From Bacteroidota bacterium (GTDB lineage: Bacteria; Bacteroidota; Rhodothermia; Rhodothermales; UBA10348): a stretch of DNA of 64,000 nt. The notes below the pieces were generated by a model. That model saw only the letters and a list, made by a program, of their open reading frames with translations. It did no database searches and had not been told where the DNA came from. Location: contig JAQBZH010000002.1 of assembly GCA_027622005.1 (NCBI GenBank), positions 67,001-131,000 of the forward strand, read 5' to 3'. Of this stretch, positions 1 to 64,000 are shown piece by piece. Position 1 is the first letter of the stretch, and the number at the start of each line of letters is the position of its first letter. Position numbers and translations under genes: made by a program.

Positions 1-302
1 TGGGTGAAAAGGGGAGCTTGATAGGAATCGTCTCAAGGCAAGGCGCCGTTCGGGGAGCCAGTCAACAAGCAGGGTACTCTGCCTCAAAAGGAGGATTGGT
101 TCGCCTCGTCGAAGCTATTGGCGCAGAATATGAAGGTTCGGATCTCCATGTCCACGCGATTGCGCCTTCTACGATATTGTTCGAATCGGGGCAAAAAGGC
201 GGCATTCAAGCTTCCCAATTGCTTTCCTATTGTTTAATGCTTGCCAGCGATGAAGGCAAACAAACGAACGGCAAAATATTAGAAGCGTTTGGCGACGGGT
301 AA
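1..302 (+). CDS. Short-chain dehydrogenase/reductase (SDR), C-terminal fragment truncated by the window edge
   Basis: Open frame from position 3; YSASKGGL matches the SDR YxxxK active site. Confidence 0.8.
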   Translation, partial: GEKGSLIGIVSRQGAVRGASQQAGYSASKGGLVRLVEAIGAEYEGSDLHVHAIAPSTILFESGQKGGIQASQLLSYCLMLASDEGKQTNGKILEAFGDG

Positions 303-313
303 TTTAAGCGCTC

Positions 314-1459
314 TCAGCTTTCGCATTTAAACTCAATTTGCAAACCACGTCTCTTCACATCATCCAGGAATGATGGAATTGGAATGATGCTTTCTGGGCC
401 AGAAACACCACCCCCCGGTATGGCTCCACTGGCCAGAAAAACGGCAATTGAAGCAGCTGGAATGCCGGTACAGCGTTGAATGGCGCTCACTTTACGATCT
501 TCTTGATAGACATCGACTAATTCGTATGAACAGGTCACTTGCTGACCATCTTTCAAACCGGATGCGGAAGCGCGTGCTAGGACTACGTCCTCAAACGGTC
601 CTCCCAAACGCTGTTTAAGTCGGCGTGCTAAAACGTCTCGATAGGTCAGGTGGGTCTGGGCATCGATGGCTCGCTTTTCACCGAAGCCTAGGGAAAGCAA
701 AAACCCCATTTGTTCGGCGTGTCCCGGCCATCGAATGGACTTATGGGTTAAGCTACTGAGCTGACTGTTAGACAGTTTCCAAAGCGTTTCGAGGTCACCG
801 GCTGTGTAAAATGCTTCCATATTTGGGTAATCCGCGCCAAACGAAAGGTGCTCAATGCCTGTGAGAGGTGTTTTGAGCATCAGTTGGCCGTTTTCTACCA
901 CCCTAACTTCGTTCGTGTAATCGTCAAGGAGTTTATCGGCTGACCAACCGATTCTGAAGTTAAATGGAGGCTGGGGGTGCAGAGGAACGTCGCCAACCCA
1001 AATTTGGGCGGACTCGGGTTTATCCAAATATTGGATGGCTGAATGACACAACATGTGGACGAGCCCTGGATCTAATCCACATCCCGGGACGACCCAAACC
1101 CCTTTGTCCTTGGCTAAAGGAGCCAATTTCACTTCTTCTCGGACGATGGCTGCAGCGCTTCCCAAATCACAATAATGGCTTCCGGCATTTACTGCAATGG
1201 TAGCCAGCAACGGATTGACTTCGGGAGAAGAACACCCCACGACACAGTCACTATCGTCTAACACGGCGGTTAACGTCCGTTTATTGCGTGCATCAACATT
1301 TACGGTCCGAACTTTTGGGCTGTCCAGACGCCTTTGAAGCTGGTCAAGAGCAGAGGACCGCGCGTCACAAATGCGAATTAACTCAATGTCATCGTTTGAG
1401 ACCAATTCATGGGCAATAGCGGAGCCCATATTACCGGCCCCTACAATCGATATTTTCAT
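314..1459 (-). CDS. Saccharopine dehydrogenase family NAD(P)-binding protein
   Basis: N-terminal GAGNMGSAIAHEL Rossmann motif; GCGLDPGLVHMLCH typical of saccharopine dehydrogenase-like proteins. Confidence 0.8.
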   Translation of the reverse strand: MKISIVGAGNMGSAIAHELVSNDDIELIRICDARSSALDQLQRRLDSPKVRTVNVDARNKRTLTAVLDDSDCVVGCSSPEVNPLLATIAVNAGSHYCDLGSAAAIVREEVKLAPLAKDKGVWVVPGCGLDPGLVHMLCHSAIQYLDKPESAQIWVGDVPLHPQPPFNFRIGWSADKLLDDYTNEVRVVENGQLMLKTPLTGIEHLSFGADYPNMEAFYTAGDLETLWKLSNSQLSSLTHKSIRWPGHAEQMGFLLSLGFGEKRAIDAQTHLTYRDVLARRLKQRLGGPFEDVVLARASASGLKDGQQVTCSYELVDVYQEDRKVSAIQRCTGIPAASIAVFLASGAIPGGGVSGPESIIPIPSFLDDVKRRGLQIEFKCES

Positions 1460-1481
1460 GTAGATCTAAAGGGTTCCAAAA

Positions 1482-3185
1482 TTATCTAACGATGCTCGAT
1501 CGACTGGATCCACCAAAATAGGTTACCAAAAGGGTGGCCGAGCCAATTAAAACCATCAACAGGACCGAGTAGGCAGCAGCTGCCCCAAAATCATACAATC
1601 GGAGCTGGGAAAGGATCTCCACCGAAATCGGTCGATTGTCAAACACGTAAAGTAGAATGGATGATACAAATTCGCCTAGTGCTGTTACAAACGTGAGGAG
1701 CGTTCCCGCCAAAATGCCCGGTAAAATCGAGGGCAAAACCACCTTTCGAAAGGTCAACAAACCGCTGGCACCGAGGTCAAGGGAGGCGTCGGTTAGTCGA
1801 TCGTCATACGTTTCGAGCGCGGCGACCGTCGAGCGAACAATGAGGGGAATGTGTCGAATAAAATAAGCAAGGGGAAGCAGCCACAGGCTTCCGACCAGAA
1901 TCGCGCCGCCAGCAAGAGGACTTGGGCTGCTAAACGTTACGATCAGGTTTATGGCAATCACGGTTCCAGGAATCGCAAAAGGGAGAATGGAGAGTAGGCG
2001 TATAAAGGCTCTCCCGGGTAGTCGTCCCTTGACAATAAAGACGGCCGCAGCAACGCCAAACAGGAGATTTGCGACGGTCGCAGCCAAGGCCATTCGAAGA
2101 CTATTGAATATCGGCTGCGCTACGTCCTGCTGACTGAACAGATTGACATAATTGTCAAAAGTATATGCTTCAGGTAATATCTGCCAGGTCCAACTTCCCT
2201 CTTTTACAAAAGAGATCAAGATGATGGTCAAAATGGGTAGTGCCAGAAACACGATAATTGAAAGGGCCGCAATCAAGGCGAATAAACGACCCGCACCCGA
2301 TTGAATCGCGATTGGGGTGGGGGCTGAGCCTTTTGAGGCCGTCGAAACGCGAGAACCGCGGCGATTAAGCTCGATTAAGAGCAGAAAAAACAGGCAAATC
2401 AGCGTCAAAACGACCGAAACGGCAGCTGAATACTCCAAATTGCCGTTAACCTTATAGTTATAAATCTGCAGCGTTAGGAAGTTTTCAGTACCGGCAAATA
2501 GAAGCGGGGCCGTGAAGGACGCCATCGAAATCATAAAAACGAGTAGCGACGCACTAATCAACGAAGGTCTCAAGTGGGGGAGAATAATCTTTTGAAACGT
2601 CGTGGCGGGGTGCGCTCCGAGATCAGATGAGGCCTCAATTAGGTTTCGATCGACGTTTTGAAGGGCCGCGGAACAGAATAAATAGAAATAAACGTACATC
2701 GAGTATACGTGAACCAGCCATACCGCCCACATACCCTGAAAGGAAAAAGGCACCCTATCCAAGGCCAGCAGCGCCTGGATGCCTCTAGGCAGGATCCCGC
2801 TTTCCCCGTATAAAAACAAAAAAGCCAGCACTCCGACCAGAGGCGGAAGAGCCAGGGGCAACGCTGCCAAGGCTACCAGTGCTTTCTTGAGGGGAAATTC
2901 GTATCGGAAAAAGAGGTAGGACATGGTCGTTCCCAAAAAACCTGACCCCACGACCGTCCAAATCGAGATCCAAACGGAATTGTAAAGGGCCCTTCGGTTT
3001 CCCGAAGAAGTGCTTCCAAACAATTCAATCAGAACCTGGATTTTAAGACCGGACGCAAATAGCCTCAAAGACGGCCAGAGCACGTACCCCAGGAGAATAA
3101 CGGACAATGAAATCAGTAAAATCCAGTTGCTGGATCTGGAAAGGAGTCCTCCGGGGGCCGGCAATTTTGTTTTGGAACCGATCAT
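1482..3185 (-). CDS. ABC transporter permease with two fused permease domains (Fe3+/FbpB-like)
   Basis: Two transmembrane halves, each with an EAA-like loop (EASSDLGAHPATTFQKIILPHLRPS; DASLDLGASGLLTFRKVVLPSILPG). Confidence 0.85.
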   Translation of the reverse strand: MIGSKTKLPAPGGLLSRSSNWILLISLSVILLGYVLWPSLRLFASGLKIQVLIELFGSTSSGNRRALYNSVWISIWTVVGSGFLGTTMSYLFFRYEFPLKKALVALAALPLALPPLVGVLAFLFLYGESGILPRGIQALLALDRVPFSFQGMWAVWLVHVYSMYVYFYLFCSAALQNVDRNLIEASSDLGAHPATTFQKIILPHLRPSLISASLLVFMISMASFTAPLLFAGTENFLTLQIYNYKVNGNLEYSAAVSVVLTLICLFFLLLIELNRRGSRVSTASKGSAPTPIAIQSGAGRLFALIAALSIIVFLALPILTIILISFVKEGSWTWQILPEAYTFDNYVNLFSQQDVAQPIFNSLRMALAATVANLLFGVAAAVFIVKGRLPGRAFIRLLSILPFAIPGTVIAINLIVTFSSPSPLAGGAILVGSLWLLPLAYFIRHIPLIVRSTVAALETYDDRLTDASLDLGASGLLTFRKVVLPSILPGILAGTLLTFVTALGEFVSSILLYVFDNRPISVEILSQLRLYDFGAAAAYSVLLMVLIGSATLLVTYFGGSSRSSIVR

Positions 3186-3190
3186 GCGTT

Positions 3191-3820
3191 TTAGACGCTT
3201 ACTCTGGCCTCTAGAGCACGGGTTAAAGTGGCTTCGTCCGTAAACTCCAAATCGCTACCGACAGAGATGCCCTGCGCTAACCGCGTAACTTTAATACCAA
3301 ATGGAGAAACCAGCTGCGAGATGTAGTAGGCTGTCGTATCGCCTTCAACGCTGGGATTCACCGCCAATATAACCTCTTTGGTTTTAACCATAGGTTCGCT
3401 TGTTACGGCCCCGCTCTTTCCATTTACCCGCCCAATTAATTCTCTGATTCTGAGGTCTTCAGGGCCGATGCCATCGAGCGGAGAAATCGCGCCGCCGAGA
3501 ACGTGATAGACACCATTAAAACCATGGGTGCGTTCGATGGCCATCACATCGTTTGGTTCTTCAACCACGCAGATAATCTCGTGATTACGCTTGCTCGAAG
3601 CACAAATGGGGCACGGATCGTGGTCGGTTACATTGAAACAAACGGAACAAAAAACGACTTTTTCTTTGACAGCGATAAGTGCTTTAGCCATTTGTTCGAC
3701 TTCGGACTTGGGAAGCTTTAGTACAAATGCCGCCAATCTTCTGGCTGTTTTGCGGCCAATACCCGGTAGACGAGCGAACTGGTCGACCAAGGATTCGACC
3801 GTTTCAGAAGTAAATTGCAT
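3191..3820 (-). CDS. recR: Recombination mediator protein RecR
   Basis: [21 protein letters not shown]4 zinc finger [16 protein letters not shown], Toprim region; synteny with ybaB and dnaX. Confidence 0.95.
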
Positions 3821-3831
3821 AGGAATGGGAA

Positions 3832-4170
3832 TTAAAGGCCGAAACGCCCCAGGTCCATTCCAGGCGGTAACAAACTGCCGGCGGACTTTGCCATTTCTTG
3901 TTTAGCGATGCTTGCTGCTTCTTCCAGTGCTTTGTTGACACCCGCCATGATAAGGTCCTCCAGCAACTCGACATCCGATGGATCGACCACTTCTTTTTCG
4001 ATAGAAATCGACGTAATTCGTTGCAGGCCATTGGCTGTAACCTTGACCATCCCGCCCCCAGCCTCTGCTGAAACCGTTTTGGTTCCTAAAGCCGTTTGAG
4101 CTTCAGCCATCTTTTTCTGCATATCCGCCATTTTGCTGATCATATCAGCCATGTTCAATCCGTCGCTCAT
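3832..4170 (-). CDS. ybaB: YbaB/EbfC family nucleoid-associated protein
   Basis: Met-rich helix [31 protein letters not shown]; between dnaX and recR. Confidence 0.92.
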
Positions 4171-4355
4171 GCTAACTCTGATTTAAGTAGTTGTATAACT
4201 TCGCACAACAAGATGAGGTCTTTTGCTAGTGAGATATGCTCTTCGACTTCAAAGTTAAGAGCTTTCAATCTCAATCTCAATCTCAATGCCATGCCATGCC
4301 ATGACAGACCGTAAACATTGATTCCAATATCGTACCCCGGAGTGCGGGCTACCAT
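4167..4355 (-). CDS. Putative 62-aa small ORF between dnaX and ybaB
   Basis: ATG overlaps the dnaX stop (ATGGTAG); its TGA overlaps the ybaB start (ATGA). No family recognised. Confidence 0.4.
   Translation of the reverse strand: MVARTPGYDIGINVYGLSWHGMALRLRLRLKALNFEVEEHISLAKDLILLCEVIQLLKSELA
4265..4303. repeat. Two abutting short tandem repeats: (TCAATC)x3.8 then (ATGCC)x3.6
   Basis: tcaatctcaatctcaatctcaatgccatgccatgccatg read directly. Confidence 0.9.
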
Positions 4356-6367
4356 ACGATTTCGCCGCCGAAACGCTCCACAAGGATTCGTACGGCGGGG
4401 TAGTTTTCACACAAATGGTTTAGAGATTCACGAAGAGACGACTCCGAAGCCGGAATTTCATCTTTTTCCGATCTCGACCGCTCAATTCTAAAAGCGATTC
4501 CTTCAATTTTGAATCCGGTCAAATCATTTAATCGGTGGGTTAATTTGACACGTTCCGATCGAATGGCCTTCGCATGAAAGTCATCTGGAACACCCAAAAA
4601 GACCGTTTTAGAATCAAACGCGAAAATATGTGCCTGATTTAAAAACGAACCGAGTTGTTTTTCAGATTCCATCACGTCGGAAATCAAATCGAGCCACGCT
4701 GATCGAAGGGCCTGTATTTCGTTGGATTCTTCCCTGGCCGTTACGTCCGGTTCTGCTTCATGCGGCTCCATCACCATCACATCCTCGTCCTCTGATAACA
4801 AACCCTGATTATCGGGCCTTTGATTCGGACGATTGATGGCAGGCGGCTCAAAAAACAACGAAAGATCATTGGAGGAGGACATCGGCTCTGATTCTAGAGC
4901 CGGACGTCCGGAAGTTGCCCCCTCGAATAGCGGACGGGGCCCATCTACGTCCATACTTTCGAGGTCTAAAGCCGGGCCGCTGTCGTCATCGGCGACTTTA
5001 AGGATGGCGGGGACATGTGAGCTAGAACCCACATTCATTTCGGAACCCGTCGTTGAAACCTTAGGAGTAGGGGTCGGGGCCGGGGTCGGGGTCGGAATAG
5101 GAATCGGGGTTGAAGCCGGAGTAGGGGTAGGGGTCGTGGTCGGAATAGGAGTCGGAATGGCTGCTTTGGGGGGATCTTTTTCGATCCGAACAGCGCCCGT
5201 AACAGCCATTTTCTCCAAATTGTTGAGCTTTTCCAGAGCACTTCGAATATCAACCGAATTAGGAATGCTAGACATCCTGAGAAGCGCCATTTCCAAGCGG
5301 AGCCGTGGTTGTCGCGAAAGACGCAAGGAATCCGAAACCTCGCCAATTAGGTGAATCAACGTCATGAGTGTCGACTCGGAAAACTCCTTGCTGTGGGTTT
5401 TCAATTTCTTGCGGTCGGCATCGGTAGCATCAATGAGGCGTGGGTCATTCACGCTAAGGGCCACGAGTAGATTTCGAATATGTTCGGCAAGGCCATCGAC
5501 AAATTCTTGCAAATCGTATCCGGAGCGAATCATTCGATCAACAATCAAAATCATCTCCGAACCGTTTCCTGAAGCAATGGCCGCGGTGACTTCGAAGTAT
5601 ACATCGGAGCTCACAACCCCAAGTGCTTTGATCAATTCCGGGTAGGTAATAGTCGTTCCGCACAGCGAAACAGCTTGATCAAATACAGAGAGAGCGTCCC
5701 GCAAAGCACCGTCGCCTTTCCGGGCAATGAGCATCAGCGATTCATCGTCAACAGCAATATCCTCGGTGAGGCAAATCTGACGCAAATGGTCGACTGATTC
5801 CTGGGTCGCGATCCGGCGGAAATCAAATCGTTGACACCGTGATTGGATGGTCGGTAACACCTTGTGCGGCTCTGTGGTCGCAAAAATGAACATCGCATGC
5901 GGTGGCGGCTCTTCCAATGTTTTCAACAATGCACTGAAAGCCTCTTTGGTGAGCATGTGGACTTCGTCAATGATGAAAACCTTCATCCGATTGCCTTGAG
6001 GGGGGATCCGAACGGTATCCTGGAGGTCTCGAACGTGTTCTATCTTTCTGTTCGACGCGGCATCGATTTCAATAATATTCATGTTGCGTCCTTCTTCAAA
6101 AGACCGACATGAGATACAGTGACGGCAAGGCTCGGAAGGATCTTCTCGATCTTCGGCCGGTGTCGTGCAGTTAATCGCTTTCGCAACGATTCGAGCCACC
6201 GTAGTCTTCCCAACCCCCCTTGGGCCCGTAAACATATAAGCATGGGCCAGACGCTCGAGTCGAATCGCGTTTTTGAGCGTTTCGGTTACATGCTCCTGCG
6301 CTACCATATCCTTGAACAGCATGGGGCGGTACTTGCGAGCAGAAACGAGATACGTCGGGTTCGACAT
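4349..6367 (-). CDS. dnaX: DNA polymerase III subunit gamma/tau
   Basis: ARKYRPMLFKDMVAQEHV, Walker A GPRGVGKTT, C4 zinc site, DEVHMLTKEAFSALLKTLEEPP; start chosen at MSNPTYLVSARKYRP. Confidence 0.95.
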   Translation of the reverse strand: MSNPTYLVSARKYRPMLFKDMVAQEHVTETLKNAIRLERLAHAYMFTGPRGVGKTTVARIVAKAINCTTPAEDREDPSEPCRHCISCRSFEEGRNMNIIEIDAASNRKIEHVRDLQDTVRIPPQGNRMKVFIIDEVHMLTKEAFSALLKTLEEPPPHAMFIFATTEPHKVLPTIQSRCQRFDFRRIATQESVDHLRQICLTEDIAVDDESLMLIARKGDGALRDALSVFDQAVSLCGTTITYPELIKALGVVSSDVYFEVTAAIASGNGSEMILIVDRMIRSGYDLQEFVDGLAEHIRNLLVALSVNDPRLIDATDADRKKLKTHSKEFSESTLMTLIHLIGEVSDSLRLSRQPRLRLEMALLRMSSIPNSVDIRSALEKLNNLEKMAVTGAVRIEKDPPKAAIPTPIPTTTPTPTPASTPIPIPTPTPAPTPTPKVSTTGSEMNVGSSSHVPAILKVADDDSGPALDLESMDVDGPRPLFEGATSGRPALESEPMSSSNDLSLFFEPPAINRPNQRPDNQGLLSEDEDVMVMEPHEAEPDVTAREESNEIQALRSAWLDLISDVMESEKQLGSFLNQAHIFAFDSKTVFLGVPDDFHAKAIRSERVKLTHRLNDLTGFKIEGIAFRIERSRSEKDEIPASESSLRESLNHLCENYPAVRILVERFGGEIVW
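5060..5165. repeat. Low-complexity Pro/Thr-coding tract in the DnaX linker, G-rich on the + strand
   Basis: Encodes PTPIPTTTPTPTPASTPIPIPTPTPAPTPTP; + strand contains GGGGTCGGGGCCGGGGTCGGGG at 5070-5091. Confidence 0.85.
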
Positions 6368-6528
6368 GGAAAAGAATGGTTGCGACAGGGATGGTTCAAG
6401 TAGACTACTTCGGGACAACCAACATAGTAGGAAAGCGCCGCCTTCGCAAGGTATTCCGGCTGAATCCTAACGGATTTACTGTAAGTTTTTACCCTTCCTA
6501 ATTGCTGGAAGAAGGGGCCAAAGGAATC

Positions 6529-6873
6529 TTACTTAAAGATATTCACTTTGAAAATGGTGGTAAGTAGAGAGGAAACCACTGCCTGTTTCATTTCGTCCAC
6601 CTTTACTAGCGTCAATCCAGCTTCTTTGAGTATGTGTAAACTTGTCCAATCCAACTGTGACTTGATTAACCACCTTAGGTCAGCAACGGACAACGCCCCG
6701 CTTGACGATTGAATGGTCCACTTCTGGATATTGACTGCGTTTTCCTTCACAATGGTACTCGCATTCTCTAGAAGGGATCGCTGAAGGCCAGGGAGAGTCC
6801 GTTGTAAATAGCTTCTGAATTGAGGTAAAAAATCCTCGATGAAGGTCTTTTCTGCGAAAGTATTATCGATCAT
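6529..6873 (-). CDS. Hypothetical protein, likely coupled to the upstream lipoprotein gene
   Basis: MIDNTFAEKTFIEDF...; start overlaps the 3' end of 6863..7342. Confidence 0.6.
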   Translation of the reverse strand: MIDNTFAEKTFIEDFLPQFRSYLQRTLPGLQRSLLENASTIVKENAVNIQKWTIQSSSGALSVADLRWLIKSQLDWTSLHILKEAGLTLVKVDEMKQAVVSSLLTTIFKVNIFK

Positions 6874-7342
6874 TAGCCCCTCCAATTTTTCCGCTTTCAA
6901 GGCCAATTATGGCATCAAAAGACTTTTCCACAAGTTTTTTAGCTTTTACGATAAAGGCCCTCGACAGCGTCGATTCGGATTCCCACCTTTTGAAAAAGCC
7001 CCCCAGAAGATGTCGGTCGGAATCGATCATGATCTTCCACTGCTCGGTTGAGTGCTCATTTTTGGGCCTACCCATGGCAAATTCGAAGGCCTTTTCCGTC
7101 CGGATTTGAAGCGTTTTTACCTTTGTCGCCGAATCTGTAAACGGTAATTCAGCCGCATCCATCAAGCGGAGGCTGTCGACTTTGAGATCGATCGCCATTT
7201 CGTAGGCAACCAAACTAAATGGCGCAATGGAAGACGCACAGGAAATAGGGGAAAAGCAGAAAGCCAGAAGGACAAGGTGCGATATTGTCCCTGAGAAGAG
7301 TGCTGATGAAAAACGTTTTTGCCGCCGAATCATAGATCCCAT
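6863..7342 (-). CDS. Hypothetical lipoprotein
   Basis: Hydrophobic leader ending in a lipobox-like FCFSPISCAS. Confidence 0.6.
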   Translation of the reverse strand: MGSMIRRQKRFSSALFSGTISHLVLLAFCFSPISCASSIAPFSLVAYEMAIDLKVDSLRLMDAAELPFTDSATKVKTLQIRTEKAFEFAMGRPKNEHSTEQWKIMIDSDRHLLGGFFKRWESESTLSRAFIVKAKKLVEKSFDAIIGLESGKIGGANDR

Positions 7343-7444
7343 TTAATCCGAAAGAGAAGGCTCGTCATACGGAGATAAACGTATCTCCACGTTAAATTGC
7401 GACTTTGATGGTTTAGACTTCACCTTTGGTCGGGGAGCGGCAGG

Positions 7445-8524
7445 ATGTACACCGGAAAGAAGATTATCCATGTGGACATGGATGCGTTTTTTGCATCTGT
7501 CGAGCAGCGGGATTTTCCTCATTTGAGAGGAAGGCCTGTAGCCGTGGGAGGGTCTTCGCAGCGGGGAGTGGTGGCGGCGGCTAGTTATGAAGCCCGCAAA
7601 TACGGGGTTCATTCAGCCATGCCTTCTGCTCTCGCGGCCAAAAAGTGCCCGGGCCTCATTTTCGTACCACCACGCTTCGATGCTTATCAAGCGGCATCGC
7701 GGCAGATCAAGGCCATTTTTAGTCGTTATACAGATTTGATAGAGCCCCTTTCACTTGACGAAGCCTATCTAGATGTCACTGAACCCAAAACGGGTCCCGG
7801 ATCTGCCACTTCAATCGCGCGGAAAATCAAAAATGACATCCAAGCTGAAGTTCAGCTGACCGCTTCAGCCGGAGTTTCCTTCAATAAGTTTCTAGCAAAA
7901 ATTGGGTCAGCTATGAATAAGCCGGACGGATTGACCGTCATCAAACCAGCAGAAGCATTGGGGTTGATAGCGCGTCTTCCGATTGAAAAGTTCTACGGCA
8001 TTGGTCCCGTGACCGCTTCAAAAATGAAACGATCCGGGATTCATAATGGCGCTGACCTCTCTAAATACTCCCTCACTGAACTCAATTCGATGTTCGGCAA
8101 AGCTGGTCAATACTATTTTCGTATGGTTCGCTGCCAGGACGACCGACCGGTCCGGTCGAGTCGCACTCGAAAATCGGTGGGTGCCGAACGAACATTTGAG
8201 AACAATTTGACGACTCTCGAGGCGTTTCTGGCGCGACTGGACCAAATAGCAGACAAAATTGCTGAGCGACTACAGGACAAAAACTTAATCGGGTTTACGG
8301 TGACACTCAAAATAAAAACATCCGATTTTGAGATCACGACACGTCAAACCACAAGTGAAACGCCCATTTCCCATAAGGAAGAAATATTCGAACTGGTTTC
8401 GCTGCTTTTGCAACATGCTCCGGCTGTCCCTACAAAACCGGTTCGGCTCCTCGGTATATCAATCTCTGGCCTTCGGAGTATCTCAGAATATCTTCCGGAT
8501 CCTCAACTACGACTTGGATTTTAG
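7445..8524 (+). CDS. dinB: DNA polymerase IV (Y-family)
   Basis: IHVDMDAFFASVEQRDFPHLRGRPVAVGG; SLDEAYLDVTE; SAGVSFNKFLAKIGS. Confidence 0.95.
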   Translation: MYTGKKIIHVDMDAFFASVEQRDFPHLRGRPVAVGGSSQRGVVAAASYEARKYGVHSAMPSALAAKKCPGLIFVPPRFDAYQAASRQIKAIFSRYTDLIEPLSLDEAYLDVTEPKTGPGSATSIARKIKNDIQAEVQLTASAGVSFNKFLAKIGSAMNKPDGLTVIKPAEALGLIARLPIEKFYGIGPVTASKMKRSGIHNGADLSKYSLTELNSMFGKAGQYYFRMVRCQDDRPVRSSRTRKSVGAERTFENNLTTLEAFLARLDQIADKIAERLQDKNLIGFTVTLKIKTSDFEITTRQTTSETPISHKEEIFELVSLLLQHAPAVPTKPVRLLGISISGLRSISEYLPDPQLRLGF

Positions 8525-8571
8525 CTAGACCCGGAATAGTTGCAAAAACGCAACGGATTGTTACCGCATTT

Positions 8572-8605
8572 CCCCCGCACCGCTACCCGTTTTGCTGGGC
8601 GGGGG
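8572..8605. terminator. GC-rich hairpin between convergent genes
   Basis: CCCCCGC (8572-8578) pairs with GCGGGGG (8599-8605); no clear T tract. Confidence 0.35.
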
Positions 8606-8611
8606 CCACCC

Positions 8612-8974
8612 CTAAACCGCCATCTTTCGGTTGATTCTTCGTTCGATTTTAGATGTCATTTTTCTGGAAGGAGCCGGATTGGCCTTTTTGTTATGCGGGC
8701 GGTTAGGCGCAATTCCTGACCGCTCGATGGCTTTGCACAGAAAATTGAGCGTGGCGCGATGCACGCCAAGGTCATCCGAGTCATTCATCATAGCCTGAAT
8801 GTACTGGTTGTGGGCAAGGTTTTTGGCCCGAACCAGTCCGCTGGCATCGAGGCTTGCTAGAGGCACCCGCATTTTTCCATCAACCGAAACCAATTCTGGC
8901 GTTTTATTAGAAACGCTCAAGTAAAACGAAAAGTCCGCAAGTGTTTTTGTTTGATTTATGGCTTTCACTTCCAT
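8612..8974 (-). CDS. Hypothetical protein, basic C-terminus
   Basis: 120-aa ORF isolated between hairpins; no family recognised. Confidence 0.5.
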   Translation of the reverse strand: MEVKAINQTKTLADFSFYLSVSNKTPELVSVDGKMRVPLASLDASGLVRAKNLAHNQYIQAMMNDSDDLGVHRATLNFLCKAIERSGIAPNRPHNKKANPAPSRKMTSKIERRINRKMAV

Positions 8975-9127
8975 CGATGTGTCCTGATAGCAGTCATAAT
9001 TAAGACTGAGGTTAATGTCTGGTTTTGTCCACTCGTAGAGCCCCTGTTTTTCTCAAAGTCCTAACGGGTTTCGAACCTTTCAGCATTTGGTTGCCCGCCT
9101 GCCATTTCTTATTTGAAAGGTACAGCG

Positions 9128-9157
9128 GGGGCTATGACATCTAAATGTCATAGCCCC
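9128..9157. terminator. 13-bp perfect inverted repeat, probable terminator of the 9261-10427 gene
   Basis: GGGGCTATGACAT-ctaa-ATGTCATAGCCCC. Confidence 0.6.
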
Positions 9158-9260
9158 GAAAATAATCAACCGAATTAATCCATCTAGCTTAAAAGAGGCA
9201 TCTACGTAACAATAGAGGCCTATCCGGCCTACCTTGTAACGATAAAATTATGCGCCAATA

Positions 9261-10427
9261 TTACGCGATCGACTCTTTCAATTCGCGAACCACAATGCCT
9301 CGCTTTTTGTATTCCTCGAGCAGATTTGCATAGCAACCCTTGGTTTGCCCTATGTACTCGGGAGGAGAAATGCCTTTCCTGGAAAAAAGCCCGCTTAATA
9401 CTTGACGCGCTATAATCGTACAGGTGTATCCAGTAGTTCGGGCCATCGAGTGAATGCTTGTTGAAGCATCATAAAAATCAAGCAAATCAAAGGTATAGCG
9501 TACTTGTTCGCCATTTTCTTTCCCTGTCATCTGGACCTGCATGACGGTCAAGTCTTCATCGCCGGGACCCATTTTCCACTGGTCGAACAACAATTTACTC
9601 GTTACCTGAAGTGGAACTACGTGAAGTCCATCCACCAGTATGGGCGTGTTGCTAAAAAACCCTGAATCGCGGAAGGCCCTCATCAATTCAACATGGCCGG
9701 TGTAACGAAGCGTCTTTTCCTTTTTAAAGGGAGCATCCAGCGTAAAGAGCAATGATCGGAGACCATCCGTATTGAATGCTTCTAGCGTTCCCACTCCAGG
9801 GAAATTGATTTTTTCCAGATCTGTTAGGGCGTCTTTCGTTACAATCGTTCCGTATTCCACAAAGCGGGCCGGACGGGTGTACTCCTCAATCACATCGGCG
9901 GGGGAAAAAACTGCTTTATATTCAAACGGCCATTCTCTTGTCCGCGGCAGACCGCCGACGTAGCAGACATAGGAATCCACTTTCTTCATCCGCGATTGCA
10001 CATACCCAGCCTGGATGTTGCACAATCCCGGGGCTACGCCACAGTCCACAACTGCTGTGACACCTTTTGCAAAAGCTAGGTCGTGTAGTTCAAGCGCATC
10101 TTCCGGGAAGAACGATATGTCTACGACATCTTTGCCCAGCTGAATGATTTTTTCTAAAGTAGCATACCCCAAAAATCCCGGAACAGCGCAAATGACGAGG
10201 TCCGCATTCTTACACACTTCGTCAAAAAACGCCGTGTCCACTACGCTTCCTTGGCGGATGACCACGTTTTCGAGGCGCTTTACGTCGGACAGACGATTCT
10301 CGTCAAGATCCACGGCTGTAATAGTATAATTGGATTCGAGAGCAAGATCTTTGATTATTGCGCTACCAACTAGGCCTGCACCAAGAACGGTGATGTGGAT
10401 TCTATCGGAAGTAGATTTCATGGACAT
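9261..10427 (-). CDS. Saccharopine dehydrogenase family protein
   Basis: VLGAGLVGSAIIKDL; VDCGVAPGLCNIQAGYV; paralogous in layout to 314..1459. Confidence 0.8.
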   Translation of the reverse strand: MSMKSTSDRIHITVLGAGLVGSAIIKDLALESNYTITAVDLDENRLSDVKRLENVVIRQGSVVDTAFFDEVCKNADLVICAVPGFLGYATLEKIIQLGKDVVDISFFPEDALELHDLAFAKGVTAVVDCGVAPGLCNIQAGYVQSRMKKVDSYVCYVGGLPRTREWPFEYKAVFSPADVIEEYTRPARFVEYGTIVTKDALTDLEKINFPGVGTLEAFNTDGLRSLLFTLDAPFKKEKTLRYTGHVELMRAFRDSGFFSNTPILVDGLHVVPLQVTSKLLFDQWKMGPGDEDLTVMQVQMTGKENGEQVRYTFDLLDFYDASTSIHSMARTTGYTCTIIARQVLSGLFSRKGISPPEYIGQTKGCYANLLEEYKKRGIVVRELKESIA

Positions 10428-10472
10428 TATTAGGACAGCTGAAAAAATTACAAGATAAGTGGCTGTTGCACC

Positions 10473-11840
10473 CTATTTGGACAAGAAAGCATGCATTTCG
10501 GATGATGAATACGGCAAATTCAAAGTCAGAACTTGACGTCCGGTGTCGGTGATCAAGATCATGTCCTCCAAATAATAGGCATCTGAAGTGGTGGAAAAAC
10601 CGGGTTCAAACGCGATTACAGAACCCGCTTCAAGCACTTGTTCAGCGGTTTCACCCGATTCAATGCCTACACCGTGTATATGCCAACCAACTCCTCCCGT
10701 GGCAGCGGACATTTGAGTAACCAATCCAGCATTTTCAGGATTATTTTGCCCCCATTTCTTCATTCCGTCGATACTAGCAGCCTTAATTTGGTCGATCGAT
10801 TGACCGGGTTTCATAGCATCCATGCCCGCCAGGTAGCCAGCAATCAAAATGTCCCAAATGGTAGCTTGTTCTGGCGTGAAAAGGCCTGAAACGGGGACTG
10901 TTCGGCCTACATCGCCTCCATAACCGCCGGACGTACACCCTACATCTACTCGGACAAGCTCACCCGCCTTAAACGTCCGATTGAGGTGGGTATCGTCAAA
11001 AAACGAACGGACTACCCGCGTTATCTGGGCATTTGGTCCGGTCATGACCCAAGGCCAAAAAGAGGGGCCTTCGGCCCCGGCTTGTAAGCACGCATTGACG
11101 ACTTCACCCTCCACTTGCCGCTGGGTGCGCCCCTCCCGAATTCCTTTCATCCCTTTTCGCAGGGCGTCAGCCGAATAGTTTGCGTTTTGGGTTAATTGCG
11201 CCACTTCTGAATCGCTTTTAACCCACACCAACGCTCCAATCGCTGCGCTGGCAGACTTTATTGTTGCTTCTGGAAACGCATCCTCAATGGACTGCTGCCA
11301 CAAACGATGAAAACCGGAGACCTCAAGCATCCCAGTTGGAGCTTCCGATGGCGTTTGCCGTCTGGGTTGATCGAGATATATAGTCGAAATCCCATCTTTT
11401 AATCTTGACCGAACGTAGGTTTCAAATTCGGTGTTCGGAAGGATGGCTGACACTCCGGACTGTTCGGCCCAGTCAGGTCTATTTTGAACATTTAGATCTG
11501 GGAGTGGAACCCCGAACGACCTCGGATCTGGTCCTGAAAACAAGATGGATTGCTTTAAGGGACCATCGAGCAAAAGGATGGCACCCGGAGCTGTTTCAAG
11601 CGATGTGAAATAGAAAAAAGTGGCATCCTGAACCCAGAATGGTTGTTCCATTGCCTTTTCTTCCCACTTTGCAGGCAAAATGATCAGGCCATCCGGAAAC
11701 TGTTCGATCAATTTCGCTCTTCGACCCGCTATCTCAGTAGTTTGTGATTGACCTAAAACGGGAGGTGAGATGATCCCGAAAACAGCTAAAAACAGGAGAG
11801 CGAGCCTGGTCTGGGCTTTGCAGGGAAATTGAAGAGACAT
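10473..11840 (-). CDS. Secreted M24 family aminopeptidase (Xaa-Pro aminopeptidase-like)
   Basis: Signal peptide; RVDVGCTSGGYGGDVGRTVPVSG; HIHGVGIESGE; VIAFEPGF. Confidence 0.85.
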   Translation of the reverse strand: MSLQFPCKAQTRLALLFLAVFGIISPPVLGQSQTTEIAGRRAKLIEQFPDGLIILPAKWEEKAMEQPFWVQDATFFYFTSLETAPGAILLLDGPLKQSILFSGPDPRSFGVPLPDLNVQNRPDWAEQSGVSAILPNTEFETYVRSRLKDGISTIYLDQPRRQTPSEAPTGMLEVSGFHRLWQQSIEDAFPEATIKSASAAIGALVWVKSDSEVAQLTQNANYSADALRKGMKGIREGRTQRQVEGEVVNACLQAGAEGPSFWPWVMTGPNAQITRVVRSFFDDTHLNRTFKAGELVRVDVGCTSGGYGGDVGRTVPVSGLFTPEQATIWDILIAGYLAGMDAMKPGQSIDQIKAASIDGMKKWGQNNPENAGLVTQMSAATGGVGWHIHGVGIESGETAEQVLEAGSVIAFEPGFSTTSDAYYLEDMILITDTGRQVLTLNLPYSSSEMHAFLSK

Positions 11841-11873
11841 ATTGAGTGGGAGTAACTGATTCTACGGCGGGGA

Positions 11874-13268
11874 TTATCGAAGCAAAACTACCTGCTTCAT
11901 TTCAATAGAATTCCCGATATCGACAAGGAAAATATAACTTCCGGATGACAGTTTTTGGCCGAAATCGTTTCGGCCGTCCCATACGATTTCATGGGTTCCA
12001 ACATCTTGGAAGGACGACTCGAACGTGCGGTGCATTCTGCCGGTCGGATCTATCACCCGTAGACCCACCGTCGCTGGTTTTTCCAACGAGTATCTGAGGG
12101 TCGTCGATTCCGAAAATGGATTGGGGAAGGAGGTTTCCAGAGTAAAAGTGGAAGGGATTTCGCCAATTTCAACTGCCACGCTGTTCGCTTCGCGGCCGGT
12201 CAATTTGTACATCCGGCGTCCTACACTGTAAGCCAGCGTGTCGTTGATCGGAAAAAATCGGTTCATCGAACCGTCCAATTGTCCCGATCCAGTGACTGGA
12301 TTGTATTCGGTGAGCTGCTGCCACGTTAAACCACCATCCGTAGTTAAGCTCGTGACTCCACGTCCCGAAGCCCAACCCGTATTGGGCGAAATAAACCCTA
12401 TTCCTTGGAGCCCCAAATTGGTTCGACTGCCTCGAACAGGGAGTTCCCGCCACGTGGCGCCACCATCCTCCGTTTTTAAGAATTTAGCATCATTGGAGTT
12501 TGGGTTTCCGCGGTACTCGACTGAAACGTAGCCAATAAGCGGGGTAGGGAAGGATATTTTCCAGCCCCATTCGCCTGCAATGCCATTCTGGCGCTTCGAC
12601 TGGAATACTTTTTCCCACGTCACCCCGCCGTCTTCCGTACGCAAAACCACCGCATCTCCGTCCAAATTACTACCCGAACCACCAACCGCTATTCCGGTGG
12701 TTTGATTGTGAAAATGGACATCAATCAAAGACCCAGCAATCAAGCTAAGATCTTTGCCCTCCCAATGAATGCCGCCGTCGTGCGTAGTGATAATAGTGGG
12801 ATCTCCGTGAAACGCTCCAACTCCCCAGGCAGAATCTCCGATGGAAACCATGCCACAAACACCCGCAGGTACGACCCCTTCAATCCGATGTGTAATATCG
12901 ATCCAATGGGCACCATTATCCCGTGTTTCCCAAAGGACGCTCGCTGGATTAAAAACCGTTCCAGCCCAGCCAATTTGATTTCCACGAGGCCCCAATTCAT
13001 CCATAAAAGTTACAGATCGGAAACGCGCACTGCTTCTTGAAAACTGCAATTCCCAAGCGTCCCCACCATCCTCGGTGTGCCAGATCTCGCCAGAGGTGTT
13101 TACGACCCATCCCTCTTTTTCATTAACGAAATCCATATCGTCGTAACGGCCGCCGCCGCGCGCGATCGGAAGCTCGGAAAGATGTTTCCAATTGGATGAT
13201 TCAAACGTCGGTGCAGGAGAGGAAAAGGCGACCAACGTGCTCAAAAAGGTCAATAAAACTCGTTTCAT
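11874..13268 (-). CDS. Secreted YCF48/BNR-repeat protein with T9SS-type C-terminal sorting domain
   Basis: Repeated TxDGGxTW motifs; C-terminus PNPFSESTTLRYSL...GRNDFGQKLSSGSYIFLVDIG...KQVVLLR. Confidence 0.85.
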   Translation of the reverse strand: MKRVLLTFLSTLVAFSSPAPTFESSNWKHLSELPIARGGGRYDDMDFVNEKEGWVVNTSGEIWHTEDGGDAWELQFSRSSARFRSVTFMDELGPRGNQIGWAGTVFNPASVLWETRDNGAHWIDITHRIEGVVPAGVCGMVSIGDSAWGVGAFHGDPTIITTHDGGIHWEGKDLSLIAGSLIDVHFHNQTTGIAVGGSGSNLDGDAVVLRTEDGGVTWEKVFQSKRQNGIAGEWGWKISFPTPLIGYVSVEYRGNPNSNDAKFLKTEDGGATWRELPVRGSRTNLGLQGIGFISPNTGWASGRGVTSLTTDGGLTWQQLTEYNPVTGSGQLDGSMNRFFPINDTLAYSVGRRMYKLTGREANSVAVEIGEIPSTFTLETSFPNPFSESTTLRYSLEKPATVGLRVIDPTGRMHRTFESSFQDVGTHEIVWDGRNDFGQKLSSGSYIFLVDIGNSIEMKQVVLLR

Positions 13269-13397
13269 TGGTAAACGCGAGGATGGATTGAATCAGCGGA
13301 CGAATTTAGCCTTTTTGGAAGAAAAGATTTGGCATAAAGTGGTCACCTGTTTCGAAATCAAGTTAAACAGCGATTTGGGTGTGTAAGGCACGGTAAG

Positions 13398-14393
13398 TCA
13401 GTAGTGGTCTGCTCCAGATGCTTTTATAGCCTGTAGGAGGCACTCGACGTTACGGCGGCCTTCGAGTGGCCCGACCTCTGGCTCCTGGCCCGTTTCAATA
13501 GCGTTCACAAAATTGTTTAGTTCGCCGAGAAACGGGTTCGTTGGTTCAAATTGGACGACGGTGGGTGCCTGGAGTCCAGAAGCGTGATAGATTTGACCCT
13601 TTCCATGTCGGCCCATCGTGCCCTCCATTCGAATCGAACCTGAATCGCCATAGATTTCGACTCGAGATTCTGAGGCAAACTGCACGGACACGCAAATTTC
13701 CGCCGTCGCTCCCGACTCGAACTGAAGGGCCACTATGGCTGATTCATCGTGCGGGCTATTGAACTTCGAACGACTTACGACGCACTTAACATCGGAAATC
13801 TCTCCTTCCGTTGGAATCATCATCCATCGAACCAAATCTAAGCAGTGTGTGCCATTCGCGGCTAAACTCCACCACCTACCACTTTCAGGAGTTGATCTCC
13901 AATTTGAGTCGTTAGGAGCTGCAAATGTCCAGTGGACCCGGATGTGGCGAAGTTGCCCTACGTGTCCTGCCTGGATCATGGATGCTACTTTTCGGTGCCC
14001 GGCATGCCAACGTAGGTGATAAGCGAGGGCCAAAACCACCTTGTTTTCCCTGAGCGCCCCTGTCATTTGGTCGCACTCCTCGAGGCTCGTGGCCATCGGT
14101 TTTTCCAAAAGGATATGCTTCTTTGCCCGGGCACAAGCAATGACCTGTTCGGCATGTAATCGATCGGGTGTCGCGATGATCACAGCGTGCAAGTTGGGAT
14201 CTTTTAAAAGACTATCTAGGGACTGATGGACGGGAAAAGGAGAAGCCAATTGGTGCTTGGTTGCAAATTGATGTCCTCGTTCTGACGATCGGCTCAATAC
14301 CGACCATAATCGGGTTTTTGCGTGCCCGGCCACGGCGGGGGCATGTTGATCGTCAGCTATGCCGCCCGGACCTAAAATCGCAACATTTATCAT
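13398..14393 (-). CDS. Gfo/Idh/MocA family oxidoreductase
   Basis: VAILGPGGIADDQHAPA; ILLEKPMATSLEECDQM. Confidence 0.88.
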   Translation of the reverse strand: MINVAILGPGGIADDQHAPAVAGHAKTRLWSVLSRSSERGHQFATKHQLASPFPVHQSLDSLLKDPNLHAVIIATPDRLHAEQVIACARAKKHILLEKPMATSLEECDQMTGALRENKVVLALAYHLRWHAGHRKVASMIQAGHVGQLRHIRVHWTFAAPNDSNWRSTPESGRWWSLAANGTHCLDLVRWMMIPTEGEISDVKCVVSRSKFNSPHDESAIVALQFESGATAEICVSVQFASESRVEIYGDSGSIRMEGTMGRHGKGQIYHASGLQAPTVVQFEPTNPFLGELNNFVNAIETGQEPEVGPLEGRRNVECLLQAIKASGADHY

Positions 14394-14550
14394 AAAGTTG
14401 GAAAGTCTTTGAGAGGGTTGATGGTCAGAAATTAGGACGAAAGCGCGATCCTGTGGGGTTATTGCAGATTTTTTTATTCCTAATCAAACAAGTATGAGAT
14501 TGTACAAGGTAAAACCGTACATTTCATGCCTCAATCAACCCTTTCTGATT

Positions 14551-15144
14551 ATGACACGCACTTGTTCAGTCCTAGCCGCCCTCATCTTTTCTCTCTCCAC
14601 GTCGGCCTGTGCTCAAAATGCGGCCGACCGACACGCCATTAACCAGGCCATTTCAGCTGCCCCTGATGATTTAAAAGAAGGTGCTGCCGTGTACGGTTAT
14701 AACAAAAACGGCACGCTTCGTTTGATACGTAAGGGCACGAATGAGCTCGTTTGTACGTCCGACGATCCGGAAAATGAGTCGTTTGAAACGGCATGTTTTC
14801 AAAAGGATCTTTTTGACTACATCTCTCGCGGTCGCGTACTCAAGGCCGAGGGAATGAACGGGCAAGATTCTGTTGAAAAACGGAAAGCAGAAATTGAGGC
14901 TGGTACTCTTCCGTTTGTTAAAGGTCAGGCCACGCAGTATATCCGCTATGGCGACAATGCTTCATACGACGAAGCCACGGGGGAAGTGTTAAATTCTCAG
15001 GTCAGGTTTGTGATTTACATTCCTGGAGCTACCCCTGAATCGACAGGCCTACCGACATCTCCAATGGCACCTGGTGCGCCATTTATCATGGATGCCGGCA
15101 CTTTTCGCGCGCACATTATGATCGTTCCGCCCGAGAACGAATAG
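14551..15144 (+). CDS. Secreted hypothetical protein
   Basis: Signal sequence TRTCSVLAALIFSLSTSACAQ; start chosen at the internal ATG. Confidence 0.6.
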   Translation: MTRTCSVLAALIFSLSTSACAQNAADRHAINQAISAAPDDLKEGAAVYGYNKNGTLRLIRKGTNELVCTSDDPENESFETACFQKDLFDYISRGRVLKAEGMNGQDSVEKRKAEIEAGTLPFVKGQATQYIRYGDNASYDEATGEVLNSQVRFVIYIPGATPESTGLPTSPMAPGAPFIMDAGTFRAHIMIVPPENE

Positions 15145-15201
15145 GCTTTTGGGATTCGCGTACCTGCTGAAGATGACCCTGCTTCTCAGGTTCACGTATA
15201 A

Positions 15202-16188
15202 CTAAGCTTCCTGAGCTTTGCGTTGCCGCTCTTTCTCAGCGAGTTTTTCGTTTCGACGTTGTTCTCTAATCTGTGCGAGATTGGAGCCCAAGTGTTGCTC
15301 GCCACGATGTTTGGCGAGTTCAATCTGGCGTTGTCGCTCGCGTAGTCGAGCTTTGTCTTCCTCCGAATGGATACTGGAGCAGTAAGGACAACTTTCTCCA
15401 AGGACATATAACTCAGACGCCTTTTCTTCGGCTGAAATGGGCATGCGACAAGCATGGCAGAGGTCGTATTCTCCACGCGAAAGGTCGTGATCGACGGACA
15501 CCCGATCATCAAAAACAAAACATTCACCCTCCCACAGGGAATCTTCAGTTTCGACTTCTTCCAGATACTTCAATATGCCGCCTTTGAGGTGATAGACCTC
15601 ATCAAACCCCTGCATTTTCATATAGGAAGTAGCTTTTTCGCATCGGATACCACCGGTGCAAAACATGGCGACTTTTTTGGTTTTGTTCGGGTCAAGATTG
15701 GTCTTAACGTATTCCGGAAACTCCCAAAACGAGGTCGTATTCGGGTTTAATGCATTTTTGAATGATCCAATTTGAAACTCGTAATCGTTTCGTGTATCAA
15801 CCAAAACGACATCGTCCTGCGAAATAAGTGCGTTCCAATCTTTCGGGTGAACATAGGATCCAACGACCTTGTTTGGATTAACGCCATCAATCCCGAGTGT
15901 TACGATCTCCTTCTTCAATCGAACTTTTGTGCGAAGAAACGGGCACTCTTCGGTGAACGATTCTTTATGCTCCAGATCGGCAAGTCTTGAATCAGATCGC
16001 AAATAGCCCAAAAATGAGTCTACATTTGCGCGTGTCCCAGAGACGGTGCCATTAATGCCTTCGTGGGCTACGAGAACTGTACCCCGAACCTCATGCTCTG
16101 TCATAAATCGAAACAGGTTGTCCCTAAAGGTTTCGGGATCCTCGATGGTGACAAATTTATAGAGAGCAGCAACTACGTACTGAGACAT
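15202..16188 (-). CDS. trhO: Rhodanese-domain tRNA uridine(34) hydroxylase (TrhO/YceA family)
   Basis: [43 protein letters not shown]-terminal CxxC sites. Confidence 0.92.
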
Positions 16189-16234
16189 CACAAATAATGA
16201 TCTAGTTTTTCCAGAATTAGAGCAAATGAACGAT

Positions 16235-16897
16235 TTATTCAGTCTCGAAGTTGCCTTCGCGGTGGGAAGAGTCACAAAAAGGCTTTTGTTTTGACAGTCC
16301 GCATCGACAGATCGATACTTTGGGGCCATTCCATCTGGAACAACCACTAGCCGCCAGAATGGTCACATTCCCGACTAAACGTACCGACGCATTTTTATTG
16401 GGGATGATCTGAAGTTCGCCTCCTTTTTCTTCCAGACCTGGACCTTCTCGTCCAACCGCACCCGAGTCTTTAAATCCGGCAGCAACGTGGCTGTTATCGC
16501 AATACGGTTTGTTTTTAGAATGGCCACATCTGCAAAGGGCCACCCGGCGTGCAGGTGTTGGGTTCTCGGGATCAGAGCCGACAATGGATAAATTGCCTCG
16601 GACATAAAGTGGCCCGTTTGGCATTGCAATAGCCGTGTTAACGGGTTCAGGCGCTTCGAGCAACGTTTCCGCTTCAGAAGCCGTCGCCCGGTATTGAAGG
16701 GCTCCGGACGGGCATCTTTTAATAACCCGCTCCAACTCATCAAATTCGACGAGATCGGGTTGTCCCCAAGGAGACCTACCTTTTTCAAAAAGCTTACTAT
16801 CTGTCCGAATACATTCTTCCGAATGCGTGCAGATCGATCGATCCCAGGTAACCGTGTATTCCGTTCCTGTGTAGGTAAGAAGTTTGGCCTTGCTCAT
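16235..16897 (-). CDS. Iron-sulfur protein: N-terminal monocluster ferredoxin-like domain plus two CDGSH motifs
   Basis: [31 protein letters not shown] and [16 protein letters not shown]. Confidence 0.9.
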
Positions 16898-16920
16898 TAA
16901 CAATATTTCGATAGATTGGG

Positions 16921-17754
16921 GTGCGGATGCCAATCAACGCAAATCACCAGGAATTGTTTGTGCTCAAAACTCGCTTTCAATTGAACCCCACGTCTCTACG
17001 TCTCATGGGGGTTACCCTTTTGTTTTTAGTGAGCGCTTGGGGGGCGTTTGCACAACCCTCATCCCTTTCAGATGCCATTCGAATTCGGAGCGAAGTCCTG
17101 GGGTACAACCTACAATACTGGGTATATACGCCTTCCGGGTATGACTCTTTGGAGGGGTTACCGGTCTTATTTTTGTCAGATGGAGCTTGGTATATCGACC
17201 CGGGCCAGCTGCCGGCTTTGCTCGATAAAATGATCGAAAAACGAGAAATAAGGCCTATTGTGGCTGTTTTTCTTGATGCGAGAATTCCAGAGAACACCAG
17301 CCTAAACCGTCGAAACGGTCAATTTTTCTGCAATCAAGCGTTCATTCGCTTCTACAAAGAAGAATTAATTCCGACCATCGACAAAAAGTATAAAACGAGC
17401 GCTAATCGAATGGGGCGCACGACGTTGGGGCTATCTTTTGGGGGGCTCAATTCGGCCTGTTTCGGTCTTCACGCCAACGATGTTTTTTACGGGATTGGTA
17501 TGCAGTCCCCGGCCACACACCCAATTCGAACCATTCATTCATCTTATGCCGATTCTTCCAGGCTGCCAATAAATATTTTCCTTTCCTCTGGCGATCGCGA
17601 TGACAATGAGACCGTAACTCGTCGATTAAGGGATATTTTGATCGAAAAGGGGTATCCTTTGAAATATCTTGAGGTCCCGTTTGCGCATAATTGGGACAAT
17701 TGGAAGCCACTTTTGGATGATTTTCTGCTCCATTTTTATGGTTCCGGCCGCTAA
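16921..17754 (+). CDS. Secreted alpha/beta-hydrolase esterase (enterochelin esterase-like)
   Basis: LPVLFLSDGAWYI; GLSFGGLNSACFG nucleophile elbow; C-terminal His. Confidence 0.8.
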   Translation: MRMPINANHQELFVLKTRFQLNPTSLRLMGVTLLFLVSAWGAFAQPSSLSDAIRIRSEVLGYNLQYWVYTPSGYDSLEGLPVLFLSDGAWYIDPGQLPALLDKMIEKREIRPIVAVFLDARIPENTSLNRRNGQFFCNQAFIRFYKEELIPTIDKKYKTSANRMGRTTLGLSFGGLNSACFGLHANDVFYGIGMQSPATHPIRTIHSSYADSSRLPINIFLSSGDRDDNETVTRRLRDILIEKGYPLKYLEVPFAHNWDNWKPLLDDFLLHFYGSGR

Positions 17755-17799
17755 GATTCAATAGCACCCCCCGAAAGGCAACTTAAATTGACGCGATTC

Positions 17800-20010
17800 C
17801 TAGTCGTGAATGGATACCATGGCGCCTTTAAATCCAGGCGTTTTGCTCAAACTATCTGTTTCTCGCGACAATAGGACGTTGGACTCGGGAAAATACATGG
17901 CCACATTGCCCTTTTTAATGCGATCAAACGAAATGGCTTGAACGTGGGGCATTCTACCAGCCGGGCCATGGACGGTAACACGTTGTCCATCCATAAGTCC
18001 TAGAGATTGAAGGTCACCCGGGTGCATTAGCACGACGTCGCGACCATTAATGCCGCGATAATCGTCGTGGTCCTCGTACACCACCGTATTAAATTGTCCT
18101 TCGCTTCGAATAGTCATTAATCGAAATGCGCCAGCTATTTGCTCGGATTTAGGGGGCAGCTTGACCGGAAAAATTTGCGCTTTCCCGTTTTTAGTGCTGA
18201 AAACCGGCGTGTGAAATGTCCGGCCTTCGATGTGAAACTCAGTTTTGGTTTGGTCCATTGTTTTAATGGCCTTCCAACCCGGCACGACCTTACCAATCAT
18301 CTCTCGAATGGCATTGGTATTCTTCAATTTGTCCCAATTCAGAGCGTGCAGGCCAGGGTGCTTGCCACCTGATTGGACTCGGGCTGCCAGTTCAGCAATC
18401 ACAGCAACTTCGCTTCGAGGTCCGTCCACACGCGGTTTGCCGCCATCGCTCATGCGAACATAATTGAACATCGATTCCTGTGTGGTGGCCTGCGGCTCTT
18501 CGTCGCGAGGCAATACGGGTAAAACGATGGTTTCCTCCGCCAAAGCCCATGCATGTCCCGTATTGAGCGTAGTACTCAGAGTGACCAAAAATTTGAGCTT
18601 GGAAAGAGCCTTTGCTGCGAATACCGAATCAGGGTTAGACCCGTAAAGGTTGCCGCCCAAGCAAAGCCCGATTTCCAAATCACCCGAATAGGCCTTTTCT
18701 ATACAAGCCATGGTGTCCAGGCCTTCTTCCGTGGGCAATTCGACTCCGTATTCAGAAACTAAATTGTCGTAAATGTCCTTCTTCAGCACAGGAGTCACGC
18801 CCACCGATCCGATGCCTTGAACGTTGGAGTGTCCTCTGATGGGCATCAATCCACATCCTTCTCGTCCTACCATTCCTCTCAAAAGGGCAACCGTGGCAAT
18901 CAGTTGCACGGTTTCGGTCCCCCTAAGATGGTGAGTGACACCCATGGCCCAAGCGAAAACGGTGCTTTTTGACTCCGCATATTCAGCTGCAACCTGTTCG
19001 ATGATGGCCTTTTCAATTCCAGATTGTTGCGTGATCGTTTCCCATTTGGTTCGATCGATCTCTTCCCGAAAAGCGTCAAACCCTTCCGTATGTAACTGGA
19101 CAAAATCGTAATTGATTTTCCTGGTTTCGAGGAGCGATTTGGCTATTCCAGTAAGCAAAGCAAGGTCGCCGCCTATGTGCGGTTGGACCATTCTGGATGC
19201 GATTTTACTGCCAAATAAGAGTGACCTTGGGTCGGATGGGATACTAAAGCTTTCGAGACCGGACTCTTTAATGGGGTTAATTACAATTACTTTGCCCCCG
19301 CGTCGGCGGATCTGCATAAACGATTTCATCAGTCTCGGATGATTGCTGGCCGGATTGGCACCAATCAAAACCACTAGATCGGTTTTGTCCAAATCCTTCA
19401 AAACCACCGTGGCGGTTCCACTTCCGAGCACGCGGTTTAGTCCAACACCACTTGCCTGATGACAGTAAAAACTGCAGTTATTAACATTATTGGTGCCGTA
19501 CAGACGCGCAAACAATTGCAACAGAAACCCAGCCTCGTTGCTGCTACGACCACTGAAATAGAAAAATGACTTATTGGGTTCGGTCAGTTGAAGTTTTGTG
19601 CTGATGGCCGTCAGGGCTTCTTCCCAAGAAATGACCTCGTACCCAGGCTGGCCGTGGCGGAAGCGGACCGGTTCAGTAAGTCTACCAAAGGCCTCTAGTT
19701 GTCGGGGGCTGGCCTGTTGTAGTCGTCGTATCGGATATTCGGACCAAAAATGGGAGGGAATTCCGCCCTGCATATCCGCAGCCATGGCTTGGATGCTTTT
19801 TTTACAGAATTCCGGAAAGTGTCCAGATTCATTGACCATACCCCCTTTTTGGCCACCCATCCCAACGGCGCATGTTTTGCAAGCATTCCGAGTGCGCATA
19901 GCGCGCCACATCGCCAAAATCCCTCCAGATTCTCGCGATTTCTTCAGTGTGTAGGCAATGGAGGCCCAGCCCCCGGCTTTTTTAATCGTTGACATGCCGT
20001 ATTCTAACAA
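17800..20010 (-). CDS. FdhF/YdeP family molybdopterin oxidoreductase
   Basis: CKTCAVGMGGQKGGMVNE; AWAMGVTHHLRGTETVQ; GMVGREGCGLMPIRGHSNVQG. Confidence 0.9.
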   Translation of the reverse strand: MLEYGMSTIKKAGGWASIAYTLKKSRESGGILAMWRAMRTRNACKTCAVGMGGQKGGMVNESGHFPEFCKKSIQAMAADMQGGIPSHFWSEYPIRRLQQASPRQLEAFGRLTEPVRFRHGQPGYEVISWEEALTAISTKLQLTEPNKSFFYFSGRSSNEAGFLLQLFARLYGTNNVNNCSFYCHQASGVGLNRVLGSGTATVVLKDLDKTDLVVLIGANPASNHPRLMKSFMQIRRRGGKVIVINPIKESGLESFSIPSDPRSLLFGSKIASRMVQPHIGGDLALLTGIAKSLLETRKINYDFVQLHTEGFDAFREEIDRTKWETITQQSGIEKAIIEQVAAEYAESKSTVFAWAMGVTHHLRGTETVQLIATVALLRGMVGREGCGLMPIRGHSNVQGIGSVGVTPVLKKDIYDNLVSEYGVELPTEEGLDTMACIEKAYSGDLEIGLCLGGNLYGSNPDSVFAAKALSKLKFLVTLSTTLNTGHAWALAEETIVLPVLPRDEEPQATTQESMFNYVRMSDGGKPRVDGPRSEVAVIAELAARVQSGGKHPGLHALNWDKLKNTNAIREMIGKVVPGWKAIKTMDQTKTEFHIEGRTFHTPVFSTKNGKAQIFPVKLPPKSEQIAGAFRLMTIRSEGQFNTVVYEDHDDYRGINGRDVVLMHPGDLQSLGLMDGQRVTVHGPAGRMPHVQAISFDRIKKGNVAMYFPESNVLLSRETDSLSKTPGFKGAMVSIHD

Positions 20011-20062
20011 AGAAATTGTGCAAATTCGCCCCCTTACGAATTAACATTATCAATATTGACCT

Positions 20063-20404
20063 ATGAATTGGATAAACCCATTTACCATTACGGTTCTATC
20101 TATTGGTCTCTTTTTGTGGGGGGTCGCAGTTTATGTCCGCGCCCACCCTCCAAAAAAAATAAACTCCCTTTACGGATACCGAACCAAACGGTCAATGGCT
20201 TCGCAAGAGGCGTGGGATTTCGCTCAGCTGTACTCGGGCGATTTAATGGTGAAGGAAAGCAAAATGATGGTTATCGCTTCCGTGGTCTGGCCCTTTTTGA
20301 TTTATTGGACCTGTAAAAAGCCCAAATCAACTCGAAAACTGAATCTATTTGTCCATCGGCTTTTCGACGTTGACCTGCCAGATATCTGCGTTCCACTCTG
20401 TTGA
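20063..20404 (+). CDS. SdpI family membrane protein
   Basis: INSLYGYRTKRSMASQEAWDFAQ motif with flanking transmembrane segments. Confidence 0.75.
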   Translation: MNWINPFTITVLSIGLFLWGVAVYVRAHPPKKINSLYGYRTKRSMASQEAWDFAQLYSGDLMVKESKMMVIASVVWPFLIYWTCKKPKSTRKLNLFVHRLFDVDLPDICVPLC

Positions 20405-22882
20405 CCCCAATAGATGCTCGACAAAATATTCAGCTCTCAGCCAAAACCAATAGTCTGACATCGATCCGTAGCCGTGACGTTGTCCGGTAAACAGGAAGAA
20501 ATCGAATCGTTTGTTGGCTTTTATCAACGCATCTACCATTCGATAGGTATTGGCCGGGTGCACGTTGTTGTCCTCGTCCCCTGTGGTAAGCAATAAATGC
20601 CCTTTTAAGTTTTTGGCCAGATCCGGATTTTTGTCAATCGCATATTCAAAAGTGACCTTTCCTGAATCGCTTACGACTTCCTTGATACCGTGATGTTTTT
20701 CGGACCACCAGCGGTTGTAGATATCGTTCGTATGATTTCCAGAGCTCGAAACGGCCACTTTGAAAAAGTCTGGATATACGAGCATTGCTGCCGTCGACAT
20801 AAATCCACCCCCCGAATGGCCGTAAATCCCCACGCGATCCTGGTCAATGAATGGGTGCCGATTCGCAAGCTGCTCCACCGCCACTTTTTTGTCCTCTAGT
20901 CCATAGTCCCGTAAATCTCCGTACCCATAATTATGGTACCATTTGGACCGATCAGGATGGCCTCCACGGTTTCCAATCGTCACAACGACCATCCCAAACT
21001 GAGCTAATGCCATTTCAGATCGACTGTCTGAAAACGATTTGGCAACGGCTTCCGTTTGCGGCCCTGGATAAACATACTCGACAATTGGATACGACTTATT
21101 TTCGTCGAAATCGAAGGGTAGGTACATCACCCCATAGAGATCAGTAACCCCATCTCCCGCTTTAACTTTAAAGGGCTCAGGGAATTTATACCCCGAATCT
21201 AGGAGTTTGCTGAAGTCGGAAGTTTCCAAATCCAATACTTTCTGGCCCGTCTGATTCACTAAGGATGCGGCTGGGATCGTATTGACGCGGGAATAATTAT
21301 CTACGAAAAACTTACCCGATTCGCTAAATGAAGAACGGTGATCAAAGTCGCCTGGATTAAGCAACTGTAGCCCTGTTCCATCGAGTTTTACTTTGTAGGC
21401 GTGGATATAATAAGGGTCTTCTCCTTTTTCTTTGCTGTTTGCCGTAAAGTATAGGACTCCCGCCGCTTCATCGATGGTTTGAATGCCACGAACGGAGTAC
21501 GGGCCCGAAGTCACTTGGTTTTTGAGTTTTCCATCAGCTCCAAATCGGTAAATGTGACCCCATCCATCGCGTTCGGACCACCACAATAGGTCCCCATTTG
21601 ACAGTTGGTCGAGCCGTTGAACCTCGACGTAAGTATTGAGTCTCTCTTCGATCAATACCGTCACTTCTCCAGTCGATGCATCCGCCTTCATCACATCAAC
21701 TCGTTTCAGATCTCGGCTTATGCTGGAAAAGTAAAAATCGTCCGAATTGTCAGAAAGCCACAGCGACCTAAACGGTTCAACACTCGCAGGATAACGGAAC
21801 GAACGGGCTGTCATAGTGCCAAAGGACTCGTCTTTAAAACGATTTCCCTTCACCATGACCATCTTGTCCGATGCGAGGTCATAAATCTGAATGCTCTCTT
21901 CTCCGACAAACTCATCCCCAGGCATGGCATATTTATACGTTTCGAGTTCAGGTCGCTTATTCCCTGTGCTGTGGATAATCCAAAGGTCTTCAACTTTTCT
22001 TTGATCCGTTCGACCTACGGAGAAACGTTTCGAGTCTTTTGACCAAGTAACGCCGACCCGCTTACGTTTGTCTTTATTTTTGTCCACTTCCTTTTGGGTG
22101 CCGCCAAAATCGCCACCGGTGTAGGAGAAATATGCTTCGCCGTCGGTAGTTAACTGTATTTGCGATACTTCAACCTTTTCTTCAGCTGTAGTCGCATCAT
22201 CACCCGTTTTTCCCACGCGAGCGGCCAAAATTTTTGCGTAGTCATCCGGGCTCATTTTGTAAATATTATGGTTACGGCCAAAAAGAACGGTTTTTCCATC
22301 GGGTGATAGGGAAGACCAAGATGGATGATTGGCTGGCTCTTCGAATTCGGACAATTCCCGCAAGGTGCGAGTACTTACGGTGTACTCGAAGTGGAACACC
22401 TTCTTTCGAGTTTTGGGTTTGGCGGACTTTTTCTTCTCCTGAGTGTCTCCTTCGACCTCCTCAGCCTCTATTTCTTCATCTTGGGATCCTTGCACCTCGA
22501 ATTGAAGGGTATTCGCATTGATGAACTTGATACTACGAATAGGCAAGTGCTGCCCATCCCAAGGGTCCTTGGTAATTCTGGTTAGTTCAGCTGCGATACG
22601 ATCATTGTCGAAAATGGCTTTCTTGGTCCCCAATTTGCTATCAACCATGTAATACATGGTACCAGCCGACGACTTCCATTCGTACCAGAAATTTTCCGTT
22701 CCCTCAATCCACTGGGGACTAACGGACGTCGAGTACAACATGGCGCCAACCTTATAGGGAGCAAATTTTGCCGCCAAATCATAATTCGGCTTGCTGGATG
22801 GGGCATGTTTTCGGTCTTGCGCTTGTGATGTTGTGGTCCACAAAAACACGACAAGAAAGAGGGTAGTAAAGGAACGTGTCAT
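20345..22882 (-). CDS. S9 family prolyl oligopeptidase/dipeptidyl peptidase IV-like
   Basis: Signal peptide; GIYGHSGGGFMSTAAML; GDEDNNVHPANTYR; RHGYG. Confidence 0.92.
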   Translation of the reverse strand: MTRSFTTLFLVVFLWTTTSQAQDRKHAPSSKPNYDLAAKFAPYKVGAMLYSTSVSPQWIEGTENFWYEWKSSAGTMYYMVDSKLGTKKAIFDNDRIAAELTRITKDPWDGQHLPIRSIKFINANTLQFEVQGSQDEEIEAEEVEGDTQEKKKSAKPKTRKKVFHFEYTVSTRTLRELSEFEEPANHPSWSSLSPDGKTVLFGRNHNIYKMSPDDYAKILAARVGKTGDDATTAEEKVEVSQIQLTTDGEAYFSYTGGDFGGTQKEVDKNKDKRKRVGVTWSKDSKRFSVGRTDQRKVEDLWIIHSTGNKRPELETYKYAMPGDEFVGEESIQIYDLASDKMVMVKGNRFKDESFGTMTARSFRYPASVEPFRSLWLSDNSDDFYFSSISRDLKRVDVMKADASTGEVTVLIEERLNTYVEVQRLDQLSNGDLLWWSERDGWGHIYRFGADGKLKNQVTSGPYSVRGIQTIDEAAGVLYFTANSKEKGEDPYYIHAYKVKLDGTGLQLLNPGDFDHRSSFSESGKFFVDNYSRVNTIPAASLVNQTGQKVLDLETSDFSKLLDSGYKFPEPFKVKAGDGVTDLYGVMYLPFDFDENKSYPIVEYVYPGPQTEAVAKSFSDSRSEMALAQFGMVVVTIGNRGGHPDRSKWYHNYGYGDLRDYGLEDKKVAVEQLANRHPFIDQDRVGIYGHSGGGFMSTAAMLVYPDFFKVAVSSSGNHTNDIYNRWWSEKHHGIKEVVSDSGKVTFEYAIDKNPDLAKNLKGHLLLTTGDEDNNVHPANTYRMVDALIKANKRFDFFLFTGQRHGYGSMSDYWFWLRAEYFVEHLLGSTEWNADIWQVNVEKPMDK

Positions 22883-23348
22883 AGTTCGGTCGATGGGTTA
22901 CAGGTAATACTTGGGTTTTGGTCCTAAAGGTCTTCCAAAATATCCAATTCAGAGGGATTCGTTGCTAACAAAAGCTATCAATCGGAAACCAAAGACGAAT
23001 AGGTCATTTTCTCGAGGGAATAGTCTTCTATGTTAATAAATAAAATGCTTCTCGTCTAGGGAGCACGACTGGAGGCTGAGCGATTCTTTAGACCCATCAA
23101 AATCGGCGTTTAAAAAGCTGTTCTCCGGCCATTCATATCCTTCAAGGGGACACACAATGGAAAAATAAAAGCCGATCGAACCGAGGCCAAATGGCACTTT
23201 TGTTTTTGGGTATCGGGAAATACCCTACATTCGTCAGCATCAAAAACGTATTCTTCGTGTAACTCCGTAAGCTATTCGAAAGGGGACAATTCAAGGTTTA
23301 CCGGTCTATCCTTAACTAAAACGCTTTTTAATCACTCAGATCTATACC

Positions 23349-23792
23349 ATGTCGACGCATCGAATTTTAGTACTCAGTTTGCTCACTGTTTTAACTTTGA
23401 CGTCCGCCTGCAGCGGTGATTCCGGAGGGTCGGGTGATCCGGTTGTCGGTCCAGGTGGTAACGACGATCCGCCAGGACCAACAGGTCCGATTCGGTTTTC
23501 CCAAGACGTTTCTCAAATTTTCCACGCAAGTTGTGGCGGTTCGGGGTGTCATGTTAATAACGTCAAGAATGGAGTCAACTTAACGACCTATTCCTCGGTT
23601 ATGGGAAGTATAGGACAAGCCTACGGTACGCCTATTGTAGTAGCCGGAAACGCATCATTGAGTCCCATAATCGATAAGCTTGGGTCCAATCCTCGCTTCG
23701 GAAATCGAATGCCTGATGGAAGATCCGCTCTTTCTAGCTCACAAATTGCGACCATTTCAACATGGATCAACGAAGGTGCCCTCAATAATTAA
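23349..23792 (+). CDS. Lipoprotein with cytochrome-c-like CX4CH motif
   Basis: Lipobox LTLTSACSG; FSQDVSQIFHASCGGSGCHVNN. Confidence 0.75.
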   Translation: MSTHRILVLSLLTVLTLTSACSGDSGGSGDPVVGPGGNDDPPGPTGPIRFSQDVSQIFHASCGGSGCHVNNVKNGVNLTTYSSVMGSIGQAYGTPIVVAGNASLSPIIDKLGSNPRFGNRMPDGRSALSSSQIATISTWINEGALNN

Positions 23793-23802
23793 AAAATCGT
23801 CG

Positions 23803-24336
23803 ATGTTGTTCGCATGGGTGGCCCTCTTTTGGAGCGTCACAGCCGAAGCTCAGGTTGTTTCGACAACTGGAGGAGAAGTGGTGTTTACTTCCCATGTTCC
23901 TCTTCACACGTTTTCCGGGGTGTCGAATACATTGAAGGGAAACATCAATTTTACCGATAGCTCGGTCGATTTTTATGTTGACCTTGCATCGCTCGAAACG
24001 GGGATTGGGAAGAGGGACAAAGATATGCGAACTACCCTCCAGACTAGCAAATATCCTTTTGCAGAGTTTTTTGGGAAGTTGAGTCAACCCGTAGATTTAA
24101 ATTCGAGCTCCCGTCAACAAGTTCAGGTTAAGGGCAAATTTAGCCTTCATGGGATAACCAAGGATATTGTGGTTCAGGGCTCGCTGATCAAAGAGAAATC
24201 GGGTTGGAAGCTGGAAGCTGCTTGGTCTTTGAACCTGAGTGATTACAACATAAAGCCGCCAAAACTGTTGATCGTAAAGGTCGATGAAAAGCAAGAAATT
24301 ACGATTCGAGCAGTACTAACCTCAGATTCTAAATAA
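23803..24336 (+). CDS. YceI family protein
   Basis: Signal peptide; VVFTSHVPLHTFSGVSNTLKGNINF; DKDMRTTLQTSKYPFAEF. Confidence 0.85.
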   Translation: MLFAWVALFWSVTAEAQVVSTTGGEVVFTSHVPLHTFSGVSNTLKGNINFTDSSVDFYVDLASLETGIGKRDKDMRTTLQTSKYPFAEFFGKLSQPVDLNSSSRQQVQVKGKFSLHGITKDIVVQGSLIKEKSGWKLEAAWSLNLSDYNIKPPKLLIVKVDEKQEITIRAVLTSDSK

Positions 24337-24346
24337 GGCTAATTAA

Positions 24347-25231
24347 GTGATAAAGATGAACTTAGATACCAAATTTGGCCGATTGTCCTCGAAGATGATG
24401 GTCTTTTTGTCGCTTCTGACACTGGTAACGCCGCTTGTATTTGGTCAAATGAAGAGGGAACGGTCGGTGGAAATTGCCCCCGAATTGTTTCTGGCTGCAT
24501 CGGTAATCACTTTACCTAGCACGACCCAGTTGCCTGCATCGAACATGAATTTTACCATTCAGCACGCTTTTGGGCCCGTTTCTGATGGATTGGAGGGGCT
24601 TTTTGGACTCGACGCCTCTTCAAACATTCGATTTGGCTTTGACTACGGTCTCACAGATAATCTTTCAATCGGCATCGGAAGATCGAGATTTGACAAAGTG
24701 TATGACCTGAGAGCAAAAATGAAATTGATGACGGTAGGTACGGAGGCTTCACCTACGGTTATAAGCGTTTTCGGTAATATCGGAGTGGATTCACAGGACA
24801 ACGATTTGGAATTTGCTGACCGCGCCTCGAGCCACCTTTCGGTTCTGGTTGGACATGCTTTAACTGAAAAAATAACTCTTCAAGTATCCCCCGCATGGTC
24901 TCACTTCAATTTGGCGAAATCGAATATTGTTTTTGGCGGCGGGGTTGAACGAGAGGCATCCGATATTCTCACGCTGGGATTCGCAACTAGATATATTATT
25001 ACCGGTCAAGTCTCGGTTTTGGCCGAATTTATCCCAGTTATTGGCACCAGATCGGATGGTTCAGAAAATGCATTTTCTTTGGGCGTAGATCTGGAAGCAG
25101 GCGGGCACGTTTTTCAAATGTTTCTTACTTCAACACAGTGGATTGTGCCGCAATACGTTGCTTCGAAATCGCGCGATAATTTTTTCGACGGGGACTTTGG
25201 CTTCGGATTCAATATTCACCGGGTTTTTTGA
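24347..25231 (+). CDS. Outer-membrane-type barrel protein (DUF5777-like)
   Basis: Signal peptide; NFTIQHAFGPVSDGLEGLFGLDASSNIRFGFDYGLTDNLSIGIGRS. Confidence 0.75.
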   Translation: MIKMNLDTKFGRLSSKMMVFLSLLTLVTPLVFGQMKRERSVEIAPELFLAASVITLPSTTQLPASNMNFTIQHAFGPVSDGLEGLFGLDASSNIRFGFDYGLTDNLSIGIGRSRFDKVYDLRAKMKLMTVGTEASPTVISVFGNIGVDSQDNDLEFADRASSHLSVLVGHALTEKITLQVSPAWSHFNLAKSNIVFGGGVEREASDILTLGFATRYIITGQVSVLAEFIPVIGTRSDGSENAFSLGVDLEAGGHVFQMFLTSTQWIVPQYVASKSRDNFFDGDFGFGFNIHRVF

Positions 25232-25947
25232 GCCAGTTCGACGAGGTGTTTGACTTTTTCAGCTGATGTCACGCCGTTTTCGAGCACGGATGAATAAGCG
25301 TGCAACGAGAACTTGGTGTTCGCCATACCCTGAACAATGGCTTGGACGTTTTCGGAGGAAACGCCTCCCCCAACTACGAACTCCAAACGTGGGAACTCAG
25401 AAGCGAACTCTTTAATGTTGGAAAGGCCATCCACAGCGGATAACGAACTTCCCCAAGCCGTTCCTGAGGTTAATACACGTTGAAACCGAGTTTCCTCGAG
25501 GAATTCAAGTGCAGCGAACGGGTCTGAAAGAGCGTCAAATGCCCTGTGGAACGTGTTTTTTACTCCATTGTAGCTGGCGTATAGCGCTATTTCTTCGCAA
25601 AGCACTTCGTCCACTCGGTCGCCATCCAACGAGCCAAAGACGATTCCGTCGACCCCAAGTGCAATAATTTGTTGGGCGTCAGTTAACATGGTCATTCGAT
25701 CTGTGCGGTTGAAAGTGAAATCTCCTCCGCGAGGTCTAATCATAACTACCACCTCTATTTTCCCTCCCACGAGGTCGACAATCTTTTGAAGGATCGTCAA
25801 ATCAGGCGTAGTTCCGCCGATGACCATGTCTTTGCAACATTCGATTCGACGAGCACCTCCCTCTAAAGCAGCTTCGGCCGACTTTAGCGCGGTCGTAAGG
25901 TTCGTACAGTCAATACAGATTTCGACATCAATCATACATTTGCTCAA
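25216..25947 (-). CDS. cutC: Copper homeostasis protein CutC
   Basis: GGARRIECCKDMVIGGTTPD; VMIRPRGGDFTFN; FHRAFDALSDP; VGGGVSSENV. Confidence 0.93.
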   Translation of the reverse strand: MSKCMIDVEICIDCTNLTTALKSAEAALEGGARRIECCKDMVIGGTTPDLTILQKIVDLVGGKIEVVVMIRPRGGDFTFNRTDRMTMLTDAQQIIALGVDGIVFGSLDGDRVDEVLCEEIALYASYNGVKNTFHRAFDALSDPFAALEFLEETRFQRVLTSGTAWGSSLSAVDGLSNIKEFASEFPRLEFVVGGGVSSENVQAIVQGMANTKFSLHAYSSVLENGVTSAEKVKHLVELAQKTR

Positions 25948-26021
25948 TCACTATTCTTTCGTCCCGCATTATCTTGAGTGCAGTCCTGTTTTGACCCTAA
26001 CCGCATTCCTAAAATTGATTT

Positions 26022-27368
26022 ATGCGTTTCTTATCGGCCCGGTTTGCGAGATCCAAGTTAATCACGGCAATCAATATTTTTCTCCTCATGGCATTTACGC
26101 GCGACCTTTCTGCCCAAACGCAATCTGGCTTGAGCCAAGAAGAGCAACAGCTGGTATCCTCCATTGAATCTAGGGTTGAAGATGCCATTTCCTTCCTGGA
26201 AAAGATTGTCAATATTAACAGCGGTTCCATGAACTTTGAGGGTGTCAAAGCGGTCGGGGCCGCCTTTGCAGAGGAATTAGAACCGTTGGGATTTAAGACG
26301 TGGTGGGTGGACGGAGCTGCATTTGGAAGAGCAGGGCACTTGTTTGCAACACGGGGCAACACAGGTCCACATTTTCTGTTAATTGGCCACTTAGACACTG
26401 TATTTGAACTGGACAGTTCATTTCAAAAATTTACCCGACTGAATGTGAATCAGGCAGAGGGGCCTGGTGTGATAGACATGAAAGGCGGGGATGTCGTCCT
26501 GTTGGAAGTGGTAAGGGCCTTACACTCGGTTGGAGCCCTGGACCAGATGACCATCACCATTTCTTTGATTGGCGATGAAGAGTCGTCCGGCGATCCGCTT
26601 GAGGTAGGTCGGGCGTCGTTGGTTGAAGCCGCCGATGCTGCGGATATCGCCTTGGCCTTTGAACCTGGCGATGGAGATCCGCAAACCGCTGTCTTGGCTC
26701 GAAGAGGATTTACAGGTTGGGAAGTGCACGCAACAGGAATTAGAGGGCACTCTTCGGCTGTTTTTTCGAGTGAAATGGGATACGGATCGATTTATGAAGC
26801 CGCCCGAATTCTTACACGCTTCCAGGAAAAGCTGACCGGACAAGAGCTATTAACGTTTAATCCTGGATTGATTCTCGGCGGAACTACAGTTGAATTCGAC
26901 GAAGAAAACGATCGGGGATCAGCCATTGGAAAGACCAACGTTATTTCGGAAAAAACGATCGTTACGGGGGATTTGAGGACGATATCACCTCAAAAGAGGG
27001 AACAGGTAAAAGCGTCTATGCGCGCCATCGTGGCAGACCATTTACCGGGAACCGGAGCCGAAATCATATTTCGGGACAGCTATCCCCCGATGGGAATGAC
27101 CGAAGGAAACGAACGTTTACTGGCCATATTGAGCAAGGCCAGTACAGATGCCGGGTATGAACCGGTTCGGGCAGGAAACCCAGCTGAGGCCGGCGCCGCT
27201 GACATTTCATTTGCCGCCGGACGGGTGGAAATGGCGTTGGATGGTCTAGGGATGACAGGCGAAGGGACACACACCACGACTGAATGGGCTGACCTGAGCA
27301 CGTTACCCATGCAAACCATTCGCGTGGCCATCCTAATGCATCGGATTTCGTCTACTTGGCAAAAGTAA
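26022..27368 (+). CDS. Secreted M20 family metallopeptidase (glutamate carboxypeptidase-like)
   Basis: LLIGHLDTVFE; GPGVIDMKGGDVVLLE; DEESSGDP; GEGTHTTTEWADL. Confidence 0.9.
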   Translation: MRFLSARFARSKLITAINIFLLMAFTRDLSAQTQSGLSQEEQQLVSSIESRVEDAISFLEKIVNINSGSMNFEGVKAVGAAFAEELEPLGFKTWWVDGAAFGRAGHLFATRGNTGPHFLLIGHLDTVFELDSSFQKFTRLNVNQAEGPGVIDMKGGDVVLLEVVRALHSVGALDQMTITISLIGDEESSGDPLEVGRASLVEAADAADIALAFEPGDGDPQTAVLARRGFTGWEVHATGIRGHSSAVFSSEMGYGSIYEAARILTRFQEKLTGQELLTFNPGLILGGTTVEFDEENDRGSAIGKTNVISEKTIVTGDLRTISPQKREQVKASMRAIVADHLPGTGAEIIFRDSYPPMGMTEGNERLLAILSKASTDAGYEPVRAGNPAEAGAADISFAAGRVEMALDGLGMTGEGTHTTTEWADLSTLPMQTIRVAILMHRISSTWQK

Positions 27369-27437
27369 ACGAGGGGCCAATTGGTCCAATTGACGCCGCG
27401 GCGTATTCCCGTTCCTTTCTTTCGGCTTTCGCGGCGA

Positions 27438-28652
27438 CTATTTCGGTTCACTCCCGCTTTTGATGGCCGTTTTCATCGTGAAACTGGGATGCTGACCCGG
27501 AGCAGTGACTACATTTAGCACGTCAAAGGTCAGGGCTACTTCCGGAATTCTGGGCCCGGTTTTAACCAAAACCTGAATCGAGTGATGAGCCGGAATAACT
27601 ACCAAATTTGCTCTGTCATGAAATCTAAAATCCGAAGTATTACTGAGAGTAAAGTCGGATTCGGACTTGTTTTCAATGCGAATGTCCAGGATACTCGTGT
27701 CTCCTTGATAGGCTGCCGAGGTGATGGAAAGCGATGCTTCTACCAACGGCATAACATGTTCGAGGCGGCCAATCAGCGTATTCTGGTACCATGCAACCGT
27801 TCTGCGTGCCAACAAAGCTTCCTTAATTCCTGATTCCGTCCTTTCTTTGGCAAAAACGATTGTAACTGGTCGGTGCCCGCCGCCCGGAACGTCAAACTGC
27901 CAATCTATCAAACTGTGTATGTCGGATGTGCCGATAATTGCCAGATTGTACTTCAAAGCAATCTCCAAGGCTTCGTCTGAATAGGTAATATCATTTACCA
28001 CTTCAATTCCCTGAATCTGGCCTTTTTCAATCATCGCGAGATTTATTTCTTCCAGACGCGCTACACCGTCCTTTCTTTGTGCCGTCCAATTGGGGTGGTT
28101 CATGAAGGTAAAACCGCCCTGTTTTTGAGCTTCGGCGTAGGCAACTTCCGCATTTTCGGTTACTAGCGGATTAGCGTCCGATATAAAAATAGTATTCGCA
28201 TGCCCGAAGGGGAGGGCGCGAGTTATTTCCGAGCCCCGAATTACGATTAAATCGCTATTTGCTGCCGTGCTTAAGGCAATATCGAATGCTCGATTTCGAT
28301 CCGGGAACGGGATATCGGCTTTGTGTGGCAGGTATTCCAGGTGCTCGGTAACGGCAATGCAATCCAAATTGTCTTTTTGGGCTTCCTGTACTCGCGTGTT
28401 GGGCCACACATCCCCATCGGAGAATACCGAGTGCATATGGAAGTCACAGGTTAAACTGAAAAAACCATTTACATCTGGAAATTCAATTGCTCGTACAGCT
28501 CCATGGGTATGTCCAGATTGACCGAACGAGAGGGGAGCGCTGAAAATCAGAAGCAGGTAAACAACAGCCTGCCGTTTGGAAAGCCAATTAAGCGACGGAA
28601 TAAGGGTACCGCGCCGTGCACTTAGTGCCACTTGGAATGATTCACTAGACAT
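27438..28652 (-). CDS. PHP-domain protein (secreted phosphodiesterase-like)
   Basis: CDFHMHSVFSDGDVWP; AVTEHLEYLPHK; FMNHPNW; GTSDIHS. Confidence 0.82.
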   Translation of the reverse strand: MSSESFQVALSARRGTLIPSLNWLSKRQAVVYLLLIFSAPLSFGQSGHTHGAVRAIEFPDVNGFFSLTCDFHMHSVFSDGDVWPNTRVQEAQKDNLDCIAVTEHLEYLPHKADIPFPDRNRAFDIALSTAANSDLIVIRGSEITRALPFGHANTIFISDANPLVTENAEVAYAEAQKQGGFTFMNHPNWTAQRKDGVARLEEINLAMIEKGQIQGIEVVNDITYSDEALEIALKYNLAIIGTSDIHSLIDWQFDVPGGGHRPVTIVFAKERTESGIKEALLARRTVAWYQNTLIGRLEHVMPLVEASLSITSAAYQGDTSILDIRIENKSESDFTLSNTSDFRFHDRANLVVIPAHHSIQVLVKTGPRIPEVALTFDVLNVVTAPGQHPSFTMKTAIKSGSEPK

Positions 28653-28733
28653 AGGAAATGGTGGGTTCGTTTGCTAAAAGCGAAGCTCTATATGCAGGAC
28701 TATCAATCTTAGGAAAAAATGTGCAAACGACCA

Positions 28734-29315
28734 TTAAGCCGGGATTACTTTTTTCGAGGACTGAAGGTCATTTTTCCAATTTCGATAACCAACGACACAC
28801 AAAATCAAGAAAATAAAATATTGGATCGAAAACAGGTACAACCCCTTCATGGCGTAGATGCTGATAGCTACCACGTCAATAACGAACCAGTAGAGCCAGT
28901 TTTCCAGTTTTTTTTGCGCCATGAACCATTGCGCTATAAAGCTGGCCACGGTAGTAAATGCATCTCCATACGGAAACGAGGCTTCGGTATTGGAGCTCAT
29001 TGTATACCCCCACAGCAGCGTTCCCACAGCCGCTGCCAATAACCAAAGTCCGTTTTGAAACAGGCTCATGGTGGAAATCGGTAAGGCAGTTCCTTCCACG
29101 GGCTTTTTCGACCAATGAATCCATCCGTACACATTCATTCCAAAGAAATAGATGTGTAAGATCATATCTGAGTATAAAAACGAATCGAAGAACACTATCG
29201 CTGCGGCCACGACAGATACCAATCCAATCGGCCAACACCAAATATTCTGTTTGGTGACCAAATACACACTCAGCAGCCCGGCAATGGCTGCCAAAGCTTC
29301 AAGAAATACCATCAA
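28734..29315 (-). CDS. pnuC: Nicotinamide mononucleotide transporter PnuC family
   Basis: NIWCWPIGLVSVV; LHIYFFGMNVYGWIHW; NWLYWFVIDVVAISIYAMKGLY. Confidence 0.9.
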   Translation of the reverse strand: MMVFLEALAAIAGLLSVYLVTKQNIWCWPIGLVSVVAAAIVFFDSFLYSDMILHIYFFGMNVYGWIHWSKKPVEGTALPISTMSLFQNGLWLLAAAVGTLLWGYTMSSNTEASFPYGDAFTTVASFIAQWFMAQKKLENWLYWFVIDVVAISIYAMKGLYLFSIQYFIFLILCVVGYRNWKNDLQSSKKVIPA

Positions 29316-29356
29316 TGGCGGGTTTGGAATTTAAACGTCTTCAAATCCGACGCACG

Positions 29357-29794
29357 TTAGTTGATTTGAATCGGATTAATCGATTTGGCAATTTTTCGAC
29401 CTGCAAAATTAGAAAAATAGACCCAAAGTATCCCGACGAAAAACAAACTCTGTAAAAACAAAACGATCCCTGTTCCTGACAGTGATCCCCCTTCATTGTG
29501 AAATTCGTAAACCAAAAACTTGGTTTGATCGGACATAAAAAGAAATCCCACCAAGATGGTACCGCTATAGAGCGCCAAAGCAAATAATTGAATCCGCGCC
29601 ACCCAAATCCAAAAAACCCCTGGCTGAATCAAGCCAATTCCGATTGGAAAGAGGAGCGTTTCGAAATTGAGTAAGTCCAAATTCCCGCTGGTTATTTCAC
29701 CTATGAAATTCGACCACGCAATGAGGCCCAAAGCTACGCAGATGACACCTGCGGATAGGGAAGGAGGGGGTAGTTCTTTGTTCATTTTAAACAT
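29357..29794 (-). CDS. Hypothetical membrane protein
   Basis: 145 aa with about four hydrophobic segments; directly upstream of pnuC. Confidence 0.6.
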   Translation of the reverse strand: MFKMNKELPPPSLSAGVICVALGLIAWSNFIGEITSGNLDLLNFETLLFPIGIGLIQPGVFWIWVARIQLFALALYSGTILVGFLFMSDQTKFLVYEFHNEGGSLSGTGIVLFLQSLFFVGILWVYFSNFAGRKIAKSINPIQIN

Positions 29795-29863
29795 TTGAAA
29801 CCTGAAAATACGCGTGGATCGTTTAAACTAAAACACCGTTTCTGAATCATTTGACCGAGAAAG

Positions 29864-29905
29864 TTGGTTGGCCGGGGCGCGTACAAAGCCGCCCCGGCCA
29901 ACCAA
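29864..29905. terminator. 16-bp perfect inverted repeat, probable terminator
   Basis: TTGGTTGGCCGGGGCG-N10-CGCCCCGGCCAACCAA, downstream of 29984..30610 (-). Confidence 0.65.
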
Positions 29906-29983
29906 GCAATTCACCAACCTAGTGAACGAAATAGTCCCACTGAACCGACAAACCATTGTTTATGGATCCAGGGTTCTTCTCCG

Positions 29984-30610
29984 TCACTTGCCGAATTTTA
30001 GTCCAAGTTCATAAGAACATTCAAAGCCACACCAGCACAGCGCAACGCTGGTATCATATTCAATAAGACCCCACAGAAAAGATCGACTAGTCTGTTCGGG
30101 GCAGATACCATAGCCTTCACATTCTTCGCCGGGGCGAATGAAGTCTCCTGAACACGTGACTTTAACAAAGAATATGTCCTTCGCTGCAACCCCTTTTGGC
30201 AAATCAAAAGGAGCGCATGCTTCTGTAACGACTCCGGTAAACACGAGATCGCCCGGGGTTTTATCGTAACCCGAGCCATCGTCGTAAATGAGGGACGCAG
30301 GCATCTTTTCCGTTGCCCCAAGTAAATTGATCACTTCCGGATAGGAGACCTCGGTGGTCGATTTCATGGTCACTTCCAAGACGTATTCCTGCTCTAACGA
30401 CCCGTCTCGGGAGGGGATGGGTGTCATTACCATCGACTCAATCAAATTGGTTGATGTTAAAGAGTCCACAGGATCTGATAGGTCCGTTGCCGCGGATGCG
30501 TCGCATCCAACCAGGCCCAAACATAGCAGAAACAGACTCGAAGCGAGTCCTATACCTTTTAGCCTAAAATGGCTATCTATTCGTTTTTGATTCATCTCAA
30601 ACCTCCTCAT
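29984..30610 (-). CDS. Cys-rich hypothetical lipoprotein
   Basis: LCLGLVGCDAS lipobox; multiple C-terminal Cys (CSGDFIRPGEECEGYGIC, LCWCGFEC). Confidence 0.65.
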   Translation of the reverse strand: MRRFEMNQKRIDSHFRLKGIGLASSLFLLCLGLVGCDASAATDLSDPVDSLTSTNLIESMVMTPIPSRDGSLEQEYVLEVTMKSTTEVSYPEVINLLGATEKMPASLIYDDGSGYDKTPGDLVFTGVVTEACAPFDLPKGVAAKDIFFVKVTCSGDFIRPGEECEGYGICPEQTSRSFLWGLIEYDTSVALCWCGFECSYELGLKFGK

Positions 30611-30733
30611 TCCTTCTTCACGTTGAGTTTCCGGCAGGCCACCTTGCCAGCCGATATCAATAGAAAGAGGCCAATTGAATCAGTTTTGTAACGCCTGTTC
30701 GCTAAAAGATCAATGGCGAACCATTGTGGACGT

Positions 30734-31705
30734 TTACCAGCCGTATTCGTGCTTGTCAACCACTTGAGAAGGGCATCCCACGATGAGTGGGTCAGGAGCA
30801 CGGACAACCTCTAAATCTTTGCCATCATAATCCAAAGAATGCAAAAAGTGCCTCATACAATTGATTCTGGCACGTTTTTTATCATCCGATTTAATGAGGG
30901 TCCACGGCGATTCTAACGTGTCCGTGTGAAAAAACATGGTGAGCTTTGCTTCCGTGTATTCGTCCCATTTGTCCCGAGAAGCGGTATCAATCGGACTCAG
31001 CTTCCACTGTTTAAGGGGATCCTTCAATCTGGATTCCATGCGTTCACTTTGGGCTTCCCGGGTCACCGAAAACCAATATTTGAAGAGAACCGTACCGGAT
31101 CGGATCAGCATGCGCTCCAGTTCGGGAGCTTGGCGCAGGAATTCCTTGTATTGTTTACCTGTACAAAACTTCATGACCCGCTCGACGCCCGCGCGATTGT
31201 ACCAGGACCGGTCAAAGAACACGATTTCGCCGTGTGTTGGAAACTGTTTGAAATAACGCTGGAAGTACCACTGACCCTGTTCTTCTTCAGTCGGCTTGTC
31301 CAACGCCACAATCCTGGCTCCGCGAGGGTTTAAATGCTCCATAAATCGTTTGATCGTTCCCCCTTTTCCAGCCGCATCCCGGCCTTCGAAAATCACAACC
31401 AACCGCTTGCCCGATTCCTTGACCCATCGTTGGACTTTCAGTAACTCAATTTGCAGCAGCCGTATTTCAGCTTCGTAGGCTTTTCTGCTAAGTTTTTCGC
31501 TGTACGGGTAAATTCCCTGGTCAAAAAGCTCGTTTACTTGATCGGGCGTAAACCCTTGATTTTCGCGAATCCCTTGCAGTTTCGCTGCTACTTTAAAGGC
31601 TTTTTTCGACCCTTTTGTGTCGGTCGTACCACCCAGCCCTGACTCATCCGCATTATTAGGTATAGAGCTCATCTTCCGTGACAGTTTGAAAGCTTTCAAT
31701 TCCAT
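30734..31705 (-). CDS. ppk2: Polyphosphate kinase 2 (PPK2) family
   Basis: VIFEGRDAAGKGGTIKRFMEHLNPRGARIVAL; VFFDRSWYNRAGVERVM. Confidence 0.95.
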   Translation of the reverse strand: MELKAFKLSRKMSSIPNNADESGLGGTTDTKGSKKAFKVAAKLQGIRENQGFTPDQVNELFDQGIYPYSEKLSRKAYEAEIRLLQIELLKVQRWVKESGKRLVVIFEGRDAAGKGGTIKRFMEHLNPRGARIVALDKPTEEEQGQWYFQRYFKQFPTHGEIVFFDRSWYNRAGVERVMKFCTGKQYKEFLRQAPELERMLIRSGTVLFKYWFSVTREAQSERMESRLKDPLKQWKLSPIDTASRDKWDEYTEAKLTMFFHTDTLESPWTLIKSDDKKRARINCMRHFLHSLDYDGKDLEVVRAPDPLIVGCPSQVVDKHEYGW

Positions 31706-31747
31706 TCAATGCAAAGGTAAGAAGGGATTGCATCGATTTCGACCGAT

Positions 31748-32866
31748 TTACGCTTTTGCCAAGAAATGTTGCGGATTGATATGCGAAATCCGGCGAAACT
31801 CATCCTCTGAAAGAACACTACGCAAACGAATACTGAATTCACGTTCGGTTGCGCTCTGATGGACCATATAGAAGTCCGACCCGAACAGGATGCGCCCACC
31901 AATACCTGGATCCCGGACTAAAACGTGCATTAACGGATGTAGTTTGGATTGATATCCTACGTACGAAAGGTCGGTGTACACATTGGGAAACTCTTTCATC
32001 AACCCCAGGATAACCGACAGCCAGTTTGATTGTCTCAAGTGAAAGGGCCATGGCTCGGAAAGCCACTGCTCACATTCATCCTCACCACCCATATGGGCCA
32101 GACAAACTTTCAGATTAGGAAAAGAACGCAAGACCCGTCTAAATCCGACCGGATCGGACAATTGATCGGTCCATTTCGTATTCGGACCGGTAAAAGAAAA
32201 GTCGTTTGGAAGGCTTGAAGGTCTTTCAATTTCGGATGATGTGCCCCGAAAATACACCCCACCCCGAGAGCAATGGCTCATCACCGGAATCTGTTCAGAT
32301 TCAGCCCATTGCCAAAGTTTTGTAAGTCGATCATCAAAAGGAAAAAAACCCAATGCGGGATAGACTTTAATCCCAGCGAATCCCTGATTCTCTACAAAAT
32401 CCCGAGCGACCTCGAAAAAATCTGGGCGTCTGGGGTCTACGGCCACAAAGGGATGAATCCTGGGTCCTATGATGGGGTCCCTTTTGAGTTGCCTCAACTC
32501 ACCCAATTGGTCCAGATAAGTCTGGCGGGAGGGCCCTGCACCCATATACGCGAAATCCATGGGTAACACGATGAACTCTGTGTCCGAAGAGTAATATCCC
32601 TGGAGCACATTGAATATGTCTTCTTGAGAATCCATCGACCCAACACCGGCAAAGGCCGCGAGTCGTTCAAAGCGCCTCGTTCCCGTCAAATACGTCAGCC
32701 AATTCAAAAGCTGCCGGACGATTTGGCTCCCGCGCCGTGTCAAAAGCAGTTTCATCACCCAGCGAGGGCCAAAGAATTGCTCTGGCACTGCTCGAATCGT
32801 GAAGAGATGGACGTGGCAGTTTATCAAAACGGGTGTCTCAGCTAGTATTCTACTAGAGAAACGCAA
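31748..32866 (-). CDS. Amidohydrolase family protein
   Basis: INCHVHLF; GIKVYPALGFFPFDD; VMSHCSRGG; LAHMGG; ILFGSDF. Confidence 0.8.
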   Translation of the reverse strand: MRFSSRILAETPVLINCHVHLFTIRAVPEQFFGPRWVMKLLLTRRGSQIVRQLLNWLTYLTGTRRFERLAAFAGVGSMDSQEDIFNVLQGYYSSDTEFIVLPMDFAYMGAGPSRQTYLDQLGELRQLKRDPIIGPRIHPFVAVDPRRPDFFEVARDFVENQGFAGIKVYPALGFFPFDDRLTKLWQWAESEQIPVMSHCSRGGVYFRGTSSEIERPSSLPNDFSFTGPNTKWTDQLSDPVGFRRVLRSFPNLKVCLAHMGGEDECEQWLSEPWPFHLRQSNWLSVILGLMKEFPNVYTDLSYVGYQSKLHPLMHVLVRDPGIGGRILFGSDFYMVHQSATEREFSIRLRSVLSEDEFRRISHINPQHFLAKA

Positions 32867-32899
32867 TCCGACTAATCGAACGACATTTTTGGCTAAAGA

Positions 32900-34825
32900 C
32901 TACTTATCCGAAACCACCCATTTTTGATGCCATCCTAATTCCGGAGTGAATCCTATAAAAAGATCGTAAATACCCGGCTTTTCAGGCAAAAAGAGGTAGT
33001 CTGCAGTCGACCCTACGCCCAATCCGGGAGGAGCGAGTTGGCGGGTTTGCTGAGATAATGGTAAATCCGCACCATCCACCGCTATTGTTTGAACCGCAAC
33101 CCCTCCATCAGGTCCCGTCATTTTCATTCCAATTAAACCGGCTGGTGCGATGTTAATGAGCCGAATTCGGTGTTTTTCGCCAACCTTTACCTGTTGGTCT
33201 TGTAATTTTGACAACCCATTAATAGCCCATCCAGAGACATCGGTCGGCTCAAGTTCTCTCCATCCAATTATGTTGATATGATCGAGCTTAGAGTCGAACT
33301 GCACTCCTTCCGGTAATACAATTAGAGGTCCATATAGGCCGCCGATTAATTGCTGAAGATCATTCAGATGCGTGTGATAGATAAAAGTCCCGGAGCGCAA
33401 CGACGAAAGTTTATAGGTAAACTTATCGCCTGGTTTGATGGCCGGAGATACCATGCCATCGGATGCACTCCATCCGGGAACGCCGTCCGCCCAGCTATCC
33501 AGCTCAAGTCCGTGCCAGTGTACACTTGTGGGGGCGCTCATATTATTCTGAACGGTCACAAACGTACTCTGATTTTGCTGCAAAAACAACGTAGGGCCTG
33601 GCAAATTCGGCTTCAGACCATCCTTTTCGGGCGGATTCAATGAAAATCCGATACCCCCAGTTGAATCCTGGCCGTAGGAATTGACAAACAGATCTAGCTC
33701 GCGCGGATAACCTATCGAAATCAAGTCTGAAGGTCCTGGCCCCACTTCAATACCCAGCACGAGTCCTCTCATGTGAACCGAATGGCCGACATGCTCGGAT
33801 TCGGCCAACGGAAGCCGTAAATCGGGAGATATGTGAAAAGAAATGTGGCAGTGAAATAGCCAGTTACCAGGCCGGGTTGGAACCCACTCCATGGCCATGG
33901 TGGAAAAAGCACCCATTCGCCCAGTAACCACTTTTCGGCGGTCCGAAAAGTCGTAAATATGATCAGAATGGGCGCTGCCGTTTGATAACACATCGTAATA
34001 AAATCCGTGCAAATGCATTGGATGACCCCGGTTCGTCGCGTTGATGAAGCGCCAACGAAGGGTGTCGCCGACCGCTGGCGTCATTCTCTCCGTGTAGGGC
34101 CAGCTGAGCCCGTTAATGGTCAAGGCTTCAATCCATCCCGAAGCATGCAAAGAAGCATCGATCGGGGTCGAATAAGTGTTCATCACGAACACCCGATCCT
34201 CAGGCGATCCACCTACGGGATCAACAATAAATGCTCCGAACAATTGTTCGCGTTGATCAAACTCCTTGTCAAATCCGGTGCCGATCCTGAGCCAATAGAA
34301 ATAAGTACCCGGTTCTCCCGCCTCAAATTCCACGGATTGGGTTTGACCGGGTCCGACTCGCAGGCTGTCGGACAGAGGAGAGGGATGGACATTCCATCCA
34401 AAGAGAGTTACGGTCGAATCGGTCAAAGCGTTATGGAAGCGTGCCCGAATGCGTGTGCCGGTTTCCACACGGATCATTGGGGCCGGAATGGACGGCGATT
34501 TTCCCACTTCTCGGACCGCAACTACTTTTTGATCCTTAGTACGGGTAAAAGTAGTCCGTCTGACCGAATTCGCGCGCTCAGCGTTCTCGATAAACGTCTC
34601 CACACTCAAGGCTTCTCCTTCAAAAGCTTGCCGTAAATACTCCACTTCGTGGGTTTTGACAACCCACATAATTCCTGCCTCATCGGCCAGTTTATCACCG
34701 CCCACGAACTCGGTATGCTGTATGGCTACATCCTGCATCCATTGGACATAGGCCACGTTGTTGACGTGCCCGTAAGCATCGATCACTTCAGCAGGGATCA
34801 CCATTTTCCAAACGAAAGGGCGCAT
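32900..34825 (-). CDS. Fusion protein: N-terminal 4HBT thioesterase domain plus multicopper oxidase
   Basis: IDAYGHVNNVAYVQW (4HBT) then cupredoxin motifs HPMHLHG, HCHISFH, HWHG, IYHTH in one continuous frame. Confidence 0.85.
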   Translation of the reverse strand: MRPFVWKMVIPAEVIDAYGHVNNVAYVQWMQDVAIQHTEFVGGDKLADEAGIMWVVKTHEVEYLRQAFEGEALSVETFIENAERANSVRRTTFTRTKDQKVVAVREVGKSPSIPAPMIRVETGTRIRARFHNALTDSTVTLFGWNVHPSPLSDSLRVGPGQTQSVEFEAGEPGTYFYWLRIGTGFDKEFDQREQLFGAFIVDPVGGSPEDRVFVMNTYSTPIDASLHASGWIEALTINGLSWPYTERMTPAVGDTLRWRFINATNRGHPMHLHGFYYDVLSNGSAHSDHIYDFSDRRKVVTGRMGAFSTMAMEWVPTRPGNWLFHCHISFHISPDLRLPLAESEHVGHSVHMRGLVLGIEVGPGPSDLISIGYPRELDLFVNSYGQDSTGGIGFSLNPPEKDGLKPNLPGPTLFLQQNQSTFVTVQNNMSAPTSVHWHGLELDSWADGVPGWSASDGMVSPAIKPGDKFTYKLSSLRSGTFIYHTHLNDLQQLIGGLYGPLIVLPEGVQFDSKLDHINIIGWRELEPTDVSGWAINGLSKLQDQQVKVGEKHRIRLINIAPAGLIGMKMTGPDGGVAVQTIAVDGADLPLSQQTRQLAPPGLGVGSTADYLFLPEKPGIYDLFIGFTPELGWHQKWVVSDK

Positions 34826-34873
34826 TAAATCACGATCCGGTTGACGGGGAGAATTCCCAAAAGGCCTCGCCTA

Positions 34874-35140
34874 TCATTCAATAGGCGGTTTCATTAATTC
34901 GCGCCGGGCCTGAAACCACTTGACGATACCCCAAACGCTGATCAATATCCAGAAGACTTCGATCACCACCGACGCCAAATTGAAATTATAGGCCAGCGAA
35001 ACCAAAATCAGGATGGCTCCGATCAAATTCATCATCGAATAAAGTAGCCGAGTTGGGGCGAGGCGCCCCGATTGAACGGCCGCATAGGCAAAGATGATGG
35101 AAAGGACCCCGAGCGTACCTAGAATATCATACCAGTGCAT
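34874..35140 (-). CDS. Small membrane protein (CBU_0592-like)
   Basis: GTLGVLSIIFAYAAVQSGRLAPTRLLYSMMNLIGAILILVSL. Confidence 0.7.
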   Translation of the reverse strand: MHWYDILGTLGVLSIIFAYAAVQSGRLAPTRLLYSMMNLIGAILILVSLAYNFNLASVVIEVFWILISVWGIVKWFQARRELMKPPIE

Positions 35141-35145
35141 GGAGA

Positions 35146-35955
35146 TTACGCGTTAATGACGGAAAGTATTTGAGCGTGTAATTCGGGCGTCGCCGAGGTG
35201 AGCAAGCTGGTCGCCATTACCAGATGATCCGTTGAGCCGTTGCCACCTGAAACGGTACCTCCAGCCTCTAAGATGCATGGAATGATGGCCGCATTGTCCC
35301 ACGGGTGCATGGCTGGGTCGAGCGCCGCGTCCAACAATCCCCGGGCCACGAGCGCATGCTGCAGACAATCCCCCACAAAACGGAAACGACCAGCCTGTCG
35401 TATCAAATCACCCATTTTGAATGGCTTCAATTGGCCTTTAGGGTCGATTTCGGTATTGTAAACACCGGTCGTAGATACGTATGCCTTTGCCAGAATTTTA
35501 GCCGAAGAGACGTGCTGACGGGTCAGTTCGCCCATTTTATTCAGGTACCAACAGCCGTACCCGAGTTCCGCGTACACCGTCTCTTTGAGGCCTGGAAGGT
35601 TGATCACTCCCAAAATCGGGTGTCCGTTTTTAAGGAGTGCCACCAGCGTTCCAAACGTTGGTATTCCGAGCGCGAACGATGCCGTCCCGTCGATCGGATC
35701 CAGGACCCACGTATATTCGCCGCGGCTGCTTTGCTCCGGGTGCTCTTCCCCCATAATTCCATGGTCCGGGAACTTGGCCTGAATAAGTTCGCGCATGACT
35801 CGTTCGGCTTCCAGATCTGCTTCTGTCACGGGTGTTCCGTCTTTTTTGGTGCTAACGGCCACGTTTTGAAATCGAGGCATGATCTCAGCCGCCGCCGCGC
35901 CGGCCAATTGCAATGCGAATTGTAAAAAAGGGCTAGGGGACTTGGGTTCGCTCAT
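35146..35955 (-). CDS. Inositol monophosphatase family (histidinol-phosphatase-like)
   Basis: GEEHPEQSSRGEYTWVLDPIDGTASFALGIPTFGTLVAL; DPAMHPWDNAAIIPCILEAGG. Confidence 0.88.
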   Translation of the reverse strand: MSEPKSPSPFLQFALQLAGAAAAEIMPRFQNVAVSTKKDGTPVTEADLEAERVMRELIQAKFPDHGIMGEEHPEQSSRGEYTWVLDPIDGTASFALGIPTFGTLVALLKNGHPILGVINLPGLKETVYAELGYGCWYLNKMGELTRQHVSSAKILAKAYVSTTGVYNTEIDPKGQLKPFKMGDLIRQAGRFRFVGDCLQHALVARGLLDAALDPAMHPWDNAAIIPCILEAGGTVSGGNGSTDHLVMATSLLTSATPELHAQILSVINA

Positions 35956-37436
35956 GGCTTTTGCAACAAAGAGTGAGAATCAGGGGGGCGTTCTATAAGA
36001 AGCGCTTGGGTCAATTCTTTCAATACGACCAGAGCAGTTTCTACATCTGCTCGGTGTGATCGAAAACAAACGATGGCCATTCGAAGCATAAAAACGCCCG
36101 CCAGTCGCGTGGAGGATACAAAAATCCGCCCATCTTTATGGATGGCTTGGATTAGTCGCTCATTAAATGCGTCAGGGTCACCGGACGGGGGGAGATATCG
36201 ATAAGTAACCACGCTTAGATCGGGCGCCGGACCGACCTCAAATCCCTCCATCTGGGATAACTCGGCATGAAAATACCGGGCCAATAACATTTTTTCTTCG
36301 AGTGCCGCCCGAAATGGCTCCACGCCCACAATTTGGAGCGGAAGCCACATCCGAAGACCTCGAAAATGCTTGGTTAATTCGGGTGAAACAGTAGCTGGAG
36401 AGGTGGCCTCAACGTGGATCACATCCTGCATATAATCCGCGCCGACCGCGTGCGAAGCCAATAATCTGGCTTGGTCTTTCACCAGCAAAGCGCCGATACC
36501 GTACGGTAAAAACAAGGTTTTGTGCGGATCCAGGACAATGGAATCGGACAAATCCATGCCTTTTAGCACGTTTTTACCTTCATCACACAACGCAAACAGC
36601 GCACCATAGGCCCCATCGATATGGTACCAGGCTCCAAATGTCGCGGCAAGTTTGCCGACGGCCTCCAGCGGATCGATGGATCCCGTATTGGTCGTTCCAG
36701 CAGTAGCCACAACTAAGAAAGGGTTCAGTTTGTCATCCCTGTCAGATTGGAGCTGTTTTTCCAGTAAATCAACCCGCATGCGATACATTCCGTCAACCGG
36801 AATTCGGCGCACTACGCACCCGGACAGGCCCGCGAGGTGAATCGCTTTGTCCAGGCAGTGATGCGCATGGTCGGTTAAGTATATAACCGACCGGGTTATA
36901 TTGGCTCCTTCAACCCGATGATGGTCCCTAGCGGCGACGACCGCTGTAAAATTGGCCAAACTCCCGCCTGAAGCCAGGTATCCTCCGTATCCTGGGGTGT
37001 AGCCAACGATTCGGGCCAAAAACTCGAGACATTCTTCCTCAACCCGGACGGCTCCCGGACTTGCAAAAAATACACCTGCATATTTGTTGGTGATAGCCGC
37101 GAGGAAATCGGCCATGGCTGAGTAATAGAGGCCTCCTCCGGGGATATATCCAAAAAAACGAGGGGACGTGGTCGCTATTCCCGGACGATCTACGTCGGTT
37201 TTGAGCAGGTCTAGGGTTGCAGGAAGCCCGATCCCTTGCTCTTTAAAACCACCCAACCTCGCGGAAGGTTGTTCCATTGCAAAAGCCGGACCCGATGGAA
37301 TGGCACATAAGTATTGCTCTACGTAAGCCTCAACCATCTCAGCGACATGTGAACGCATACTGGCATCCGGGTCGAGCGAAAGGCTTTCACTTTCAAGCGC
37401 GTCCAGTTGATCAACAAGCCGTTTCTGTTCCATCAT
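35952..37436 (-). CDS. PLP-dependent group II (aromatic amino acid-type) decarboxylase
   Basis: GGSLANFTAVVAARDHH; TAGTTNTGSIDPL; WYHIDGAYGALFAL; LDPHKTLFLPYGIGALLV. Confidence 0.92.
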   Translation of the reverse strand: MMEQKRLVDQLDALESESLSLDPDASMRSHVAEMVEAYVEQYLCAIPSGPAFAMEQPSARLGGFKEQGIGLPATLDLLKTDVDRPGIATTSPRFFGYIPGGGLYYSAMADFLAAITNKYAGVFFASPGAVRVEEECLEFLARIVGYTPGYGGYLASGGSLANFTAVVAARDHHRVEGANITRSVIYLTDHAHHCLDKAIHLAGLSGCVVRRIPVDGMYRMRVDLLEKQLQSDRDDKLNPFLVVATAGTTNTGSIDPLEAVGKLAATFGAWYHIDGAYGALFALCDEGKNVLKGMDLSDSIVLDPHKTLFLPYGIGALLVKDQARLLASHAVGADYMQDVIHVEATSPATVSPELTKHFRGLRMWLPLQIVGVEPFRAALEEKMLLARYFHAELSQMEGFEVGPAPDLSVVTYRYLPPSGDPDAFNERLIQAIHKDGRIFVSSTRLAGVFMLRMAIVCFRSHRADVETALVVLKELTQALLIERPPDSHSLLQKP

Positions 37437-37649
37437 TCCAAGGTCAGTTCAAAAGAAGTTGTCCCCAGCTTATGGGGTAAAAAACTAGATACTCTTAATC
37501 TACGCTTTGAAGATCGCTCCATTTTCGCATATTGATTGAATCAATAAAGTCTGTTTTTGTCTGGTAGGCTTCGAAAGGTAGCTGCTATTATTTGCCTTTA
37601 GGTTTCCCCGGGCGCCTCCTCGGGTGTCTCCTTGCGTGCCTCGATAATT

Positions 37650-37677
37650 GTCACAAAAGTGTCACAAACGGTCACAA
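37650..37677. promoter_or_regulatory. Three GTCACAA direct repeats at 11- and 10-bp spacing upstream of the TonB-receptor-like gene
   Basis: GTCACAA at 37650, 37661 and 37671. Confidence 0.5.
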
Positions 37678-37819
37678 TTGTATGTAATCGACGTAAAGAT
37701 GAAATGGGGCGGAAAGATATCGGAATAAAACGAATACACGCCGCGTCTAAGCCGCGTGAGCATCTTAATACGACCGATATGAATCCAATAAAAAATCGTA
37801 TCCACCCAAAAAAACGCAA

Positions 37820-40732
37820 ATGAAAACCGTAGTTTCACTTCTCTTCCTTGCCTTCCTGACCATCGGACATGTGTTCGCACAGAACACCACGATTTCCGGG
37901 CGCATTATCGACGAGAAAACGGGTGCGTCGCTTCCTGGGGTAAACGTCGTCGCATCTTTCGCGGCCGATTCAACCCTTCAGTATGGTGAGGCGACAAATA
38001 ACGATGGCCGATTCAATTTCGTTGTTAAAAACGCAGGTGTGTATAACGTCAAAATGTCCTTTGTTGGATATGTATCGCAATCCAAACGGGTAACAGTCAC
38101 CACCCCTCGAACGGACTTGGGTTTGATAGAGTTGGAATTTGATACTGTGTTGCTCGATGAAGTTAGGGTTGAAGCCGTGCAGGAGCGCGTTGAGGTTCGA
38201 GGAGATACGACCTCGTTCAATGCTGCGGCCTTTAAAGTGAACCCCGATGCTACGGCTGAAGATTTGATCGCCAAACTTCCGGGTGTGACGGTAGACGGAG
38301 GAACGGTAACGGCGCAAGGCGAAACCGTTACCCGTGTTTTAGTTGACGGACGGGAATTTTTCGGTACTGACCCAGCGGCCGCACTCAAAAACCTCCCATC
38401 GGAAATTATCAACAAAATTGAAGTCTATGACCGTCAGAGCGATCAGGCTCAATTCACCGGATTTGAGGACACAGCGACGGAGAAAACCATCAATATTGTG
38501 ACGTTGACCGGAAAAAGTAATGGTCAATTTGGAAAGGTTTATGGTGGCTATGGCTCGGAAGAACGCTATATCGGCGGGGGAAACATCAATATTTTTGATA
38601 AAGATCGCCGTATTTCCATTATTGGCATGTCCAACAATGTCAATCAGCAAAACTTTGCGATTGACGACCTTTTGGGCGTAACCGGGCAGAATAGCGGTGG
38701 CCGTGGTGGCTTCGGCGGTGGCTCTGGCGGTGGCGACCGAAGGGGGCCACCTTCCCCTCCGGGAGGTGGTAGTGGTGGTGGTGGCGGAGGAGGTCGCGGT
38801 GGTGATGGTGGCGGCTTCACCCGTGGTGGCGGCGGCAGTGGAGGTAGTGGTTTTGGCGGTGGCGGAGGAGGCTCTAGTAGTTTCTTAGTAGGCAACCAAG
38901 GTGGTTTAAACACGACGCACGCGGTCGGAGTAAACTATTCTGATGTGTACAGCCCCAAATTATCGGTCACGGCAAGCTACTTCCTCAACGCTTCTGAAAA
39001 TTCCAGCGCCACTCTGTTGGACCGCGAATATTACCTGACTGGCGGTGCCAGCCAGTTTTATAATCAAAACAACACGTCGGCCTCGGACAATACCAATCAC
39101 CGTTTTAACGGCCGTGTTCAGTATACCATTGATGCCAAAAACTCTTTGATCTTTACGCCGCGGTTTTCAACTCAGAGTAACACCGCATCCAGCTTTCTTT
39201 TTGGTAGCAACGTATTGGATAACTCCTCCATGCTGAGCGAAACAACCAACAACTACGTTTCGGACAATTCGGGCTACAATGCGGGAGCCAACCTACTGTA
39301 TCGTCTTGGATTCGATAAAAGGGGCCGGACGGTTTCGCTGAATTTGAGCGCGGGTGCCAATTCATCGCTGGGAAACAACTCACAGGTCTCATCCAATTTG
39401 TTTTTTGATGATGGATCCCGCGATCAGACGATCGATCAAATTACCGACAGCGACGTGACCGGAACGTCCTATTCAGCCCGTCTATCGTATACCGATCAAA
39501 TCGGCGAAACAGGTCAGCTACAGCTCAATTATTCACCGTCGCTCAATAACAACGATTCAGAACGATTGGCCAACGCCATCGACCTCAGAACGGGCCTCTA
39601 CAACGTGTTGGATCCGAATCTTTCTAGTCAATTTGACAACAAGGTGTTAACCCAACGCGGTGGTGTTAGTTATTCGTTTCGAAAAGAAGCCGTTAGAATC
39701 ACGGCGGGAGCTGATATTCAGAATGTGAGCCTGACGGGCGATCAAACATTTCCGTTGGCCTTCGACGTAGACCGTTCGTTCACCAACATCATGCCTAATG
39801 TCGATGTGCAGATCGGCAATTCCCGTCAAAAAACACTCCGCTTGTCATACCGAACCAGCACAAACACGCCTTCGATTTCGCAATTGCAGAATGTGATTGA
39901 CAACCGCAATCCATTGATGTTGTCGTCAGGTAATCCGGACCTGGACCAGTCCTTTACGAACGTCTTTTCCGCTCGTTTTAATACGACGAACCTGCAAACG
40001 GGATCGATCTTTTTTGGATTTGCGTCGATGACGCTTAGTAACAACCAAATCGGCAGCGAATCATTGATCGCTGAGCGGGACATGGTATTGGAAGGGGGCG
40101 TTCCGCTACTTCAGGGATCCCAATTCTCTCGCCCCATCAACGTGGATGGTTACAAAAGCTTTCGCTCATTTTTAACCCTAGGCCGGCCAGCGCCGTTCAT
40201 TAAGAGCAATATGAACGTATGGGCAGGAGTGAGTTGGTCAGAAACACCCGGCGTGATCAATGGCCAGGACAATCTTTCTAATCTAAAAGGATTGAGAGGA
40301 GGCTTGGTTTTAAGCTCCAATATTAGCGAACGACTAGACTTTACCTTTTCTCAAAACTTCAGCTACAACATTTCTGAAAACTCGATCTATCCAGATTTGA
40401 ACTCAGATTACACTAGCTACACCGCAAATGGAAAAGTGACGGCCATGCCGACTCCATCGTTAGTCCTGGAAACCAGTTTGGCTTACAACAAGCTGGGTGG
40501 CCTCGGCGAAGGATTTGATAACACTTCGTTTTTGCTCAACGCGGCCTTGGGATACAAATTCTTGAAAGGAAACGGGGGGGAAGTCAGGTTGATCATGGCT
40601 GACTTGCTGAATCAGAGCACCAATGTATCTCGCAATATCACCGAGTTTTATGTAGAAGACAGCTCTTCAAACATTTTGGGTCGATACATCATTCTGAACT
40701 TTACGTACACACTGCGCAATTTCCGCCTGTAA
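37820..40732 (+). CDS. TonB-dependent-receptor-like outer membrane beta-barrel protein with carboxypeptidase-regulatory-like N-terminal domain
   Basis: Signal peptide; TTISGRIIDEKTGASLPGVNV; plug-like VEVRGDTTSFNAAAFKVNPDATAEDLIAKLPGV; barrel C-terminus FTYTLRNFRL. Confidence 0.88.
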   Translation: MKTVVSLLFLAFLTIGHVFAQNTTISGRIIDEKTGASLPGVNVVASFAADSTLQYGEATNNDGRFNFVVKNAGVYNVKMSFVGYVSQSKRVTVTTPRTDLGLIELEFDTVLLDEVRVEAVQERVEVRGDTTSFNAAAFKVNPDATAEDLIAKLPGVTVDGGTVTAQGETVTRVLVDGREFFGTDPAAALKNLPSEIINKIEVYDRQSDQAQFTGFEDTATEKTINIVTLTGKSNGQFGKVYGGYGSEERYIGGGNINIFDKDRRISIIGMSNNVNQQNFAIDDLLGVTGQNSGGRGGFGGGSGGGDRRGPPSPPGGGSGGGGGGGRGGDGGGFTRGGGGSGGSGFGGGGGGSSSFLVGNQGGLNTTHAVGVNYSDVYSPKLSVTASYFLNASENSSATLLDREYYLTGGASQFYNQNNTSASDNTNHRFNGRVQYTIDAKNSLIFTPRFSTQSNTASSFLFGSNVLDNSSMLSETTNNYVSDNSGYNAGANLLYRLGFDKRGRTVSLNLSAGANSSLGNNSQVSSNLFFDDGSRDQTIDQITDSDVTGTSYSARLSYTDQIGETGQLQLNYSPSLNNNDSERLANAIDLRTGLYNVLDPNLSSQFDNKVLTQRGGVSYSFRKEAVRITAGADIQNVSLTGDQTFPLAFDVDRSFTNIMPNVDVQIGNSRQKTLRLSYRTSTNTPSISQLQNVIDNRNPLMLSSGNPDLDQSFTNVFSARFNTTNLQTGSIFFGFASMTLSNNQIGSESLIAERDMVLEGGVPLLQGSQFSRPINVDGYKSFRSFLTLGRPAPFIKSNMNVWAGVSWSETPGVINGQDNLSNLKGLRGGLVLSSNISERLDFTFSQNFSYNISENSIYPDLNSDYTSYTANGKVTAMPTPSLVLETSLAYNKLGGLGEGFDNTSFLLNAALGYKFLKGNGGEVRLIMADLLNQSTNVSRNITEFYVEDSSSNILGRYIILNFTYTLRNFRL
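38691..38880 (+). repeat. Gly-rich low-complexity coding tract in the TonB-like protein
   Basis: Encodes SGGRGGFGGGSGGGDRRGPPSPPGGGSGGGGGGGRGGDGGGFTRGGGGSGGSGFGGGGGGSSS. Confidence 0.9.
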
Positions 40733-40751
40733 TAGGGCGTTCTTGGAGTTC

Positions 40752-40786
40752 TTGTCTACACTTGCCTGGCGGAAGAGTGTAGACAA
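40752..40786. other. 11-bp inverted repeat just upstream of the terminator
   Basis: TTGTCTACACT (40752-40762) / AGTGTAGACAA (40776-40786). Confidence 0.6.
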
Positions 40787-40790
40787 AAAA

Positions 40791-40822
40791 GAGGTGGGGG
40801 GCGCTGCTGCGCCCCCCACCTC
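40791..40822. terminator. 14-bp perfect hairpin, bidirectional terminator between convergent genes
   Basis: GAGGTGGGGGGCGC-TGCT-GCGCCCCCCACCTC. Confidence 0.8.
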
Positions 40823-40851
40823 ACTATTTTAGCTCACCGCTATCGAAACGC

Positions 40852-42024
40852 TTAGTTGACGGTAAACCCAAGAGTGAATCGCTTCATATCCCAATCAAAA
40901 ATAATGGAGCCACCGGCTTCGGTATCTTCAAAGGAAATCACAAAACGCTCGCTAAGGGTCGTCAAATCCGAAGCCGTCATTGGCGTGGTGAATAAGTCTA
41001 ACGCTGGGTCATGAATGGTTCCCCATTGGCCCGTTTGGCTATTGAACATTAAGGATAAACCACCATTTGAATAGACGGACCAAAGAGTATAGACACCAGC
41101 TGGAAGGACTTGACCATCAAATGTGAGGTCTTTGCTGGTTGTGAACTGTGTGGCCGCATTTGCTCCGGTGCGCCAAACTTCTCCTTCAGGAACCAATTGA
41201 CCCCAAATTTCTCTTCCTCTTTTGGCTGGTTGGCTATAGACGATTTCCAAATTTGCTTCGTCCAGAGTGATGGCTACCACTGCGCCCGGAGAAGGCACGC
41301 CAATTCCGGTGCCAGCTGCATCCATTGCGGCCCAGCGCTCAGCATAAGGTCCAACCAAAAACGGCTCAACGCGTCTATTTTCCGTTCCATTAGGAGTTGC
41401 TGCGCCAGAAACGCCAATTAACTGACCTTCTGCTCCAGTCCATCCTATTCTTCTAAAACCGTAGTAGTCCATGGAAACGGAATCAGGTGATTCTACCCGA
41501 GAATCATTGACCATGGGTGCCGAGCTATAGCCACTTAGGATCATAGTTTGCGTTGCACCTGCCTGCAATTTGTTTGCTACCTGTTCAAATTCGAACATGG
41601 CGAGGTCGGCTCTGCCAATCGTTGGTAGGGTTCCTGACGCCACGTCAACAAGCACGGTGTCAGGATTTTCGCCGCCAACCCGAATAATGGTTGCTTGTCC
41701 CTCTGCAATCACAACGGAAGCTGAACTTTCAGCAGGACCGTTTGGATTAGTGGAAGGTGTACGAGTGGTAAATCGAAGGCTAACAATGTCCCCATCGCTA
41801 TTTAGCGTCGCTACATACTCGACGATTTGGGTAACGGGAAGACGATCTACCAGAATTCCTTCAATGGAATCGGCTGTGCGGGTATAAACCTCAACGGCCA
41901 CTGTATCTGTACCCAACGTAGATACGAAAGCGCGTGGTTCGTCGGGGCTTGGAGTCCAACCCGCGTTTGAATTGCATCCAACAAGGATGCTTACAAGGGT
42001 TAGAAAAGTTAAAGTGCGGTTCAT
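40852..42024 (-). CDS. Lipoprotein with C-terminal DUF2911
   Basis: LTLVSILVGCNS lipobox; GREIWGQLVPEGEVWRTGANAATQFTTSKDLTFDGQVLPAGVYTLWS. Confidence 0.88.
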   Translation of the reverse strand: MNRTLTFLTLVSILVGCNSNAGWTPSPDEPRAFVSTLGTDTVAVEVYTRTADSIEGILVDRLPVTQIVEYVATLNSDGDIVSLRFTTRTPSTNPNGPAESSASVVIAEGQATIIRVGGENPDTVLVDVASGTLPTIGRADLAMFEFEQVANKLQAGATQTMILSGYSSAPMVNDSRVESPDSVSMDYYGFRRIGWTGAEGQLIGVSGAATPNGTENRRVEPFLVGPYAERWAAMDAAGTGIGVPSPGAVVAITLDEANLEIVYSQPAKRGREIWGQLVPEGEVWRTGANAATQFTTSKDLTFDGQVLPAGVYTLWSVYSNGGLSLMFNSQTGQWGTIHDPALDLFTTPMTASDLTTLSERFVISFEDTEAGGSIIFDWDMKRFTLGFTVN

Positions 42025-42172
42025 GGTTGCGACTTTGATGATTTAGAGTGAACGAAGGCTCAAACGAAGCCATTTTCAGTAAGTTTGGGTTCAATAAGAA
42101 TTCGAAATGCCCGTTTCATCACCCAAAACGGTTTCCGTAAGAATTGACCTGTCAACTATTCGTGTTGATGTA

Positions 42173-42823
42173 TTAGTGATTATGTCCGCCTTTTGCCTCG
42201 TGTTTTTCGATAATATCCAACACTTCGGACATCGTCTGGCGGCCAAGATCCTCGTCATACCAAGCGAATTTAGCCGTCATAAAAGCGGAAGAGGACAATT
42301 CTTTGCCGCTTCCCAAGGCCCAATCCTGCAATAACTTTGGCCGTTCAATAAAAGCGTCAATGACCGTAAAGTTAGAATCCAACACCAGTACGGTCGGCGT
42401 TGAAGGGCGCCCGTCGGGTGTTTTGTAGGCTTCCATGATATGCCGGCCTGCCTCTGGCGACACCAAATGCATTACAATGGATTCGGTCGCCTCGTCCAAG
42501 TGGGCCAAATATGGAATCGTGTTGACCGAATCGCTACAACCATCGACAGCTACCGCCAGCAAGTAATAAGGTCCGTGCAGTTCGGAAGCCCTCCGACGCA
42601 AATCGACCGGTACCTTTCCTTTTTCAAAATTCCCTAACCACATTTCGCGGCGTTTTTCAGCCCGGTCCAGAAACAGTCCGAATGGTATTCCAGCCTCAAA
42701 TAGCGCTTTATTGGCTGACGAATCGAGGCTAGTCGCGGCGGATTCAGGCGTGGTGGCGGGCGTTTGCGCAGTTACCCATCCAGGGAAGAAAAGGAAAAGA
42801 AAAAAGGCCGCTGTAATTTTCAT
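42173..42823 (-). CDS. Secreted thioredoxin-like protein with single-Cys CSDS active-site motif
   Basis: Signal peptide MKITAAFFLFLFFPGWVTAQ; YYLLAVAVDGCSDSVNTIPYLAHL; STPTVLVLDSNF. Confidence 0.75.
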   Translation of the reverse strand: MKITAAFFLFLFFPGWVTAQTPATTPESAATSLDSSANKALFEAGIPFGLFLDRAEKRREMWLGNFEKGKVPVDLRRRASELHGPYYLLAVAVDGCSDSVNTIPYLAHLDEATESIVMHLVSPEAGRHIMEAYKTPDGRPSTPTVLVLDSNFTVIDAFIERPKLLQDWALGSGKELSSSAFMTAKFAWYDEDLGRQTMSEVLDIIEKHEAKGGHNH

Positions 42824-42969
42824 TATATGTCTTAACTCCCAACTACTTGTTTCATTAAATCTGTCGGTCGCGCCCACGGGCCTTCACGAATTCGCTGATT
42901 GCAATATAATCGGACTTGGGGTCAGGAATCGATTATCTTGCCAAATCCAGATTTAAACCTGTTAATCTC

Positions 42970-45456
42970 ATGCGCCTCCATTTAGCCACGCCCCTGTTCT
43001 TGTTCAATAAGACAGGCGTTTTCTCTTTTAGGATCTGGGCCATGATGGCTGTTGTGGCCTCTGCCTCCGTGATTGGCTGTTCCGATCGGAATGCCCTCGT
43101 ACTTAAAACCGAGACATTTCGTTTGGCGATTTCAAAAGAAGGCCAAGTGGTTCAATTGCAAGATGAGTCGAATGGAACGGAATACGTATCCCGCCCATCC
43201 CCCCTTTTGCAATTGCGAAAACAAGGGGAGTTCGTTACGCCTCAGTCAGCTAGAGCCAAAGGGGAAGGATTGGAATTAGTATTTCCCGGTGGATTTGTCG
43301 CGCAAATATCGGTCGAAGAGAAAGACACGCACCTGGTTTTTGAACTGGTAGAGCTATCCCAAGCCGACTCGGTTGATCTCGTTTTGTGGGGGCCTTTTGC
43401 GACATCAATCGATAAATCGATCGGTGAAACAGTGGGGGTAGCCCGAGGGGAATCGTTTGGAATTGGATTACAAGCCCTAAACATTAAAACGCTGGGTGGA
43501 TATCCGTGGAATGAAAACGATGCCATGCCGGAAATGGATATTTTCGAAGGAGGAAATTACCACGATATGGACCCGGCCAAGTCCCGTTCTGTGTTGTACC
43601 GCGTTGAGGCGGCCAAACCCGATTCCATGGGAAGCACGCTGCAAGCCTACACGCGGAATCGATCCGTGGACCGCATCATCAAGAATCAAGGATATGATCG
43701 ATATGTAGCCCCCGCTTATGATGATGGGGGGGTGATCGGGTCCAAAATAGCCCTTTTCGGTGTTCCCGTGCAGCAAACGCTAGCAACCATAGGCGAAATT
43801 GAGGTGGCCGAAGGGCTTCCACACCCTATGATTGACGGTGTTTGGGGGAAAATGTCCCCAACGGCGAACGCGGCCTACATCATCATGAACTTTAGTGAAG
43901 AGACGGCCGAAAAAGCCATGGATATCGTAGAAAAGGCCGGCCTTAGATATTTGTACCACGATGGTTTATTCGAAACGTGGGGGCACTTCAAAATTAATGA
44001 AAAGAGTTTCCCAGACGGTGTGGCGAGCCTGAAACGCATTTCCACTCGTGCAAGTGAGCGGGGTTTAATGGTAGGTACCCACAACCTCTCCAATTTCGTG
44101 ACGACCAACGATCCCTATGTGACCCCCATTCCCGACGCTCGATTGGCCAAAGTGGGGGGCACGAAGCTGTCAGAAGATCTTTCGGTCAGCTTGAGCACGA
44201 TTGCCATCGAAAGTCCTGATTTTTTCAATCAAGGGGGCAAAAGCTATTTGATGGCGGCTCAAATCGAAGATGAAATCGTCAAATTCACTTCGGTATCTCA
44301 GAAAGCTCCATGGCAATTGCTCGGCGTCGAACGAGGGGCCTTTGGAACGACTGCTTCAACTCATGCCTCCGGCGCCAAGATATCGAAGCTCGACGATCAC
44401 GGATACATGGTATTCCTAACGGAAACAGCCCTATCCGTGGAAATGGCAACGACTTTAGCCAAACTATACAATGAGACGGGGTTTCGTCAGATTTCTTTTG
44501 ATGGACTAGAGGGGAATCGGTCGACCGGGATGGGTAATTACGGGGAGTCGTTATTTGCGCAGGCATGGTACGATAACCTTAATGACGATATTCGATCACA
44601 TTACATCGCAGATGCCAGTCGAACCACGCATTATTTCTGGCACATGTATACCCGGATGAATTGGGGCGAACCCTGGTATGCGGGTTTTCGGGAGAGCCAG
44701 ACGGAATATCGTCTGAAAAACCAGGCTTATTTCGAGCGTAATCTGATGCCCGGGATGTTGGGTTGGTTCAAAATGACCCCAGAAACGAGTGTAGAAGACA
44801 TCGAATGGATGCTTTCCCTCTCCGCCGGATATGACGCAGGCTACGGTTTTGTAACATCCTATGATGCGGTTGAAAAGAATGGGAAATCTGATGAAATTTT
44901 GAGGTTACTGGGTGTCTGGGAAAAGCTGCGGCTTGGAGATGTATTTTCTGAAGATCAAAAGGCGCTGCTTAGGTCCCGCGACCAAGAGTTTCATTTATCG
45001 TTGTCAGAGGACGGCGCCTGGACGCTAACACCTAGCAAAGTCCACATTTTCAGACGATTTAACCGGGAACGTCAACCGGGCGAACCCCTCGAATCCAATT
45101 TTACGTTTGAATCAGGAGCCGTCGATGGCCCGGTTTCCTTCATTTTGACCGCCGATGGGGGGTCAGCCTCCCGAATCCGTTTCACGTTGGATAACAATGC
45201 GTCTGTAGAGATTCCACTTGGCCTAAAAGTGGGTGAATCCTTGGTTTATCGGGGTGGAACGGAAGCATTCTTGGTGGACCGGACCTGGCACGAGCTACGT
45301 TCCATACCCATGGATCCAGCCGCTTTGGGAGTTGGATCCGGATCTCATTCTCTCTCGCTAACCGCCGATATCAACGGGGATTCAGAGTCTTCATTACGCG
45401 TTGAAATTCGGCTCAAGGGTCAGGTTTTGGCCACGGGAGCGCTGCCTGGGAAATAG
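42970..45456 (+). CDS. Large lipoprotein, putative TIM-barrel glycoside hydrolase-like
   Basis: Lipobox SVIGCSD; LRYLYHDGLFETWG; FRQISFDGLEGN; beta-rich ends. Confidence 0.55.
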   Translation: MRLHLATPLFLFNKTGVFSFRIWAMMAVVASASVIGCSDRNALVLKTETFRLAISKEGQVVQLQDESNGTEYVSRPSPLLQLRKQGEFVTPQSARAKGEGLELVFPGGFVAQISVEEKDTHLVFELVELSQADSVDLVLWGPFATSIDKSIGETVGVARGESFGIGLQALNIKTLGGYPWNENDAMPEMDIFEGGNYHDMDPAKSRSVLYRVEAAKPDSMGSTLQAYTRNRSVDRIIKNQGYDRYVAPAYDDGGVIGSKIALFGVPVQQTLATIGEIEVAEGLPHPMIDGVWGKMSPTANAAYIIMNFSEETAEKAMDIVEKAGLRYLYHDGLFETWGHFKINEKSFPDGVASLKRISTRASERGLMVGTHNLSNFVTTNDPYVTPIPDARLAKVGGTKLSEDLSVSLSTIAIESPDFFNQGGKSYLMAAQIEDEIVKFTSVSQKAPWQLLGVERGAFGTTASTHASGAKISKLDDHGYMVFLTETALSVEMATTLAKLYNETGFRQISFDGLEGNRSTGMGNYGESLFAQAWYDNLNDDIRSHYIADASRTTHYFWHMYTRMNWGEPWYAGFRESQTEYRLKNQAYFERNLMPGMLGWFKMTPETSVEDIEWMLSLSAGYDAGYGFVTSYDAVEKNGKSDEILRLLGVWEKLRLGDVFSEDQKALLRSRDQEFHLSLSEDGAWTLTPSKVHIFRRFNRERQPGEPLESNFTFESGAVDGPVSFILTADGGSASRIRFTLDNNASVEIPLGLKVGESLVYRGGTEAFLVDRTWHELRSIPMDPAALGVGSGSHSLSLTADINGDSESSLRVEIRLKGQVLATGALPGK

Positions 45457-45482
45457 CGTTCGGTCGTTAGGCCTGGCTCATG

Positions 45483-46925
45483 CTAACGCTTTACGTCTAC
45501 GACGTTTTTGCCTGGCTCTCGAGAGCCCCGGCCCTCTATTCCCTGAAGCGCATCTCCGAGTTCAGCGCGTTTTTCATTAGCCATTCGCGTAAGTCGTTCC
45601 ACCACATCAGGATGTAGGCTCGACACGTCGGTCTTCTCAGAAATATCTGTATTTAGATCGTACAGCTCCAGCCCGGTGATAGGCGTATAATCATACTTAC
45701 CAGGCATACCGTCCTTTCCGGGTACTTGGCCAATCATGGTTCGATAGGAATGCGGAAAATGAAGTTTCCAATTCCCACTTCTCATGGCGTGCAGCTCATT
45801 TCTGTTGTAATAAAAGTAGTAAGCTTCTTGAACAGGATCGGAGCTAGTTCCATCCATGAGCTTCCATATGGAACTCCCGTCAATCGGAAGTTTAGGGGGT
45901 GGTGCTGCGAGTAGGTCGACCATCGTGGGAAACACATCAATGGTCATGGCTGGGGCGGAAACTCGAAGGCCTTCAGGAATGACGCCAGGCCATCGGACAA
46001 GAAACGGTACTCGAACTCCGCCATCCCAGGTCGTTCCTTTACCCTCTCTCAACGGCAAGGCCGAGCCCGCATGATTGCCATAGCTCATCCAGGGGCCATT
46101 GTCTGAGATAAACATTACCAAGGTATTTTCATCAACACCCGTGGTTTTTAGGGTTTTCAAAACTTCCCCCACGGACCAATCAATCTCCGCGACAACATCG
46201 CCAAAAAGCCCAGCACCGCTCTTTCCAAATCGCTCTTCGGACACGGCCAAAGGTACGTGGGGCATCGGATGGGCCAGATAGAGAAAAAACGGGGTTTTGG
46301 CCGCGGCCTGGTTCGTGATAAACTCGACGGCTCGGGAAGTAAAATCAGTCGTAAAACGAGATTGATCGGTGTTTAATCCAACGGTATTGGTCCCTTCAAT
46401 AGTAGGTAAATCGACCCACGCTTCTGGGCTTTCCGGGTGATTGGGCCACATATCGTTGGAGTAGGGAATGCCATAAAATGTATCGAAACCATGCTCCGTT
46501 GGCAGAAAATCCGGGAGATGCCCCAAATGCCATTTGCCAAAAATGGCGGTCGCGTACGCCCGGCCTTTAAACAGTTCGGCGAGTGTCGTTTCGTCTGAAT
46601 GGATGCCATGGCTGTTGCTGGGTCCCAGCGCCCCATGAATGCCGATTCGGTTCGCATACGTTCCGGTTAACAGCGACGCCCTGGAAGCAGAACACACCGG
46701 TTGACTAACATAAAAATCAGTAAAAAGCGCTCCTTCCGAGGCCATTCGGTCTAGTTCGGGTGTTTTGTACGCCGTAGCCCCGTACGCTCCGATATCGGCA
46801 TAACCCAAATCATCAACAAAAATCAAAACGACATTTGGAGTAGTGCTACGCGGTTCGATTTGTGAATGTGAGCCCCAAAAACCGAACAATACGGCCGAGA
46901 GGGCAACGATTAGGGCTTTTTGCAT
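45483..46925 (-). CDS. Secreted type I sulfatase
   Basis: PNVVLIFVDDLGYADIGAYG; QPVCSASRASLLTGTY (C-x-A-x-R motif); GKWHLGH. Confidence 0.93.
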   Translation of the reverse strand: MQKALIVALSAVLFGFWGSHSQIEPRSTTPNVVLIFVDDLGYADIGAYGATAYKTPELDRMASEGALFTDFYVSQPVCSASRASLLTGTYANRIGIHGALGPSNSHGIHSDETTLAELFKGRAYATAIFGKWHLGHLPDFLPTEHGFDTFYGIPYSNDMWPNHPESPEAWVDLPTIEGTNTVGLNTDQSRFTTDFTSRAVEFITNQAAAKTPFFLYLAHPMPHVPLAVSEERFGKSGAGLFGDVVAEIDWSVGEVLKTLKTTGVDENTLVMFISDNGPWMSYGNHAGSALPLREGKGTTWDGGVRVPFLVRWPGVIPEGLRVSAPAMTIDVFPTMVDLLAAPPPKLPIDGSSIWKLMDGTSSDPVQEAYYFYYNRNELHAMRSGNWKLHFPHSYRTMIGQVPGKDGMPGKYDYTPITGLELYDLNTDISEKTDVSSLHPDVVERLTRMANEKRAELGDALQGIEGRGSREPGKNVVDVKR

Positions 46926-47121
46926 AGTTGTACAATGGGAAACGCACGATAAAACACCATTCAAAGGTATAGAAAAATACTTTACGGTAGCGGCCACAAC
47001 CGAAGCATCTGTAACTCTTTTCGGGGAGTCTCCGTAATGACTCCAGGCCGTCAAAAATCTGCCAACGCGTTCCGATTTTTTCGGAGTGTCCAGCTCAGCT
47101 TCACTTTACAGTAATAGCATC

Positions 47122-48168
47122 ATGCGTACAAAAATTCTAGGCTCTGTTCTCGTCGTTTTAACCGTCCTCGGCGGTATGCAATTATTTCAGAATATGACCA
47201 CAAGCAATCACTATGGTGATTCTGATGTCGACGTTGTCCGAACGGAAATCAAAGACATCAGAGGGATTGTAGCGAAGGTTCGTTTGAAACTGGACGGGGT
47301 GGACGCCATTCACGAGCAGGAAGGCGAAGTAATGATTGAAAAATCGTTTACGGTTAAAGCGGGTAGCAACCTCGTAGTTGATATCGTTCATTCGGACGTT
47401 GAAATTGTGACGGGAAGCGGCACTGAAGCGAGCGTGGTCGTTACGCTAAAATCATCCAATTTAGAGCGGGGCCGTACGCGATTTGAAGAGATGGAGTGGA
47501 ACGTTTATCAAGAAGGGGAAGCCTTGCTTGTAAAAGCCAAATCGCCCGGTAACAGTTGGTCGTTCAACGGGAACTGGAGCATTGATGTTTTGATTACGGT
47601 TCCATCTACCTTTAATGTTGATTTGAAGACCTCACATGGCGATGTGAATCTGGCTGATATCAACGGCCAAGTAAATATGCAAACCTCTCATGGTGACGTC
47701 GATTTCGGCGGTATCGAAGGAGATCATATTTCAATCAAATCATCTCATGGCGATATTTCCGGCAGCTCACTGAGCTCACCAAGGGTTGAAGTTGAAACGT
47801 CTCACGCAGACATTCAAATTGGCAAAGTGGACGCCAAAATTTTTAATGCGACCACATCACACGCCGATATTTCAATTGATAACGTAGTGGGGGCGGCTGA
47901 GATTTCGACGTCTCACGGAGACATTCGCGTTTTTCTGGCCGGAAATGAAGAAGCCAGACTTGCTACCGAACACGGTGACATTGACATTTCTATCAACGAG
48001 GACATGGGAGCTGATCTCGATTTTAAAGCCCCGGAAATCAATGTCGCAAAAGGCGTTAAGGTCAATGGTGAGAAACGGGAAAAAAGCGTTTCAGGCTCTA
48101 TTAATGGTGGCGGCGCTAGAATCTATGCCCGCACCACGCATGGCTCAATTGACATGAACAATCGATAA
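47122..48168 (+). CDS. DUF4097-like beta-solenoid protein
   Basis: Repeated [S/T]xH[G/A]D[I/V] units; start at MRTKILGSVLVVLTV. Confidence 0.75.
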   Translation: MRTKILGSVLVVLTVLGGMQLFQNMTTSNHYGDSDVDVVRTEIKDIRGIVAKVRLKLDGVDAIHEQEGEVMIEKSFTVKAGSNLVVDIVHSDVEIVTGSGTEASVVVTLKSSNLERGRTRFEEMEWNVYQEGEALLVKAKSPGNSWSFNGNWSIDVLITVPSTFNVDLKTSHGDVNLADINGQVNMQTSHGDVDFGGIEGDHISIKSSHGDISGSSLSSPRVEVETSHADIQIGKVDAKIFNATTSHADISIDNVVGAAEISTSHGDIRVFLAGNEEARLATEHGDIDISINEDMGADLDFKAPEINVAKGVKVNGEKREKSVSGSINGGGARIYARTTHGSIDMNNR

Positions 48169-48171
48169 GAG

Positions 48172-48207
48172 GTAGGAGGGCTGTTTCGTATGGGACGGCC
48201 CTCCTAC
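48172..48207. terminator. 10-bp hairpin between convergent genes, overlapping the 3' end of the 48204 CDS
   Basis: GTAGGAGGGC / GCCCTCCTAC. Confidence 0.55.
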
Positions 48208-48719
48208 AATCGTTTTTCAAAATACCGTAGCGCCGTGCCTCGGTAGGTTGATTGACCCCTTTCTTCAAAGCCGCATCTCAAGTAAAAATCTCCAGCTCCG
48301 TTAATCGAATTATAAGCGTCGAGACGGATGGCTCCGGCACCTTTCTCTCTCGAAACGGCGGTTGCAAACTCCAAGAGTCTCATCCCAATTCCAGCGTGTT
48401 GACGGGACGGCAAAACAGCCATGTCGGTCAAATACATGGCCACAGGAAAAGGTTCGAAGTAGGCTAGGTCTATTGCCCAGGGTTTTTTGTTCGACAGACG
48501 AAGCATGCCTAAGATGGCATCCTGTTCTTTTGCGATAAGAATAGTTGAACTGTCAATGCTTTTTTCAACAGAAGAAAGATTGTCTGTAGCCGGCCAATGC
48601 CCGGCCCCAAATCGATCGTGGAAATCGTCAAAGACAGCCCTTTTCAGGAACACTAATTCCAGTGCGTCAGACATGACGGCTGTAGAAAGTGTTAGCCTGG
48701 AAGTTAGTTCGGCTGTCAC
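48204..48719 (-). CDS. GNAT family N-acetyltransferase
   Basis: MAVLPSRQHAGIGMRLLEFATAVSREKGAGAIRLDAYNSINGAGDFYLRCGFEERG. Confidence 0.85.
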   Translation of the reverse strand: MTAELTSRLTLSTAVMSDALELVFLKRAVFDDFHDRFGAGHWPATDNLSSVEKSIDSSTILIAKEQDAILGMLRLSNKKPWAIDLAYFEPFPVAMYLTDMAVLPSRQHAGIGMRLLEFATAVSREKGAGAIRLDAYNSINGAGDFYLRCGFEERGQSTYRGTALRYFEKRL

Positions 48720-49102
48720 GGGCTTTGGATGATGACGGGTTGGTATTCCATATACACAAAGGCACCTTTGTGGCTGGCCTCAAAGTCGATTACCGGTTTG
48801 AATCCCAAGGAAAGGTACAGCGCCGTTGCTCGACTATTTTCAGGATCAACAAGGATCCTAGCCAAATGGTGTCGTCCCTCTGGCTTGAGTATGATTTGTC
48901 CATATCCGACCACGTGCTCACTTGATGTGACCGTCCAGGATTGTGCAGAGTCCCATATAATCTGTTGGGGAAGAGATGCACGATCAATTGGAAAGGGAAC
49001 GACGCCCCCGGACCACAAATCGCATTCCTCTTGATTTGTTACCCAGGTTGAGATTACGGGTAGGTCCGTTAAAATGGAGGAGCGAATAAGGGCTGAATGC
49101 AT
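48716..49102 (-). CDS. GNAT-like protein apparently lacking the acetyl-CoA-binding loop
   Basis: LARILVDPENSRATALYLSLGFKPV; ATGA overlap with 48204..48719. Confidence 0.65.
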   Translation of the reverse strand: MHSALIRSSILTDLPVISTWVTNQEECDLWSGGVVPFPIDRASLPQQIIWDSAQSWTVTSSEHVVGYGQIILKPEGRHHLARILVDPENSRATALYLSLGFKPVIDFEASHKGAFVYMEYQPVIIQSP

Positions 49103-49159
49103 CGATGATGTTGGTCAAGGGTCTCTTTGCTAGACATTATCAAATAGGAGAGAGGCTTC

Positions 49160-49870
49160 CTATGGGAGTCTCCTCCATGCCGAGTAGAGATACTCTTGCT
49201 GAACTCCGTTTGGGGTGATATGCGTTTCGACTTTAGATTCCAGGAGCAAAAACGAGTGCGAAAAAATGCGCTCCAAGCTGGCCATTGAATGCCTATTTAC
49301 GCGGAGACCAGAGCAGGTGGGTGGCGCGTTCTTTGTGAAAACTCCCAAAATGAACACGGCGTTTGGCAGTAATGACTTAGCTAACCGCTGCAAGTACATA
49401 TCTATTTCCTTTTCAAACATGAAATGAAAAGCCGCTCGGTCGTGCCAGATTTTGACAGGCATTAAAAAGAGGTTCGGATCAAGAATATCTGCACAATTAA
49501 AATTGACCTCGAATGCTTTGGCCCCCAATCGATACACGGTTTCGTCTAGGGCTCGTTGGGAAAGATCAACAATAGTTACGTTTGAATAAAAATGACGAAG
49601 CAAATCGTCGACCAACGTAGAAGAGCCGCCACCTACATCTAAGACCGCACATTTCTCAGAATCCGAATATTTGAGAATCCAATTGAGCGAGGTTTGTAAA
49701 ACCGGGGCGTACCATCCTACTTGGTCATGGCGGTATTTCCCGTAAATGACATCCCAATGACTTGAATTTGAAGATCGTTCCATCGCGTGGGCCTTATCGA
49801 TAGGTGTTACGGACGTGCCATCACCAATTAACGCACCAATTTCTTCGGATGAGGTTTTCGGTTTGGGCAT
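49160..49870 (-). CDS. Class I SAM-dependent methyltransferase
   Basis: WDVIYGKYRHDQVGWYAP; AVLDVGGGSSTLVDDLL; VTIVDLSQRALD. Confidence 0.88.
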   Translation of the reverse strand: MPKPKTSSEEIGALIGDGTSVTPIDKAHAMERSSNSSHWDVIYGKYRHDQVGWYAPVLQTSLNWILKYSDSEKCAVLDVGGGSSTLVDDLLRHFYSNVTIVDLSQRALDETVYRLGAKAFEVNFNCADILDPNLFLMPVKIWHDRAAFHFMFEKEIDMYLQRLAKSLLPNAVFILGVFTKNAPPTCSGLRVNRHSMASLERIFSHSFLLLESKVETHITPNGVQQEYLYSAWRRLP

Positions 49871-49887
49871 TGGTTACACCCGGCTAG

Positions 49888-50265
49888 TTAAATTTGATAT
49901 CCGGCATCTTTCAGGGCGATTTCTGCGCGTTGCAAATCAACCTGCTTGACAAGAATATAGTCCGTATCAAAAGTGGAGATCGGAAAAATACTGATTTCGG
50001 CGGCGGCCAATGCCCCTGAAAGTCGGGCCACGATACCCGTCAAATTAAAATCAAGGGGTCCTTCCACCATAAAACAAGACCAATTTTCTTCTGTTTTGGC
50101 TTGAAGGATAGGAATCGAGGAGCGACACACGATGGACAACTCTTCTTTGGTACGACCCACAAAAAAAATGGAAGATCCTAAAACTGTAGGCGGGATCGAC
50201 CTGCTTGGATCAAGCCGGTGAATGGAAAACGTCTCGCTTAGTAACCGTAATCGTAATTCGTTCAT
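49888..50265 (-). CDS. Standalone ACT-domain protein
   Basis: ELSIVCRSSIP...WSCFMVEGPLDFNLTGIVARLSGALAAAEISIFPISTFDTDYILV. Confidence 0.85.
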   Translation of the reverse strand: MNELRLRLLSETFSIHRLDPSRSIPPTVLGSSIFFVGRTKEELSIVCRSSIPILQAKTEENWSCFMVEGPLDFNLTGIVARLSGALAAAEISIFPISTFDTDYILVKQVDLQRAEIALKDAGYQI

Positions 50266-50270
50266 TCGTG

Positions 50271-51341
50271 CTATTTAATTGTGCGACCCTTCCATTCAAT
50301 ACGGCCACGACTTCGCGTAAAGATCGAGTCAATCCCGATTAAAATTGTCAGAAGATAAGAGAATGGAGTCAGTAGCGTCACGATAAAAGAGTGATTCGTG
50401 GATTGATCGGTTATCCACTTCAAGGCATAGATCGAAAACAAAAACCAAATGTTAAAGAACGGAGCCGCCACAAAAATGAGGAAGTAAATAAGTAAGGTGA
50501 TGGAGGAAATCCAGGTAGATGAGCCGAGCGCAGCCGCCGAGTTCTTTCGAAATCCCTTCCAAGCTTCGCCAAAGCTGGAATACATGTAAACGGCCAGTTC
50601 GGAGCGAACATCATCTAGTAGTGGAATTAAACCTCGCTTGTGCAAATACCTCCCAATCATCACGTCTTCCAACACTTCATTTTTGGCAAACACGTGAGGC
50701 TCAAGCCGACGATAATCCTTCGTTTCGATCATCCAACATTGCCCGTTGACCGCGGATAGTTGATGGAAGGGCATATGTTTTCCGAGCCACCACGGTATGC
50801 AAGCCAGAATGAGATTGCCCACCATAGTCACAATGAGCTGACCGCGCCCTTTCAAGAGGGTCATTCCGGTGAGGATTGTACTAGTGGGCCGCGTCTCAAA
50901 ACGACGACACATCCTCTGAAGGGCTTCTGGGCTCTGAAATTCCGTGTCCGCGTCTATAAACAACAATACTTTTCCGGAAGCTTTGAGGGAGAGTTGGTAG
51001 CAAGCGTGAACTTTACCGACCCAGCCCTCTGGCAGTGCAGTTCCGCGCAATCCTGATACTCTTTCGTTTTCTGAAGCAGAAATAATAGACCAGGTATCGT
51101 CCGAGGAAAGGTCATCATAGACAATTAATTCCGCATTGGGATGATCTTGCAGATTGAACGACTGGATGAGCCGGGGCAAATGGTGCTCTTCGTTTCTGGC
51201 CGGTACCAGAACCGAAATTTTAGGAAGAGGCCCGGCCGCGTATGGTTTACTCTTTGCGTGTCTAAAGCGCATCAAGTTTCCAATCGCATTAACAATAAGC
51301 GCCCCATGGATGGCCGCTAGGACCCACAAAAAGACATTCAT
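50271..51341 (-). CDS. Family 2 glycosyltransferase (CrtQ/HpnB-like)
   Basis: ISVLVPARNEEHHLPRLIQS; LPEGWVGKVHACYQL; LLFIDADTEF. Confidence 0.88.
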   Translation of the reverse strand: MNVFLWVLAAIHGALIVNAIGNLMRFRHAKSKPYAAGPLPKISVLVPARNEEHHLPRLIQSFNLQDHPNAELIVYDDLSSDDTWSIISASENERVSGLRGTALPEGWVGKVHACYQLSLKASGKVLLFIDADTEFQSPEALQRMCRRFETRPTSTILTGMTLLKGRGQLIVTMVGNLILACIPWWLGKHMPFHQLSAVNGQCWMIETKDYRRLEPHVFAKNEVLEDVMIGRYLHKRGLIPLLDDVRSELAVYMYSSFGEAWKGFRKNSAAALGSSTWISSITLLIYFLIFVAAPFFNIWFLFSIYALKWITDQSTNHSFIVTLLTPFSYLLTILIGIDSIFTRSRGRIEWKGRTIK

Positions 51342-51390
51342 GGAATCAATGAGTGCAAAAAAGACTCAAATAAACTCAGGTGCAAAGAAA

Positions 51391-52821
51391 TTAGTGCTCA
51401 CGTGGTTGAAATGCCTTTATAACCTCTCTGGTTAAATCCCACTGGCTGAATCCTTGTCGCCCAAAATCCAATCCTCGCCGGACTATTACAAGATCGTACG
51501 ACGGGACAACAACGATAAACTGGCCCCGATTACCGTTGGTTGAATAGGCGTCTTTTGGAACGTCCACTCGACTGTCTGGGACCAACCACCACTGTCCTCC
51601 GTAGGCATTTCCGGAATCCGACGTAGAAGGGGCGGGGGTCCGAACGAAATCAATCCATTCTTCGGAAATCAGCTGTTCACCGTCCCAAACGCCGTTGTTG
51701 AGGTACAACTGACCAAATCGGGCTAAGTCCCGAGCGTTGGTATACACTTGGCTGCTAAAGATAAAATCCCCAAATCGATCGACCCCAACCATCGTGTCGC
51801 GCATGCCGATTTTATCAAAAAGCCGGGTTCTGGGGAATTCCAGATAGGCTTTGTCGTTATTTACTGCTTGTTTCATGGCCCAAACGGCCAAAATGGTATC
51901 ATAATTTTCGTAGTCCCAGTGGGTGCCCGGCTCTCGGATCAGACCGCGATTTCTAGCCCCCTCAGACGAACTTGCACCCGCCCAATAAGCAAGACCCGAA
52001 CCAGTGGCATATTCCAGTCCGTTATCAACAGGGTAAAGCCCGCTCGACATGTTCAATACATGCCTCAATGTTATCTGATCGCGCGGGTCCGAGTGTTGGC
52101 CGTTCAAAACGGGTAACCACTTGATGTCAAGAGGAGCGTCTAGGGCCATTTTTCCTTCATCAACCAACATCCCAACCAGCGTTACAAAAATGCTCTTTGC
52201 TGTCGACCAGGTGCGGGTTTTGGTGCTCATCTCGACGCCTTCAGCATATTTTTCTACTACAATTTGGCCTTTATGTAGCACGATGAGGCTCAACGTGTTT
52301 TGACGATCGGCCGGTCGATCAAAAGCCCATTCCGACGCCCTGGCTAGCGCCTCGCCGTCAATTCCTTCAAAGTCTGGCCCGGCGGGAAGGAGGTCGCCGT
52401 TCGGCCACGGTATACTGTTGGGGTCATCTGAGCGCTCCGGGAGATCCAGAATAGGAAGGGAAGCAATATGAGACGCGTCTTGATCGGGAGCCAACATGAC
52501 GCACCCTAAACCTTGTCTATATACGGCGCGCATCGTAGGAAGACTGTCACCTCCACCAATCGAAACCATCTTCAACTCGTTGTCTACCAAGTAACTACGA
52601 TCGGAAACAACGCCTGGTTTACCTCGGACATAGGCCCACTCCTGAGATTCAATTTGATCCATCGAACGTTCGGAAGTAAACAGTCCATTACACGTTAAAA
52701 ACGTTTGAACGCCTCTCCAAACGATGGCGCTGTCGTAAGACCAATAGTCAAAATTATTTGCCTGTTGCCCCCGTACGGATAGGCAAGGCAAAATAAGAAG
52801 TATGAACAGGCGCGTTTTCAT
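51391..52821 (-). CDS. Secreted serine hydrolase (class C beta-lactamase fold)
   Basis: TRTWSTAKSIFVTLVGMLVDEGK (SxxK); YENYDTIL; signal peptide. Confidence 0.88.
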   Translation of the reverse strand: MKTRLFILLILPCLSVRGQQANNFDYWSYDSAIVWRGVQTFLTCNGLFTSERSMDQIESQEWAYVRGKPGVVSDRSYLVDNELKMVSIGGGDSLPTMRAVYRQGLGCVMLAPDQDASHIASLPILDLPERSDDPNSIPWPNGDLLPAGPDFEGIDGEALARASEWAFDRPADRQNTLSLIVLHKGQIVVEKYAEGVEMSTKTRTWSTAKSIFVTLVGMLVDEGKMALDAPLDIKWLPVLNGQHSDPRDQITLRHVLNMSSGLYPVDNGLEYATGSGLAYWAGASSSEGARNRGLIREPGTHWDYENYDTILAVWAMKQAVNNDKAYLEFPRTRLFDKIGMRDTMVGVDRFGDFIFSSQVYTNARDLARFGQLYLNNGVWDGEQLISEEWIDFVRTPAPSTSDSGNAYGGQWWLVPDSRVDVPKDAYSTNGNRGQFIVVVPSYDLVIVRRGLDFGRQGFSQWDLTREVIKAFQPREH

Positions 52822-52865
52822 GTAGTCAATCGTATGTTGTACGGCGCTAAATAAACAATCTTTTT

Positions 52866-53417
52866 ATGAAAGTCTCTGCATGTCTCCTTGTTTTGTTGTC
52901 GACCCTTTCCATAGGGTTCGTCTCTACGGTTCCGCCTTTTTCGGGAACAGATAAAGTCATCTATTTAGTGCGTCATGGAGAAACTTGCACTGAGCAAGGT
53001 TCAGATGCTCATCTTTCGGCATATGGGAAGGCCCGCGCTGCAGCCCTGGCTCGTGTTCTGATGGATGTGGACGTCCAGGAGATTTTTTCAACGACGTTCA
53101 ACCGGACCTTGGAAACAGCGACTCCGACTTCCGAATTGAAAGCAATTTCCATCACCCAAATTTCGCCTCAGTCCGGATTTCTCGAAGAACTGGCTTCGAA
53201 AATCAGAGAATCCGGTTCTGAACGCATTTTGGTTTCGGGCCACAGCAATACGACCCCACCGCTCGTTAATCTGCTCTTAGGCACGGAATTGGCGAATTTA
53301 ACCGAGTTTGAGTTTGATCGGCTCTATGTAGTAACGCTGAATGATTCTGGGACGGGGTCGCTATCTGTTCTTCGGTATGGCGACGAATCGGGTAAACCGA
53401 CTCCTTGTTCGCCTTAA
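52866..53417 (+). CDS. Secreted histidine phosphatase family protein
   Basis: VIYLVRHGETC; STTFNRTLETA; ILVSGHSNTTP. Confidence 0.9.
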   Translation: MKVSACLLVLLSTLSIGFVSTVPPFSGTDKVIYLVRHGETCTEQGSDAHLSAYGKARAAALARVLMDVDVQEIFSTTFNRTLETATPTSELKAISITQISPQSGFLEELASKIRESGSERILVSGHSNTTPPLVNLLLGTELANLTEFEFDRLYVVTLNDSGTGSLSVLRYGDESGKPTPCSP

Positions 53418-53502
53418 TTGCGACAAGTCGTCCTCCAGCCAGACTAACCCTTCCACTTCACGAAGCTCCATCAAACCGATGCTAGGAAGCGTGAATTTTA
53501 TC

Positions 53503-54606
53503 CTATTCATGCGCCGGGATAGGGCGCCCCAACTGCTTGAGCATGGTTAGGTGCGATTTTATGGAAGTAAGTAGAGTCGGATGATAGTTGTAGGGGACAT
53601 TGTGCCGCACGGCAATCTCCCTTACGATAGGGCTCAGTTTTGGATAATGGATACTACAGGTCTGCGGGAATAGATGATGCTCAATCTGGTAATTGAGACC
53701 GCCTACGTACCAAGTCAATAAATGATTATTCCGGGCAAAATTGGCGGTAGTTCGCATTTCGTGGATTAGCCATGAGCTTTCCATATCGCCATTTTCATCA
53801 GGTGCTAGATATTCGGGTCCTTCAACTACGTGAGCCAATTGAAAAATGACCCCCAAAATAAGACCAGCCGTCATGTGCATCGTTAGAAAACCGATCACAA
53901 ATTGGCCCAGCGTTATATCTAATAGCCATAACGGAAGAATGACCTGGTAAGAAATAGCGACGGCCTTGGTTACGAAAAGCTTGAAAATCTCAATGGGTGG
54001 GTGCTTCTTGTCTTTGTACGGGCCGATGTCTTTTTTCAAAAATTGTTGGAAGTCCTTGGCGAACAACCAGTTGATCGTGGCCAGACTGTAGGCAGGGAAC
54101 GCGAAGAAATGCTGGAATCGGTGAAAGGGGTATCGCGGCGCTTCCGGGGAAAGGCGAACGATTGGAGACACCGTTAGGTCTTCGTCAATGCCCGTGATGT
54201 TGGTGTATGTATGATGGATCACATTATGGGTAATCTTCCACATATAACCGTTCGCACCAATCAAATCGAAAAAATAGCCGAGAATGGTGTTGACCGTAGA
54301 ATTGGAAGAATAGGCCCCATGCAAGGCATCGTGCGAAACGCTAAATCCCATTCCCGCCGCCCCAATTCCCATTATCAGCGCCAAAAACCACATTTGCATT
54401 AGGCTCAGGCCGCCCCACATGATCAACCCATAAGGCGCAAAAAACAGGAGCATAATACCAACTGTTTTAAACATCATGGCGGTGTTAGCGTGCCTTGAAA
54501 GGTTGTTATCAATAAAATATTGATTGACCTCAGCTTTGACTTCTTTGACGAAAGAAGCGCCGTCACGCGAGGAAAACTTAATTTTTGTTTCTGTCATTGG
54601 GATCAA
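53503..54606 (-). CDS. Membrane fatty acid desaturase (acyl-lipid front-end type)
   Basis: His boxes HDALHG, HNVIHH, QIEHHLFP. Confidence 0.92.
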   Translation of the reverse strand: MIPMTETKIKFSSRDGASFVKEVKAEVNQYFIDNNLSRHANTAMMFKTVGIMLLFFAPYGLIMWGGLSLMQMWFLALIMGIGAAGMGFSVSHDALHGAYSSNSTVNTILGYFFDLIGANGYMWKITHNVIHHTYTNITGIDEDLTVSPIVRLSPEAPRYPFHRFQHFFAFPAYSLATINWLFAKDFQQFLKKDIGPYKDKKHPPIEIFKLFVTKAVAISYQVILPLWLLDITLGQFVIGFLTMHMTAGLILGVIFQLAHVVEGPEYLAPDENGDMESSWLIHEMRTTANFARNNHLLTWYVGGLNYQIEHHLFPQTCSIHYPKLSPIVREIAVRHNVPYNYHPTLLTSIKSHLTMLKQLGRPIPAHE

Positions 54607-54681
54607 GTGGGCTTGTCGATATCCTCAAAATAGTTCGAAAAAAGGGAAAATGTTCGATGTCAAAGTTTTGAAGTCGAATTT

Positions 54682-55215
54682 TCAGTTTCCTTCCTTCAAC
54701 TTTTTGATTTGACCCGCCACGTTTCGAAGGAGGTCGTTGGGAATAGGCACCGTCAGGTTGTATTGGGTAACTTTCCACACGCCATCGATTTTGATAAGCG
54801 CGCCCGATCCTCTGCATTCCCCAAAACCTTCATTGTCAAGGCGCTCGTCAAACCAGGCTGAGTTTCCATCCGGGGAAAGGTAAACGTGTCGTTCTGTGGG
54901 GACATAGATCCATCCCCTTCCTCGGTCGAACGAAGGCTTGGCATAGCCTTTAAATTCCTCGATCGTCCATCTTTCCATGGCATCCGTTCCTAGAAAGATT
55001 GCATCAGGGGTGTACAGGTCGAAATACCCATCAAAATCAGCTTCGGCTGCTAGTCTGTGGATATTGTCCAGCACCTTGTTTACCTCCGCTTCATTGGATT
55101 GCCCAAGAGAGGGCAAAGCTGCAAGGGCAAAAAGGGCACAAAGGAGAAGGTATTTCATAATAATAAATAACTGCAATTCGGGGTGATTAAAGGTGGTGCA
55201 GTTCGATGGAACCAT
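54682..55215 (-). CDS. Secreted NTF2/SnoaL-like protein
   Basis: Signal peptide; LAAEADFDGYFDLYTPDAIFLGTDAMERWTIEEFKGYAKP. Confidence 0.85.
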   Translation of the reverse strand: MVPSNCTTFNHPELQLFIIMKYLLLCALFALAALPSLGQSNEAEVNKVLDNIHRLAAEADFDGYFDLYTPDAIFLGTDAMERWTIEEFKGYAKPSFDRGRGWIYVPTERHVYLSPDGNSAWFDERLDNEGFGECRGSGALIKIDGVWKVTQYNLTVPIPNDLLRNVAGQIKKLKEGN

Positions 55216-55224
55216 TAAATAAGA

Positions 55225-56133
55225 CTATTGCATTTTGGCGAGGTCAAATTCGGCCGCAATAAAGCCGAACGAAGCCCAAGAAGGACCCGTCACAATGGAT
55301 TCAAACTTTTGTTTGGCGGTTGAAATATCACCATTATAGTAGTACCAATTTGCAATCCCATACAAAACGGCATCGTTAGCCGGACCTTCGCCGCTTAGAT
55401 CGGACTCTTCTTTTTCACCTTTGTAAAATAGGTCTAGCTGATGATAAGCGAAGTTTTCGATGATGTTCATTTCGATTGAAATATCATTCAAAACGGCGCT
55501 GGCTTCGGATTCATGACCCAAACGCCGATGAATCATATATAACCAGTGGGTGGCAGATACTACGTTATCAGCATTCGTTGACGTTGCCAAACAATTATTA
55601 AATCCTCGAAGGGCGTTTTCTAAATCGTTTTTGAGATAATACGCGAGACCAAGATGGTACCAAATATTGCCATGTAACGTGCTTACGGGAGTGTTCTGTG
55701 CATTCGGCATCCCATCCGGTTCAATTTGGTCTGAAGATCCCTCAACCAATCGAGCAGCTGTTTCAAAGTCCCCGATCGCCTCGTCAATTTTCCGAATCGT
55801 GATATATCGGTGGCCCCGATGTCGATACAGTCTTGCGTCCGTCGGGAAGCGCTCAATTGCGCGGGTATAAATGGAAATGGATTCATTATAGCGTCCGATA
55901 TAGGCTGTAAAACGCCCAAACCAGATTACATTTTCAATATCCGTTGAATCGGCTTCAAATGCCGTCTTTTTCTCTTCATATCGAGCCATTAGCTCAGCAG
56001 AAGGTTCTGCCGAAAACAATGGTTGCCCGCTAAAAGAAATGGCTTCTGGTACCATTTCTTGAACTTTCGGCTTTTCCGAAGTGCATGCAGTCAGGAATAG
56101 ACCGCCTATAAAGAGGGCGAAAAACGCGCGCAT
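55225..56133 (-). CDS. TPR-repeat lipoprotein
   Basis: LFLTACTSE lipobox; YNESISIYTRAIERFPTDARLYRHRGHRYITIRKIDEAIGDFETA. Confidence 0.85.
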   Translation of the reverse strand: MRAFFALFIGGLFLTACTSEKPKVQEMVPEAISFSGQPLFSAEPSAELMARYEEKKTAFEADSTDIENVIWFGRFTAYIGRYNESISIYTRAIERFPTDARLYRHRGHRYITIRKIDEAIGDFETAARLVEGSSDQIEPDGMPNAQNTPVSTLHGNIWYHLGLAYYLKNDLENALRGFNNCLATSTNADNVVSATHWLYMIHRRLGHESEASAVLNDISIEMNIIENFAYHQLDLFYKGEKEESDLSGEGPANDAVLYGIANWYYYNGDISTAKQKFESIVTGPSWASFGFIAAEFDLAKMQ

Positions 56134-56399
56134 GAGTTTATCCAGCCAAATTGAAAAGAAGATTTTCGATCATTCCGAAAGCATTTCCAAACGGTTCTTA
56201 TACGCTACTTACATTCTTTGCGTTGATGCATTCAAAATCACTTCGGACTATGGTAGTGTTTTCGGTCAGGTCGGTCAAGATGTGTAATTAAAAACGGTCC
56301 AAGTTGAAGACTTGTAGTTGATCATTGCCTCAATGAGTGTGTTTTTACCACGAAAAGTCCATACTTTTGTGACAAATTGGACTGGAATTCAAGGGCGCT

Positions 56400-57920
56400 T
56401 TGACCGATACTGATGCTATGGACGAGCACACTACACCATTGACCCTTACTGAAGCCAAGCACTTGCTTAGACGGACTAGCTTTGGCGCCAAACCAGGGGA
56501 AGCTGAAGCACTTGTGGGACGTACGGCGAGAGAGGCTGTAGATGCACTTTTGACAGCCTCAAGCACGTTTCCTCTACCAAACGCACCTTCGTGGATCAAC
56601 GATTTAGTTCCGGCTAGAACGGCTTCTACCGAGGTCAAGGCCGCATTTAACCTAAATAATACGGTTTGGAGAGTTAAGCTCACGGAAGGTTGGATTGGCC
56701 AAATGGCCACTAACCGGATGCGAGAGCGGATAACGCTTTTTTGGCATGACCATTTCGTTACGAGTTACAAGGACTATACCTATTCCGCTTGGGCATATCG
56801 CTATTTGAACACGTTGCGCACCAACGCTTTCGGGAATTTTAAAAGTTTTGTTCACACTATCGGATTGGATCCGGCAATGCTCGTTTACCTGGATGGAAAC
56901 ATCAACAATGGTAACGCCCCGAACGAGAATTATGCCCGCGAGCTCATGGAATTGTTCACCATGGGAGCCCTCGACAAAAACGGTGTAGCCAATTATACCG
57001 AAGCGGACATTCAGGAAATGGCAAAAGCTCTTTCTGGATGGGTGTTGCAAACCTCGACATCATGGAATGCACGATTTTCGTTCCCCGCATGGGATGATGG
57101 TAACAAAACTTTTCTAGGGCGCACCGGCGAATTCGGATACGATGATGTTGTCAACATTTTATTCGAAACGCGGGCGAATCAAATAGCCCATTTTATGGCC
57201 AATAAATTGGTGCAGGAGTTTGTATATCGTGTTCCAGACGTCGCGCTGGTTGAAAGAGTAGCAAACTCGTTGATTGCCTCGAATTTCGATTTACTTCCTG
57301 CCTATCAAGTACTTTTTACAGATAAGGCGTTTTTCAATTCGGCTGAAATGGGAGGGAGAGAAAAATCACCCATTGAATTGTGTGTGGGTCATCTGGTAGA
57401 AATGGGTGTCGTTCCTGTTACCACGCAAACCAATTATATACGCAAAGCTATCGTTTCGATCGAACAAAACCTTTTAGATCCTCCGAACGTGGCAGGCTGG
57501 CCGGGTCACAGGGAATGGATTACAACGAGTACGCTGGCGTCAAGATGGTCTATTTCGGATCAAATAGTCCGGCGCTTCCTAACTTCCCAACAGATAGTAG
57601 CTTTTGCAGAGGCCAAAACACCTCTAGGCTCGAATTATGCGGCACTTGATCTAGCTATTGGGATTGCGAATCATATGTTTGCCGTACCACTTGCATGGGT
57701 CGAAGTGGCTAAGATCGAAGAACCTTTTGAAGGTGACCTACTGGTAAATCCTCTACCTGACTGGTTTCTAAGCGGGCCTGAGCACGAGCGAAATTTGGTC
57801 AAGATGTTCCTCATTGGATTGCCGTGGTATGAATGGAATTTAAGTATCGGTGGCGCATCTGACAGGATTGTGGCCTATGTCATTCGGTTGGCTCAGTTTC
57901 CTGAATATCAATTGATGTAG
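56400..57920 (+). CDS. DUF1800 family protein
   Basis: LRRTSFGAKPGEAEAL; FWHDHFVTS; NENYARELMELFTMG; DPPNVAGWPGHREWI. Confidence 0.92.
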   Translation: MTDTDAMDEHTTPLTLTEAKHLLRRTSFGAKPGEAEALVGRTAREAVDALLTASSTFPLPNAPSWINDLVPARTASTEVKAAFNLNNTVWRVKLTEGWIGQMATNRMRERITLFWHDHFVTSYKDYTYSAWAYRYLNTLRTNAFGNFKSFVHTIGLDPAMLVYLDGNINNGNAPNENYARELMELFTMGALDKNGVANYTEADIQEMAKALSGWVLQTSTSWNARFSFPAWDDGNKTFLGRTGEFGYDDVVNILFETRANQIAHFMANKLVQEFVYRVPDVALVERVANSLIASNFDLLPAYQVLFTDKAFFNSAEMGGREKSPIELCVGHLVEMGVVPVTTQTNYIRKAIVSIEQNLLDPPNVAGWPGHREWITTSTLASRWSISDQIVRRFLTSQQIVAFAEAKTPLGSNYAALDLAIGIANHMFAVPLAWVEVAKIEEPFEGDLLVNPLPDWFLSGPEHERNLVKMFLIGLPWYEWNLSIGGASDRIVAYVIRLAQFPEYQLM

Positions 57921-57930
57921 GCCTAATAAT

Positions 57931-59598
57931 ATGTGTGATTCTCATCCCCATAGTCCGCATCAAACAGATCTTCATCCAGATGAAGAAAACGATGTGCTTC
58001 GTGAGGGCGATTGCCTCGAGCACGGCGAAAAACATACCCTTGCTCACGCCTCGTGGTCCAGACGTCAGTTTCTTCAGGGCTTAGGGCTTGCGGCTGCCGG
58101 GAGTTCTTTTGGATTTGGAGCATCGACTGTTCAAGCTTTTTCGACCTCCCCTTTGCTACAATCTTTGGCTCGGTCAAAAACGGATCGGATCTTGGTTCTC
58201 GTTCAACTTTCTGGGGGGAACGACGGTCTGAATACGGTTGTGCCTTACTCTGACCCAGAATACTATCGAATTCGCCCCTCCATATCGATCCCGGGCAATT
58301 CCGTCTTAAAACTATCCACAGACATCGGTCTTCACCCTAGCCTTACGGCGTTTGAACGACTCTACCAAGAGGGATTCATGCAAGTGCTCAATGGTGTCGG
58401 TTACGAAACCCCCTCGCTTTCCCATTTTTCATCCACAGATGTTTGGTTAACCGGAGATGCGTCTAACAACATTGGGAGTACGGGTTGGCTTGGAAGGTAT
58501 TTGACGGGGGAATATCCCGAATATGTCACCCAAACCCCGACCTATCCATTAGCCCTCCAGCTAGGAAACGGGGCCCCGCTCCTTTTTCAGGGTTCGAGTT
58601 CTCGCATGGGTATTGCGTTTCCCAATCTCAGCTTACTCAGCCAGTTTGCCAAGGATGGTATTCTGTTTGACGAATCGTTCGCCCCTTCCAATTCCCTTGG
58701 TAGCGAGCTTTCCTTTATGCGATCCGTGGCAAATGACTCTTTTCAATTTGCAGAGTCGATTCAGGCGGCATCTACTAGTGGATCGAATCTAGGTTCTTAC
58801 CCGTCTTCTACCGGTTTGTCGGCTAAACTGGCCGTTACCGCCAAACTGATCAGGGGTCGATTGGGGGCGAATATTTATCATTTGAACCTGGGCGGTTTTG
58901 ACACTCATTCCGGCCAGCTGACCAGGCATCAAGCGTTGATGCAAGAGTTGTCCGGCTCGATTGGAGCCTTCATGGATGATTTAAAAGTTGACGGGTGGGA
59001 TAAAGAAGTCCTCGTAATGACGTTTTCCGAATTTGGGCGTCGGACCTACCAAAATGGGTCGGGTGGCACGGATCACGGCACGAGTGCCCCAATCTTTATG
59101 TTTGGTGGAGGAGTGGCCGGCGGACTTATTGGGGCGCAACCTAGCCTTACCCAACTGGCTCCTGGCGGAAATATGCACTATAGCATTGATTTCAGAGCCT
59201 TATACGGGTCTATTCTAAAGGACTGGTTTGGATTAGAGACCTCTGAAGTTCAATCTCTGATTGCCGGTTCATTTACTCCTTTATCAATTCTGAATTCAAG
59301 TTTTGTGACCAACACGGAGCCCAAAACTCAACCGACATCCGTTCGACTCTTAACGACCTATCCCAATCCATTCCAAACTCGGACCACCATCGATTTCGAA
59401 CTCGATCAACCGCAGGTTATTCGCATCGAGGTGTTCGACGTCGTTGGAAAGCTCGTTGCATCGGTATTGAATGGACCGCTTTCATCCGGCCGCCATCAGT
59501 TGCCGTTCGAAGCAGGATCGCTTCCAAGTGGGACCTATTTTTTACGGATGACAACAAACGCCGGCGTCCAAACTAAATCGTTGAGTTTGGTTCGGTAG
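57931..59598 (+). CDS. DUF1501 family protein with Tat-like signal and T9SS-type C-terminal domain
   Basis: SRRQFLQGLGLAAAG; LVLVQLSGGNDGLNTVVP; C-terminus YPNPFQTRTTIDFEL...SGTYFLRMTTNAGVQTKSLSLVR. Confidence 0.93.
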   Translation: MCDSHPHSPHQTDLHPDEENDVLREGDCLEHGEKHTLAHASWSRRQFLQGLGLAAAGSSFGFGASTVQAFSTSPLLQSLARSKTDRILVLVQLSGGNDGLNTVVPYSDPEYYRIRPSISIPGNSVLKLSTDIGLHPSLTAFERLYQEGFMQVLNGVGYETPSLSHFSSTDVWLTGDASNNIGSTGWLGRYLTGEYPEYVTQTPTYPLALQLGNGAPLLFQGSSSRMGIAFPNLSLLSQFAKDGILFDESFAPSNSLGSELSFMRSVANDSFQFAESIQAASTSGSNLGSYPSSTGLSAKLAVTAKLIRGRLGANIYHLNLGGFDTHSGQLTRHQALMQELSGSIGAFMDDLKVDGWDKEVLVMTFSEFGRRTYQNGSGGTDHGTSAPIFMFGGGVAGGLIGAQPSLTQLAPGGNMHYSIDFRALYGSILKDWFGLETSEVQSLIAGSFTPLSILNSSFVTNTEPKTQPTSVRLLTTYPNPFQTRTTIDFELDQPQVIRIEVFDVVGKLVASVLNGPLSSGRHQLPFEAGSLPSGTYFLRMTTNAGVQTKSLSLVR

Positions 59599-60103
59599 AG
59601 AAATCGATCATCAAGAGATGAAGTTTTTCTTTTCTGCCGGGGAAGTATTGCTCGCCGTGAGATTTGAATCCCGATTTTTCGAGTAATCGAACGGAAGCTG
59701 GATTGGTAACTGCGGTTATAGCAGAAAGCGTTTGAATTCCCAAGCTGGTTGTTGCCCAATGAATTATCGCGTTGGCGGCTTCCGTTCCATACCCTTTATT
59801 CCAATTGGCGGCGGTATAAGCGAAACCTAGGTCCGGGTGATCGAGAAAGTCACGTTTGAGAATACCGCATATCCCAATGGCCATGCTTGAGTCTTTTAAC
59901 ATCACCAGATACATTCCAAATCCAAGCCTCTCATAGTTCTCTGCGCCCGCTTTTTGAATGTAGGCCCTGGCATCTTCCAAATGGCGGATCCCCTTATCAC
60001 CAATATGTTGGTGAAATGCCGGTTCATTTACCAATTCCAAAATGAACGCGTCGTCGGTAGATCGAAGGTCTCGAATTAGTAGTCGCTCGGTTTCAATTAG
60101 CAT
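59573..60103 (-). CDS. GNAT family N-acetyltransferase (RimJ-like)
   Basis: MLIETERLLIRDLRSTDDAFILELVNEPAFH; NKGYGTEAANAIIHWA. Confidence 0.9.
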   Translation of the reverse strand: MLIETERLLIRDLRSTDDAFILELVNEPAFHQHIGDKGIRHLEDARAYIQKAGAENYERLGFGMYLVMLKDSSMAIGICGILKRDFLDHPDLGFAYTAANWNKGYGTEAANAIIHWATTSLGIQTLSAITAVTNPASVRLLEKSGFKSHGEQYFPGRKEKLHLLMIDFSTEPNSTI

Positions 60104-60334
60104 GATGGGCTCAGTGTAAAAGGCTCGTCGAGATCTTTGGCGCTAGAAGGAGATTACTTACCACCGAGGGATAAAGTATGATCGACCAAAATAGGGTGCC
60201 TTCGAGAAATCAAGAAAGTACTTGCGTTTGGTTCATTTCTTGCCGAATCTCGTCTTTCAAAACATTCTGATGGATTCCCTTAGGCGTTCGTTCAGAAGAC
60301 CGTTTCCCGTTCACATTTTTTTGGTGTATCGCTC

Positions 60335-63151
60335 ATGTTTCGTCTCCTTCAGTCTCGTTTTTGGGCCACTATTCTTCTTTTGGTCCTTACTCCTGGGGTC
60401 TTGTTAGCGCAGAAAAAGGACTTATCGTTGGAAGACTACGCCCAATGGGAGCGGATTGGTGCCAACAGGTTATCTCCTGATGGCAAGTGGTTTGCTTATC
60501 AGATCGTGTTGGAAGAGGGGGATGGATGGCTTGTCGCTCGGCCTGTAAATGGCGATGCCGAGCACAAATTTATGTATTCCAGCAATCCTCGGTTCTCAAA
60601 TGACAACCAGTGGTTGGCCTTTACGATCGGATTGTCAGAGGACGAGACCAAAAAGAAGGAAAAATCAAAAGAGACCATAAAAACCGCCCTTGGATTGATG
60701 AATCTCTCCACAGCCAAGGTGGATACCATAAAAGCCGTTCAGTCGGCCACTTTTTCGGATGATGGCAAGTATTTAGCCATCCGAAAATACAAAGCTGAAG
60801 GAGTAAAAACGGAAGGGAGCGATCTCGTAGTACGAACGCTTGGTACTGGATCCATGCAAAACGTTGGAAACGTTTCAGAATATGCATTTAGTCCCGAAGG
60901 ATCTTTGCTAGCAGTTGCTATAGACGCTTCAGAAAAGCTCGGAAACGGAGTTCATCTCATCGATTTAAAAGCCGCGACAACGCGGGTTTTAGATAGTGAT
61001 GTCCGAAAGTATTCGGGTTTGGTATGGAGAAAAGATTCATTCGACCTTGCATTCCTAAAAGAGAGTACGCGCAAAGGGAAAGACTATCAGGATCATTTGC
61101 TTTACGCATTTAGCAAGTTGAATGGGGTTTCGACCACGCGGACCTTTGACTCTGCCGCCCACACCGGTTTTCCGGCTGACTTCCGCGTTGCCTCGGAGGG
61201 ATCGTTAAGTTGGTCGGAAGATGGATCCCGGCTCTTTTTTGGACTCAAATCTCGCATTCAGGACGAATCGGATGCAGAAGATAAAAAGGTAGCCGCAGAC
61301 TCGACTAAAAAGGCCGTAAAAACGAATGCAGACCGTGATAAGGATTTGGATCCTGCAGGAGTCGATATTTGGCACTGGAAAGACCCGATTATCCAGCCGG
61401 GCCAAGGGGTAAGAGCCACCGCCGATCGGAATTACACCTACCAGTCATCATGGACTCTTGCAAAAAACGGGTTTGCGAAGCTCACCGACGATCAAATCAA
61501 ACGCGTTACCCTCACCGGGGACCAAAAACATGCGGTTGGTTACGATACAACTCCTTATGAACCGGCTTTCAGAGAAACCTGGCAGGATGTGTATGTCATG
61601 GACACCGAAACCGGCAAAAGAACGAAAATTCTCGAACGAATTGAATTCGTCAGCACATCGCCAGATGGCTACTTCGTCCTGTATTTTCGCGGAAATCATT
61701 GGTGGTCCTACTCCGTTGCAACGGGACAACACACCAATTTGACCGAAGACATCGATACAAAATTCAACGACTTTACGTCCATTTACGGCAGGGAAGAAGA
61801 TCGCGCGTTCGGAAGTGCCCAATGGACTGACAAAGATGGAACAGTCATTTTATACGATCAATTCGATGCCTATCAGGTCAAGGCAGACGGAACTGGAACG
61901 AAGCGATTGACCCACGGTGCGAAGGATAAAGTTCAATTTCGCCAGGTGAGATTGGATTTCGAAAAGGAAACGATTGGTCCAAACGACCCCCTTTTCTTCA
62001 GTGCCTACGGCGAAGTCACGAAGGACTCCGGCTATTACATCTTGCGCAAAAACCCGCGCCGGAGTGAAGATCTGGCTGCCTTGGAAAAGTTGGTTTACGA
62101 GCCGAGGATGATATCGGGGTTGCGGAAAGCCGAAAAAGCTCCCGTGTTCACGTTTATGACCCAAAAAGCGGATGAATCACCCAATATTTTCGCTGTGGAT
62201 GAGTCATTTAGCAACTCGGTTCAGCTGACAACTACCAACAAACAGCAAGCGGACTATCACTGGGCACATTCTGAACTGGTAGACTTTACCAATTCGAACG
62301 GAGTTGCCCTTCAGGGACGACTGTTGTACCCCGCCAACTATGAGCCGGGTAAAAAATATCCGATGATCGTTTACATTTATGAGCTTCGCTCTCAGAGTCT
62401 GCATTCGTATTCAACCCCCAGTCGCTCCAATGCGTATAGTCAGCGCCGATTTTCAGCCGAAGGATACTTTGTATACGAACCCGATATCGTTTACCGACTG
62501 AGCGATCCAGGCATGTCCGCTGTCGAGGCTCTCGTTCCAGCAGTTCAAAAAGTGGTAGACACGGGGATGATCGACACGAATCGCATCGGACTGACCGGAC
62601 ATTCTTGGGGGGCTTATCAGACATCGTTTGTAGTCACACAAACAGATATCTTCTCGGCTGCCGTAGCCGGAGCACCGCTGACTAATATGATTAGCATGTA
62701 CAATTCCGTTTACTGGAATTCGGGCGGTGGCGACGCCACGATTTTCGAAGTAAGTCAAGGTCGCTTCCCCAAGCCGTATTGGGAGGACATGGAGAAGTTT
62801 ATCCAGAATTCTCCAGTGTTTAACGCTTCAAAAATTAATACGCCGTTACTGGTAGCCTTTGGGGACGAAGACGGAGCGGTGGATTTCAATCAAGGAGTAG
62901 AAATGTATAACACCATGCGCCGCTTGGAGAAGGAGTTTATTCTTCTGGTCTATGATGGCGAAAATCACGGATTGAGATTAAAGCAAAACCAACTGGATTA
63001 CGCCAATCGTACACACGACTGGTTTAATCATTTCCTAAGAGACCAAGCGCCCGCCAAGTGGATTTCTGATGGTATTCCCTTCCTAGAAAAAGACCTGGAG
63101 AAGAAGAAGGCCAAAGAAGCCAGGGAAAAGGCGGCCAAGGAAGACCAGTAA
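60335..63151 (+). CDS. Secreted S9 family peptidase
   Basis: Signal peptide; RIGLTGHSWGAYQTSFVVTQT; GDEDGAVDFNQGVEMYN; YDGENHGLR. Confidence 0.9.
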   Translation: MFRLLQSRFWATILLLVLTPGVLLAQKKDLSLEDYAQWERIGANRLSPDGKWFAYQIVLEEGDGWLVARPVNGDAEHKFMYSSNPRFSNDNQWLAFTIGLSEDETKKKEKSKETIKTALGLMNLSTAKVDTIKAVQSATFSDDGKYLAIRKYKAEGVKTEGSDLVVRTLGTGSMQNVGNVSEYAFSPEGSLLAVAIDASEKLGNGVHLIDLKAATTRVLDSDVRKYSGLVWRKDSFDLAFLKESTRKGKDYQDHLLYAFSKLNGVSTTRTFDSAAHTGFPADFRVASEGSLSWSEDGSRLFFGLKSRIQDESDAEDKKVAADSTKKAVKTNADRDKDLDPAGVDIWHWKDPIIQPGQGVRATADRNYTYQSSWTLAKNGFAKLTDDQIKRVTLTGDQKHAVGYDTTPYEPAFRETWQDVYVMDTETGKRTKILERIEFVSTSPDGYFVLYFRGNHWWSYSVATGQHTNLTEDIDTKFNDFTSIYGREEDRAFGSAQWTDKDGTVILYDQFDAYQVKADGTGTKRLTHGAKDKVQFRQVRLDFEKETIGPNDPLFFSAYGEVTKDSGYYILRKNPRRSEDLAALEKLVYEPRMISGLRKAEKAPVFTFMTQKADESPNIFAVDESFSNSVQLTTTNKQQADYHWAHSELVDFTNSNGVALQGRLLYPANYEPGKKYPMIVYIYELRSQSLHSYSTPSRSNAYSQRRFSAEGYFVYEPDIVYRLSDPGMSAVEALVPAVQKVVDTGMIDTNRIGLTGHSWGAYQTSFVVTQTDIFSAAVAGAPLTNMISMYNSVYWNSGGGDATIFEVSQGRFPKPYWEDMEKFIQNSPVFNASKINTPLLVAFGDEDGAVDFNQGVEMYNTMRRLEKEFILLVYDGENHGLRLKQNQLDYANRTHDWFNHFLRDQAPAKWISDGIPFLEKDLEKKKAKEAREKAAKEDQ

Positions 63152-63235
63152 GAATTAGGTAAAAATCGTTGAATGATTTGCCTTTAGGCTCAATTTGAAG
63201 TATTCAGCGTCTGCCATTTTTTTGATGATTTACCG

Positions 63236-64000
63236 ATGATGAACGTGAAGAACGGGACCATATTGCTGTTGGGTGTGCTTTTATTCACTGGTTGTGGCAG
63301 GGCGGAGACGAATGTAGTTGACGTGACACGCGTCATTTCTGCTCTCGCTTCGGATGAAATGCGGGGCCGGCAAGCGTTTACACCGGATGCAATGAATGCG
63401 GCTAATTTCATTGGATCGGAATTTGAATCAATCGGACTTTCGAAGCTCGCCGGGGATTCAGACTTCATCCAGGACTTTCCGCTCTACACGGTTACGACTG
63501 ACTCCGTCACTGTTTCGATCAATGGCAAAGTCGTTTCACCGGACATGGTCGCAGCCAGTGTATCGACGGATTCTCTTCAATGGATGGAAGGCGCTGACGT
63601 CACTCCTGCTTTTGTTGGGGCCGCGGATGACTTGCTGGCGGTTTGGAGATCCAACCGTTCGGCGCCGAACACCTTGCTTATTGTTCACCCCGATCAAAAA
63701 GACACCTTTGACCAAATTGCTGGATTCCTTCGACGCCCATCGCGCAGTATGAAGGTAGAAGGAGGGTCCAACCTGGTGATGGTGTTATCCTCAGCGGCAA
63801 CCGTTCAAACCTTTTCGGTTAATGTCACGGCAATGATTTCTGAGCAAAACATTGCGAACGTGGTCGGAGTGATTCCTGGAAAGCGAGCGGATGAAATCGT
63901 CGTATTTTCGGCCCACTACGACCATTTAGGAGTTCGAAGGGGAGCTGAACCCGATTCCATTTACAATGGCGCCAACGACGATGCATCGGGGACCACCGCC
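63236..64000 (+). CDS. M28 family peptidase lipoprotein, truncated by the window edge
   Basis: Hand-translated: MMNVKNGTILLLGVLLFTGCGRAETN (lipobox); VVFSAHYDHLGV...NGANDDASGTTA; absent from the ORF track because it has no stop in the window. Confidence 0.88.
   Translation, partial: MMNVKNGTILLLGVLLFTGCGRAETNVVDVTRVISALASDEMRGRQAFTPDAMNAANFIGSEFESIGLSKLAGDSDFIQDFPLYTVTTDSVTVSINGKVVSPDMVAASVSTDSLQWMEGADVTPAFVGAADDLLAVWRSNRSAPNTLLIVHPDQKDTFDQIAGFLRRPSRSMKVEGGSNLVMVLSSAATVQTFSVNVTAMISEQNIANVVGVIPGKRADEIVVFSAHYDHLGVRRGAEPDSIYNGANDDASGTTA

Follow-up and report, generated by a model that had tools for sequence, protein, structure and literature searches.

A single reading frame of 641 codons joins the 5' part of a thioesterase gene to a multicopper oxidase (MCO) gene that has lost its front, and we put the probability that a private, in-frame, gene-fusing deletion explains it at roughly 0.85. 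The deletion would be a single event of about 3.5 kb, starting at codon 103 of the thioesterase gene and reaching into the MCO gene. It would have taken the 3' third of the thioesterase gene, the genes for an NhaC-type antiporter, a Cys/Met gamma-lyase-family protein and a 133-aa membrane protein, and the MCO 5' end with its signal peptide and first cupredoxin strands, leaving two gene parts joined in frame. Among the genomes compared, the event would be confined to this species or strain. Most likely the fusion is a chance product of gene loss rather than a new enzyme. The sequence analysed is a stretch of 64,000 nucleotides, referred to here as the window, which corresponds to C3:67001-131000 of source genome G000 (2.79 Mb, 96 contigs, 97.5% complete).

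The fused gene and its junction

The fused gene and its surroundings comprise the following features, in window coordinates.

35146..35955, minus strand: inositol-monophosphatase-like gene, the 5'-side anchor (locus comparison with G001 and G003)
34874..35140, minus strand: 88-aa membrane protein ORF upstream of the fusion (same ORF in G002)
34517..34825, minus strand: 5' part of a 4HBT/YbgC-type thioesterase gene, codons 1-103 (Pfam and NCBIfam matches, identity to G001 and G003)
32900..34519, minus strand: MCO gene without signal peptide and first cupredoxin strands (identity to relatives, Pfam Cu-oxidase families)
34004..34024, minus strand: copper-ligand motif HPMHLHG (sequence; histidines invariant in relatives)
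33833..33862, minus strand: copper-ligand motif WLFHCHISFH (sequence; H, C, H and H invariant in relatives)
33509..33520, minus strand: copper-ligand motif HWHG (sequence)
33368..33379, minus strand: copper-ligand motif YHTH (sequence)
31748..32866, minus strand: amidohydrolase-like gene, the 3'-side anchor (also downstream in G001, G002 and G003)

The original prediction described an in-frame fusion of a 4HBT thioesterase domain to an MCO, and the ORF check of the window bears it out: the frame occupies 32900-34825 on the minus strand, with an ATG start and no internal stop. By Pfam, residues 14-104 match 4HBT_2 (profile positions 5-96 of 122, E 2.3e-12), and residues 117-505 match Cu-oxidase, Cu-oxidase_2 and Cu-oxidase_3 with E-values down to 6.4e-31. 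The catalytic-type thioesterase motif DxxGHVNN is kept as DAYGHVNN in the N-terminal part, all four copper-ligand motifs of multicopper oxidases are kept in the sequence, and the MCO part retains its C-terminus and stop codon. The G+C content of the fused gene, at 47-54%, lies inside the range of the surrounding DNA.

Homology switches from one family to the other at codon 103, the alanine codon GCG at 34517-34519 on the minus strand, in agreement with the junction predicted near 34500-34520. Thioesterases of the same genus align up to residue 103 (104 in G005 and 94 in G004) with identities of up to 78%; the complete thioesterases of G001 and G003 share 78% and 75% identity up to that point. 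MCO matches from the same order begin at residues 99-102, with identities of up to 55%, those of G001, G041, G010 and G074 falling at 52-55% over the MCO half. Most loci in a wider scan show the same switch point as these same-order relatives, while a few distant thioesterases extend further and a few distant MCOs align from residue 67 on. We considered whether the distant MCO matches starting at query residues 67-100 represent a second fusion and rejected this; they look like chance alignment of beta strands, since nothing resembling a thioesterase lies in the MCO loci tested.

Codons 100-109 of the window read AAA GTA GTT GCG GTC CGA GAA GTG GGA AAA. At this place the thioesterases of G001, G002 and G003 have K(V/I)VA followed by RGR, and the MCOs of G001, G041, G010, G007 and G074 have an alanine (GCN), with E and G a few residues later. 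Judged from the codons of these three thioesterases and five MCOs, the alanine codon at 34517-34519 common to both parents is the likely breakpoint, with 2-3 bp of microhomology, a length that would suit illegitimate recombination.

The junction also bears on an assembly chimera, in which the assembler or chimeric reads would have skipped DNA and the real genome would carry two complete genes. The window does come from a multi-contig assembly. However, the ends of the skipped stretch, judged from relatives, appear to share only the alanine codon (GCN) and no repeat of k-mer size; a misjoin by a k-mer assembler is disfavoured because there is no long exact overlap at the joint. Nor are there Ns at the joint. 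Together with the gene content of G000 and the neighbouring species described below, these points make a chimera improbable, and we infer that the joint is present in the DNA of the cell.

Ancestral gene order and an MCO remnant in a relative

Relatives with separate thioesterase and MCO genes do exist, as the original prediction had suggested looking for: both G001 and G007 have the two genes apart. In G001 (locus L144, on what appears to be the contig of L030) and G003 (L149, likewise apparently the contig of L031), the genes run in the order decarboxylase, inositol-monophosphatase-like gene, complete thioesterase, NhaC antiporter, Cys/Met gamma-lyase-family gene, 133-aa membrane protein and amidohydrolase, with complete thioesterase ORFs of 154-168 aa. 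The ancestral order, pieced together from these two genomes, would have been of this kind. Homology between the window and G003 runs from 37241 to 34517, where it ends inside the thioesterase gene, and resumes at 32938, 36 bases upstream of the MCO stop codon, continuing through the amidohydrolase gene.

Directly before the amidohydrolase gene of G003 (L149:9457-9552, contig C44) lies a 31-codon remnant of the MCO 3' end. The remnant reads LFSPTQPEEYGWFIGYDNTFGWHQKWIVTDK followed by a stop codon, and the MCO C-terminus in the window reads LFLPEKPGIYDLFIGFTPELGWHQKWVVSDK followed by a stop codon; across 31 residues the two share 55% identity, with a tblastn E-value of 7e-7 when that G003 locus alone was searched. 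The distance from the remnant to the next gene is about the same as that from the MCO to the amidohydrolase gene here. Because G003 keeps an MCO remnant at this place, an MCO gene once preceded the amidohydrolase gene in the genus. By the same comparison, G003 appears to have lost nearly all of its MCO gene independently of G000. We also considered insertion of the MCO gene as a replacement cassette and set it aside, as the G003 remnant makes a simple deletion sufficient. Of the possibilities raised in the original prediction, it is the gene-fusing deletion that synteny and the remnant at the same locus back. Measured on the G003 map, about 3.2 kb is missing, and the lost MCO front brings the total to roughly 3.5 kb; the length of the deletion is an estimate.

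Homology searches of G000 bear on the fate of the missing genes. We found no NhaC ortholog and no gamma-lyase ortholog in this 97.5% complete genome, only paralogs of 31% and 38% identity or less, respectively, and the 133-aa membrane protein had no match. The membrane protein is found in the other five genomes of the genus, partially in some, and NhaC and the gamma-lyase are present there in whole or in part, the gamma-lyase matches in G005 being at paralog level only. The absence of these genes from the rest of G000 argues against an assembly that merely skipped them. A search elsewhere in G000 for an MCO 5' end, as a sign of translocation, gave nothing beyond a weak match of 42 residues at C4:55134 (E 0.04), which overlaps the leader region and which we took to be chance. 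G000 has a second, intact 4HBT_2 gene at C3:34983-35348, but apart from the fused gene the genome has no close copy of this particular thioesterase.

Distribution of the fusion and other losses in the block

The original prediction had also allowed for a genuinely new two-domain enzyme. As a conserved family this is not supported: the same architecture occurs in none of the 114 other genomes searched in the order (115 with G000), one per species, and it is likewise absent from the 80 loci retrieved when about 85,000 species of the GTDB r220 collection were scanned.

The neighbouring species carry other deletions in the same block, a further point against a chimera. In G002 (contig C188, L146:6981-7450) the N-terminal part of NhaC adjoins the C-terminal part of the gamma-lyase in a different frame, which we read as an independent, out-of-frame deletion. 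In G003 the 133-aa membrane protein match falls in two pieces with a TGA (C44:36015-36402), beside the MCO remnant, a split that is probably a frameshift. From these comparisons the gene block appears prone to loss.

Two further observations concern G002. Between its membrane protein and amidohydrolase genes lie a 755-aa ORF and a malic-enzyme-like gene (L146:2446-6478, contig C188), at the site where G000 has, and G003 had, the MCO gene. Where the decarboxylase genes of G002 (L146) and G003 (L149) overlap they are 94% identical, and the next gene is 79% identical, a drop that suggests recombination or mixed bins.

What each half has lost

Both halves of the protein are incomplete, as originally predicted for the last strands of the thioesterase and the export signal of the oxidase. 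Homology of the thioesterase half ends at KVVA, where relatives go on with RGRTxWVCLDKxxGRPRxIP, and the Pfam match stops at profile position 96 of 122. Missing are the latter half of strand 5 and the C-terminal segment, which leaves the five-strand hotdog incomplete. Against TIGR00051 the fused protein scores 28.5 with a cut-off of 68.7; the complete G003 thioesterase, at 45.5, is also under the cut-off. On the MCO side, no signal peptide is visible by inspection at the fused N-terminus, thioesterase sequence standing in its place, whereas native MCO relatives start with a hydrophobic leader followed by ANDNRxPAG...W.PE.... In an alignment with the model of a native MCO (L008), strands 46-58 and most of 68-75 have no counterpart in the fused protein, so that the first cupredoxin domain would lack its opening strands.

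AlphaFold models the fused protein with a mean pLDDT of 82 and a pTM of 0.75, as a mostly confident MCO body with a hotdog-like N-terminal part that ends in a strand at residues 100-105; the linker at 107-112 falls under pLDDT 50. The underlying alignment has 48 rows in which the two families are mixed, the models are monomers, and they do not settle stability. Foldseek matches include ceruloplasmin, factors V and VIII, Mnx (9bxa) and laccases.

These features frame the question of function. Intact, the two parents would be a cytosolic hydrolase of acyl thioesters and an exported copper oxidase. The joint is in frame, the copper-ligand motifs are intact, the MCO half is conserved and the model is mostly confident, all of which could favour a functional new protein in which the thioesterase part or just its beta hairpin takes the place of the lost MCO strands to give a cytosolic copper protein or oxidase. 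Against this stand its absence from all relatives searched, the poorly modelled linker, the halved hotdog strand and the missing native strands. In addition, E. coli CueO made in the cytoplasm without its signal peptide bound no copper, according to the account of Stolle et al. 2016 in PMC8456105. We consider such a functional protein very improbable. Still less credence goes to the specific version in which the fused protein is produced, reaches a folded state and is maintained by selection as a non-exported MCO with the thioesterase hairpin in place of the opening strands of the first cupredoxin domain. The product of the deletion probably has neither original activity, because the hotdog is truncated, the lack of export would mean poor copper loading, and the first cupredoxin domain is without the strands that should open it. 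Although the copper-ligand motifs survive, we consider an active oxidase unlikely and would expect the fused protein to be inactive and perhaps degraded.

Constraint on the two halves

The MCO half has a branch length of 0.587, against 0.568 in its sister, and is changed at 3 of 98 otherwise invariant positions (0-4 in relatives). In the thioesterase half, sites conserved across the family are about as well kept as in intact relatives of the same genus. Its window branch carries 8 nonsynonymous to 9 synonymous changes, compared with about 62 to 208 for four neighbouring genes together (Fisher p 0.04). With G002 as outgroup, 16 replacements are found only in the window and 0 only in G001, the corresponding counts for G003 being 11 and 4; other outgroups give no marked difference (11:6 and 11:9). 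With synonymous sites saturated and numbers small, the codon counts give only a hint of relaxation of the thioesterase half. The well-kept halves point either to a recent deletion or to a product that is still constrained somehow, and the sequence data fit a fairly recent deletion.

Relation to known systems

Residues 1-103, with their DAYGHVNN motif, resemble YbgC/FadM-type acyl-CoA thioesterases (4HBT_2, TIGR00051), the nearest complete relatives being those of the same genus at 75-78% identity; unlike them, the thioesterase part ends in the middle of strand 5. The remainder resembles exported MCOs of Gemmatimonadota and of the same order (Cu-oxidase_2, Cu-oxidase_3), with the same motif order of HPMHLHG, HCHxxxH, HWHG and YHTH, but is without their signal peptide and the conserved NDNRxPAG...W.P... 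N-terminus that carries the first strands.

The MCO family itself (window 32900-34513 and L008-L029) seems to have about four cupredoxin domains, a count based solely on Pfam and the strands of the AlphaFold models. Its HPMHLHG/HCH half precedes the HWHG/HTH half; the trinuclear site would therefore sit between domains 2 and 3. In the bacterial six-domain MCOs analysed, such as MnxG, the trinuclear-site histidines are split between domains 2 and 3 (PMC3600357). They appear to be likewise split here, in a protein with only about four cupredoxin-like domains and half the length. A literature search for circularly permuted MCOs gave nothing.

Block deletions spanning neighbouring genes have been described in some species of Rickettsia (PMC2374718). 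The loss of a gene block is alike in the two cases, the difference being that here the end fragments happen to join in frame. Should the product be active, it would be a natural example of the beta hairpin of one fold replacing the lost strands of another. The case indicates that what looks in a genome annotation like a new two-domain enzyme can be the outcome of a single deletion, and that even without reads such a question can be largely settled by a short remnant in a relative.
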